Assembly (NCBI GenBank): GCA_020055645.1
Contig: CM034546.1
Location: 99,572,001 to 99,636,000, forward strand
DNA length: 64,000 nucleotides
From: Tomocerus qinae
Lineage: Eukaryota; Arthropoda; Collembola; Entomobryomorpha; Tomoceridae
Reading direction: 5' to 3'
Part shown: positions 1 to 64,000 of the stretch, one piece after another
How positions within the stretch are numbered: position 1 is the first letter of the stretch
Layout of the letters: each line of letters opens with the position of its first letter
The notes under the pieces: generated by a model
Told to the model about the DNA's origin: nothing
Seen by the model: the letters and a program-made list of their open reading frames with translations, nothing else
Databases searched by the model: none
Program-made: the position numbers and the translations under genes

Positions 1-1821
1 AGATCACATTGATCGAATTTTTTCTGCTTTTCTTTCATGATGACCATTATCAATAAAAAATGTACATAATGGAACAAGCTTTATTAATTCCAAGTAATGG
101 CAAAATGGATTCAAAGCGACGGGAGAGTCGAGTTATAATGTCTCAGCAAATAAATGTGAACCTAGTTTGTAATGCTACTACGCAGTTATTTTATAGAAAA
201 TAGATAAACTCAGTCATTAATAATGTATCGTATCACTAATACAAGACATAAACATATTTGTGTCGTTATTAATCATTAATAAGTTCCGTTGTATTGTAGA
301 TGCAGACATATAAATGTAAACACATAAGTTATTTTGATCTATAGCAGAGATTGCATTGCTTTTACTCACAGTTTTACTAGTTTTACTACGCATGTGATAC
401 AATTTACATTTTTTCTTTCTAATGTGAATGACTGGCATTTTCAATGAGCATGCAAGCATGACCTGATATGATAGATACTAAATAAATACCACTAATTTGA
501 TTTCCATTGATTTCATGATTATGTCGCCTTCAATCGGAAGTTTTTCTTCTCGTGATCCATATTTCATAAGATAATGTGCCTCTTATCGCTTTTGTACTAA
601 ATTATTTCCAAGATGGTTAAATAGATTATTATAATGTGTTCCAACTAATAAAAATCATTACTACCAGAATTTTAATTTGAATTATTATTGATAGATAGTA
701 CTACGGTTCTCCATGTAAAATTGTTTTGAAAGAAATATTAAAGCTTGTCCCCTGCTCAGTAAAAGTTTCGATTAGAGTAGTTTTAATAACACAGGCAAAG
801 TAAAAGATTACGAAAAGGGAAGAAATAGATTGATTTTTTATCTGAAATGAGAATAGGCATTTAGTTCAATGTCTTTTATACATTCGGTTTCATTCAATTC
901 TTTAAACCATAATCTAATGAGGAAGAGAATGTATCAAATCTGACAAAATTGTTAAAGCTATCAACAAATCAGGACAATGTTAATCGTTCTCGATGAATGC
1001 TTCCTCAAACTTTAGTAAAATTTAAGCGTTAGGTACGACTTAAGGAAATCTGGTGTAAAATGACATAAGAATTAAGAATAGGAAGGTAAATCATTGAATT
1101 GGTTAAGAAAATGATAATCTGGTATTAAAAAGCAGTTTAATGTAGTTTAAGGAGAGATATGATGGCTATAAAAGTTGAGGTAGAGTCTATAAATAATTTG
1201 AAACTACTGTTTATGAATAAACGGATATCATATCATATTCTAAATGTCAAATGTCAATTGTAAGTTATAAATATACATCAAATCTTGCACACGAATCCAT
1301 TTTAGCCAACGTTTTCCTAAATCTCAAGTTGTTTGTTGCGTATGGACAGAGACATCCCCTGATAAAGAAATGATAGGAAGACAAATATATAACGTAATAA
1401 CCTTAATGTACAGGACTCCTCCGCATCAAACTGCTTTCTACTGGATACATTTATCACAGATTCAAGTAATTACACAAGGGAATCAAATGATGCATTTTTA
1501 TCTGGTTACAGTTCAATTTATTTCTGTACTCCTATCATTCTACAAGTTTTTATTGCATTTCTTTTGAACTAATATTTTTTAGTTTCATGTAGAATATAGT
1601 AATTGAATGAGACAAGGAACTCGTAAACATCATTAATTTTTGTTTCTTCCACTGCGATTAATAAACGTGACTTTTATTTATGCTATCTGTACGGGGGTTA
1701 TAAAAATACGTATTAAACTGTACATAAATTAAATGATTGAGTATAATAATAAAGAGATTAACTGGAGCAATTGAAGAGGTATATTTGGTAGATTTAAGTA
1801 TGTACAATCTTTAAAGTTGCT
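1..1821. other. Intergenic, no gene seen
   Basis: AT-rich sequence with only short, low-complexity open frames and no coherent splice structure or recognisable protein. I see no RNA gene or repeat array here. Confidence 0.5.
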
Positions 1822-2378
1822 TTATCTTGCAATAGTCTTGTGGAATAGGCTCCGAGAGCAGAATTCGCTTTGGTGTAAGATCTGTTCAGAAAAATAGCCA
1901 AAATAATGTGAATAAATTACCATCAACGTTTTAATCCATTTGAATGTGATTGGGGGATTATTTTCTGAAATTAGTTTTAGCAAACCTTTATTTTTCTCCC
2001 TATTACAGAGAAATTCGCAAATGTTATTATGCCTGTTCCCCAAATTGTCGCAAATGATAGGAAAAAGTATTTTATTGCAAGCAGGACAGCCTGGCGGTTG
2101 TGTAGATAGCTCTTGCATAATATCTTGCTTTACCATCATCTTCTCCTATAAATTGATGCGAAATTATTCTATCCTTCGTTTAAAGAATATAAAAATTTTG
2201 TACTTAAATATCAGAATTGTTATAATTACACACTACCTACCTGCTCTGTTATTCCGTCGTTTTGATCAATATCCCAATCTATATCGCCAGCCAAAATGGG
2301 AGCGATTACGTAGCCACGTATCACCCCAAGACACAGGGACAATACGATTAATTCGATTAATTTCCTTAGATAACGCAT
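1822..2378 (-). CDS. Secreted Kazal-like protease inhibitor, two exons, sixth Cys missing
   Basis: Exon 1 (2378-2241, 46 codons) starts at an ATG, encodes a signal peptide (MRYLRKLIELIVLSLCLG) and ends at donor GTAGGT. Exon 2 starts at 2145 after acceptor TTATAG, in phase 0. It carries a Kazal-type Cys pattern: C-x2-C-x8-C-x10-C-x3-C, with an ICDNLGNRHNNIC core like the classical VCGTDG..NEC. The residue two after the second Cys, the usual P1 reactive site, is Lys, which would suit trypsin-like targets (family knowledge). Where the sixth Cys should fall, 18 residues after the fifth, the frame has Pro. The open frame then runs to a stop at 1822; an extra intron (donor near 1922, acceptor near 1880) is possible, so the C-terminus is uncertain. 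Two exons unspliced further give about 153 aa. Extracellular role inferred. Confidence 0.55.
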
Positions 2379-4017
2379 TTTTAATATTGATAGTTTAACA
2401 CTTCTTGTGTAGTAATGCCCACACAAAATATACCACAGACACAAATCTAGATTAGCGGTTAATTTTGCTAAGGTTTTATATATACGTGTTGCATAGACAG
2501 CATTTAATAATGATTACAATGCTTTTGTGTCTATTATTGCAAAATTTCTCAAAATTCCAGGTCAATAGTGTTAGTCAATAATCAGTAGCATAATTAGGTT
2601 TGACTATCATATGACGTTTTTGATTTCGTAGTACGACTAGAATTTACAACTTTTTGTTATTATGTATCTTTTGCCACATGAAACTAATTTGTACTTAACC
2701 TAGGAAAATTATAGCGAATTGTGTAGGTAAATATCACTGGGTTGCAGCTGTTCATTATGGTATAATTATGCTAAAATTTGGAATGCACTGTCAGATGTGT
2801 TCCATTCTGTCATAAATTGGAAAGGTTAATTTGTTAATGAATAAACAATGAATAATTATGTACTTAGAGCCAAGTTTTGCCAACTGTAATACATTAAACA
2901 CATTTTGACATATTGATATACGCATCTTAATTGTGCCAAAACAAATGATATTATTGACAAGCTTTAACCTGGAGAAAATCAAAACTACGGAGTGAATCTT
3001 TGGTACTGGTACGGCCACAAAAACCAACTGGAAATAAGGAAGCAATCTTTACCCGGTTGTTAAAAGAGATAGATAGACTGCATCGATTAGTCTAACTATA
3101 CAAAGTGTAGATAAATGCATTGGTCAAAGGGTTTCCAATATACCTCTAGGAAGGACACAAACTGTTACCGCTGATGTAGGCTTAAACTAGGGTCTCTATC
3201 TTTAACAATATTATATGACCATATATACAACCCGACAACCTGTTTAATTAAACACGGTTTTATACCAAATGACAAGATTTTGTTAGATGGCAGATGAGAA
3301 TAACTTGTATTTATCAGTACTAGTGAAATTCACATTTACATTACAAATGATTTAAAATCATTAATCATCAGTAACATTGCCACATGTATGTACAAGCTAG
3401 GAAATTGGTTATAGCTTAGATATTTGCAGATGACGATATGAAATCAAATATGACTCAATAAGACTATAATGAATTTGTTATTTGTACATATTAAACAGTA
3501 AAACCTGAATGAAATCTATTTATAACTCGGCAAAGTTTTTCTAAATTCAATTAAACATGGTTTGGCTACAGTTTGATGTATTTGAAAATTCTGGATCTAG
3601 AAACACATGCATGAAAATGATTATGATGTTATCGAATACCTTTGCCTGTATCAGTTACATCAAAAATTGTCTGCAAAGCAATTCAATTCACATAGTACTA
3701 AAATGTATTAAATCTTGCAGATGAAAATTGTTAAACCATAACTGAATAGCGGGCTGGCTTGAAACCTTTCTGCTGATTTTGACAGACAGACACTTGTTAG
3801 ATCGCTATACACCTGTCATTATTCATACACACTTTTTAGCAGCCATTACATTGCCTTAAACAGTACAGAACGTGTAGCAAACAATATTGTACAAATTATT
3901 ATACTCGCATCAAAGCTCAAATAAGTGATCTGACTATACAAAGAACTTCATTTAGTTATTCGACTGTACTGAATTTAAATTGCAAATAAATCTGCAATTT
4001 TAAGCACATCGTAAGAA
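2379..4017. other. Intergenic, no gene seen
   Basis: AT-rich stretch between the divergently placed Kazal-like gene and the first small paralogue. No supported gene, array or RNA gene found. Confidence 0.45.
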
Positions 4018-4556
4018 ATGTCTTTAACAACTCTATGGTAAGTCCTTTTATTTTGTATAATAATACCATTCTCATGAAAGAGTGTATCGGTAGGTACAAA
4101 CACTGTATGTACGCAAGGAGTAATGGATTTTAAAGGTTACAAAGAATCGGCGAAATATAATTTTCCTTCTTATCCTATGACAAATAATAAATTGGGACAA
4201 TTGCAAAAATGTGTTTTCTATATTTCAGTGTAATCGGCAACCCTCCTCACACAAATTGGATCGTGGAAATCAATGGTTTGCTTTATTCACAGAAATCGGC
4301 ATTTAAGGCGAAGTTTACAGAGTTTATGGAAGCAGAGGGCGGATTACACATCTCTCTGTTACACACTCCATCCCCTTTACAAAATTCAGCTGATACGAAA
4401 AGACCTCCTATGCCACAAATCACACAATACCTTAAAACACTTGCAGAAATGGGATACAAAGTCGTGTCTTCCAGTTCTCTTGCTACTGCCAATATTTCAG
4501 GCGGAAGTACGGGACATAATTTTACTTACATCTGGACACTTTCGTCTCAATGAATA
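4018..4556 (+). CDS. Small uncharacterised protein, copy 1 of a three-gene tandem family
   Basis: Two exons: 4018-4037 (ATG, six codons plus two bases, donor GTAAGT) and 4229-4556 after acceptor TATTTCAG. The joined protein is about 114 aa, starting MSLTTLC. It shares with copies 2 (9456-9889) and 3 (14371-14817) the same phase-2 intron after a tiny first exon, a similar length and a common C-terminal pattern: a hydrophobic helix, G-(Y/F)-(K/R)-(V/I), then a Ser/Gly-rich stretch ending in WTL. Copy 1 has lost most Cys. There is no signal peptide or membrane segment. An AATAAA-like signal lies about 80 bp downstream. I do not recognise the family; the end of the protein faintly resembles GTP cyclohydrolase feedback regulatory protein (GFRP), which I treat only as a lead. 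Confidence 0.7.
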
Positions 4557-6993
4557 GACATACTTAAACTACAATGCAATGCAACTCAAGTACCATTCTT
4601 CCTCAATATGCTTAAGTTATGGAATTATTTATTGAAATAATAAACTCACTCATTTTAAATGCATTAGCCCCATTTCATTATTGAATTCATACAGTAGTTT
4701 TGCTTGACGAATTTAAATCTCTAAATTGTGCTAGAAATTAGGAAAAATTGGTGAATATCATTCATAAGACAAATATTACATGAAATGTTGCTTTGTTGAT
4801 TAAACTGTAAATTGCTTTGACTTCATTTAAATAGAATGTGATTTTTTTTGAATAGCTAACAGATGTGTGCGTGCAGAGCGGACTGTATAATATGCAAACG
4901 AATTGCTATGTATTTCACATTAACACTTGTGACAGCCAGTATGTGACTTCTCAGTCGACAGATTGTGGTTGAGTGACTTTAGAAATATTAGACATTCCAT
5001 CTGTTAATAAGCTAAAAGTTGTGTATAAAGACTTTGTTTTTGTACTGAACATGAAAACAATCATCTTCTCTTGCAAGGCAACAACAGAGAATCCCGCTAG
5101 TTTGGAGAGAAGGAAGCTTTTTGCACTCTACTGACTCCTTGGACTGTGCAACTCAAAATTGGTGACTATACTAAAAATGCTGCAAAAGAGAACTCTCATA
5201 TCCATCGCCAAGACAGAGGATTGGTGCAATGCAACTAACAAGAGACACAAGGAAAAGTTGCCTTCGCTTGCTTTACATCTCTCTCTCTCTCTCTCTCCAT
5301 CCTGCAAACAACTCTTCTATGCACACACTTCATTCTACCAAGTTCCACTATTCACATAATTCAATACTCCATTATTCTACTAGTTAGATATGGAAATAGA
5401 AAATTCAAACCGACTCTCTTTATGTGTCTGTCACAATTATAGTCAATACATTTTGCATGAATAGAATAGCATTTGCATACTGATAATAGAGGAATATTGC
5501 AGTCTATCTATAATAGGTACTCATAAAACTATCATTCCTATACTAAATCCTATACTGGTATACATAAAATGGCACACAATGAACCTACTTAATGTTAGTT
5601 TCCAAACAAAATGCTTGAGCCAATAAACGTCTGTCCGAATCGCTTTTCCACAAATACCAACAGAGTAATCTACTCTGCTGAATTGAATTGAAACTAAACT
5701 GAACTACCCAATATACATTTTATTTATGTTCCAGCAACCTACAAATGAGCGTTGCATTTGCAATTTGCATCACAGTTAATGCAACTTAATTAGCAATGCT
5801 TTATGCAATATTTTCTTTTCATACCCATTGCATATGATACTCACCTTATGTTATGCATTCAATTTTCTATGCTACATGCTATGTTCCCCATTGTGTCGTT
5901 TTCCAGAATTATGCTTAATGATGTATTTACTCGACAAATGAATATAGCCGAATTTAAGTTGAACTCTTGACCTATTACTTTTTATTTTCAAGTATTGGGC
6001 ATGCTGGAGAGCAGAAGTTGAAATATTCGACTTTTTATATGCATGTTAATGTAAAGAATGTCAGTTTGCCAGTTTGTACAATGTACAGTAAATGATAATC
6101 TATAGACATGTACATGTAATATGTACTTTTGTAATTAGCATGCTGCAAATATGTAAAATCTTTAGTTTTCATACCTGGATATCTTAAGCTATATTATGAA
6201 ATGAATATTATCTAATCGTAAAACTTGACAGTATAATGTGTGGGACTCAAGTAAAATTATTCTATTGCTTGAAAGATTATTTTATTTCATGTTGTGTATT
6301 AATGTTAATATATTAATTTTAGAGACGATAGCTAATTTACATCAGATATTAGCTGCGAACTGAGGAAACGAATACCAAAACACTAAAAGAAGAAGAACTG
6401 AACAAAGTTTTACTACACAATAATTCAATACCTAATACACTCTGTAAACAATATCCGAAAAGAAAGCAACTAGTGGGTTTTAGTCTATCGTTTCCTTTTT
6501 TGAAATTTTTGAAGTTTTGAACCGAGGACCTTAGTTAATGAAATTAAATAGTTGACTAATCGGTAGGTAGAAAATAGTTATTTAGTAAAAATGAGCAAGA
6601 TTCCCCGTTTAACAAAGAATTTGGAGGGAAAGAACGGTTAGCTTTATTATAATCTTTGTGACACAAGTATATATATTTGTCTTTGAGTTTGTGTGGCCTA
6701 CAGTAGCTTTACAGATATTTATATTTATGATTGAGTATATGTTTGTAAATTGTCAAAAAGTAGTACAATAAATAACATTACATTATTCTTTTGGTTTCAG
6801 ATTACTGTTCTCTCAAGACCATTCAGGAGGAGGTTCTTTCCCTTTGTTCTTTAACCATTTATCATTGATTTTTGCAATAATTTTTCACGAATTGCATCTG
6901 TAAATGTACATCTGCAGATCTATTTTCATAATGGTTATTATAAAGTTGTTCATGTTGACACAAAATTGAAACATTTGATAATTAAACGACATA
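4557..6993. other. Intergenic, short CT microsatellite only
   Basis: AT-rich spacer. It contains a short (CT)n run near 5278-5297. Nothing else that I can support as a gene or element. Confidence 0.45.
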
Positions 6994-8400
6994 ATGGTTG
7001 AATCGAAATCTTTTCAGAGGGAAATCGTTGAAGAATCCACAAATGAAAACACAACGACAGCTATGAATATATCAGTTAGATTGCCCACTTCCAGCTGGGA
7101 AGATTCATGTATAGAAAGTCCCAGTGTCTTTAACAAAGCCTTCTTTGTAGAAAAGTCATTTCGTAGTGAGAACAATAATTCGCCACCGTCAAACGGTTCC
7201 AAACAAGAAAATGGGATATACCAGTCGACCCCCAATCCTACTTCTAATTCAAACGGTACATTCGTCAGTTGCAATGGTACCGCTGATTTCTGCAACCTAG
7301 TCGATGGTGATTGTTCTAGTAATACTTCTTTGAACTGGAGCTTCAATAACTCAACAAGAGAAGAACTCTTAGTCCCTCCAGCTAGACAGGTTTACAATAT
7401 GGCCATAGATGTATTTTTATTTCAATCTATGTTAAATTCTATTTGCTTCTTCTATTGTATTTTCCCCAGTCTCTTTCTCCAGACAACCGTCAAGTCGAGA
7501 ACGAAAGAAAAGAGGATAATGTTGAAAACTGGCAAGCAAGATTATTGGCAGAAGAAACGGAAACATATCTAGCACTCGCCTTCACACATGGGGATAGATT
7601 ATGTAAAGAAGAAATAAGCGTGTCTGATATCTCGGGGTTCTGTCTGGGCTTGGAGATTGAAGAAATTGAAAACTTGATCCACAAGTTACAAAATGGAACC
7701 ATCTTTAATTATATCAAGGTGTGCTACATTATCCTAAAATTTAGTTCCTTTTAGTAATACTAGAATTATCAAATAGCTTAAGATGTATTAAACAACTATA
7801 TTATTATTCTAGGCCCTGGAATACGAACTGAAATTCAATGATTTCCTTGGAATGGTGAAAGATGCATTAAAAGCATCTCCCAATCACGAGAAGGTGGAAG
7901 TTTTGATCAAGAATTTGGAATCAAAGCTTCAAAGACTAAAGATTTGTGAAAAAGATTGGAGAAACGTTGAGAATATATTATCCCATCTGGATTGGCTAAA
8001 ATATTTGGAGCGACAGGAAAGGTAAATAATTATTTTATGTGGGTGGATGAAGCCTAAATCGTATTATAGAATTATTACCAAGTCTATCATTAACTCTAAA
8101 CCTAATGTTTTATTTACATTTAGTGAAACCCTCAAACCTCCATTTTCAAAATCTGCAGATGTTTATTCTACAGCTTATTCAGTACAAGAAATGAAAGTGA
8201 AACTGAAAGCAAGAAGCAATTGTGTTCATGTTTTAAAAAAAGCACAAGAAAGATTTGCCAACTTAGGAGTAACTTTGTGTAATGATATCCAAATGGCCAT
8301 AACTGGTGTCATTGAACGTTACTCACTATTGTCAAATGCCTTGGACTCTCTCCAGGGAAAGCTTTCAGAAGAAAAGAAAAAATTAGGAAAGAAACTGTAG
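6994..8400 (+). CDS. Unrecognised coiled-coil protein, four exons, about 376 aa
   Basis: Exons 6994-7389, 7470-7718, 7813-8021 and 8124-8400 join in consistent phase (0, 0, 2) with good GT-AG sites and give about 376 aa ending at TAG 8398-8400. Residues 1-132 are Ser/Asn/Thr-rich and probably disordered, with scattered Cys; residues 133-376 are helical, charged and coiled-coil-like, with a Leu-rich C-terminus ending in a Lys run. No signal peptide, no membrane segment and no catalytic motif is visible. The composition suits a cytosolic scaffold or a kinetochore/centrosome-type protein, but I do not recognise it and assign no function. It sits between copies 1 and 2 of the small-gene family, on the same strand, with no sign of functional linkage. 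Confidence 0.75.
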
Positions 8401-9455
8401 CTCCTGGTTCAAAAACATGTACTTAATATTTAGTCTCGTACTATTCTATTTATGAATAGTGATTTAGGATCCGTAAGTAACAAATGGTCCGTTTATGATA
8501 TCAATCTGTCTATTTTTGAATACAATTTGTAACTATCATGGCTTATAAATATTAAACTCGGCTCTATTTATGCAATATTCAATGATCTCAAGTGGTAAGC
8601 ATTTGTAAGTCTAATTAGTACAAGGTACGATATACGATAGTGTACTAATAAAAGTGATGCGATAATGTGTAATTAGCAGTAGCAATTAATGTAGTTATTA
8701 AGGAAAGGTGTAAATTTTCATTTTAAACTCGATTTTTAGTTCACTTGTGTGGATTAGAAAATTAATTTTTACAAGATGATTTTGCGTGTATCTAACTTTG
8801 TATTTCAATTCAAGAAAATATACACGAGAAGTCCATGCAGTTTTTAAATAAAGACAAAAATATTTTAATGATGGATATTTGTAAAATCTCAGGACGAGGT
8901 AATAAAATGGAATATCATGCACAGAATGCATTAAGTCATGTAAATAGAAAAAATGAATAAATGGAACATTTTTCACTGATGTGGATGTTGTGGATTCGTT
9001 TTTGCGGTTGTGAACCTAGAAATAGATTATTGACTTATGGAAAACACGAACACATTGTATAATTTGTGCACGTAGTAAGTATGGAGTGGACTAACTATAG
9101 AGACATCAAAAATGCATGAGTAGTCACAGATGGAGATATGTATATTTCATGAAAATCAATTTGCCTAATGTTGTAGAGCTCCGGTTTATGTCTGTTTGCT
9201 CGGATCGAATTGCTTTCTTGTTCTTAGGTGGACAAACAAGTCATAGTCGGAGTTTTCCCGTTCTTCAACCTTGTGTTCCTTCCCGGGTTTTATTGACAGA
9301 ATAGTACGCGTACGGTTTGAACATTACTCTAGTATTCTTGTAATATTACTCTACAAGTTAATTCTTGCATAATTAATATAATTAAACCCTTTAACAAAGG
9401 TGAATTGTCATTTGAATTAGAACCGACTGCTATTTTCACAAGAAAAGGATCTTGC
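8401..9455. other. Intergenic, no gene seen
   Basis: AT-rich spacer including the 3' flank of the coiled-coil gene. No coherent coding signal on either strand. Confidence 0.45.
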
Positions 9456-9889
9456 CATGACTGTCTGCACTTTGATGTAGGTCGACTGATTTCTATTCCA
9501 AATTTTACTACATTTAGAAATTGGGAATTTATTTAATTGTATTTATTTGTAGGTTGACATATGAAGTGTACGAAGGGAGTCTGGGGACTTACGGACCTTT
9601 GCCACTTTTGTCATGGACTATTTACATTAGTGGACTGAGTGTAGAGCAGCAGCGATGTATTCGCAAGTTTTTCCCAGAGCTACAAGAAAGCGGAGGGGGA
9701 CTGACAATTTCGAAAAGTGATAAGCAGGGCACGGGCATTCTTAATTTAGTTAGTACAATGAGCACTGCAACAATGTTCCTTGGATGGTTAGATAGTGAAG
9801 GATTCCGTATTGCCGGAGCTACTGTCGACAGCTCTGTCTATAGCGGTGGAGTAACCAAAAACTGCGTATGGACATTACAGGCTCCGTAA
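9456..9889 (+). CDS. Small uncharacterised protein, copy 2 of the three-gene family
   Basis: Exon 1 is 9456-9475 (ATG, six codons plus two bases, donor GTAGGT), exactly the length of exon 1 in copy 1. Exon 2 is 9553-9889 after acceptor TTTGTAG. The protein is about 118 aa, starting MTVCTLM. The central ISGLS motif matches ISINGLS in copy 3 and EINGL in copy 1. The C-terminal helix, GFRI and VWTL ending match both relatives. Copies 2 and 3 are closest to each other (shared Y/D-x-E near the exon 2 start, TVD/SVD-S-x-SG near the end). Probably cytosolic: no signal peptide. Function unknown. Confidence 0.75.
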
Positions 9890-12800
9890 ACATAATCTAC
9901 TACTACATTTAAAAACTTGCAATGTATGTATTAAATAGCTCTTTAGCATTGCACTTTTAATCTGCTTACTCTTATTTTTGTATTCTTTTAGTTTAGGTTT
10001 AAATTATTTTATTTTCAAATATTTTGGCAATTTTATGCTTAGAAAAATAGAAAAAGATTTATTACTTAATGCATAATATGTAAATGTGTGGCTACTACTT
10101 AGGTGTAACTTTAACAAATAATTGTGTCAAATCATGTGAAATGTTCAGATTTCTATTCATAATAGGTTATTGCAATAACATACTCTTACGCTGTGCATGG
10201 AATGAAATGTGTTCACCTTTTGTCCTTTGCCAAATACCCACTTTATATTTCTAACATGGCATTGAATGCCTGATTACAAAAAGATTTATGTCAAACATGA
10301 GAAAGTTTAGGTTTCTGAGTCAATCTTGATGGTTCACTTTATTAGGATTACATCAAGAAGTAAATAGCTTTGGTATAAGATATAGTACTTGGAAATTGTT
10401 AAAGGATTTTATGGAAACAGTTAAGTCTATTTAAAGTACCTGTCAAAGTGTGTTCTACATGAAAATACTGAGTCTTACATGATTCGAATTGTACATCTAT
10501 TCATTCTGTAAATGTCAAATTTGCCTATATCTTCTGTTTCCAATTATATCATTTTTTTCTATTCAAATAAATGTGTATTGTGTAAAATACTTGTAGCGAA
10601 TTTTGCAAGGATCATGTTAAAATGATTTTGAAACTACAACCAGGAGATTCATGTACTGCTTTCTTGCAGAAAAGCCTGGATTGTTGTTATCTCATACTTA
10701 ACAGCTTCAGCAAAAATGATTAACTGAAATGAGTATACTATAAGTACTAAGTATTTTCAATTCAATGTAATATCTAATGTGTAAGTGTAAGCGAAGACGA
10801 TATGTATTAACATAGTTTTGTTGTAATTATATTATACGCATCACACTCATAATATACTCACAAACTCACTTTATTATATTCAATCATAACGACACCTAAT
10901 CAATTGATGTAAAATCAAAATAAAAGTATACTTAGATATACAGATATAAAAATACGATGAGTGCCTTAAAAATATCTTTATAATTAATTATCCATATAAT
11001 TAGACAATACTATTTCATTGGGACTATGTCTGAATCACTTTAGCAATTACTGAAAATACCATTGCAGTGTCCATTTTGAATTTAGAGAATATCGGTAACT
11101 GCTAATTTGTGCGTGAGGACTTTTATGGAGTTAATTGATTGAGTGAAAATCTGAAATAAGTTCTAAATAAATTATGCTGCAAATATTAAAAATGATTTGA
11201 AAAGCACAAAGCTATTTTAGATTGAGATTGAAGGATGTAAAAGATCGTGAGAATAAATCGTTGTAGGGACCAAACTCATTTTCTTTTGTATTTTACGCAT
11301 TTGAAAAATCCTAGCAACAAAGTATCAGTTTAATACAGACTAAAAAATAGCAGAAGTAAAGATAGGTTTCATTTCACACTGTTAGGACGTATTTTTATGT
11401 GGCATATGCTAGTAAAAATGTTTTATCTACATAACCTTTGCATTTAGTTGGTAAACAACCGTAGAGGCATGTAAATTGATAAAGGTAGCCAAATAGTCAT
11501 CGATTGATGGATGTAGGAGTAGAGATAGAAAATTGGGAGAGTATGGCTTGGCAATAGATACTGCGATAGCTAGCAATTTGTGGTAAGGTGTGGGAGAGGA
11601 GATTGTAGATGGCTTGCGTGGCTATCGCGGTATGCCATCCACATTCCTTGCACGGTTTTTAATGGGAGGATTCTAAGGCAAACGATGTAAGCGGTTACAG
11701 GATAATCGGCTACTGTACTCAGACTAAAGGTTCTTTCCATAGTTCCCACGTATACTTTATAGACATAGAAGGCCTGTAACAGAGTAACCAACTACGTTAC
11801 TTTACGTGCTATACAGCACACACACACTCACCTTTCTTCAACACACCTATCTCACTAACACTGTTTAACCTCACTTTTAACTATTTCAAACTCCAACTCG
11901 GACAAAATTGGTATAAAATCCTAACCCTATATATCATCTGATAGTGTCTCTGTTCATATAAAAACATAAATTATGCATGTCTAATATTTTAAAGCTAAAA
12001 TTTCAGAGATAAATTGCTTCGTTCCCTACAAAGCAGTAATTTATAATCTGATGATGTAAATTAAATTATTTTGTCTCTACATGAATAAAATGCAAAATAT
12101 ACTAAAAAATCTTGACATTTCTTTCGTAAACGAGTTATTTGAAAAGTTTACAAGATTTTATAACTTTTATAGATACGGGAGTTAAAATTCTGCTATTAGC
12201 TATAAAAACAGTCAATTCGGGATTATGTATATGGGAGTTAATCCCTATAGGCTATCTCTCTGCGAAAGATAGTAATGGATGCACTCGGTTGTGCTAGTAG
12301 AAAGATAGAAAGGTGGTAGTAGGTAGGTAATAAAAATATGTGAAGGTAGGTCTGATCATTGACGGGTAATAGTAGAAGCGTGTATGTGATTGAGAAGAAG
12401 GAAGCTCGGAACATCGGAAGGGCCTTTCAATAGCTTAAATAAAGGCATCGAAATGTACGTGGACTGATTTCTCCATGCGGACGAAGGACGAGTTCAGAGC
12501 TTCCTCTTGGGATATCGATATGCACAAAATATATCGATAAATCCTCCAGCGCGGTCAAACTCTATAATGTCCTTATTGAACTTCCTTGGCTTCCCATCCT
12601 ACCTCCACAAAAGAATATTTAATGCACTGTTAAAGCATTCATTCTCTACCTTTCCTCTAAATACTATCTAAATAATGGAAATGCAACTAGTGAAAACTTT
12701 TCATGGCTCTTGGCTCCAGTTGGAGACAAAGCTCCATTGTACAAAACTAATCTTCTTGTGACTCTGATCCTCTATGTATTTTGATCCTCCCTGAAGCAAT

Positions 12801-14370
12801 TACAGATAAGATAAAATTCTAATTTTTAATAGCTTGAACTACGGGCGATTTAATATGCACTGCTTTTAATAATGGTAAAAATTTGAATATTTTATTATCT
12901 TTTCCAGTCGTATCTGTGAATAAATACTAGTAGGTCATATAAACCTGAGTATATTAGTAATTGGTATATATTAGATGAAACAAACTTTGAGGAAGCAGAA
13001 TTAGGGGAGATGGAGGATAGATATAAATGAGTGTTTATGGCTCTAATTAAAGGGATAATAAATATCTGTCAAACATGCACCTCGTTTTGTAGCATTTGTC
13101 TATCTAAATTGAGGATTATTAGTAGAGTTACAGTCATTAGTAGTGTAAACATGCTTTGAATGTTTCCCCAAGAACCGCAAATTGAGAAGTGGATTAGCGT
13201 GAATGATATGATTACTCTGCGTGAAATTGAACACGCCATTTGATGGAAGAACGGAGTGATCATTTGATTACTCTCGCTGTCTCTATTTGATATGACGTCT
13301 TTGCCAGAATGTAGGATAGCATGCCAAGCCAATGCTAATGAGAGTATTGATTAGTTTTATTGAGTGGAGAGACTCTGCTGACACAATTTATTACTCCTAT
13401 GTTTCGTAGAAACTATAATTCACTACCATAATTCAATTTCTGCTATGTAAACACACTCGGTAATATCCATTGATGCATTGTGTGTGTTGGTTGCTGTTCC
13501 ATCAAACTCGTGTCAATCATAATCACAATACGAAATTTATGAGCATTCATAAACAGACGATGCTAAGTAGTACTGCTTACAATTATTATTATTGTACTGC
13601 GTATTTCATAGGTATAAATATTTTGAACAATATACTCTCTGCGATTGTAATATTAATTTTTATATTCTGCATGCCCCACTTTGAGTTTAGATCGTCATGA
13701 AATGTTTATGAATAAATTTGAATAGTTAACATCCTAGAGTTTATGCGCTCCTCCGTACACTCCACATTCCTAACTTGATGAAATGTAATTTAATATACCA
13801 AGCCAATGACATAAGGCAAGTTTGCATGTATTTAGTTCAGATATAGGTACATATAATACTATGCTGACCGTTTTTGTTAGTACTACACTATATAATAGTC
13901 TGTCTGAGTTGTCATTTGAGTTTAGGTCACAGTCGACTATTTTTAATCTATTTAAAACATGATAGCTTATTCTGTAGACAGGAAGAAGAAGGATTTCAAT
14001 GCTTCCGATGCACTATCGTAAGCTTTGAAGCTTTAATTCTCGGGATTTAGATTAAATATAATTTTTACAGTTCCGTTCGTGTAGGTATACTAAAGTAAAT
14101 CATATACTATAGCGAATTGGATAGTAATTGGCAGCAACAGATATTTCAAGGGCAGTTTGCGGTTTATATTCGTGTACATACGTAACTCTACATAACATTA
14201 TGCAATTTACCTGCATGGTTTGTGTGTACTAATGTTGATAATCAAATCACGTATTTATTACACATTATTTAGTGCATAAAGTTATACCAGTATAGTTAGT
14301 GCCTGTAGAACAAATAAATGTAATCTTGAACTTTAGGAATATTCTGCAAGTTTTAAAAATCAAAAGCACA
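9890..14370. other. 4.5-kb intergenic region, no gene seen
   Basis: AT-rich throughout. The open frames are short, lack splice partners and have no recognisable protein motif. A slightly more GC-rich patch near 11570-11790 has an open minus-strand frame that I could not support as coding. Confidence 0.45.
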
Positions 14371-14817
14371 ATGTCGACCCAGTCGGTCGTCCTTCTACAG
14401 TAAGAAATTGTATTTTTTTTATTTATTGTTGATTTTGCTGTTTTTGTAAGATATTTTTGAATATGATTTTCATATAGATTGAGCTACGATTACGAAGAAC
14501 GTCTTCTAGGAACGATTCCTTGTCTTCCTCTTATTTCGTCAAATATTTCTATCAATGGTCTCAGTTTGGAGATGAGGGAAGCGATGAAAGCCAAATTTTC
14601 TAAGCAGCTGAAGCACGAAGTTCGTGAAGAGTGCTTGTCCTGCATACAAGGTGACAACGGAAATCAAATTCTCAACGTAAACGAAACTCTTAAAACAGCA
14701 ACGAAATTTTTAACTTTCTTAGCTGTCATCGGATATAAAATTTCCTGCTGTAGTGTCGACAACTCCGCATTCAGTGGCTATGCCACGAAAACCTATCTTT
14801 GGACATTACAAAAGTGA
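14371..14817 (+). CDS. Small uncharacterised protein, copy 3 of the three-gene family
   Basis: Exon 1 is 14371-14399 (ATG, nine codons plus two bases, donor GTAAGA); exon 2 is 14478-14817 after acceptor TTCATATAG. The intron is phase 2, as in copies 1 and 2, which argues for descent from one two-exon ancestor. The protein is about 122 aa, starting MSTQSVVLLQ. It keeps the family core ISINGLS and the C-terminal pattern IGYKI followed by a Ser-rich turn and LWTL. It has several Cys (an ECLSC pair mid-protein, a CC pair near the end) absent from copy 1. Function unknown; weak GFRP-like C-terminal shape as noted for copy 1. Confidence 0.75.
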
Positions 14818-15059
14818 CCTATCTATTATTCATCGGTCAAAGTCTTACTGTGATAGAAATATACGATATAAGAATCATAATCATGAACATGTTTTAAAGG
14901 GAACCTTGCAATAAAAATTTGGGCAAGAAACTAATCATTTCTTGTTCAGTAAATAAAAAAATATATATATCAATATTGAAGAATCTTTACCTGTTTTACC
15001 TTCACAATGTTCATGAATTCTAACGAATTTTTAGTTATCAGCGTACACTAAACAAATTT

Positions 15060-15147
15060 ATGTTTTCAATAATGTACCCCAAAGCATACTTTCATGTGTT
15101 AAATTTAGTACATGGAGGTATGCGTTGGGGTACTTTATTGAAAACAT
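15060..15147. ncRNA. Near-perfect 38-bp hairpin, possible pre-microRNA or tiny MITE
   Basis: The arm 15060-15097 pairs with 15110-15147 across a 12-nt loop (15098-15109). Of 38 positions, 34 are Watson-Crick, two are G-U wobbles and two are mismatches (U-U at arm position 14, A-G at position 24). Length (88 nt) and loop are in the range of animal pre-microRNAs. No TIR-flanking target duplication was evident. The strand transcribed is unknown, since a hairpin folds in both orientations. Confidence 0.4.
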
Positions 15148-15767
15148 TAATTGAAATCCATCAATCTTCATAAGTATATTATGCACATAGATTTATAAAA
15201 TAGGCATAAGAGATTTGCATGAGATGAATAAAATGTAATGTAGTTGTTTCCGTGTTTCTAAATAATCATGAATAATACCTTATACCTTGAATGACTATAC
15301 AAAGCAGAAATCACAACCGTAGTAGTGGTTCCATTTTGTCCACATTCTACTTGCCATTTTAAATTATTAGTATTATAAGGATTATCTACTCCTACTCAAA
15401 ACGGGCTTCCTTGAAAGTATCGCCGAACCAGGCACGTATTTAGGAGGGGGTGGAGCAAGGCCTTTTTCATTGTTCGACTCAATGAATGGTGCCAATCTTA
15501 GAGTAATCAGGTAACAAAGGAGATCGCTTTATCAGGCGAGCTAATAATCATCATTGTTATAAATATTCCTGTTTCGTACAAGATTGGTATTTTGTATGCA
15601 ATGGATAGTTCCCCAAAATATCAATGTGCTAAGTAATATCTACCTATCAAATGAAAAAATAAACTCCACGAAGTTGTAGGCAGCATTAGCATTTTTTAAA
15701 AATGAAGAGCATTTGAAGACAGAAATGGAACGAATCCGACGCCATCGAATTAAGCTTAGTTCAGCTG

Positions 15768-15990
15768 TTCGTCTAAATTAATTGGTCTACGTTCGTCCAA
15801 ATTGGTCCAAGTTCGTCTAAATTGGTCTAAGTTCGTCTAAATTGGTCTAAGTGCGTCTAAATTGGTCTAAGTGCGTATAAGTTAGTCTAAATTGGTCTAA
15901 GTACGTCTAAATTGGTCTAAAAGTGCGTCTAAGTTCGTCTAAATTGGTCCAAGTTCGTCTATATTCGTCTAAGGTGTGCTAAATGTGTTT
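15768..15990. repeat. 20-bp tandem satellite built from 10-bp half-units
   Basis: About ten copies of a 20-bp unit (consensus GTTCGTCTAAATTGGTCTAA) made of two diverged 10-mers ending in GTCTAA. Copies decay at both edges and single 10-mers are inserted or lost near 15880-15970. Confidence 0.85.
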
Positions 15991-17082
15991 AAGTTGGGGT
16001 ACATTAGGCTAAAATTAAATTAATCTTTAAAATCGATGTGTTGAAGAAAGGGGGAAAAGATTTTTAGAAATCCAGAAGCCTGCTTCTGAAAATAAAGCAG
16101 TTCTTGGTTGAAATTGTTTATATAAACTATAACTAGTATCACGGTCCTTCTAGTATGTACAAATAGCTGTGTAATATGCTATATAAGAGTAATTCAGTAC
16201 ATACAGTAGGAATAATTTTGTTACAATGACAGAAATAGGTGCTTAAATTACTGTAGCCGTTTGTAGAGATGTGTGTGGTGGAAGTGTAAAGAATGGTTGA
16301 TGGAAATGAGAAGAGAGTGTAGGGAAGAAGACTGGTGTCTGTCGTCGGTTGCATTGCTTGCATGGTGCAGCAAGTTGCATTGCAAGAGTCAATGTGTTTG
16401 ACTGGATGGGGAGTTTTGCCCCAGCATTAGTCGTCAAATTCCACTTGCATATCATTCGGATGTTGTACTTTTTCCACAGCTCCCTACGTGCCCATAGACC
16501 ATTTTACATAGAACAATTTGTTGTGCTCACCTCCTCCACCAACTACACTCTCAGTCTTCTATGCAGCTACGTTTGTGTTTTGCACAAGAATGCTTGTCGA
16601 CTATGTGCAACTTGCAACTGCTCTTCACATGCATATTTATTGCATCCTTCACACTCTTACACTCAATAACTATTCAAATCTCATTCTGCTGGACAGTTTG
16701 CCTTTATCTTACTTTTACTATCACTACTAGTATTTACTTAAGACTCTTCACATTCGTGAATTACTTATATGTAAATAAATGTCCAACAAAAGTAACTCAA
16801 ATTCATTTTATTTCCACGTAAATGCTTTAACAATATTTTAATGCCTAAAACTGGAAGTTATGATCTAAAATCTACATAATAATTTTATCAAAAGTGTAGC
16901 CTTCTACAGAGCTTGGTGCAACTGTAGCAAAATGAAAACAGCAAAAAATTATTTTCTTTGCAAATAACCATGTAATCACAATTGAAATGCAAACTTTCAT
17001 CTATGTTGTCTTTTTTAAGGGTAATCGACATGAATTCCACTAGATTGGTAAATGTAGCAGTAGTTAAGGCTTGTAGGAATGA
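15991..17082. other. Intergenic, no gene seen
   Basis: Spacer between the satellite and the 3' end of the serine protease gene. A CT-rich patch at 16250-16700 has overlapping open frames on both strands; none has a recognisable protein, so I treat them as chance. Confidence 0.4.
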
Positions 17083-20000
17083 CTATTCAGCGATATTAAC
17101 TGCGATCCAGTCAAGATGAGAAGTGATCCTCGTGTAAACAGAAGGAACTCCAGGAAGAGCACATCCTTTCAATGCTCCAAAACTAGTCAGTCCTATCAGT
17201 CGCCACTTATCTTCTTCGAAAGTCACTAATGGACCTCCACTATCACCCTGCAAAGACATAGTTTCTCATTTACATACGAATTTTAATTACAATGACATTT
17301 TATACAAAACAAAATTGGTAGTATTTACATTGCAAGGGCCCGTATCTCCTCCATACACGCAGACATTACTATTTTCTATGAGACTCGCACCACCTTCTGC
17401 TAGAGCATTCCAGGCAGATCGACATACATCGTTACTGATCACTTTTACAGATGCTTGACGTAAAACTGGAGATATTACAGAATCTTCCGTTCGACCCCAT
17501 CCCGTGGTAATACTGTCTCGTTCATCATAATCCTCCTCTGAATGATTAAGATAATTTTAAATTGAATTTATAAAACGATGAAATCGATGTTCACTTTATA
17601 TTTATGTGAATGGGAAAACTTACCAGGATCTTTTTGATTGGGAAGACAAACCGGTCGTACATTTTTGCCAAGTCGCAATTTTCCAGCAAGCTTAATCAAA
17701 GCAATATCACTATGAGTTTGTTCATACTGTGCGTTAGGTATTATTCTTGAAACTCTAACGACTACGTTTTTGGTCTCTTTAGAAGATCTTAGATCATGAT
17801 CTCCTACATCAACAGTCATCAGGGACACAAGAGGCAACCGAAGATTTCTGAAAACCATTGGAAGAACAAATAAAACCTGAATAAGACAAACTACGACTTT
17901 CTCAGGAAAATACAATTGTCACAATTTGAAATCGAACTTACAAATTAACACAGTGCCCAGCAGTGACTATGTACCTGTTTGAATTGTAATAAATTTAATA
18001 TTGTACTTAATTGTAATTTTATAAAGATGTATTAATGTACTAAAAAAATTTATTTCATACTCTTCATTAATTATTGAACCACCACAAATGGGTCTCCCGT
18101 TAATCATTAGCAATACTTGCCATGGCCATTCGTTCACACCAGTCTCATTACCCCGATAAATTCTAACCTGTTCCTCTTGGTCAATTGCTGATTCCAGAAT
18201 TCTGGTGGGAACTGAAAAAACAAAGATGATTTTTTCATCAAGATGTCAAAATATGTACAGTATTCAAAAAAACTTACGGGAGGATTTTAATGAGATCTCC
18301 GAAAAAGTTTTTCTCCTTGAAGATTTCAAAAGTCTTCGCATAGGAACAATTTTTTCCATTTCAGGTGATAGTACTCCAATTGGCCTATGAGAATTCTTCA
18401 CTCCACAGATATCGCTGTTATAGTCTATTCCAATTAAATGCAAAATCATTCAAAATGTCATCAAAGAATCACATTCAGAAAAATGCAGTGTAACTTACCT
18501 TGAAGAGATGAGATCTTTTTGCACTCGATTTGCCTGACCCGTATATTCCACAAATAAGCAGAACTTTGGGCTGTGACAACGATTCGAACAGGTTGGTCTG
18601 ATGCAGTACGAACGGTATCTAGGAAAAATAAACAAGAAAAATAACGCTGTGCAATAACGTAACTTGGAAAGTTTCAAATTGTTTTCACCGACGTTTTTAT
18701 GTATAGACTTACATTGGTATCCTTGAAGCAGACCACATTGCGGGGCTGTTGGGCCATCGGCACTGTTAACAATTTGGACCGAGTCTACGGAGCAACTCTC
18801 CCCACTTCTACCCGCAAGTAGAGCTTCCAAAAATTCAACCCTGCAATAATGTTATGTTCACTCAAAATATTCTCACTAGTTCAAGGAGTTAAACTGATTT
18901 GGTTAAAAGTAATGCTTCCCTAAAGTAAGTCTTAGCTAAAGTGGTTTTGAAGATGTTACAAATTAAATCTACAGCTAATGTCAACTTGCCTCACATTCTT
19001 AATCAGTTAATCCTCAAATAAAGATTAGTTACACTTAACAGCCTTCATAAGCGACAGAAAATTTTAAGATATAAACTAGAACCATAAAAGTCCAACCGTC
19101 AATTTTTAAAATATTATTCCTGGAATAAATACCTTAGACCACAATATCCTTCTGCCGGTTCGACGACATATTGGTAGACTTTTTGTACAGTATCCAAACT
19201 AGGATACGAAGGATTTGAGAAATAACTGTCGACTTCTGTAGTTGTTATGCTGCAATTTTCATCAATTTGGACAACATCGGCCGGAGGCCCTATTATAGCT
19301 GCAGGAGGCAATAAGGGTGGAGGAGGAGCCTCCTCCTGTGAGCATGGGGCAACTGTCGTTGGAACATTTGCTACCTGTGGAGGCCAAGCAGGAAATGCCG
19401 GCGCCGTCGGGAAAGTATAGTTGGGCATGGATGGAGCCGTGAAGTTGGGGGCAGGAGGCATAGTAGGGGCAGAGATGTTAGGCATCGTATAGTTAGGGTT
19501 CGGAGGCATTGTAGGAGCGGTATAGTTAGGGGCAGTAGGCATTGTAGGGGCTGCAGGCATTGTGAAGTTAGGCATTGTATAATTAGGGTTCGGAGGCATT
19601 GTAGGAGCTGTAAAGTTAGGCATAGTATAATTAGGGGCGGGAGGCAACGCCGGAGCGGTAAAATTAGGGTTTGGAGGTAAAGTAGGAGCGGTGAAGTTAG
19701 GGTTTGGAGGCATAGTCGGAGCGGTGTAGTTAGGGGCAGTAGGCATCGTAGGAGCTGCAGGCATTGTGAAGTTTGGCATAGTATAATTGGGGTTAGGGGG
19801 CATTGTGGGGGCAGTGTAATTGGGGGCACTAGGCATCGTTGGAGCTGGAGGCATAGTGGGGGCCGTGTAGTTAGGGGCAGTGGGCATTGTTGGGGCTGCA
19901 GGCATTGCAGGTGTGGTGAAGTTAGGTGCAGAAGGCATCGTAGGGGCTGGAGGCATTGTAGGAGTGGTGTAGTTAGGTGCAGAAGGCATCGTAGGGGCTG

Positions 20001-21415
20001 GAGGCATTGTAGGAGTGGTGTAGTTGGGTGCAGACGGCATCGTAGGGGCTGGAGGCATGGTAGGAGCGGTGTAGTTAGGGGTTGGAGGCAAAGTAGGGGC
20101 TGGTGGCATAGTTGGTACAGATGGTGCTGGAGGCAAAGTAGGGGCTGGAGGAAGTGTAGGTCCTTGTGTTGTAGGCTCATCCAAAACTGCCCCAGCAATC
20201 GGAGATGGTGACAATGTTGCCGTAGCAGGGTCTAAAAATTAAAACCCATCTGATTATATCTTGGGATATATACTCCAAATATATTTATTTAGCCTGGTTT
20301 GTCTTACTTAGTCCAATGCAGCACACTCCCCGATACCTGCCCGAAACGTAGCAGTATCCATAAAATTCTCCTCCTTGAACTTCACAAGAATCTTGTGAAT
20401 CCACACAGATGCCTTGCTTAGAGTCTGAGTTACAGGGATGCAAAATTGTTGTACTTAGAGTAATGTGCCCATGACCATGCCCATGTCCATGACCGTGCCC
20501 ATGACCCCGTCCTAAATTATCATTGACGGACATGACAATTTATGCGTAGTTCATCAGTCATTTTTTTTACGTAAATGAATTTAATATTACCTCGGATACT
20601 ACTGAGATACTGAGACGTTAGATCTGCAGAGGATGAAGATCCAGATGAAGATGAAGAACCAGCAGAGGATGAGTAACTTAAACCAGATGAAGCTCCTAGA
20701 GAGGATGAAGATGCTAAATCAGCTGAAGCTCCCAAAATAGATGAAGATTCTGAAGCAGCAGAAGATCCTGAGCCAGATGAATATCCTAGAGAGGATGAAT
20801 ACCCTGAAGAGGATGAAGACTGCTCAGAGGAGGATGAAGACTTAGAGGAGCTCGAAGATCCTGAACTCTGTCCAGAGACAAAATATCCTCGGTTTCCAAT
20901 GCCCCAACGATCTAAATGAAAATATTGAATGATTCATATAATCTATTAGAGGAGACAAATCAAGACCTTATTTGACAAGATCTATTTTACTTCGTGCAGT
21001 ATCCTCAGAGGGAGAAGATCCTGCACTACCAAGAATAGAAACACCCTCTGCAGATATTACAGGATAGCTTCCACCTCCATCATGCTCATGCCCCACTTTT
21101 ACTAGAAAAAGAAATGTTTCAAATAGGCAGAGATATACCAATAATTTATAAGTGTAATATGCTCACTTCTCGTTGTGCTAATTCCATCACTATTGTATGA
21201 TGACAAAGGGTCGCTACTTAATAGGTCACTCACAGTCTCACTTTCAGAAGAATAAGTACTGCAATAAACCCAAGAAAAGAAATTATTTACTGTTATAATG
21301 TGGTAAAATAAGAAAATAGTCCAGATTTTCTCATTCAGTTATTTTTATAATGTATTTCGACTACTTGCCTAGCAAATAATAAAGCTGAAAAAACTACTCT
21401 GGTAAAGAGATGCAT
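17083..21415 (-). CDS. Mosaic CUB / trypsin-fold serine protease, 14 exons, about 1016 aa
   Basis: Exons (5'->3'): 21415-21369, 21258-21167, 21101-20991, 20911-20591, 20511-20308, 20231-19133, 18840-18713, 18618-18499, 18424-18278, 18211-18061, 17974-17942, 17847-17624, 17537-17329, 17247-17083. Phases agree at every junction. Order: signal peptide (1-15); Ser-rich 84-190; His-Gly repeat about 191-205; six-Cys module about 215-255 ending GVCC; Pro/Asn/Thr repeat about 275-560; CUB about 600-707; protease from I774 after an R773 activation cleavage. Catalytic triad: H814 (TAGHC), D865 (SDIALI), S965 (GDSGGPL). The residue at chymotrypsin position 189 is Gly, so a non-trypsin specificity is likely. 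A secreted, zymogen-activated extracellular protease; the role (digestion, immunity or matrix) is not shown by sequence. Intron 1 uses a GC donor. Confidence 0.9.
19370..20130 (-). repeat. Coding tandem repeat encoding a Pro-rich, N-glycosylation-sequon linker
   Basis: Within exon 6 of the protease, imperfect units of [17 protein letters not shown] type recur. They vary as short (PNYTMP, PNFTAP) and long forms and encode about twenty N-x-T/S sequons (NYT, NFT, NIS). Confidence 0.9.
21259..21368 (-). other. GC-AG intron 1 of the serine protease
   Basis: The junction reads AG|GCAAGT at the donor, the strong consensus for GC donors, and TTGCAG at the acceptor. Splicing here joins a 15-codon signal-peptide exon to exon 2 in frame; no GT donor nearby does so. 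Confidence 0.75.
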
Positions 21416-23657
21416 TTCTACAACTTTGTGCTGTCCTCCAGCAAAATGCCCGTTGGAAATGGAGGAGAACATGATAATAGATTGCACGTAACCTTTTTAT
21501 AGACTGTGACACGAAGACAAGAAAAGATTTCATTAGAAACAGATTAACAATCTGCTAAAAACTGATCATTGTTTTCTCATTAGTTTCCGCGTGTATTGGG
21601 TGTGTAGAAGTTATCTCTAATCCAACTGTGTTTGTTTTTAACCATAGAAAACGTTGAAAACATGTTCCACGTACATAGGTATCTAATTAGTTTATAAGTT
21701 GGAGATCAAAGAATAATTAGTTCTAGTCGTTTCCGACTTTACAGTGCATGAACCCTGTACATTTCATTGCCCCCACAGTTTTAAGTTTCTGTTTCTAACC
21801 TTTTGCGAGTGGAGGTGACCTTTTAGCTCGCTAATCTAATTATGTAACTAATTACTAGATTAATAAAAGAAATCAGTTTGTAAACAAGTTCAGACGTGGG
21901 TGCTACGATTTGCATAATTAGTCTGTCAATCATTAGCCAGATCAAATCAGTTTCCAATTCCATCTCATTTTGCTAGTTTTACGTCTTCGTGCATTGTAGA
22001 GAAATGGGTGCAATGATGTAACAATCGTTTAGTTTATCCCTTCCTCAAAATATTCCATGACATTATTTACAACAGTCGTACTGAGTAAGTACAATCACTA
22101 TAAATAAAGCTGTTCTGTTATTGCGTGTATGCATGTATCTATGTATGCTTGCTTGAACGTATCGCTTAATTAGGCACGTATTCAAAGGGGGTTAAAAATT
22201 AAAGTAAGCTTACAATAACAGTAAAGATATCATTAACTAATTTCGTCCAATTCAGTCCAATTCGGTCCATATTACATTGTATGCATATTATTGGATCCAA
22301 AATTAACTGAAAATTATAGAGCATCTTCCGTTTCAGAACATAATTCATGAACATTTCTTTTATTTATTCAACTAGTTAGTCAGGGAGAATTAATTGTTGT
22401 TTTGCAACTTCAGCAGACTACATGGATCTTAAAGACACCCCTAAAAGGCAATGGTTAAAGAATGCCTTAATACAAAAGTTAATTGATATCTTAGTATTTG
22501 AAGTGGGCTGCAATTTTAAGTAATAAAATAGATTTGTATCCAGTTTGAATTAGTCTCAATGTCCCAGGAATAAGGAAATGGAAAAGCGAGAATTGGTAGG
22601 TAGATAGTAGGTGAGTCTAGCGAGTAGGAGTAAAAACAATATAAAAACACAAGCTTACAAGCTAGGCCATTAGCCATACACACGCGTCACACAAACACAC
22701 GGCCATAGAACATAAGATATCTTTTCCTACGCTTTCCTACGTGGTAGATTACAACTCGAAAAGCAGTTTTAGCAAGGATTTTTACTTTCAGAATAGTGTC
22801 AGTCATAAGAGTTGGGAATTTGTAACGTGGAAAAAGCTTCCATCCTTCTCATCCCATCAAACTAACATAGACAAATGCATAATATTGTAAATGTGTAGAA
22901 TTCACAGAAGTCAAAGTGTTAAGAGTGAGCAAGGAGGATTGTATTTGTGCTGTCTAAGCATGGAGCAGTGTAGAGATTATGCATTGGTGTATGTGTAGAG
23001 TACAGGTACTTGCACTATTGTAGATTTGTAGACAGTCTTTGCAAAGAAGACACTAAACTCTACCTCTATTTATGAACTGCTACAGACAACGGAGCTTTTG
23101 TCTTGTTGATGACTAAAGGAATAACTATTCTATTGAGATTTCTTTTTCTATACTAACTTGCTTAAATTAAGTTACTTTATCAAATAAACAAATTCTTTGT
23201 TCAAGGAGCAACAAAGACCCATTATAATCAGCATAGCTTATCAATAAACAACAACTCACTTTCTTTATCGTTGTAACATTGAAACCTATAGCTAAGCACT
23301 AAATAGACATTATCTTTTGTTTTGAATTGATGAGACAATTTAATCCTCAAAATTAAATCGAAACAAACAATTCCACTGCCAAGCATTTTGTTTTCCGGTC
23401 AGAGATATTGTATTCGAATGAGGAATGACCATGGGCTAGGTATACTATCTGTAGTACCGATTGGTTTGGTACTTAACAGAGCACAAACACTTTAAAGTCT
23501 TTTAAGCGATAATCCAGGTTGGCTATGAAATATGATAAGATATGAATGTTAATAAGTGGACTCTTCATCATAAAGAGTTTACAAAAATTCGGAATCTTTT
23601 CATTCTCCCCCAGGATTCAGTTTCATGAAACTCTATAACTAAATAGTACTAGTTATT
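21416..23657. other. Divergent intergenic region between protease and GH1 genes
   Basis: Holds the promoters of the minus-strand protease and the plus-strand beta-glucosidase. No coding signal; a short run near 22240-22270 (TCCAATTCAGTCCAATTCGG) is a low-copy repeat like sequences at 50130-50450. Confidence 0.45.
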
Positions 23658-26600
23658 ATGATTAAAATGTTTAGGCATTCGGCTAATCTGTTTATGTCTA
23701 TATTTTGTATAATATTGACATTACAATTAGCTAATGCAATTTTTCATAAGTACGACGATTCCCCAAGGAAGGTTCTTGATCCTGTGAAAACCGACGAATT
23801 TCTTTATGGACATTTTCCTGAAAATTTCAAATGGGGATTGGCCACAGCCGCATATCAAATTGAGGGAGGGTGGAACCTCGAAGGTGAGAAAGTATCTACA
23901 TCTGCTATTACTACGATTATCCTAATTAACATACCATCACAAGCATTACTATGCTATAATGCCAAATTATCCCATTATAGTAATTTAACTTCGTAGGTCG
24001 ACCGTAAGCTAATCGCTAAAACCAAATATTTCTAGAAATGAAAACCTTAAGCACGTTGATAAGATAATGATCGGAGAGAATCTGAAATCGTCAACATGTT
24101 TTTATTTAGTTGAAGTTGTATAGAAATTGACATTGACATTTTACTTTTAGGAAAGGGCGTTAGTATTTGGGATGTCTATACTCATCAAAATCCCAGTCCA
24201 ATTGAAGATGGGGAAACTGGAGATATTGCTTGTGATTCCTTCCACAAATATAAAACTGATGTACAGATGCTGAAGAATTTGGGGGTCAGTGATTATGTTT
24301 AGAAATAGCTTTATTCCTTAATGCAGCCTATTCGCTATAAGAACTTTCAACATTTATATAAACAGGTTGATAAATTGAAATTGTAACCAAAAGATTATTT
24401 TTTCAAATAGGCTGGATATTATCGTTTCTCCATTTCCTGGACTCGAATCTTCCCAAATGAAACTACCGAAAGTGGGATTAACCAGCAAGGAATTGATTAC
24501 TACAACAATCTAATAAATGAACTAATAGAAAATGGAATCACACCTGTTGCAACGATGTACCATTGGGATCTACCACAATACCTTGAATCACAATTCGGTG
24601 GCTGGCCTGGTGAGGAAATTGTGGACAATTTTGCTATCTATGCCCGAACATTATTCAGGGAATTTGGAGATCGCGTTAAGATGTGGATCACAATAAACGA
24701 GGTGAGACACTTTGCTTCATTTAAGCCATCAATTAACTTAATTGAAAACATATAATGGATTGATTGAAGCCATGGGTGATTTGCATTAATGGATACTCGG
24801 AAGGGTCAAATGCACCAGGGAGGACAGAGCGGCCGATTACTCCATACAAATGTGCCCATAATATTCTTAAATCCCATGCTGAGGCATATCGTATTTACGA
24901 AAGAGAATTCAAGGAAGAGCAACAAGGAGTCTGCGGAATTACATTAGATTCTGGATGGTAAGTTAATGTTTATGTAATTAAACCTCTTTCAGTGGTAATC
25001 ATGTAAATAAAATTGAAATACGTTCCTAAGGTATGAACCACTGAATCCTGAAAACGCAACGGATGTCGAAGCTGCTGAACGAGCTATTCAATTTAAAGTA
25101 CTAAAATTACATTATACACGATTATTTATGCATGTGTATTAATTACATATTTATGCAATTCAGCACGGATGGTTTGCAAGCCCCATTTTCTTTGGAAAAT
25201 ACCCGGATGTGATGAGAACAATTATTGATCAAAAAAGTCTAGATGCGGGCTACAACGAATCCAGATTACCAGAATTTAGTGCAGAATGGGTAGAAAAAAT
25301 CCAAGGTAATTTGAGATTATTTTTACAATAATGAAATATTTAATTATAAAATATTTACTCCTGATCTAGAGCTAAAAATTGTTAGTAGAACTCAAAGGAA
25401 TTTTTTTTCTATCTGTACTTACAAGGTTCGTATGATTTTCTGGGGTTAAATCATTACACTACGGAGTTAGTAACAAGTGTCAACTTGACTGAAGAAGGTT
25501 GGTTTTTTGATCAAAACACCAGAACAAGTCAAGATCCATCATGGCCTCCAGCAGCGTCACATTGGGTATACTTAGATTTGAAAACATATTCATTAAAGAC
25601 CGAAAAATGTACTAATATTTGGTTTAAATTGCTCTAGTTGAAAATGAACCCATGGGGTTTCCGTAAGACACTAAACTGGATTAAAAACACGTATGGAAAT
25701 CCAGAGCAGTTGGTTACAGAGAATGGTTTTAGCGATGATTCTACAATTGGGTTAAATGACCACAGGAGGATAGCCTATTACAATTCTTACATTAATCAAA
25801 TGCTAAAAGCTATCACAGTTGACAAATGTAACATAACTGCGTATTTTGGATGGAGTCTTATGGTACATCTTATATTGAATCAAGAATCTATTTTTTATAT
25901 TTAATTATCAAAAAGTTTTATTGAGGTTTTTGTTCCATAGGATAACATGGAGTGGAGCATGGGTAATATAAACTTCTCTGAATGGTTCCAAAAATATTTA
26001 TTGTGAATTTCGGGATTTACTGTGCAAAATATATTATAGAAAATTCTACCGAAAGAATGAAATGTAAATGTTAGTTTTGGATATTTAAGGGTACACACAA
26101 CGATTTGGTGTACACTGGGTGAACTTTACTGATCCTGAAAGACCAAGGATACCAAAACAATCTGCAGAGCTTCTGAAGAAAATATTTGCTGATAACGGTT
26201 TTCCAGAACCAGAAGATGACACTGCGACGGGAACGTTTCCTGACAATTTTCTCTTCGGGGTGGCAACATCTGCGTACCAAATTGAAGGGGCTTGGAATAT
26301 TGATGGAAAAGGAGAAAATATATGGGATAATTTTACGCACAGCATCCCCAGCCCAATTTACGATGGCAGCAATGGTGACATTGCTTGTAATTCGTATAGA
26401 AAGTACCCTGAAGATGTTCAACTTATCAAGTCTCTCAATGTAATGAGATATTTATTGTATCGTTCGAAATACACTCGAATCAGTAGTATAGCTTTTTGTT
26501 TGACTTTTTGAATCTAATGCATAAACCACCGATATTTTGCAGGCAAATTTTTATCGGTTTTCTCTCTCTTGGTCACGAATTCTTCCAACAGGAAGAAAGG

Positions 26601-28317
26601 ATAGAATAAATCCATCTGGAATAATTCATTACAACAACATGATAAATGAAATACTCAGAGAGGGAATGATTCCATTTGTTACAATGTACCACTGGGATCT
26701 TCCACAACCACTTGAAGATATTGGAGGATTTCGAAATGAGTCCATCATTCAACTTTTTACTGATTATGCTGAAGTTGTTTTTGAAAATTTCGGAGATAGA
26801 GTTAAAGATTTTATTACTTTTAATGAGCCTTGGGTCATATGTGTGTTGGGATATGAATCGGGAGTTAATGCACCTGGAATTGTAGATAAACCTACAGGGG
26901 CATACACTTGTGGTCACAATTTGTTAAAGGCTCATGCTGAAGCTTACCGATTGTACGAAGCGCGTTTCAAGGCTTCGCAAAAGGGTCGTGTAGGCATTAC
27001 TTTAGATTCTGCATGGTATGAACCAGAAATTCCAGAAGATCCTTTGTACGTAGCAGCAGCAGAACGTGCCATTCAGTTTAAAGTATGTGAAATGACCTTG
27101 AATAATTATAATATAAGTTTTGGTATGTACTATTTAAATACAAACATCAAAATATCATTTTGCAGCAAGGGTGGTTCGCAAGTCCCGTTGTATACGGTAA
27201 ATATCCAGATGTCATGAGAGAATATGTTGACAAAAATAGTGAAGGACTGTCAAGACTTCCGACATTTGATGCTGCCTGGACTGCAAAAATTAATGGTTAG
27301 TTCGTTTGTAACATAGAAAACGATAAAACGCTTCTGAGTAATAATGATTATGTTCTACTACCATATCTCTGTATTTTGCATTCTTCAATTTCAGGCTCCT
27401 TTGACTTTTTGGGGTTAAATCACTATACGACTGAGCTAGTTTACCCCGCTCCAGCAGGTGAACCATCTTGGGTTGGTGACCAAGAAATTTTAAGTAAGAA
27501 TCATTTTTAAAAAATGTACATTAGACGAAAATTATTTTGTCGGAAGTGAAAAGATGCTCTTATAGTTTTACTATTCCATTTTGTTGAATAAGTAGCTATC
27601 ATTGAACGTATTAATTTTGGTTGCTCTCTAAGGTAAAGTTTGAATATTTCACGATTTTAAATGGATTTTACGTAAAATGTTTTTTAGCTTATCAAGACCC
27701 AGCATGGACTCAATCAGCTTCATCTTGGCTTAAAATGTATCCGAAGGGATTCAGAAAACTTCTCAATTGGATCAAAAATACTTATGGCAATTCTGAACTT
27801 TTGGTAACAGAAAACGGTTTTAGTGATGACAGCACAGTGGGACTGAATGATACCAGACGAGCTAAATACTACAAATCATACATAAGTGAAATGCTTAAGG
27901 CTGTGAATGAGGATGGGTAAGCTAGTGTGAGTTTGTCAAGACGAATATACGCTAAAGGATGATATTTTTGATACTATTTCCATAGGTGTAACGTCACAGC
28001 CTACACAGCCTGGTCTTTAATAGATAACTTTGAATGGGGCATGGGTAAATAGTTCTGCTTAAATTTTCATGTCCATTTTACGTGCATTGTTTCTATTTAA
28101 TGATGCGCATACAGCAATAATATGATGTCTAAAGAAATTTTTTATGCTCCTGAATATAGGCTATGCAGACCGATTTGGTATATACTGGGTGAACTTTACC
28201 GACATTGAAAGACCAAGATACGAAAAATCGTCGGCCCAAGTTTTGCGTAAGATATATGCAGATCATGGATTTCCAACATCTAAAGATTCAGAAACTGTTA
28301 TCCTGGGTATGGAATAA
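23658..28317 (+). CDS. Secreted two-domain (fused) GH1 beta-glucosidase, 16 exons, 999 aa
   Basis: Exons: 23658-23883, 24151-24284, 24411-24701, 24770-24957, 25031-25097, 25164-25305, 25426-25565, 25638-25862, 25941-25962, 26090-26439, 26543-27082, 27166-27295, 27395-27493, 27688-27916, 27986-28044, 28160-28317; phases all agree. A signal peptide (ending LANA) precedes two complete GH1 barrels, about 60-515 and 527-995. Both have the acid/base motif (TINEPW, E217; TFNEPW, E690) and the nucleophile motif (VTENG, E424 and E893), so both should be active. The 350-nt exon 10 runs without a break from the end of domain 1 ([11 protein letters not shown]) into the start of domain 2 ([14 protein letters not shown]), proving one reading frame. 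GH1 enzymes hydrolyse beta-glucosides or related glycosides; substrate is not predictable here. There is no C-terminal membrane anchor, unlike vertebrate lactase-phlorizin hydrolase. Confidence 0.92.
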
Positions 28318-28694
28318 CGGAGTTAGTGATCACTTGGCGAAAAGAGCACATTATACTTACATGACCATTACATTTCATCTGTATTATATTGCCTGCAACT
28401 GTTAGAATGGAATATATTATTGTAAATAAATGGTTGATTTTCTACATTTATAGCCTTGATGCAAATGATTGGTCTGACTTAGATATAGAATGACTGAACT
28501 AACATAAGCTATTCACCTAATGTTATAGATAATGTTTCCTCTTTTCTTTCACTAGTTTATTAAGTTAACTCACAAAATAATTATAATTGAATCGGAATGA
28601 CAACCGTTTGATTAATATGACGAATCATTGTTATACTGTAGTCTGATGTCATTGAAATGCATAAGAGTATTGCATATTTGTTATGCATAACGAG
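28318..28694. other. Convergent 3' region between GH1 and GANAB genes
   Basis: Short AT-rich spacer shared by the two 3' ends; AATAAA follows the GH1 stop by about 110 bp (near 28425). Confidence 0.6.
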
Positions 28695-31600
28695 TTAAAA
28701 TGTTAATTTCAGCTGCCAATCTTCTTTAATGAGGACTCCAGGTTTTCTTATCACAAGAGGAGTCTGTCCTTCGGATTCTAAATTGACGCTCCCAACAGCT
28801 AAAATTTAATAAAAAAAGCATCACATAAATGAAATGAAATACACTTTTTACAATAAACAATGCCAATTTACTTAAATCACGATAAAATTGCACATTATCG
28901 GTACAAGTGGGGATACACACTTACATTTACTAGACACTTTAATGCTGCTGGGTTTGCTTTGCAAGCCTAAGATTACAACTCGTTCCACCCATTCGGGAGT
29001 TTCATATGTGCTTTCAGGATTCACAACCCTACAAGGAAGAATGATATTTATTTTTGCGTTTGCAATGAATACATTTTCATGAAATGAATATAGTTGGTGT
29101 ATTCCTTACTTTGCTTCTAACTGGTTATTTGAGTATGTGAATTCTATTTTCAAATACTTTCCATTTTTGTAGTCGTATGACTCTCCATCATCAGTGTAAA
29201 GTGTGCCACTTGCGTTTCCCTGAAATAAATCATAATATGCTTACTGATTAATACATATGGAAAAATTAACTATGCCATTATGAAGGGATAAAATCCACCT
29301 ACATTTTCGTCAACGGCCACGAACAGAGTGTAAGGATCTCTTTTCATCAATGCTGACGATCTACGGATTCTCTGTTTAGTAGGAATTATTGAGCCACCTC
29401 GTTGATATACGGGAATCTAAAAAATAAAAGACATTTGATTAAACTTTTATGCATTTTGGCAATAATGCTCCGAGCTAGACGCTTGAACGATATTTACTTC
29501 TACAAAGAAGATTTGTATGTTTGTACTTGGGAAAAATGTTAGAATCAAACTATAATAATAAATTTTACCAAGATTTAAAAACTTACAGTATCATCGTTGA
29601 CATTTATAGTATGAGTTCCAGCAGTGTATTTTCCATATGAATAGAAATCATACCACACTCCTTTAGGTAAGTATACTTCTACACTTGATGCTCCTTTATC
29701 TGTCACAGGGTGTACTAGAAGTGCGTCGCCTATTTAAACATTCATTCCAATCATATTACAATATTATATGGTTTTATTTGCGTTTGGACTTCAGTCAAGA
29801 AAATTCGCATAATGTTGTAGTTACAGGAATTACTAATTCCAAATAATAAATGGTAGCAAAACCAAATGGACGTACCCACAAGATGCTGGTCTTGCATATT
29901 AAATGTTTTAACATCATCAGGATAATTAGCCCACAATGGTCTCATAGGAGGCATTCCGGTTTCCTCATTTTCCTTGAATAAAGTATACCAGTATGGAAGT
30001 AAGGCATATCGTTTCCGAACCGCAGATCGGATTAAAGATGTGATTTGATCTCCAAACACCCATGGTTCCCGTCTTTTTGTTTCAATATGTGCATGATTTC
30101 TTACAAACGGTTGAAAAACGGCAGCCTTTAAATTAAGAAGGTTATTATAAATCAATTTCTATTTAGTGCCAGTTCATAGAAGTTGAAAACACATTTCAAT
30201 AATACTAACCTGGTACCAACGTAAAATAAGCTCAGCTTCAGGATTGTTGAAGAATCCTCCAATATCAGCTCCACATTGTGTGATTCCAGAAACACTAAGA
30301 GTTAAGCACATAGGAATTGATATTTTCAAGTGGTTCCAGTCGGCAGTGTTATCGCCAGTCCAAACAGCGGCATATCTATAAATATCCAATATGCACATGT
30401 AGCAATATCTGTATATCAAGTTATAACATGAATAGATTTGGAAGGAACATTAATTCAGTTGACTTACTTCTGAGTTCCTATGAAGAATGCGCGAGTCAAA
30501 ATGAATGGCCTTAGTGTACTATCAGAACGCATTAGTTGACCTTCAAAAGTTGACTTCACCTGCAGCAAAATATATTGACACAATCAAATAAAATCTTCAA
30601 AATGATACAAATTATATTAAAGAGAGCTATACAACGGACCTGCAACAATCCATACATATTGTGGACATCTCGATGTTCCCAATCCCCATAATGTTTCATA
30701 TCCTTTGGCATTGTAACTTCAGGTCCATTGAACACGGATGGTTCGTTCATATCATTCCAAGTGTACAGATCAAGAGTGGATGGATATTTGTCCAGTGCAA
30801 ATTGATTCCTCCAATATTCCCTGACTCTCGGATCGAAAAAGTCCAAATATGATGAGGAACCAGGCCAGCACCATCCTATTAGTCACCGTAGAAAATTATT
30901 AAGTACATACTACAAGTAAGTATTATTCTAATTCAAAGGTCACCTTCATAAACTTTCCCATGTTTATCTTTCACATAAAGGTCATTAGCTAAAGCGTCAT
31001 CATGAACAAAATATCCAGATTCTCTTTTAATATGAGGGTCGATGATAGTCACCATTTTACGACCTTTGGAGCTAATATTTTGGATCATCTCCACTGGATG
31101 AGGGAACTTGTGAGAATCCCAAGTAAAGTATCTATAATTTAGAATAGTAAATATTACAAATAAAGGTCCATAAGGTTTCAAGATTTATAATCCTATAAAA
31201 TAAGTTTTTACTTTTTGCCATCCGTATGTTCAATATCAAGCCAAAGAGAATCATAAGGAATATCATGTTTATCAAAGCCGTCATCAATTGATCGTACATC
31301 TTCTTCGTCATTATAATTCCATCTGCATTGATGAGATGAAATAGCCCAAGTCTAAAGAGTTAATTTAAAATGTTAGCACAAACATCGGAAGTCAGATACA
31401 ATATTTACTGGAGTTAGACTAGTTAGTTATATCTTGCCTGAGGGAGAGGAGTGTTTCCCGTCAATTTACCATACTGCCGGAACACATCAATAGGAGTTGG
31501 TCCCAGCAAAACAAATATATCAATGATTCCTGATTCACTCATCCATCTAGTTTTTCCTTCTTTATCGGATTCAGTACCTAAATGACGAAAGCAAAAATAT

Positions 31601-33456
31601 TGCTGCTAGTTAGTTTAGGGACAAAGGACAGTTACAAAGATTGGAACTGGGAACCAGAGAAGGCAGAAAAATTATAAAATAAAACCTAAGTATAAATAAA
31701 ACCATAAACCCAGCATTACTAGTGTGCTGATTAAACGACGACAAACTAGCGACAAGGGCAACCGAATAGGCGTAAATTTCTACAAAAGAAAAACAGAACA
31801 GTCGAACCCAATGCAATGTTGCGACGTACCACCATATACAGATATACCATTAATTGCTCAAGTTAGTTTCGGAGAGAAACCGAAAGCCGAACCAATACGA
31901 CACAATTAGAATAAGCGTTTTAGATGAAATTGTGTATTATTGTACGAACTTAATAAGAATTCTATGTAATTAAGCTTATCAAATAAGGAAATATTAATAA
32001 TAATAACCTCCAACTAGATTGACAATAGAATCAACAATATTGCCTCCTCCACCAACATTAATGTCAACCCATGTTTCTGCACTGTTCATCCATAAAACTC
32101 CAACTGTGTTTTCAGCACTAAAATCAAGTGTCAAGTCAAAAAGGTCATAAAACTTTTAACTATTTACTACTACTGCAAAAGCAATAGAGTTAATGACTAT
32201 AATATGACTTTATAATAAAAAATTACCTATGGGCAATGACATAAGGAATAGATCCATACAAAGCCATTGGATTATTGACTTCATATTCAAACACATCCAA
32301 GTTATACAGACGATAAGGATCTCCAGCTCTAAAAACACAATAGGCATACATTGTATTACATTTGTTCATATTAGTTACTATTACTGGGAATTGAATATAA
32401 TTAACATTTCATGAATTTACCCGGTATCTCGAAGCATGAAAGAGTCAGCGTGCTCTGGTAGGCCATAAAGACTTTGCGTGTGAGGGAAATCAATATCCAC
32501 TCCAATTGATTCAGGGCCAAACGGTTTGCTATCGGTGTGACTACCTCCAAAAGTTTCTTCCCACATTGAAGGTTCCTGATCTTCTTGTTTAATTTCATTT
32601 TCCTCTCCCTCTTTTGGTTCATCATTGCTTAATATCATTGTAATTAAATATTATAGCACTTTACGATGATCAATAATTAGGGAAACATCAGAAATTAGTT
32701 ACAATGCCTTACACGTCTGGCTTATTTCTCAAATGCTCAAACTTAAGAGTGCTTCTTCCATTGATAACTGCCACTTTCTTTCCTTTTGCGAAAAATTCCA
32801 ACTTCATAGGATCGCTCCAGACTTTTACGTAATTCTTTACCTTTTCCCTTCCAGACTCCTCGATGATCCAAAACTGTTCGTCCAGTTCAACCTCGATCCT
32901 AAAAGTACATTAGTTAGTAGTAAATATCGGTAATATTTGCAAGGGGACAATTAATATTAGAAATATGAATTTTTTTGAACACTTACAAAAAATATTTCAA
33001 ATCCGGAGGTAAAACATGTTCGACGACATATCGGGGTCTTAATGGATTTGCTTCATTCATTTGGACCCTGAAACCTCCTTCTTCAGTGCCATAGATTACA
33101 AGATTAAACTTATGGTCATTATTTTTATTGACAACATCAAATGTAGCGTGTGTTGCGAAAGATTTTCCAGACTTCAAATCCACGACATAATGCGAGGATC
33201 CTTGAGTGGCAGCCCGCTGACGTCTGCAAAGAACACCAAAAAATTAAGTTACAATCCATAAATACTCCAATAAGTTTAGTAGGAAATAATTAAATTTCAA
33301 TTTTAATTACTTGCAAAATCCGCTTTGTTCACAGGACTTGAATTTACTTCGATCCACAGTATCACAGGTGTTGATAAATAAGTTAACTATAAATATAAGG
33401 GAAATTATGCCACAAAAACTGGCTCTTCTTCTTACGGAACTTGAGAGGAGTCCCAT
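28695..33456 (-). CDS. GANAB: Glucosidase II alpha subunit (GH31), 18 exons, 924 aa
   Basis: Exons: 33456-33311, 33223-32987, 32898-32713, 32627-32421, 32328-32227, 32117-32008, 31577-31438, 31351-31212, 31131-30944, 30875-30640, 30559-30468, 30375-30210, 30125-29876, 29729-29587, 29416-29303, 29219-29110, 29028-28925, 28798-28695; all phases agree. An N-terminal hydrophobic signal (residues about 14-30), then the GH31 fold. The nucleophile is D527 in [10 protein letters not shown] and the acid is D603 in WTGDN. Length and the [11 protein letters not shown] stretch match GANAB (human 944 aa) rather than lysosomal GAA. In the ER lumen the enzyme, with its beta subunit, trims the two inner glucoses of N-glycans in the calnexin cycle (family knowledge). 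There is no KDEL, as expected because the beta subunit provides retention. Intron 7 has a GC donor. Confidence 0.96.
31352..31437 (-). other. GC-AG intron 7 of GANAB
   Basis: The donor reads CAG|GCAAGAT, the acceptor CTTTAG. Both flanking exons are fixed by strong GH31 conservation (TPLPQ / [11 protein letters not shown]), so the GC donor is required. Confidence 0.85.
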
Positions 33457-35219
33457 ACTGTCCGTCCCTGCCTAACCGGTCCTTTTACTGACACTTGTGA
33501 ATTTTACTGCTCCAACTGGGGATGATTCTTAATGATCCTACAAACAAAGATAAAAATGACAATGCATAAAATCTAAATAATAAATACAAAAACCGTGCTA
33601 ATTAGTTAAGCTAATGACTACACTTAAAGAAAGATTTATGACACAGCACAGCTGAGAGTTTAAAATGCAAACAAAAATAAGTGTCCACTTAGAACGTTAA
33701 TATTTTCTAGATTCGCATATACAACCGGTAGCTAATTAATTGAAAGTTGTAATTTTCAGTTTTAAAAAATTCGTACTTTAAAAGTTTACCAATTCCGTTT
33801 TAAGTCTTCGAAACTCTGTGAAAGAAAAGTTCCTCCGATGATGTAGTGTAACTTCGCTTCGTTTCCTTTAGCAAACTAACTGCAAAAATTCTCAATCAGC
33901 TCTCGTTCTTTAGTTTCCTCCGTGGAAGTATCAAGTGCAAATTCTTTCATTTGTGCTGACGAGGAACGATGAGTTCGCCGATTGCGCGTTGTATTTGTCT
34001 GTGAACAAGAGACTTTTGACTTTGCCTTGTGGGCATAGAGGCGGAGCCATGGGAGTTTAATAGGATGGCATCGACTCACACACGTACACACATAGTCACC
34101 GAGGGAATTTTGACAATCGGTATGTATCCGAAATAAAATTTAAGCGGACAGATCCTTATATCTATAGCAGACAGTCAAGCGGGTGTTCTATGTGATCATT
34201 ATGGCAGTAATGTTGTAATTCAGATATAGGTATAGATCTTATTTCTGTATGCATTTTAATATATAGGTTAGCATGTGTACAATTTGCGAAACGAAGATCC
34301 CCGGGTCTCCCCATTGTCAGATGTCGGAAGATTCGTAGTTTCTCCCCGAAAAAAACTACTACGTATTTAGTACAGCAATCTCTTCCCATTATTGTACCAC
34401 CTTGTGCCATTGAACATAACATGTTCTATCGACATATCGACCAAGCGAACATTAAAGTTGTATCTCCGCACCATTCTGTGCACGTTAAAAATTGTGTAGA
34501 GTTCGTTAAGCAAGAAAACTAGAGCAAACACTGCTGCATTTACTAGAATATCTCTAAAATACCCGGCATGGTTAGGAAAGATATATGTGTAATAATAGGC
34601 TGTTGTAGACTACAAGAATCAGTACAAAATCGAAAGAACTGTGTACACTTCCTAATCTAATATATTCACTTTGCCTATCATCTCGTAAGTGTCTTTCTTA
34701 AGTAAAGGGTATTTTTCACCTTACATTTTTACATTTTTATTTTCAAGAAAATATCCACCATAATTTGCTTGCCACATAGACCACTAGTCCTACGCTGCTA
34801 AACTGATTTTCATAAAATCATATACACCTCACGTTTTTACAGTTATATCACATAGATATTTACCAGAGATTCACACTTCCATATCGTGCATGCAAAACTC
34901 ATGTACTAACTAATAACTAATAACCGAGAAGACAAACAAGTAAATATTGACGATAAATATTTACATTTCTCAACAAAGCAAAGGTGAAACGGGTATTATA
35001 AAAGTTGCCGATTTTATAAGTTTCTACTACAGAACCATAAAACTTTAGATACTTTAACATAATTACATATTATAGCCATTAATTAACGCAATAGTTTAAT
35101 AATAGTAGGCTTAGGCTGTGCACGTCAAAACATAAAAGACATAAAACGAAGTTCTCGGCAAACACAACTAACTCAAAGTACCCCATTACATTTACACCAG
35201 GTATTACAAAAGTTTGAAA
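33457..35219. promoter_or_regulatory. Divergent promoter region of GANAB and taxilin, with GANAB 5' non-coding exon
   Basis: For GANAB, an acceptor at about 33539-33541 and an upstream donor (GTAAACT, about 33783-33789) suggest a 5' untranslated exon starting somewhere above 33790. No other gene is supported between the two divergent starts. Confidence 0.45.
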
Positions 35220-37712
35220 ATGAGTACTACTGCTGCTACCAATCCAGAACAAAAGTCTATTGAGAAAGCCCTCCAGAAGGAGAACAAAGCATTAAGGGTA
35301 CGTTTCAGTTTAGTAATGTAATGTAAACTCATTCTACTGCAACTTCATTTGTTTTAATAATTATTATGAAGAGAATTTATACATTCATTTTGACTTTTAT
35401 GAATGTTAATATAGGCTGAAATTAAGCAGCTGGAGATTAAAGTCAAAACTTTCCAAGGGGATTTAAATAAGTCTACAGCTTTGAAGGATCGACTTGAAGG
35501 GCTATGCAGGGAGTTACAGAAGCAAAATAGATTTATAAAGGTAAATCGCATAATAGTTACTTAAGTTATCCATCACACGCGCACTTATAATGTTCTCCAC
35601 GTACAACTAAAACATAGTCAATTTACGTATTTTTAAAATCAACAAATGTTTTCAGGCTGAAAGTTCTGCAAAAATCGCAGAAGCAAATGCTAAAGGAAAG
35701 GAGTTGGCTCAGGAAGTTCAAAATAATATGGGATTTATGAAAAATATCAACCAAAACTTGGCTTCTATTACATCGGAAAGTTTAGAGGTAATTGAGGATT
35801 ATATATGACTACTATTATTATTACTATTATATTACATTGAAGTCTTAGGATTGAATATTCCCTTAACTAATGAAGTAAAAACTAAATTATCGATACATAA
35901 AATTCAGGTGAAACGTGAAAATGAAGATTTGGCCAAGAAAATTGCAACTCTTAAGGATCACTATGAAGAGCGAGAAAAGGTAAGAAGAGAAAAACTAATA
36001 TTGTAGTATTTAAATTGTATTGCATACCAATAAGAAATTGTATGGGGAAAATGCGTTTTATTATATGGGAACTTGAATATAGGCATAGGGTTTGATCGCA
36101 TATATACAAAGGTGATCTGCTTAGATGAATTTTGATATTTTATTTTTATATTTTTAACCCAGATATTACAAACTGCTTTGAGTGAGACAAATGCTCTTTT
36201 ACTGATCACCAAGCAAGAACTAGGAGAATTCAAACTCAAAAATGCAGAGGAGAAGGAAAAGCTTTACGGAGAAATGCAACAATTGGCAAATGCTTTGGTG
36301 AAAAGCCGAGAGCAAATGAAAGAAGCAAAGGAAACTGAAATTACTCTGCGTAATCTCATTCAGAATTATGATGACAAGTTTAACGGTTTGCAGAGAGCTC
36401 TGAAGGACACTAATGGGGCTTATGATGAATTTAAATCAGAAATGTCTAAAGTATTCATAGAATTCACTTTTTTATGACTTTTTTTATTCATTTATAAAAG
36501 TAGTGGCTTAATTTTTATAATATTTGTCAGGTTACCGGTAGAACAAAGGATCTTGAAAAGGAAACATCAAAGTGGCAATCAAGATGGGAGGAAAGCAACA
36601 CTGCTCTGTGTCTGATGGAAAAAAATCATCAGCGACTGCAGGGAGAACTTGTTAAAGCTCAAGAAAGCCTCGCAAAAATGACAAACTTGTGTAGAGCTTT
36701 GCAAGTGGAGAGAAAAGAGTTGCTTAGCGAATTAAAGGTGGAGGAAGAAAAAAAAGGAATTAAAACTAAACCAGATGAAGCTGAGCTTCAACTTAACGAA
36801 AGAGCTAAACTTGTCGAAGATGTAGGTAATGAATCCCAACTTCCATCGACAGACAAAGTGGAGGTAACCCAAGATGAGGAAAAACCCGTGAAAGATTCGC
36901 CAGCAACGGGTCCCACGGCTGCTGCCAGTAGTGATGACAAATCTGTGGATATCGTTAGTGATTTACAAGAAGGGACAAATAAACCTGTTAGTAATAACGT
37001 TGAAGACAAAGGAAAGGAAACATCTCAAGACGAATCCTCTGATAATGTAAATGCAAAATCATCAAACAAAGGAAAAAATAAGTCTGCGCCAACATCACCC
37101 TCAAAAACAAAGAACAAAAAAACTCAGAACAAAAATCAATCTCAACCGTGTTCACCGTCGAAAAAGGAATCACCTCAAAAATCCGAGGGTAAACAAACTG
37201 CAGAAAACGTAGCTACACCACCCAATTCCGAAAAACAATCTCCTATTGCAGAAAGTGTACCCCAAACAGATGGACCTGAAGTAAAACCTGAAGAGAAAGT
37301 AGTTTCGCAAGTAGTAGATCTCGTTTCAATAGAAGAAAAAGCAGATACTCCATCGATTGAACAAATTTCTAATGATGACTCCAAATTAGTAAATAAAACT
37401 ATTGATAACCAAACTGAAACACCAGCTTCCCCCAAAAAGGATTCTGAAGAGGCTAAAACATCCGAGAACCTACCTGCATCCCAGAGTGACCCTGGAAAGA
37501 TTAATACGCCTGAAATCGAACCTGTACCCAAGGATAACCCTGAGACGTCTAATCCTGAAAATGTAGTCAAGTCGAACGACAATACTCCAGTTTCTCCCAA
37601 GCCACCTACTAATAATGCTCCGAAGGCCAACAAAAAGGGTCAAGGCAATAAACCGAACTCAGGGGAGGAAACGCTTCCTAAGTCGAACAAAAAGTCTAAA
37701 AAACATAAATAG
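35220..37712 (+). CDS. Taxilin family coiled-coil protein, six exons, 625 aa
   Basis: Exons 35220-35297, 35415-35540, 35656-35787, 35908-35979, 36163-36450 and 36531-37712, all introns phase 0. Residues about 15-310 form a long coiled coil with the taxilin signature LEGLCRELQKQN, followed by the typical F..TL-like and LCRALQ.ER helices. Residues about 320-625 are a low-complexity Lys/Ser/Pro/Glu tail with repeated SP sites and a basic C-terminus (NKKSKKHK), encoded in one long exon and much longer than the tail of most taxilins. Taxilins bind free syntaxins and nascent chains and act in vesicle traffic (family knowledge). Cytosolic; no signal or membrane segment. The coiled-coil part is confident, the function of the tail unknown. 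Confidence 0.92.
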
Positions 37713-40700
37713 TGCGATATTTCATATAGCAGCCCATTTAACATGCTAATGTAGAACAACCAGACTGTTGTGAACTACCATCATTATAAAAGTCACAAAA
37801 ATCCGAACTGCGAATTTACGACTGGATTTGTATACACGTTTAGAGGTACAACGTTTTCGTTACAGCAACAAATGATTCTTACTATTTATAATGTTTAAGT
37901 AATTGTTGAGATTGAGAGCATGCAAGTCATTTTCCTGCTCCCCAATTCCTACAACATACTATACTGAGATTTTGTGAGATATTTTTCTCAATGTGCAAAG
38001 CTGTCGCAAAATTTTGCCATAAAATGTTTACTTAATTTGTACCTAATCTAGTCGAAAAGTCGCATCGTAGAACCATAGTTTAGTTGAAAATCTTAAAAAT
38101 CCAAATGTGTGGAGACTATACTAAAAGTTATCTTCCCTGTTATATAATGTACTAAATTAACTCAATGTAAACATACCTACCTACCCTATCTACATACTAA
38201 AACTACATAATTTACGTTTTAAATGTTTTGACACAAATTCCATCCTGTCCGTCAATTTCTATTCCGTCAAAGGGTTGATGGGATTTTTATATTCTCTATG
38301 CAATTCAGGTGGATATTAAAAACGGTAATATAATTATGTAGGGTTACTGGATGTGGGTTGGATGGTACAATGGTACAGGAAATGTTTTCCGGTTTCTTAC
38401 GAACAGTTATGTATACTATTTATCAACCGTGCACCAAAAGAAAGTATACTACTGTAAGTAGCAACAAAGATGCATGTAGTATGTACCAATTAAGACGGCT
38501 TATTATTTAGTGCTCTATTAAACCTGTAAGATTTTACAACTATTAATCAGGGAGTTTAGTATAAAAAATATAATTTATACACTCCAACCTGCTATATAGT
38601 ATTCTGAGCTGTTTGAAATGGGTGTTATTTTAAACTTAATCAAGTTCTAGTGAGTGAATTGGTGGAATAATAATATTCTATGTATTTAATAAACTCTAGA
38701 GGAATTGCCTACTAAACAGTATGTAGTAAGCATGTAATCTCATGCGCAACCATAAGTATAATTAATGCATTTATAAACCAAACTAATTTTTAGATAAACA
38801 AATGAATTGACATGTAGTATTTACTATCCTAGTCCCGAGGTAGTCCCTAACCTACGAAGTATCCCAGCATAACTGGTAATACTTATGATCAAATGGTCAA
38901 AATACAGTATTTAATGTATAGATAGATGTACTCTGATTGATTGACTGTCATTACTGATTCAACTTATAATAAAATGTAAAACTTTTAATTATACTGACTA
39001 AATAGTAACGGGAATATCCGTATTGTGAAATATTTTTAGCCTTGTCCTATGAACAATGCTATTTAGGTAGAGAGTACCATGTTAATCTGACATATATGCT
39101 TTTAAGAGCTGAAAGAGTGTATACTTATTTTATAGCGTGCTAAATGGAATACCAAATAATATTGTGTGAAGAGAATACTGATAATTAATGTAAAAACATA
39201 CTTATTATGTACTACATATTCTATGTATATTCATCAAACTCATTTTCCATCAGCCGATGAGACAGAGATGGTAATTTCAATAGTCTGATCTGAACTGAAG
39301 GTCGTTACAATGTGGGATAATACTAATAAATGAATTTGAGAAATCCGAACCAGAGTTTTATGACTCTTGCTTTGTAATCACTATTTTAAGAGCCATGCGT
39401 AAGCATTAATTTACATAGTCTGTCTCACGTAACTCATATTTTGCAAACCTTGGCTTCAAACTTATTGGAGTCACCAATAGTTGGTTTAGTAGGGTTTATA
39501 TAAAACGAGTATAAATATGTAGGTATACTCCTGAATAAGTTAGTGAGCATTTTCATTCAGGCCAAATGTGAGTGGATCTGTTAAATTGCAAATATTGTTT
39601 TTGTCCTATCTTTGTTTATAAATTGTCCATCTTATATCAAATTTCCCAAACAATTTCATGACAATTTTATCATAAAAATGTTCTGGATGTACATATCTAT
39701 TCAGCTTTGAGTAATGAGTCATCAGTTGCTTTGGACTAGTATATTTATTTCACCAAGTTTTATCAAAATTCTTATCTTCGACTTGTGTTCTAAATTAAGC
39801 ATCATAGAAAGTAGAAATTCGAGCAACAAGAAATGTGTCTGTTGAGCATATGTTTAAAATATTTTCGATTATGAAGACTGCGTTTGTTTTGTAGGAGACT
39901 GTTTATAATAATCTTTTAAAGGGTCTATTCTTTTACACGCAGGAGGGTAGCGATTATATTTCTGTTTACAGGGCATGAGTTTAGATTTTATAGTGATATA
40001 AAGAGTTGGACGGAGAGGGGAAGAATAGATAGTAGACTCCCGCAAGTCCCGCATAGACCTGACGTCATTATTTCCATTGATTTTTCCAGAAGTGCAGAGT
40101 AGAAGGAGCATGCACAATCGAGCATAAATATTTCACTCACACTTTCGTCGATGTCTGCATTGCAAGCGATTTCAAGAGCATAGCTAATGTAAATGTACAA
40201 CTATATATAGCAATAATAACCCTAATTCATGTAAGATTTGTGTTCACCGTACATACAGTGGGATTTTTTCGAAGGATATGATTTAGTGTTGAGCCAAAGT
40301 CTAGAATTTCATGCAGGAGTCACAATTCTGATCCTACTTATAGTGTGTTTGTACACTTAAGTCAATAAACCAGTGTTAACACAAGGATTTTACTTATCAT
40401 TCAGTAAGTCTGCACTTGCAATATTTTCCTATATACGCACATCCTCTACGATTATAATATCAAGCACACTCTTATGTGTAGTCACAAATTAATTATCCTT
40501 TAGTTCAGTCAGAAAAATTGCTTAGCTCATATTACAAACATGTGATAAGGTCGTCCGGGATTAATTTTACATTTTTCTCCGAACTACACATTAATTTGAA
40601 ATTTCTGCTAAGCTCTTCATCAACGAAAATTTTCATTCTATTATTACATTGTAAATTCAGCAAAATAAGTAATGTGTATTTGCTTCCACATAAAATTACA

Positions 40701-41306
40701 CATGCAAATGAGTCTCATGTAATATTACTCATTCTATTTAGCAAACGTAGCATAATAACTGTAGCTGTAAGCAAATAGCATTTCGTGGGAAGGGGAGCAA
40801 TAATTTGTGTACATATGTAACTGCAAGAGATTACAAGTAAGTAAAGAGTAGAATTACAGGCGTTAAGCTGCGGTCTACATAAGAATTCATTGTGTATGCA
40901 CATTGCTATACAAATACATAGCATGGGTGTAGCTGAAACAGTAGACTTGTAAGCTCGTTAAACCGCTAAAACTTTCCACGATTCTGAATCAGACAGTTCG
41001 CTTCTTGACAGTCTCGTTTTTACTTTCATTCTCTTCTGCTCCTTCTCCTTAGTCATTCCGTAATTTGAAAAGAACTTACGTAAGGTAAATTACACAAATC
41101 ATTAACTCATCTCAATCCCACTATACTAAGCATTGCACATTAATACATAGAGTTTCTAGTTAATAGATATAATTATTTATTGTATTAAGAATAATCTCAC
41201 CAATTACATAATTTTTGACCCATGCAGCTTCAACGAACTCAATCTTCTCAGTCAACCAAAAACTAACTGGAAACTTAGCCAGAAAAATCGAAAAGAATTC
41301 CTAGAA
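37713..41306. other. 3.6-kb intergenic region, no gene seen
   Basis: AT-rich spacer from the taxilin 3' end to the spermine synthase start. Short open frames on both strands have no recognisable content or splice partners. Confidence 0.45.
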
Positions 41307-44300
41307 ATGAGTGCCAACACCATTCTACTGGATTTTTCCGTCGATCCCTCCCAAGTAACAGGAAATGGTAAGTCTTTTATTCGATCACTCTATCTTAAAT
41401 CAATTCTCTCCTAAAATACATTTATAATGCTCATTACTGTGTTACAGTTTTATATAAATAGCAAGGTGTACCTGTAACATTAAAGCATAGTTTTATACAC
41501 TGTAGATATTTCCACTTTCCAGCACTACAAAACAAGCTGAGCATTTTTATTATCTAAACACACTGCTAGTAATTCTTGAATGCAGTCCAACCCGCTTTAA
41601 ATGCATTTAGACGAATGAAAGCAACTACAGCTTGCAGTTCTATTTTCAGAAAGTTTGCACTTCTTCTTAGCTGTACTTTTTTATTTTTCAAATGAGCTGC
41701 AGTTGCCAGCTAGTATAATCCCTAGACAAATAATGGCAACAAATGGTCTAATGGGAATTGAGATCATCACAATCTAATATATTATCTTAACATTTATGAC
41801 TTGTGCATAACGAAAGCTCACTCGATCCATGATTGCATATCAACATTTTATAATTTTTCAACAAACCCAATGTTCTCTTTTTGGAGCAGAATGAATTTTA
41901 AATGCATTACCCTAGCCTGCATTTTACAGTACAATGTCTCATAATAGGCAACTGCCTTAGTAATTTAGATAACTACATATTTCAATTATTATTTTTTTCA
42001 TAAATAACTAAAGATCTTTGGGTGAGATATGCAAAAGCTGACGAAACAGCAGAGGAGTCTAGTGTCATTCTAATTGATAGGCTCATTCACAGTCTTGCTT
42101 ATGTTCATAGAAAATAAATTGATAGCAGCCGTATCCGCACCCGCACCTTGTCAACGTGGCCTTGTAAATGCATGCAACTTCAAGTTTGTATAAGAAAAAA
42201 AGTATTTGCTAAATACGACATCAAAGATTATAAAAGAAGTGGCTGGCCATCATAACTGATAAGATAAGAAACATAGTTAGAGCCATTCATTCGGAATATA
42301 ATGCGACAGTTTTTTATGAATCTAACCAATCTCATGCATAATTAAATGTATCACCATCACACTGATCATTCATATGCTTATCAACTTGTCACTTACACCG
42401 TGAAGCAATTATCTTCACTTCTGAAAACTATTAATAAATCACTGCTTTAAGGTTCATTAATCGTATTTGTAAAACCAAGATAAGTTTTTGTAATTTGTAC
42501 ATGATGATTTGTATAGTAGATGAATTTATGAATTCCCCATTTTTCAATTACCAGGAGGAGAGGAAATTGAATCGGAAATTATTTCTGCTTTGGAGTCTCA
42601 TTTTGGAGCAGGATCGCTGGATAAAGTGACCAAAAAGGAAATTCTAGCGGAAGGGATTCAAGCAGGAACGGTTTCGATTTACATGGGGATCAGAGGGAGT
42701 ATCGTAAACATTCGAACTTATCTTAATGGTCTTGTGACCATTAACATTGACTATTATTTATCGGAGGGAGAGAAGCCTTTGCTCACTATAGAGGTATGAA
42801 CGTCTGCATTTCTAACACTTTATTCTTTACAAGTAAATATCTTGTAAATTATTTTTCTTTTCTACTCATCACAATCATAAGTAGTTACCTAATCCTTTAG
42901 CTTTAATAACTTGATGAACTACGGAATGGTAAACACAACGCATACTCATACAATTATACACAGTTGTGGCAATGGGATCCTTCTTGTGAGGATTCTGTCT
43001 GTCTAAATTTTTCAGGAGGGTGGATACAAAGGTATAAGTACTATAAAGATCAATAGTTTATGGGTTGATAAAAGGAACTGTAGCTTTTAGGGTTGGCTAC
43101 GTTGTTTGAAGGTATGGAGCGGTATTCCCATTTGATTGTTATAATGATGTACAAATGTAGCTATCATGTTGCCACAGAATATGAAAGAGTTGGAGGTGCA
43201 TTTCGGTGGGAAGAAGAAAGTGCAACGTGTGAAAACTTTCCCCGCTCTAAGAAGAGGGGCTAAAATAGATGTCTATATGACCACGACAGGTAGGTCATTT
43301 CCCAAGTACTCCCCACTTAATGACTTTTTAACGAATTACGCTTTACATTTTTACTTACAAAAAAGAATGATTCATTACTGTATCAATTTATTTTACTTTC
43401 CCCTTATATATGCCCTTATACATTTATTTCGTCATTCTCTATTTGATACATAGAAGTGCTGCACTTTATCAATTCCATTAAGTTGCTTGTCTTAAACACA
43501 AAGCATTTTAGAACAGTAATCCTTGAGTTTAATAGAATACTTCGACGAAATTACTTTATTCACTTGTAATTACCATTTAGTACTAGACATTTCTATAGCT
43601 AAATAGTGTATTGTACAAGAGACTCCTATAATTTCCCATCTAACATACTACAGTACGAGTAAATCAACTAATTCAACACAAACTCCGACAATACCTCAGT
43701 AGAACAGGAATTGATATTTGCTAGTTTGATCGTATTATTCCATCAAAAAAATACAAATAGAGATGCTTCCTTGTAGTATACTATTTGATGAACTGAAGTT
43801 TTTTGATACAAAAAGAAGAATATCTCCACTTTAATAATGAAATGATGTGTATTGAAATATGTTTAATTTTTGTCTGTATAAATGACTGGAGGAAAAGGTT
43901 ATAATTTACTTAGAATTCAATGTTTGAAATAATATGCTCGTTTCATTGGTCGAACCTATTCAGAATTCTAGATAGAATTAGTTAGTGGGTACAAGATTAT
44001 ATTTTGTTAAGTAATAATAAATATATCTGCCATACGTCTATGGTATTTAACTACTTTAACATTAGGAAATTAAAGCTTGAACGAAATCATAAAGTTATTT
44101 CATTCATGGTTTTGGAAAATGGATTCTGTTCTGTTGCAACCTTGCAGGTAAGGGTACTTACGCGTTAGTACAACATAAACTAAAAACATAGTAATAATAG
44201 TAGTTAATACAATAATTTTGACATGCATTATAATATATATGCAGATTTGCTAATGTTGATAAGATTGGATAGGTAATCATGTCTCAATTTTCATAGCATT

Positions 44301-46372
44301 ATTTTGACAAAATCGCACACTAATGTTCAATGCGGAGAACTATTTTGTGAAAGTGAACCAGGAATATGAATAATATTACTAAACAAATAAATACTGTACT
44401 GTATAATATTGTGTTTGAATTTAAACATTTTGGTGACCACGACTTGATTTGATTCACTATGTTCTTCAGTAAACTGTAGATATTTTTAAATGTAGGTTTT
44501 AGTCTATAGGCATTTAATTTGCGTTCACGTATGATTAACTAATAATTATAATCTTATTAACTTGTACTTGTACAATGTACTGTACATGAACCTTATTAAA
44601 ACTTTGTATTTGTATGTACCTGAATTTTGACTATTTTTTATCCGATTTTTACAATAGGAATGTAGAGTGCTAGAGGGGGCATGGGGTGAAAAACGGAACA
44701 AAATCAAAGCTGTGAAAACCCTTCCTGCCATTCGCAGGGGAATTCCCTTCGATACTTACTTCCTCTCCTCAGGTTGCATGCTCATTTTATTCAATTATTA
44801 CAGACATTATTATCTTTAAGTTGCTTTTGTCCATAACTTTCAAAAACTAGCCTGGCAGCAGAAAACTGGTGCTTTTCCACTACCGTCAATGTCTATCTAT
44901 AAATAGTACATATCAAAATTTAGTTAATACTATACACAATACTTTTACTATATAAGTAGTTATATATATACGCTTAGCTTTCATTTTTGTAAGCCAGCAT
45001 CAGCAATAGGAAACTACATATTAGTCGCAAGCTTTTTAAAAAGCTTTTCATGCAAAACCTAAAATCTATAAACATTGAGCAATGCATGCCAAAAGTTTGC
45101 CCAAGTGCTTGTTTAGCTTTTGCTGTGATAACGTATTTATTTATTTCATTTGCACTTTATCTCGTCTTAGTTTACGTTATTTGTGTACGTATGTGAGTCA
45201 TGTTTTTGTGGTGACTGTTGCATAGATATTTAAGAAAGGTAATTGCTCCATTTTACAGCAGTGCTAAATGCTAATTTAATCTCAATTTTTGGTGCAGACG
45301 AACGTCTTCTCGAGTACGATATTGACAAAATCATCTATGATGAACGATCTCCTTTCCAGCATATTCAGATCGTCCACTCACTGAATTTCGGTAACATGCT
45401 TGTTCTGGATGATCTCCAAAGTAAGCAGTGCAGTTTAAAAAACTAAAAAAAATTTATTTTGACAATTTAGGCGATTGTCTAAAAGTGTATTTTTAAATAG
45501 ATTTGGCCGAAGGAGATCTCATTTACACGGAATCAATAATGTGTCGTGGAAAAGAGGATTACACGGACAAAGATATACTAATTTTAGGAGGGGGTGACGG
45601 AGCACTTTTATACGAGCTCCGCAAAGAAAATGCTAAAAGTATAACTATGATTGAGGTGATCCATTATCCATTAAACCGTTAAATTAAATTCATTAATTGT
45701 CTTTTGATGAACAGAGCAGTATAATGTTGGCAAATATTCTATATTTTGTTAGATTGATGATATGGTAATGCAAGCATGCAGAGTTCATTTAAGATCGGTT
45801 TGTGGTGACACATTGGACAACTATAAAACTGAAAATTATGAGGTAATTAACTACAAAGTTTGATTTACGATGTATGCATTTATCTTCTTGCAGAAGGTTT
45901 TCTATTTGAATTGGCGAAACTGATGAAAGAATGAAATTTTTCTTTCTTAGATAGTTGTTGGTGACTGTGTCGAATATATGTTGGAGTGTGAAAGGCAAGG
46001 GAAGACTTTTGATTACGTCTTTGCTGATTTGACGGATATCCCTATTTCTCCTACTCCACAAGTAATAATATTAATGACCATTTATTTTGAATTGTTCATG
46101 CATTTTAGTTAACCTGATTTTTTCCCCTGTCACAGGGAGAATTATGGGATTTCATCAAGTTAATCCTAAATCTATCGTTTGCTGTCCTAAAGTCCGATGG
46201 AAAATATATGACCCACGGTAATGGATCCTCGTCTCCTACTGCACTGAAAATGTTTGAAGATGTGCTTGATCAATTGGCGATTAAAGTAAACTTCACCAAA
46301 ACACATGCCTTTATTCCATCATTCATGGAAGATTGGGTTTTCTATCAAATACAACGAAAGCAAATTACCTAG
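41307..46372 (+). CDS. Sms: Spermine synthase, eight exons per transcript, 375-376 aa
   Basis: Exons: 41307-41367, 42555-42793, then either 43178-43289 (A) or 44658-44772 (B), then 45298-45420, 45501-45655, 45753-45842, 45951-46061, 46136-46372. The N-terminal domain resembling AdoMet decarboxylase fold (residues about 20-100) and the aminopropyltransferase core mark spermine rather than spermidine synthase; the length fits human SMS (366 aa). Core motifs: [30 protein letters not shown] (decarboxylated-SAM binding) and the catalytic Asp in [10 protein letters not shown] (about residue 286). The enzyme moves an aminopropyl group from decarboxylated SAM to spermidine, in the cytosol, probably as a dimer through its N-terminal domain (family knowledge). 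A long first intron and the duplicated exon 3 are unusual; see the separate entries. Confidence 0.93.
43178..43289 (+). other. Alternative exon 3A of spermine synthase
   Basis: 112 nt, acceptor TTGCCACAG, donor GTAGGT; begins in phase 0 and ends with one leftover base. It encodes the link between N-terminal and catalytic domains, with [19 protein letters not shown] aligned to the human segment ending VRGGAIDRYWPTA. Confidence 0.85.
44658..44772 (+). other. Alternative exon 3B of spermine synthase
   Basis: 115 nt, acceptor TTACAATAG, donor GTTGCA (weaker than in A); same entry and exit phase as A. It encodes [19 protein letters not shown] at the aligned position, clearly homologous to A but diverged, especially in its first half. 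Confidence 0.85.
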
Positions 46373-47499
46373 TAAATACATCGATTAACATATTAAATTG
46401 TGAAATTCTCTAACAATTATCTCAAAATCTAACTAACGGTGAAAGACATGGAATATAATTTCCACATAAATAAGAATAAGAGTAATATGTTAAACAGGAT
46501 TTTTAGGTTTTAGAGCTTCATTTCATGTAAATTGCTTATAAATTGTAGTAGATTTTATTACATGGTCTTGTCGACAAAGAAAAACAGCAATACTACTTGT
46601 GCAAAAACTACAGCAATACAAATGTATGCTTATTTTCAGAGTATCAGAATTATCCCTTTCCATACAGACAAATGGAAAAGGCAACCAGATTTTTAATAAT
46701 AATTTACTCTAGAGATAACAAATAATTAAAGTGTTGAGCAAAATTCTTTAGAATCAATCAATTATTATACTAAATAAACAGGAAAAGTAACAAGAGACAT
46801 TTAGTAGTAGTGAAATAGGAATTTAGAAAGCAAGCCATTGATTTGAGAGTTTGTTATTAGTTAATTGGCATTCGGTATGTTTGTCACTTCTTATTCTTAT
46901 TAATATTGTCTTTCCCAATCCCAATTTCCAATTAATTTAAATGTGATATAATATAAGGATCTAAGTACGATTCCAATCCAATGATTACTTTAGTTATCTT
47001 TTTATGCTATTTACATTTTTATTCTTATTGTAGTACAAACAATTTCCTTTTTAAATCATAACATACATATTATGTAGCAAGATTTTGGTAAAAGTTTTTA
47101 GTTGGTTGTTGTTTTATTGTACTATGTGCCTATGTATAAAATGTGTAATAATAGGTACTTATTATAAGTTTATTAAACTAACGTATTAACCATAAGCTAC
47201 ACAGTTAATTCATATCATAGCTCTTAAAGAACTAAAGAGCTGACGTCTAATAGTAATAATAATTGTTGCTTTTTGCAAACTAATTAATTCAGTAAATAAA
47301 AGGTCTCAACTCTCCACGTGGGTTCATTTATGCATTTTTTTGCAAAGTTGGTCATAAGAAATTAATTTAATAGATAGTACTGCTCCTTTGAAGATCCTTA
47401 CATGTAAAACTAAAAACAAATCTGTACTATAATTATTTCCGTCATTTATAAGTAAAAGCGTCAAACGTCTCACATGATCGTGAAATGATCGTAAAAGCG
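46373..47499. other. Convergent intergenic region
   Basis: AT-rich 3' flanks of spermine synthase (+) and the ZMYND8-like gene (-). No gene or repeat array found. Confidence 0.5.
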
Positions 47500-49879
47500 T
47501 CAACTATAGTCAACTAGTAAATTCGCAACAGCACTTACATCTGGAAACATCTTCTTAATGATTTGTGACAGATCGGGCACTAACATTTCCTTTGTATCCT
47601 TAGGTGGTAAAACGACCCTACCAAATTCTTCCTCCATATATCTTTTGTATTCTTCACAATCCTTATAAATTATAAAGCACAGGTAAACACGTATAAATAA
47701 CATAAATGCAAAGTTAGTCACAGAATTATAATATTTACTTACAACTACTTACAGATAACTATAAAAAAGAATTTACATTAATAGCTTTCTCACCTTGATA
47801 GCGACTGCGGCTTTGCTGTCAACGTGAGACTGTTGATTATATAAGTAGCATTTATTTAAGTCAACTTTTATTGTCATTTTATCACCAAAGAATTTAACAA
47901 GAACGAGATATTTCTTTGATGACTTTTTAAAAATACGGTAGGCTTTTGCTGGCCAAGTAGGATGTCTACCATCTACCCATACAAGAACGTGTGGGAATTG
48001 CTACAATTACAATCAAAAGTATTTATAATGACTGTTAATCTCATTTACCACACCAACAAAATCAATTCCAATATATCGGTGAAACAATATTGTTAATTGA
48101 ATACAATACTTTCATAATTTGATTTAATCTTTCATGTAAATTGTAAAGGACTTACGCATGCATTTTTTAAACCTGCCCAAGAAGGAAAGCAAGGACACAC
48201 CTTTATGTCTTTGATGCCTTTTCTACACCATTTCATAAGATACTTTACACCCCCCAAAATATGAGTATATGGTTTACCTGCAGAAACATTAACAATTAGA
48301 TTCATAGAACAGTTATTTCATACAATAGACTAGTTTGAGACTTGTGGATATTTTTACAAATAAAAATGCATTAAACGATAACAATAACAACGATCAATTA
48401 CATCGAGACCATCCACATCCATAATATAATATTAATAATCAACAATTTGACCGACGAAGTTACCATCAAATTCACTGTCAGCATACACGGCAATGTTGTG
48501 AAATAACCACTTTGCGTCAGAATGAAATCCTTCCAGAGAGGAGTACTTCATTCTGTATACATTTTTCACCAATGTATTCAAGTCCATAGGGTAAACCACA
48601 TCTGATAATTCTTCCAAACATTTGTAGTATGGGAAATGACTTTGCAACTTTCTTCCAAACGGTAACAAAATATTCTTGAGTGTCTCTTTGTCCCACCTTC
48701 AAATAAATAAGAATCGCTTACAGATAATAGCATTTCATCACCCAATGTAAAAAACATTCAAGGTTTCTTCAAGTTTCAGGCAAACCCCAAGTACCGTATT
48801 TATCGATATAATTCCCCTCATCCAGATAGTTCCCCAGACGGGGAACTATATCGACTTTTCCCCGTAAATGTTAGCATTTGAAACTATAATTCCCCATTTC
48901 GAATCAATTCCCCGGTCAAAATTTAGAGCATTTGGTACGTATGCACTTACAGTAAGTACATGTGTACTAAAAGAGAAATGAAGCAATTTAACCCGTCTGA
49001 CATTAATGCCTGCGACGAAACTGCGCTATGGTTCGATTGTGCCAGTGACACAACAGTAGAGGTCAAAGGTGACAACACCTGGAAGCATTGAATTAACCAA
49101 ACGAGGAAACCCCAAGCCACCCCCATTACTTATTGTCTGCAATTGGATGAAGGAAGCCTGGGATAACATTCCTAATGTAATAAAAAATTCCTTTTATTCT
49201 CGCAGAATTCTTAATGCTGTGGATGGAAGTGAGGATCATTTGATCACCGCCTTTAAACCAGGCAAAGATTGCAGTGAAGGACTGGAAAGTTTATAGCAGT
49301 GCAATCAATTTACTTACTTAACTATATCTTAACTACACTATCAACTATTTGTCATATTCATATTTACATATTAACAGAATTAACTAAAAAATATTATCAA
49401 TTTTATTCTTACACTTCTGATTTGGAAATTAGTAAACATTCGGGACAAACGCCAATCTTGAATGTAACCGTTTTCTCCATTCGAACATCTTCAAGTGTAA
49501 TAGTTCCTGTAAACTCAAAGGGGACCGTTTTACAGTTTTCTGCCACACACTTGACATGGTATGTTCGTAAACAGTCTGAACATTTAACAGTGACATAAGG
49601 ATTTAGACAGAACCAACAATGTGGCTCAAACTGTTCAGTTGGTTCATTCTAGAAAAAAATAATAGAAATTTCCTTATAAAGCATATAATATAGGTAAAGC
49701 ACAAACTTCGAATTTCGAATGAGTATAAATATTTTAACTAGTTACTATACTATGAACCTAAACTCAGATCTATGATAATTAGCTTCTACCTCTTCAGCAT
49801 AATATAATATTTCAGTAACTGCAGTATCGCTGTCGTTGTCACTATCGTACAACGGTAGGCTGGAGTCAAAATCGGACAT
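47500..49879 (-). CDS. Short ZMYND8-like chromatin reader (PHD-bromo-PWWP), six exons, 349 aa
   Basis: Exons: 49879-49790, 49648-49413, 48696-48464, 48277-48156, 48000-47794, 47661-47500; phases agree. After an acidic N-terminus (MSDFDSSLPLYDSDND), residues about 40-108 hold a PHD-like finger (CWFC, CSDC, YHVKC, CPEC). Residues about 109-187 are a bromodomain (YPMDLNTLVKNV, FHSDAKWLFHNI), a KVCPCFP stretch follows, and 228-300 is a PWWP domain (VLVWVDGRHPTWPAKAYR). The order and the DAKW..HN and WPAKA motifs are those of the ZMYND8 (PRKCBP1) reader cassette, which binds acetylated and methylated histones (family knowledge). It ends soon after the PWWP helix, without the long middle region and MYND finger of full ZMYND8 (over 1000 aa). 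Nuclear location inferred. Confidence 0.82.
48782..49296 (+). mobile_element. Degenerate pogo/Tigger-type transposase remnant in a ZMYND8-like intron
   Basis: On the plus strand, inside intron 2 of the minus-strand gene. One frame (about 48970-49091) reads NACDETALWFDCASDTTVEV, the DET.LWFD block of pogo/Tigger DDE transposases. A second, shifted frame (49069-49296) reads WMKEAWDNIPN..I..SF then LNAVDGSEDH, the C-terminal block. The DDE core between them is deleted and the frame broken, so it is a fossil. Flanking GTTCCCC/GGGGAAC motifs at 48815-48850 may be part of a terminal repeat. Confidence 0.7.
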
Positions 49880-51126
49880 TTTGTTTGTCACTGTCACGAC
49901 GTGGTCACGACGTGGTCACGACTGTCAGGCTACAAATTGTAGGTCATAGGTAGGTTCTTACGATTGTGAAGTAAAAATTTCAGGTAAAATGAGAATTGAC
50001 CCAAAAATCGAAGACTGTTCTGATGACGCTGATAACCAAGTGCAGCAGTGCAAGAGCATTATTTCATGTGCAGGAAAATTTAAAATTTGGCTATTTACAT
50101 TTGGAATCAGTGTTGGCAAGCGGTTAAATCCACATGTGGCCAAATTGGACGAAATGGACTAAATGGGCTGGAAAAATGAGACAAAAAATGGTCAAAATGG
50201 ACGAAATACCCTATTTGGGCACGTTGAGACATTTACCTCAATAGTCAACAACAAATAAAAGTTCCTAAAGTAGCAGATAAAAATCAATAGAATGTGCCAT
50301 TTTGTGGTTTGCTGTTATTAGATTAATGTTAAGTTGGTTGTAGGCAATATTTCATCTTCTTAATATTTTAATTTCTTAAGTCTAAAATAACTTGAGGCTG
50401 ATTTTCGTCAATTTCGTCCATTTTTTCCAGTGGCCCGGACGAAATACGAAAAAGTGGACAAAATGCCAACACGGATTGAAATTATGTCATTTTTCAAGCC
50501 GCAAAGGCTTTTTAATGGGGCGCACCCTCCGTCGAGATATCTAGCGGAATTTACTCGATGTATTTACATTGAGTTGAGTACAAAAACATTAAACATTCAA
50601 ATTTTACTTTTTTAGGAAATCAAAGAAAACTCAAAAGCACTTCGGTTTTCAATCTTGATTTTTTTAATCTAATATTCGTACAGGGTCCTGGAGGGTCGCA
50701 AGTTTCCGTTTTGTTCAAAAAGTCTTTTAATTATTTTTAAAAAATTATAAACCTATCCCGCCAAAAAAATAAAAAACTTTTTGGCAGAATGGCCACTGTG
50801 ACCTTTGTAGGTCAAAATCATAACATGTCTGAAACTTGTGACCCTCCAGTCCAAGGTATTCAGTCTAAATTTTTAGACTATAGTAATTATCCCCAGATTG
50901 ATTGAAAATTATGTGACATGATTTCCTTGAGTAAGAAAACACATGGAAAGGAAAGCCTATTAATACCACTACCGTGCCTCCTCAACTAATAACTTGAAAA
51001 AAATAAAGAGATAAAAAATGTTTTTCATATTGTCGTCTTAAAAGTGAAGTATTTTTTTGACGATATTCCGCTTCCTTCCCATTTTATTCATTCCCTACAT
51101 TTTACGCTTCCTTCCAATATATATCT
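49880..51126. other. Intergenic with low-copy repeats
   Basis: Contains GGACGAAATGGACTAAATGG-like short repeats (50140-50210 and, inverted, 50405-50465) and the small inverted-repeat element listed separately. No gene seen. Confidence 0.5.
50688..50849. repeat. Small inverted-repeat element (about 160 bp), MITE-like
   Basis: A 19-bp arm at 50688-50706 (CTGGAGGGTCGCAAGTTTC) is matched inverted at 50831-50849 with one mismatch. AT-rich interior; target duplication not resolved. Confidence 0.5.
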
Positions 51127-51286
51127 GTTGGATACGGCTGAATTTAGACAGCGGTACCTCGTTACCGCTGTTACCGACGTTACCGTTGTTACCGCCAATC
51201 GCCAGCGGTAACACAAATTTTTTTGTCAAAAAAGGTTAAAAATCAAAAAAATTTTCGCGCTCCGCGCGATTATGCCATGATTTTAG

Positions 51287-51459
51287 AGGTAGGATAGAGT
51301 GGAAGTTTCGTTTGTTTACTTTTACTGGCAGAAATACCCGCGAACATTATTATATATATAAACTCCACAGTCTATAGGTATATCTACATCCTTTCGCGGG
51401 GATTTCTACCACAAAAGTTATAACACAGAGTGAATGTAAACTTCCACTCTATCCTACCT
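51287..51459. repeat. Nested 173-bp inverted-repeat element inside the TIR transposon
   Basis: A 22-bp arm at 51287-51308 (AGGTAGGATAGAGTGGAAGT plus TT) is exactly inverted at 51438-51459, with a second inner palindrome around CCCGCGAA / TTCGCGGG. Confidence 0.75.
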
Positions 51460-51643
51460 TACTTATGACTCTACTGATTTTAGCAATATATTTTGGTGAG
51501 CCCCCCCTAGGTCAAATTTCTGGATACGTGCTTGAACTTTGGTATCATAGATGTTTCGGAATTAGATCTATCTCGTGAGTTGCTCTTAGAGCATTATTAT
51601 CAAAATAGCAGTGCACTGCCTTATTAGCCTTGGCGGTAACATC

Positions 51644-51953
51644 GGTTGGGTTGCTGCAAACGGGACGCGTACCCAAATTTTTCTAAGTATTTTCAAAACT
51701 AGTCGCTATTTGCCTCTTTTTTGACCTAACCTAATAAAATTGAAGCAATCAAACATTTATTATATTCATTTTTATTAGGTTAGGTTAGAAAAAAGGCAAA
51801 AATAGTGACGGGATGCTTAAAAAGTGATTATACACTGAAGAGTAAATTCGTCATTCTTACATTGGGAAAAGAACTTGGAAAAATTTGGGTACGATTTTGC
51901 ATTGGGAAAAAAATTAGAATTGCTTACTGCGTCCCGTTTGCAGCAACCCAACC
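51644..51953. repeat. Second nested foldback inside the TIR transposon
   Basis: A 25-bp arm at 51644-51668 (starts GGTTGGGTTGCTGCAAACGG) is exactly inverted at 51929-51953. A further inner pair (about 51699-51740 versus 51771-51809) carries CCTAACCTAAT / ATTAGGTTAGG. Confidence 0.75.
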
Positions 51954-52548
51954 CAACCGGTATCATCGGTAACGAAAATGCATTCAGTCGTTACCGATGT
52001 TACCGGTGGTGCTTGTACCTTGTTACCGTTGTTACCGATGTTACCGCTGTTACCGCTACTGATGTGTTACCGCTGGCCATTGGCGGTAACAACGGTAACA
52101 TCGGTAACAGCCAACCCGAGGCAGATCCCTATGGAAAAATGAAAAAATGAAAAGTGGGTGGGAAAGCTCGCCAATGACGTCAATTGGCGAGTGTGTATTT
52201 AAATAGGGATCCCCAAGTGGGGGGAATTAGGGATCGGCTGTTGTCATGTAAATTTTCCACTTATTTTCACTTGTTCCGAACCCCCAATAAATCGAACAAT
52301 CTGCCATTCCTTTTCTAAAATATTATATTCTATATTCCTTGGTAACAGCGGTAACGAGGTACCGCTGTCTAAATTCAGCCGTTGGATACTATGACTATAA
52401 TATTATTGCACATCGGGGTAGCGTCGGCAGCGTCGCTGATTTTGTTTGATGTGTTTGAAAATGTATGAATTTCTTCTAATACTCAGAATGTAAGAATAGA
52501 AGTATTATAAGTTGGATGGATTGAATCGAATAAAATTGCAATAATCAT

Positions 52549-53164
52549 TGAGTGGTATGAATAAGGTCTACCTTATGCTTTTACTTAAAGTTTTTGAAGT
52601 AAAAGGTTCCTTTGGTATGAATAAAAATATTAGCAATTACTTTTGCTTATGCTTAATCTAGGAGTAAAAGTATTTTCTAATTTTCATGAAGCATTTACTA
52701 CCGTTAGAAGTAAATACTACATTTTGGTATGAATAACATCTTGAATTTACTTCTACTTTGAGTATTTGCTTCAAAAATTTGAAGCTTCTCCGATAGCAAC
52801 TTCACCTTTTACTTCTCCACGCAAAAGAGTAGGATTAGTAGGATTCACGATTAATTTTCTAAAGTAACTCATAGATAACTCTGGCCGGTTACTTATATCC
52901 ATGACCACGAAATTGCATTTGTGAATTGAAGAGTATAGGTGTGATTCGTTGCTGGTCTCTGATTGGCTGAGTCATAGTAACCAAATTTTGACAAAATGAG
53001 AAGTAAATACTACAATTGCAAAGTATTTGCTTGACATTAAAAGTTTTCTTTTATTCATTCGATTTGAAGCAAATGCTTTTGCTTCTACCTTTTACTTCAA
53101 GTCTAGACCTTTTACTTCTACTTTTTACTTTGTAGTAAATACTTATTCTTATTCATACCACTCA
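52549..53164. mobile_element. 616-bp MITE-like element with 16-bp TIRs
   Basis: GAGTGGTATGAATAAG at the left end is exactly inverted at the right end, flanked by ATT on both sides (possible 3-bp target duplication). The interior is rich in TTTTACTTCTAC-like motifs and further inverted copies of GGTATGAATAA. No coding capacity. Confidence 0.7.
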
Positions 53165-53990
53165 TTAACCTACTATGCAATTTATCCAACATTTTTACAA
53201 AAGTGTCGCATTAATTTTTAAAAATCCTAAAGATGATATATTATTTAAATGATTTACAGGATTTTATTTAGATCCTGACAAGCACGTATGCAGAACTGAG
53301 TTTCGGAGGGGGCTAACTAAATTTCCAATAGATATTTTAAAGATATATTCGTACGTAGCGCGAAAATATTTGGCATTTTTTGAATGATCCTGATAATAAT
53401 TCAATATGATTTCATCTTTATGGTGCATTTGTTTGAAGGTGTGGTGTAATACATATTTATAACATTTATTCAGTATACATTATTATATTATTTTTGCTTT
53501 TTGCTGTAATATATAGTTTTAATTTTACAGTCCATTATATATTATTATCGTCTCTCGTCGTGAATGAATATATGTAGCAATAAATATAATATTATTACGT
53601 TAATACATTACATCTCTGGATATCCTTAAATCACGGGATGATTGATGATAAATGTTCTTTTCATTCATAGCACTTTCTTGTTCCTTTATCGGTTTCAGTA
53701 ATTATCATTAATTTTGTATCATCGTGAAATATAGTTACATAAATATTACTATTTGTATGCATATTGCATAAGGTTCACTGCACGTAACACGAACGCGTAA
53801 CAGACACGATCATTTACTGACTTACAACGTAATAATAACGTATAGTTCTAATGAGTATAAATATTTTAACTAGAACACGATATACTTAAGCTAATTGCTA
53901 CATTATCTGTTTGATTAACACATACAATATTAAATAAATATAATAAACTAAAGAAATCGAAAAAATAATGACACTAAACAACTCTAAGTT
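53165..53990. other. Intergenic, no gene seen
   Basis: AT-rich spacer between the element cluster and the 3' end of the E(z) gene. Confidence 0.5.
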
Positions 53991-56900
53991 CTAGAGCCTA
54001 GAGCCGAACGGAGATACACCAGCATCGTCAGCATCTGACTGAACCATTTTCATATGGCTAGATTTACAAGGAGGATGTTGATGCTGTATATGTGCAAGAA
54101 GTATTTTTCGCTTGCTTTTCCAATACTAAATAAACAAATTGAAATTCATTTGTATGCTAAATAAGTTACACGAAATAGAGTCGAAACAAAAAACTTGGGA
54201 TACCATTTTCGTAGTCATAAAACAGTTCTTCTCCAGAGTCGATATTTCTCTTTGCGTAGATTCCAATTCTATGATCTCCGTTAACAAGCATTCGTTTGGC
54301 AAAGCAATTAGGAGTTTTAGAAGAGTTTGCGAATCTCGTTTTATTCCCTTTCCGGGTAGCGTCAATAACGAAATGATCGTTCAATTCAAATAAAAATGTA
54401 TGCTGGACTTTATCGTAAACCAAGCCACGACGGTCTGCCTCTTCTTGCGACACGAGCTCACCTCTGTACTCGGAAATGAAATCATTTTTTTGGACCTCAT
54501 ATTTTAAGAAAATTCCCCAGCCAGAAACATCTGATGGTCCCCACAAAAGATGCTTATCTAATTAATAAAATGAGCAATTAAATATATTAAATTGAGAATA
54601 TTATTGTGGATGAGATGATAAAAATATGAATTTGTTGTTACCCAATTTTCGCTGAATATTTGCGTTTCTACACGTCATGTTATTGACATCAAATTCATGG
54701 GCGCCGCATCCAAAGCATAAATCAGGGTCGCACTAAAAACAAAAATCCCATAAATTATTCGTCGGAGCATATGATTCTGAAAGCTTCGAAAAAGCGTAAA
54801 GAAATCATACTTCTCTAGATGCAGCGAAACAAATGCAACGTTTTGAATCGCAGGTGCTGGTACAACGACAGCCCGGAAAGCGATTTATGCCTGTAGAGCA
54901 AAATGTGCTGGGTAAGTGCCTAAAGTAAGTAAGTGGTATATACTATATTATTGAGGCAGGTAAAGGTTAGCTTACAATTGAGTGAACAGGTACAAAACTT
55001 TTCGCAAGCGGTTTTATTTTTCCTACATTTGCAATCCATATCGCATTCGCCTCCATCTTCATGTATACATGGAACAAATCGTGCAGGAAGTTCCCCCATT
55101 GAAGACCCTTTATCGAGGTCTGTGGGTAATGGGTGCTTTTCAGCCTTTTTGAAATTATTTATCCAACGCCTGGTACCTCTTCTCTTTGAAGCCGAATTAG
55201 TTTTAGCTTGAACAACACTAGCATATTTTTTGCTTCGCTTACGAACTTTCTCAAGAACTGTTCCAGCCTTATCATTTTCTCGGGTACTATCTTCAGTTTT
55301 TGCGAATTCAAATACCTATGAAGTACATTGTAAAATTGACCCCAAATTAGATACATTAAGAGTAATTTTTTGCCTCTAAGTGAAGTAAAACGTGACTCAC
55401 TTCTCTGCAGTTTTTGGTAACAATAATATCCGCAATAGCACAATAATTTTTCTGAAAAGGCTCCTTCAAAGAGCGAAACAAAGATCGCTCTGAAGGACTC
55501 CAATCCTTTCGGATCTCTTGGCAAGGTTTGTTCGATACAAAGATCAGTTCCTTTTTCCTCCAACAATTTGCAGTTTGGCATTCTCCAAATACTTGCTCAA
55601 GAGCAGCGGGCGTCTTTTTCAGATATTTAGAATCTACATGATCTTCCTCAGCTAAAAAGATAATTTGATCAGATCAATCCGTTCAATAAATACCAGAAAT
55701 ATAGTTTTTGTAATCACCATGTTGTTGGCAGTCATATTTATAGCAACGTCGGCAGAAAAGCGAATGGTAAGAACAAAGACTCGATTCCCTAGGTAAGGAC
55801 TTGGAAAGCACCCCATCAATATTTGGAACAGGAATTGGAGATCTGTGGATATTACTCGTAGGAACTTCAGTGGCATTTTTTCGCATTAAGGTTTCATATC
55901 TATACATGATTTGATGGTGAAATTAAAACGGTAACAATGATAATAAAGTATGCATAAGAGTTAAGACAAATAGTGAAATGTCTTTTACTGACCTTTGCTT
56001 TAACTCTATATCAGTTCCAATGCCTTTGAAAGCCTTTGAGATTGCTAAAAATACTAGAGTCGATGGAATTTCATCAGAAATTCCCGTTTTACAAGCGTCA
56101 TCTTTAGTCTGTTTTTCTGGAAGGGGCTTTTTCTTCCGAGGCTTTCGGACAGTGGCAGTAGAAACTGTATTGCTCTCTTCGCTGCTGTCAATGCCGTCTT
56201 TATCTTCAATTTCTTTACTTTGTTTCCTGGTACGTTTTTTACTCACCTCTGATACTCGAGAAACAATAGAGATAAGGTGTTCATCTTGCAATTCGTTTTT
56301 CTTTTCGTGATGTTCTTGGTGAACTTTTCCTTTGTAATGTCCAACGACCTCGTCAAGGAATCTCAAATCTCTTTCAATAACATGGTCACCCAGAAATGGA
56401 ATGTTCGTCAGATATTTCCCATCTTCAACTTGTATATTAAATGGGATTGATGTCCAGTCGAGTACAGGAGGGATAGACGCCAAAGCCGGTATAGTTATGA
56501 TGGGTGTGGAATTCTTTTTGGCAGGCAATTCCATCTTTTCTTCGTCAAAAATTTCTATGCTGGCATGATTGGTACAGAAATTGGACGTGTTACAATACTC
56601 GTATCCCTCCCTTGGACTTTTTTCAGTAATATTTGTTTTCTCCAAAGTCCAAATGGCATCAGAGGGCTTAATATTTTGATTAGTTTCCTCTGAAAATCAA
56701 AACGTGTACACAAATTCAATTAACATATTAATGTTTACAGAATTTAAAAATATTATATACAACAAATAATTACCAACAAGTGCTAGATTATCTTGCCATA
56801 AATTCTTTATCTGTTTCTTTCTGAGATCGCTCTCCTTCTTGCATATTTCGTCGTAGACTTTCCTGGCAGTGCGTATCATGTTTCCCAGTACTTCCTCTTT

Positions 56901-57046
56901 CTTCTGCATTTTCATGTGTGTCTGCTGTCGCTCGGATTTACGTACTGCAGTAGTCGGGTTGCTAAAGTTTGTAGGACAAGAAGATGGAACAGAGTAATCC
57001 TTGTCCATGTAGTATTTGCGTAATGTTTTCTCATCTGACTTCATAT
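53991..57046 (-). CDS. E(z): Enhancer of zeste (EZH) histone H3K27 methyltransferase with altered catalytic motif
   Basis: Coding exons: 57044-56774 (acceptor edge 57046), 56689-55993, 55899-55718, 55651-55401, 55315-54976, 54890-54811, 54732-54642, 54557 to about 54204, plus an uncertain last exon from 54125 (end 54064 or 53991). Phases agree through exon 8; about 775 aa, like fly and human E(z). The N-terminal region binds EED and SUZ12 in PRC2. Then [11 protein letters not shown] (about 370), a SANT domain ([11 protein letters not shown]), the CXC Zn-cluster (CDMDCKC to [11 protein letters not shown]) and the SET domain ([39 protein letters not shown]). The SET motif RFANHS..PNC reads [11 protein letters not shown] (715-721), with Ser where EZH2 has catalytic-site His689; Cys642 is Arg. 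It is thus probably weakened or inactive, perhaps a paralogue of a normal copy elsewhere (inference). A 5' non-coding exon ends at donor 57827. Confidence 0.9.
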
Positions 57047-59600
57047 CTGAAGATGTGTGCAAACCAAAAATGAATTTTTACGTTAACATATGCTAACTTT
57101 AGCTCTAAAAACAAATAAATAAATAAACAAAACGACACAATGACCTCTACATCCTATCTGCAAATAATACGCAACGCTTTTGTTAAATTGCCAATATTGT
57201 GCCAATCTCCTATATCTATACGCTTTGTCTTTGTCACTACTATACGTTTAGCGAAACAATATCCATCCATATCCATTAACTATTGTATCAACCTGTTCAC
57301 GAAATATTTACACATATCCAACACTATATACGACTTAATATATATAAAAAATAAAGTCATAAATAGCACAGCCGAGTGTTCACAAGCAAAAAAGCCCTCA
57401 ATTACGGATGTAAATTTTTGCGCAGGCAATTAAAAACTTTTATGTGCGTGCATGCATGCATACTATATTCTTGTCATCATGAGAGGATTCATGCCATTAC
57501 TATTTACAACACCATCATTGTGCCAAATGCAGTGTACCACCAAGTTAATCTTAAGCACAGAGTGCAATATTAATTCAGTAGTTCAGTTGTCAATTTAATT
57601 TTGTGCAGTGCAGCACAATACCAAAACAAATGTTGACATCAAAAGAGATTACCTATAAGTACTAATTACTAAATGTCATGCAACATGCAATTTTGAGAAA
57701 ACAACTTCCATTATCACCTATATGACAAAAACACAAACTTTCAAATTTATATATAAACGATAAAATTTAGGCATCTGTCCCAATGCTAAAATTTATCTTA
57801 CAAATGGGTGACAATATTTTAGCTTACCTGATTATCTGTAATTGTATTCACACAAGTACTTACAATTGACAAATGTTTTATGAGTAGCAAGCGACATGAA
57901 ATTTTGTGAACAAACTTTTTGGTTTGGTTAGATTAGTGATGTGAGTGGTGAAAATGGGTATTAGATGATGACGTGACGTGTAAGTTTTTACAGTAAACAA
58001 AGAATCTATTAATAATATGATTGAGATCACAATCCATTATGAAATATATAATACACGACAAAATATTATAGAATTAAATGATTACATTTTCAACAAAGTC
58101 TGGAGATGGAATGTCAGTCGCAAACAAGATGATGACGACTGCAAAAAATATTTGTGTATTCCCCTTGCACATCACTGGTTTATAACGAATCACTTACTTA
58201 GCACTACTGTTGTGTGCGTAGCTTTCGTTTATTGCCAAACTATACCTATAAAATGTCTATAATGTGCTTGTTTTTATTGCTCACTGTGTACAGTACCTGT
58301 CTTGAAAATTGCATATCTCTACGAAAGTTTGATAGGTTTTCTTGAAAATATAATCAACAGTATATATAAAACGATATTTTATTGCTTGTTTTCCATAATA
58401 ACTCTGCCTTTGTGTATGTACTTATGAATATCTATGTAATGCGGTATAATCTAGGTGAGTTAGCGTAGACAATTGTATCTCTTGGTATATGAATACAGCC
58501 GTATATCTATAAGTGTTATGCTACTGGTAATAAAATTGTAAATATCTGCTAACAATAGTAACATAACTACCTACTTAACCCGAGCACCGATCGTCAAGTG
58601 AAAAACCTATGAAGTATGTTAAAAGAAGACTACGTCGTTGCATGAATTTATCGATTGATCTAGTTTCTCTCCCGCTTTCTTGCTCGGGAATACCCACTAC
58701 TCTCCCGACTCACGTCCTGTTCCCGAATCGGCACTTTGTCCAATCCAATTCTACTTATGTAAATGTACTCTATGTATCATGCTTGTGTACGTGGGATCCG
58801 CAAAAGAGGGGACTATAATTTATCTACGAATTTGCAAATGTTAGCAATATATTAATAGTACACATTTCTAGGTAAGAAAGCATCACTTTTACTATTTTCA
58901 TAGGTAAAGAATAGTAGACAGGATAGGTTACTACATAATAGGGTGCTATATTCTATAAATATATACCATTATTGTTATAGCTGCAAATTATATATCCAAA
59001 ATTACAGTTGGCTATACGGAGTGAGTATATTTAGGTGTTTTATGTATCAAGCTCATGTTTTATGTACGCATCCAAACTTCTTTCCATATCCTAAAGATTG
59101 TTATGCTCATCCTGCCATTATAAACATGACAAGCAGCATAGCAAATGCTAATAGCTATGCCATGTGAAGCTTACTGATGTAGCACTTTTATTGGCACATT
59201 CTAGGATGCCATTTTAATTATAAGAAATGCCGACTGTATGACAAATAGTAAACATATACGTGTATTAATTATGACTCACTTTGACCATAGCCTATTACAG
59301 TTACTTTTTTATTTCATGACGAATCTACATCAGACACTTTAATGTGTAAAAGGTTTGTTACTTTTAATTGAAGGTAATCCATTTTTATAACGTTGTTAAA
59401 ATACTAGCACATTATCAACTTTTAGAGACTTACGAATAAGTACATTCGTTTGGTAGACAAATATTGGTCGAAATAGAACGATGTTTTCTCAGGACCAATT
59501 AGTAAATTCAATTAGATAATTAGTCACAAAAATACTGTATATATAGCGACTGCATTCACTGGGATTCACAATAAGATTCATGAAGATGATACACATTGAA
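57047..59600. other. E(z) upstream region, 5' non-coding exon and intergenic spacer
   Basis: A minus-strand donor ATAATCAG|GTAAGCT at 57821-57828 is a good candidate for the end of a 5' untranslated exon of E(z) that would splice to 57046. The rest, to the AK7 3' end, is AT-rich with no supported gene. Confidence 0.45.
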
Positions 59601-62600
59601 TCATTGGTTTAGCAAACTTTCCCCGGTAGGATTGATCCCTCCTGGATTGTTTTGGAAGAGAAATTCGGCCTGCGAAAAAAATTATTAAGCAACTAAAGCA
59701 ATTTCAGTTTCCCTGATTGATCTATTTTAATAAAAATTCTTTGAACTCTATGCATTATTTTCTTTGTCAAAATAAATTAATTTTCCATAAATATTTTTCT
59801 CTGTGATAAATATTTATATTCCCTGGAAAATTTCTTGTTATGGGTAGAAAATATTTTCACCAGAAGAATAAATTAACTTTACATAAAAATGTTTTAATTG
59901 GGAAAATGAACAAATTTGGTGAAAAATGTAAATATTTGCTATGAAAAAGTTACTTCTTATCTTAAGAAAATACTTTCGCTTTCTAAAACTAAAACGAAGC
60001 TTAAAAAGAAAAAACTAACCAGAAAGTCAAGTGGATCTTGAGGACGAGCACGAGTTACTTCCACCAGGGCTTTAGTTAAAGTTGGGACAACGTGGGCCAT
60101 AAGATAGTGACGAAGAGGTATCAACGAAGCTTCTTCTTTCTCGAATTCTTCTCTTTTCACTTTCGCTAATTTTTCCATCTACATAGATTTAAGGGCAAAC
60201 GTGTGACACCAAAGGAAAGTTTATACTATTAATCAATGCTATTTGTATTACCAATTTGTTCTTACCCACAACTGTATATTCTTGCGTCTTTCTTCCAATT
60301 CCATTGATTCTATGTGAGCCAGATCTTCTTTCTCCTTAAGATCCACAGTTTTTTGCTCGAAAGTTTGTGCGTTTTTTAAAGCCTTTTCTTCTTCCACGGT
60401 CAATCCTTTCATTACAAACACAACGATCATTAATCCATGATGTATAATAATATTATGCTATACCTACTATTCAAAGGTATTTCCGTTCTTCGCTTTTTCT
60501 TACCATAATTTCTAGGTTTCCCCAGCATATTAGAAATTCTAAACACAGTAGACTGCATCATTTGACTTTTATCCATTTCAACATCAACAGGGAAGTATAA
60601 AATCTCTTGTTCATCCATGAAATATTGAAATGATGATTCGTAATCGCTATTTCTTTCTTTGTACTCTTGAAGTACTTGCGGAAAATTTGCCTCTGTATGT
60701 CTTTCATCTAACTGCGAAGATGGCATCGCTTGTAGATGTTGAATTAGATATTCATCGCTTGCTTCAAAAACGCTAACATGATCTTTTGAACCAAAAAATA
60801 TATATTTACAGCGATGGGCACCCCCTTTTCGAAAATAAACAAATGAAGGTATCATAACGAACTTTACCAGGCATAAAACGGGAATCCAACAAACTGTTTG
60901 ATGAATCTGTAAAAAACAATTTATCTCTCACTAATGCTCATCATAAAGTCATTACAAGCTTTAGAACCAAATAACCTTCCCCTTCACCGTCATCTTCCTT
61001 TTCAGTTTCCTCATCATCATCTCTGTCTTTGTAAAGTAGATACACACCTTGATCATAGTTTTCAGGAAAACCATCTAAAACCCACCCTTGATTTTTGCAT
61101 TGATTACTCTGTAGACGATACTTCACCAATCTGTTCATACAAATTACAAAACTCAACTCAATAACTACATAGAGATTTGTTGTAGTGCCAACACAATGAC
61201 CAACTTTATAAAAACTTCATCGCTGACGAATCCGTTTTCGACTTCTGATTCATCCACTTCAAACAAAATGCTTTTTGCTACTTCTCTAGCGGTCTCTTCA
61301 CGATCCAAATCAACACCACCTATATCTGATTCTGGTTGATCTCCGGCGATTTCTCTCTTTTCTCAAAATAATTTTTCATTTCAATACACAATCAAATCAG
61401 AAAGAGTCGCTTAGAAATTGAAAATTGTACAATAAAATGAATTCTCTTACTAGTATTTCAATAGTGGATTCGATAATCTCTTTTTTGGTGAAATGATTGA
61501 GCTGTGTAATTAAGTCATTGAATTAATATTGCCCAATTTTAGAACTTAAATTATGCACTTTTACTCAAGCTAATATAGATGGTAATTTATTATAATCATT
61601 AAAAGTCAGCTCAAGTCATTACCCGGTATAAATCTGAGATCTGTCTTCCCACGAAGGACTTCCCAGAACCAGGCGAACCAATTATTATAACTTTCAGAGG
61701 CTGTAAAAATGTAAGTTAGAAAATAAAGAGCTAAATCTACTTGAATGGTTAATTAAACTTTAAACTTAAATATTTTACAGATTACCTCAAGATTCCGTCC
61801 TTTTCTATATTCAGTTGAAACCTTTTCAATCATTTCAGCAAACCCTACCAGCAAAAATGCACAATATTAATTTAATATTCACTGTAAGTGCAAATAGCGT
61901 AATTAAGTGGGGCAAAACTGGGCCGCATATATTATTATACTGTATATCATAAAACTAAATTACCCCCAGACGCCTCTGGCTCAATGTTAAGTTCATCTCT
62001 ACAAAATGTCGATACTATGTTCAAATTTAAGAGAAGTTGATCTGCTTGAAAACCCTGTTTATATTTAAATTAAAAATTTTACCTAAATCAAGTCAAGTCA
62101 AATATACATAAATGGTAACAATAAACGAGTACCATCATCTCCCTATTGAAATATATTTCCGATTCTGGAAGTCTCTCAACTCTTCCTGTGCCAAGACTGT
62201 CACTTATGACCTGGACAAGAATTTTTTTAAAGTCATAAAATAAATCTCAGTAATAAAATCAGGATGTGATCGGTAATGTTTTCTGATTTTACCTTAGCCA
62301 GTTGATCTTGTTTACATAGTACAGGGTCGGCTGCAATTATGTAACGTTGCTTTTTGGGACTTTTGTCTATAATCTTCTGAATAATCCTAAAAATATCATG
62401 TTAATTATTTTACTTTTAGAATTTTAAAGGTTTCATTTCTAAGGTCTCTGTCTTAAGGGGTTATAAACACTTACGCAGCAAGATCTTTAATGTAGACAGT
62501 GGGAATAGTGTTTTTCCCAGTGCCATATATGGGAAGATATTTAGCATTATGCCATGCACTTTTGAACCAGTGGTGAAGAGGGGATTGCTCTTCACCATAA

Positions 62601-63722
62601 ACAGAACCAGCTCCAACCACGTAGGCTTTCAGCATGCCTCCCGTCTACACAAAATAAACTGCTTTAAAGAAAATATAAAATTGCTAATATAAAATTGTAA
62701 AAATTAATTTACCATTTTCCCAGAAGCCACTACGTATCTCTCTAACAATTGAAGTTGACGGTACAATGGTCTTGTTCTTCGTCGACGGTAATCATCTTCA
62801 GTAAAGGGTGCTCCACTAGCCTTAAAACCATTAATATTTTACTCCATAACCAAAAATTTAATGTGAAATCTACTTTTTTAATTGATATTGATTTTTTACT
62901 CGGGGCTTTGTATGTGACCAAGTGTGAAGAGTAGATACCAAAATCAACAATCTTCGTGTAGCAAAAGTGGGCACCCTGGCACGAAGTGCTGAAACAAAAT
63001 TGAATATCTCCAAAGCATGAAAATTGAATTTTTAAGGTCTTTGTTTAAAAATGTGACCGAGAAATCTGAAAACCCATTCTAAATCTATTATTAGGTTCTT
63101 AATTCATACCATCACAAACTGATCGAATTTCATCGATCCTTTCCTGCGATATATCTTCGGTAATGTCGTAAATAATTACGCTACATTTTACAGCTTCTTT
63201 GATATACGCATCAAAATCCTCATTTCTCATCACTGCCCATAGAAATTGTGGAATTGGATTCTTTTTGTCCTGTTAACAAGTAAATAAATTGATAAGCTTT
63301 TTATTAATGTAAATTTTATTTATATTGCTATATTATATGCACCTTAATGGTACCGAGCACTTTCCAATATGCACGCAATCCGTCTTCTCCTTCTACTTCC
63401 TCAACTTCCTCGTCATCATCTTTGTCAATTGGAGTAATGTGCTTTTCACTCAAAAACTGCGATGTAAAAAAGCAAATTAATTATCATAAAACTCGAAATG
63501 CCCTCTTCAAAAATATGATTCTTTAAGTAGCTTGACCTGTCCCACAAATTTCCCAATGTAACCATCCACATTATTTATTAGTACAGCTTCTGGGTCAATA
63601 AAATCCTTCACTTTGTCCACGGGAATCACGACATCTCCTATTGAAAATCCGTCGGGCAACTTATCCTCTTCGTCGGATTCATAATTGTCTTCTCCCTCCG
63701 ATTGATCATCGCCGTTATTCAT
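59601..63722 (-). CDS. AK7: Adenylate kinase 7, 19 exons, 756 aa
   Basis: Exons: 63722-63537, 63456-63343, 63269-63110, 62988-62900, 62820-62713, 62644-62475, 62386-62293, 62210-62133, 62054-61964, 61844-61786, 61700-61623, 61501-61451, 61356-61205, 61130-60976, 60906-60868, 60782-60504, 60405-60266, 60178-60020, 59669-59601. The N-terminal half is an NAD-epimerase-like Rossmann domain (LILVSTLHTW, GAPFTEDDYRRRR, YVVGAGSVYGEEQSP). The adenylate kinase domain follows: P-loop IIGSPGSGKS (about 389-398), GWVLDGFPENYDQ (AMP/lid region) and an acidic lid insertion. The C-terminus has the Dpy-30 motif (LRHYLMAHVVP, RPQDPLDFLAEFLF). Domain order and length match AK7 (human 723 aa), which interconverts AMP, ADP and ATP in motile cilia and sperm flagella (family knowledge). 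Start ATG at 63722 precedes an acidic stretch. Confidence 0.95.
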
Positions 63723-64000
63723 TTTACTCAAAGTCTAGAATGACTCCTGCTGTAAAACCTATCTGGAAAATATTTCGTCGGATTTTCAAAAAGAAGTTTA
63801 TCTCAAAGCGGCTCCACTACAAGTATTACATCGAGATCACTTATTTGAAAAATTGACTGATTGTACCAGGGTGTTGATAACATCAATTTCGTGCCCAAAC
63901 CCTTTCGCCTCTATTCCGCTTTGAGTTGTATGTTGCTCCGGGCACCGCATGGAGTAGAAATTCGAAAAAGAAATATATTGCAACATGAATTCCTCGGATT
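63723..64000. promoter_or_regulatory. AK7 upstream region at the window edge
   Basis: Presumed AK7 promoter and 5' leader. A short plus-strand frame here is not supported as a gene. Confidence 0.4.

Follow-up and report, generated by a model that had tools for sequence, protein, structure and literature searches.

The window analysed here is a stretch of 64 kb (G000:C1:99572001-99636000) from a genome of 334 Mb in 115 contigs. At 41307-46372 on the plus strand it holds an intact gene that is, by its domain content and its best solved match, a spermine synthase (SMS). Exon 1 (41307..41367, 61 nt) carries the ATG and ends at a GTAAGT donor, exon 2 (42555..42793, 239 nt, donor GTATGA) ends in phase 0, and exons 4 to 7 lie at 45298..45420 (123 nt), 45501..45655 (155 nt), 45753..45842 (90 nt) and 45951..46061 (111 nt), followed by exon 8 with the stop codon (46136..46372). 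Between exons 2 and 4 there are two versions of exon 3, called 3A (43178..43289, 112 nt) and 3B (44658..44772, 115 nt). The spliced product has 375 residues with 3A alone (form A) and 376 residues with 3B alone (form B). After the exchanged segment, exon 4 contributes ERLLEYDID, with a split codon for D.

The catalytic domain of spermine and spermidine synthases (PF01564) was found in form A with an E-value of 2.6e-29 and the small N-terminal domain (PF17284) with 2.4e-14. Both families are present in all three proteins compared, namely forms A and B and an intronless paralogue on contig C3 that is described below. The dimerising N-terminal domain of the SMS type (PF17950, SpmSyn_N) reached E<=0.001 in two of the three; the score of form A, 23.4 bits, is slightly below the curated value of 25. 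Human SMS (PDB 3c6k) matches form A with 300.3 bits (residues 57-372) and form B with 292.6 bits, so that the alignment spans the N-terminal region from residue 57 of form A. At E<=1e-30 it is the sole solved-structure match for both forms, and it is also the top match for the C3 copy.

Several further features are visible in the window. On the plus strand, three spaced open stretches with similar WTLQ or WTLS endings (4191-4553, 9518-9889 and 14467-14817) may represent a tandem family of short proteins; no Pfam match was obtained for the two that were scanned. Two adjacent fragments of family 1 glycosyl hydrolase genes (PF00232; 24411-24755 and 26525-27217, plus strand) align with one and the same portion of the profile and are apparently a tandem pair, and a taxilin-like coiled coil piece lies at 36504-37712 (plus). 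The minus strand carries a trypsin-like protease piece (17568-17918), an extended open frame of repetitive sequence, with many [15 protein letters not shown] units and tandem repeats of 33-51 bases (19114-20238), a piece of a family 31 glycosyl hydrolase (29751-30158) and, at 54166-55315, a SET domain stretch (PF00856) next to a cysteine-rich stretch that has no Pfam match. Taken together, these two stretches are reminiscent of an E(z)-type methyltransferase. The search of the 64 kb against Rfam returned no match.

Homology, age and frame of the exon pair

Exons 3A and 3B had been described as homologous in the first-pass annotation, and reciprocal tblastn searches of the window bear this out. 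The 3B peptide finds 3A with an E-value of 1.6e-5 and the 3A peptide finds 3B with 2.9e-5. Since the best of the listed matches outside the SMS gene reached only 0.31 (3A peptide) and 0.45 (3B peptide), the homology is beyond chance. The peptides share 16 of 38 aligned residues with one gap, the DNA 57 of 111 aligned bases, and the difference in length is one whole codon. An assembly artefact or a recent allele is ruled out by this low identity. The divergence by NG86 is dN 0.63 and dS 1.85. By codon position, identity amounts to 18/37, 24/37 and 15/37, the second position being the best kept. The GC content of 3A and 3B (0.44 and 0.49) stands against 0.28-0.34 in the introns. Among the window matches listed for either peptide no third copy of exon 3 was seen, and among the best candidates scored elsewhere in the genome exon 3 is covered by the C3 copy only. 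The DNA flanking 3A and 3B gave weak matches (E 0.07 or worse), so a duplication of the neighbouring intron is unsupported. In the 3464 nt of the first four introns, five AG..GT decoys of 97-130 nt (with four start points) are open as well; openness by itself is therefore weak evidence for either exon.

On recomputation, the coordinates, lengths, phases and GT/AG dinucleotides of both exons proved correct; each is entered in phase 0 and left in phase 1. When both are joined, the junction reads G/GA ATG TAG and translation stops after 139 residues, and when both are skipped the frame shifts, again as proposed before, and the product of 128 residues ends in exon 4. The pair shows hallmarks of mutually exclusive exons in its neighbouring position, homology, equal phases and a frame broken by both or neither exon, save for cryptic sites that keep the frame. 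It had also been claimed that only 3A or 3B alone gives a full enzyme. This holds for the main splice sites, but three AGs within 3B (+10, +16 and +52) keep the frame after 3A and four GTs within 3A keep it into 3B, which would allow double inclusion if they were used as cryptic sites, so the frame lock is not absolute. Judged from the reading frame, mutual exclusion of 3A and 3B is probable.

The splice sites of the two exons differ. The donor of 3A (CAG/GTAGGT) is the best match to U1 among the 260 GTs in the gene (-11.8), and that of 3B (CAG/GTTGCA, -5.6) is similar to the donor of exon 2 (-5.8), two other constitutive donors being weaker (-4.5 and -3.0). The pyrimidine fraction of the acceptor is 0.62 for 3A and 0.69 for 3B, within the range of the other acceptors of the gene (0.44-0.81), with longest runs of at most 2 and of 6 pyrimidines, respectively. 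Such partly opposite strengths would suit a regulated competition. The introns at the pair measure 384, 1368 and 525 nt, compared with 74-108 nt downstream, and the one separating 3A from 3B (43290..44657, 1368 nt) is too long for steric exclusion. Neither a short intron nor a clash of U2 and U12 sites nor docking-selector pairing was found among these introns; devices of this kind are present in some exon pairs and are not required. None of the introns has a U12 branch motif in its final 40 nt, and ungapped helices between the three introns did not exceed those of 300 shuffles (p 0.42-1.00). Duplex energies of whole introns were matched by 95, 19 and 1 of 100 shuffles, a score too crude to be given any weight.

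An intronless copy and the case for 3A

The only SMS relative found lies in the same genome; searches of viral and prokaryotic sequence collections gave none. At C3:38333930-38335051 (L002:1189-2313 with the stop codon) there is an intact intronless paralogue of 374 residues, open throughout; 253 of its 374 residues are the same in form B. Within exon 3 it shares 24 of 39 residues with 3B and 14 of 38 with 3A. Eleven alignment columns, one of them a gap, are common to B and the C3 copy only, three to A and B only and one to A and the C3 copy only. It follows from this likeness to 3B that mRNA of the B type was probably made formerly, and its copying back into the genome long ago is the simplest reading of this locus. 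Between the SMS gene and the C3 copy, NG86 returned no dS, as is the case with saturated sites. In a four-sequence tree, a split of A and B before the C3 copy is favoured (RELL 0.75), though not significantly; the alternative with A as sister to B, that is, a later and fast-evolving A, is behind by a delta lnL of 3.3 (p-AU 0.26). If the exon duplication did precede the C3 copy, 3A would have been kept for longer than the entire age of that copy. A further, weak genome match at C4:31690050-31690424 (E 2.2e-4) covers residues 167-296 only, contains a stop and falls short of exon 3; it may belong to another aminopropyltransferase.

The same genome contains COX1-like copies with TGA at the position of an expected tryptophan. 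Their appearance is that of an arthropod, perhaps a springtail. Two of them, at C1:139115301-139116023 and C81:11659-12381, are equal in score and in number of stops, which suggests one insert present twice or an assembly duplicate.

The C3 copy is the sole trace of a past mRNA and it is B-like, which invites the reading that one exon, most likely 3A, is an unused relic and that the gene makes form B only. No retrocopy with exon 3A was found in the genome, the 26-base pattern of the exon 2-3A junction had no match there at up to 3 mismatches (a search run without a positive control), and pyrimidine runs are lacking at the acceptor of 3A. Against this, 3A is open and flanked by GT/AG dinucleotides, its donor is the gene's best match to U1, its length differs from that of 3B by exactly one codon, and it retains the RRG...D.Y motif and the residue corresponding to P112 of human SMS. 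All of this is found at a silent divergence near saturation, and 3A scores nearer to human SMS than 3B does. In a hand alignment with the human protein, 3A shares five residues that 3B and the C3 copy lack, and the latter share two that 3A lacks, so neither exon resembles a decayed version. Likewise, the higher score of form A against 3c6k makes 3A unlike a decayed 3B. In neutral simulations with 3000 runs per point, an exon near the observed identity of 57/111 kept its open frame and both splice dinucleotides in 0.6-1.9% of the runs, and at half that divergence in 3.8%. This model is harsh in that it places the whole divergence on one line; indels and protein similarity are left out of it, and including them would reduce the percentages. 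With dS 1.85 and dN 0.63, and yet an open and spliceable 3A with P112 kept, there are grounds to argue for selection on both exons. The dead duplicate that the first-pass annotation named as its alternative is made less likely by the intact 3A at near-saturated silent sites and by the B-like intronless copy, and we regard the relic as unlikely.

A mainly regulatory pair appears quite improbable. Here, mRNA with both or neither exon would be unproductive and would lower the output of SMS, for instance according to the polyamine level. The positions of the stops, at the junction after double inclusion and in exon 4 after skipping, with four or more junctions to follow, would fit this; but an exon that merely delivers a stop needs no homologous protein, and 3A stays similar to 3B, to the C3 copy and to human SMS. 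That the cryptic in-frame AGs of 3B and GTs of 3A join the two exons, or parts of them, into an enzyme with a doubled segment is hardly credible, as a structured segment would be present twice in the product, the pyrimidine tract of 3B is followed first by the AG before 44658, and the internal GTs of 3A score -5.4 to +0.7 against U1, compared with -11.8 for its donor.

We consider it likely that 3A and 3B are old tandem duplicates serving as alternative exons, one in each working SMS mRNA. Exon 3 would have been duplicated in tandem so long ago that silent sites are now nearly saturated, which created two alternative segments, and each working mRNA would receive either 3A or 3B. The choice would probably be made by competition of splice sites, A with a strong donor and a poor pyrimidine tract, B with a better tract and a weaker donor, together with regulating proteins. 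Transcripts with both exons or with neither would meet early stops upstream of several junctions and be expected to undergo nonsense-mediated decay. The swap would alter the linker and a strand beside the likely gate for polyamine length. Forms A and B would both remain spermine synthases, though probably not with the same stability, pairing or kinetics.

Position in the enzyme and comparable exon pairs

The earlier placement of the swap between the dimerising N-terminal domain and the catalytic core is right: exon 3 closes the former domain and opens onto the catalytic part. Exon 3 corresponds to about residues 91-127 of the human protein, with numbers counted along the rows of 3c6k; as a control, this count puts the letters expected from PMC11203672 at G56, F58, G67, P112, R130 and V132. 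The exchange P112L lowers the stability and dimerisation of human SMS and is associated with Snyder-Robinson syndrome (PMC11203672). This proline lies within exon 3 and is kept in 3A, 3B and the C3 copy. R130 and V132 are described as disease sites in the loop between the domains (PMC11203672), and their positions follow shortly after exon 3. The two versions had further been said to differ in charge. They do, with a net charge of +5 for 3A and +3 for 3B, but the difference is modest and the C3 copy has +5 as well.

Longer amines are shut out of the substrate cavity of human spermidine synthase by Trp28 (PMC12812037). When a stretch of this enzyme was included, Trp28 aligned with the final residue of exon 3 in three of four MAFFT modes; in the fourth it was placed far off, behind a long gap. 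At this position there is T in form A, S in form B and the C3 copy, and A in human SMS. By this alignment, the residue at the gate position is small in both forms, as is expected of enzymes that accept spermidine. The strand ahead of it differs, with YMTT in A and YFLS in B. We tentatively suggest, while holding the opposite to be the safer expectation, that splicing switches the substrate gate of SMS, so that A (YMTTT) and B (YFLSS) would prefer different amines or would yield different amounts of spermine by tissue or stage. If the pair is used as proposed, polyamine synthesis would have a new point of control: splicing would act where the dimerising part of SMS meets the catalytic part, on a segment that contains a human disease site and lies beside a likely gate. 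Forms A and B would also be a naturally occurring enzyme pair on which the determinants of amine specificity could be tested.

Pyruvate kinase, with PKM1 and PKM2, is a metabolic enzyme in which two homologous exons serve as alternatives, and it is well studied at the level of both RNA and protein. The SMS pair is likewise a case of alternative homologous exons in a metabolic enzyme, although a different one, and is drawn from sequence. Within the open-licence papers covered, our search agrees with the statement that no splice switch has been described in SMS; it found no alternative exon of such kind in human SMS, nor a report of mutually exclusive exons in springtails. The exons 3A and 3B are probably mutually exclusive exons of an established type, in a gene for which the search of these papers gave no earlier case.

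A close parallel is offered by coq-2, where either exon 6a or exon 6e is used in helminths, annelids and molluscs (PMC7434440). These, too, are homologous neighbouring exons in an enzyme of small-molecule synthesis, and the choice between them alters the enzyme core. Unlike the SMS pair, which is known from DNA, the coq-2 exons do not differ in length (both have 134 nt in C. elegans), have been seen in RNA and in several phyla, and set which quinone is made (PMC7434440). On a larger scale, 236 events of tandem duplicated exon substitution were described for human and 154 for Drosophila (PMC9741552); spermine is not mentioned in the main text of that paper. The substitutions reported there resemble the SMS pair in having equal anatomy, in keeping important residues and in being mostly ancient (PMC9741552).
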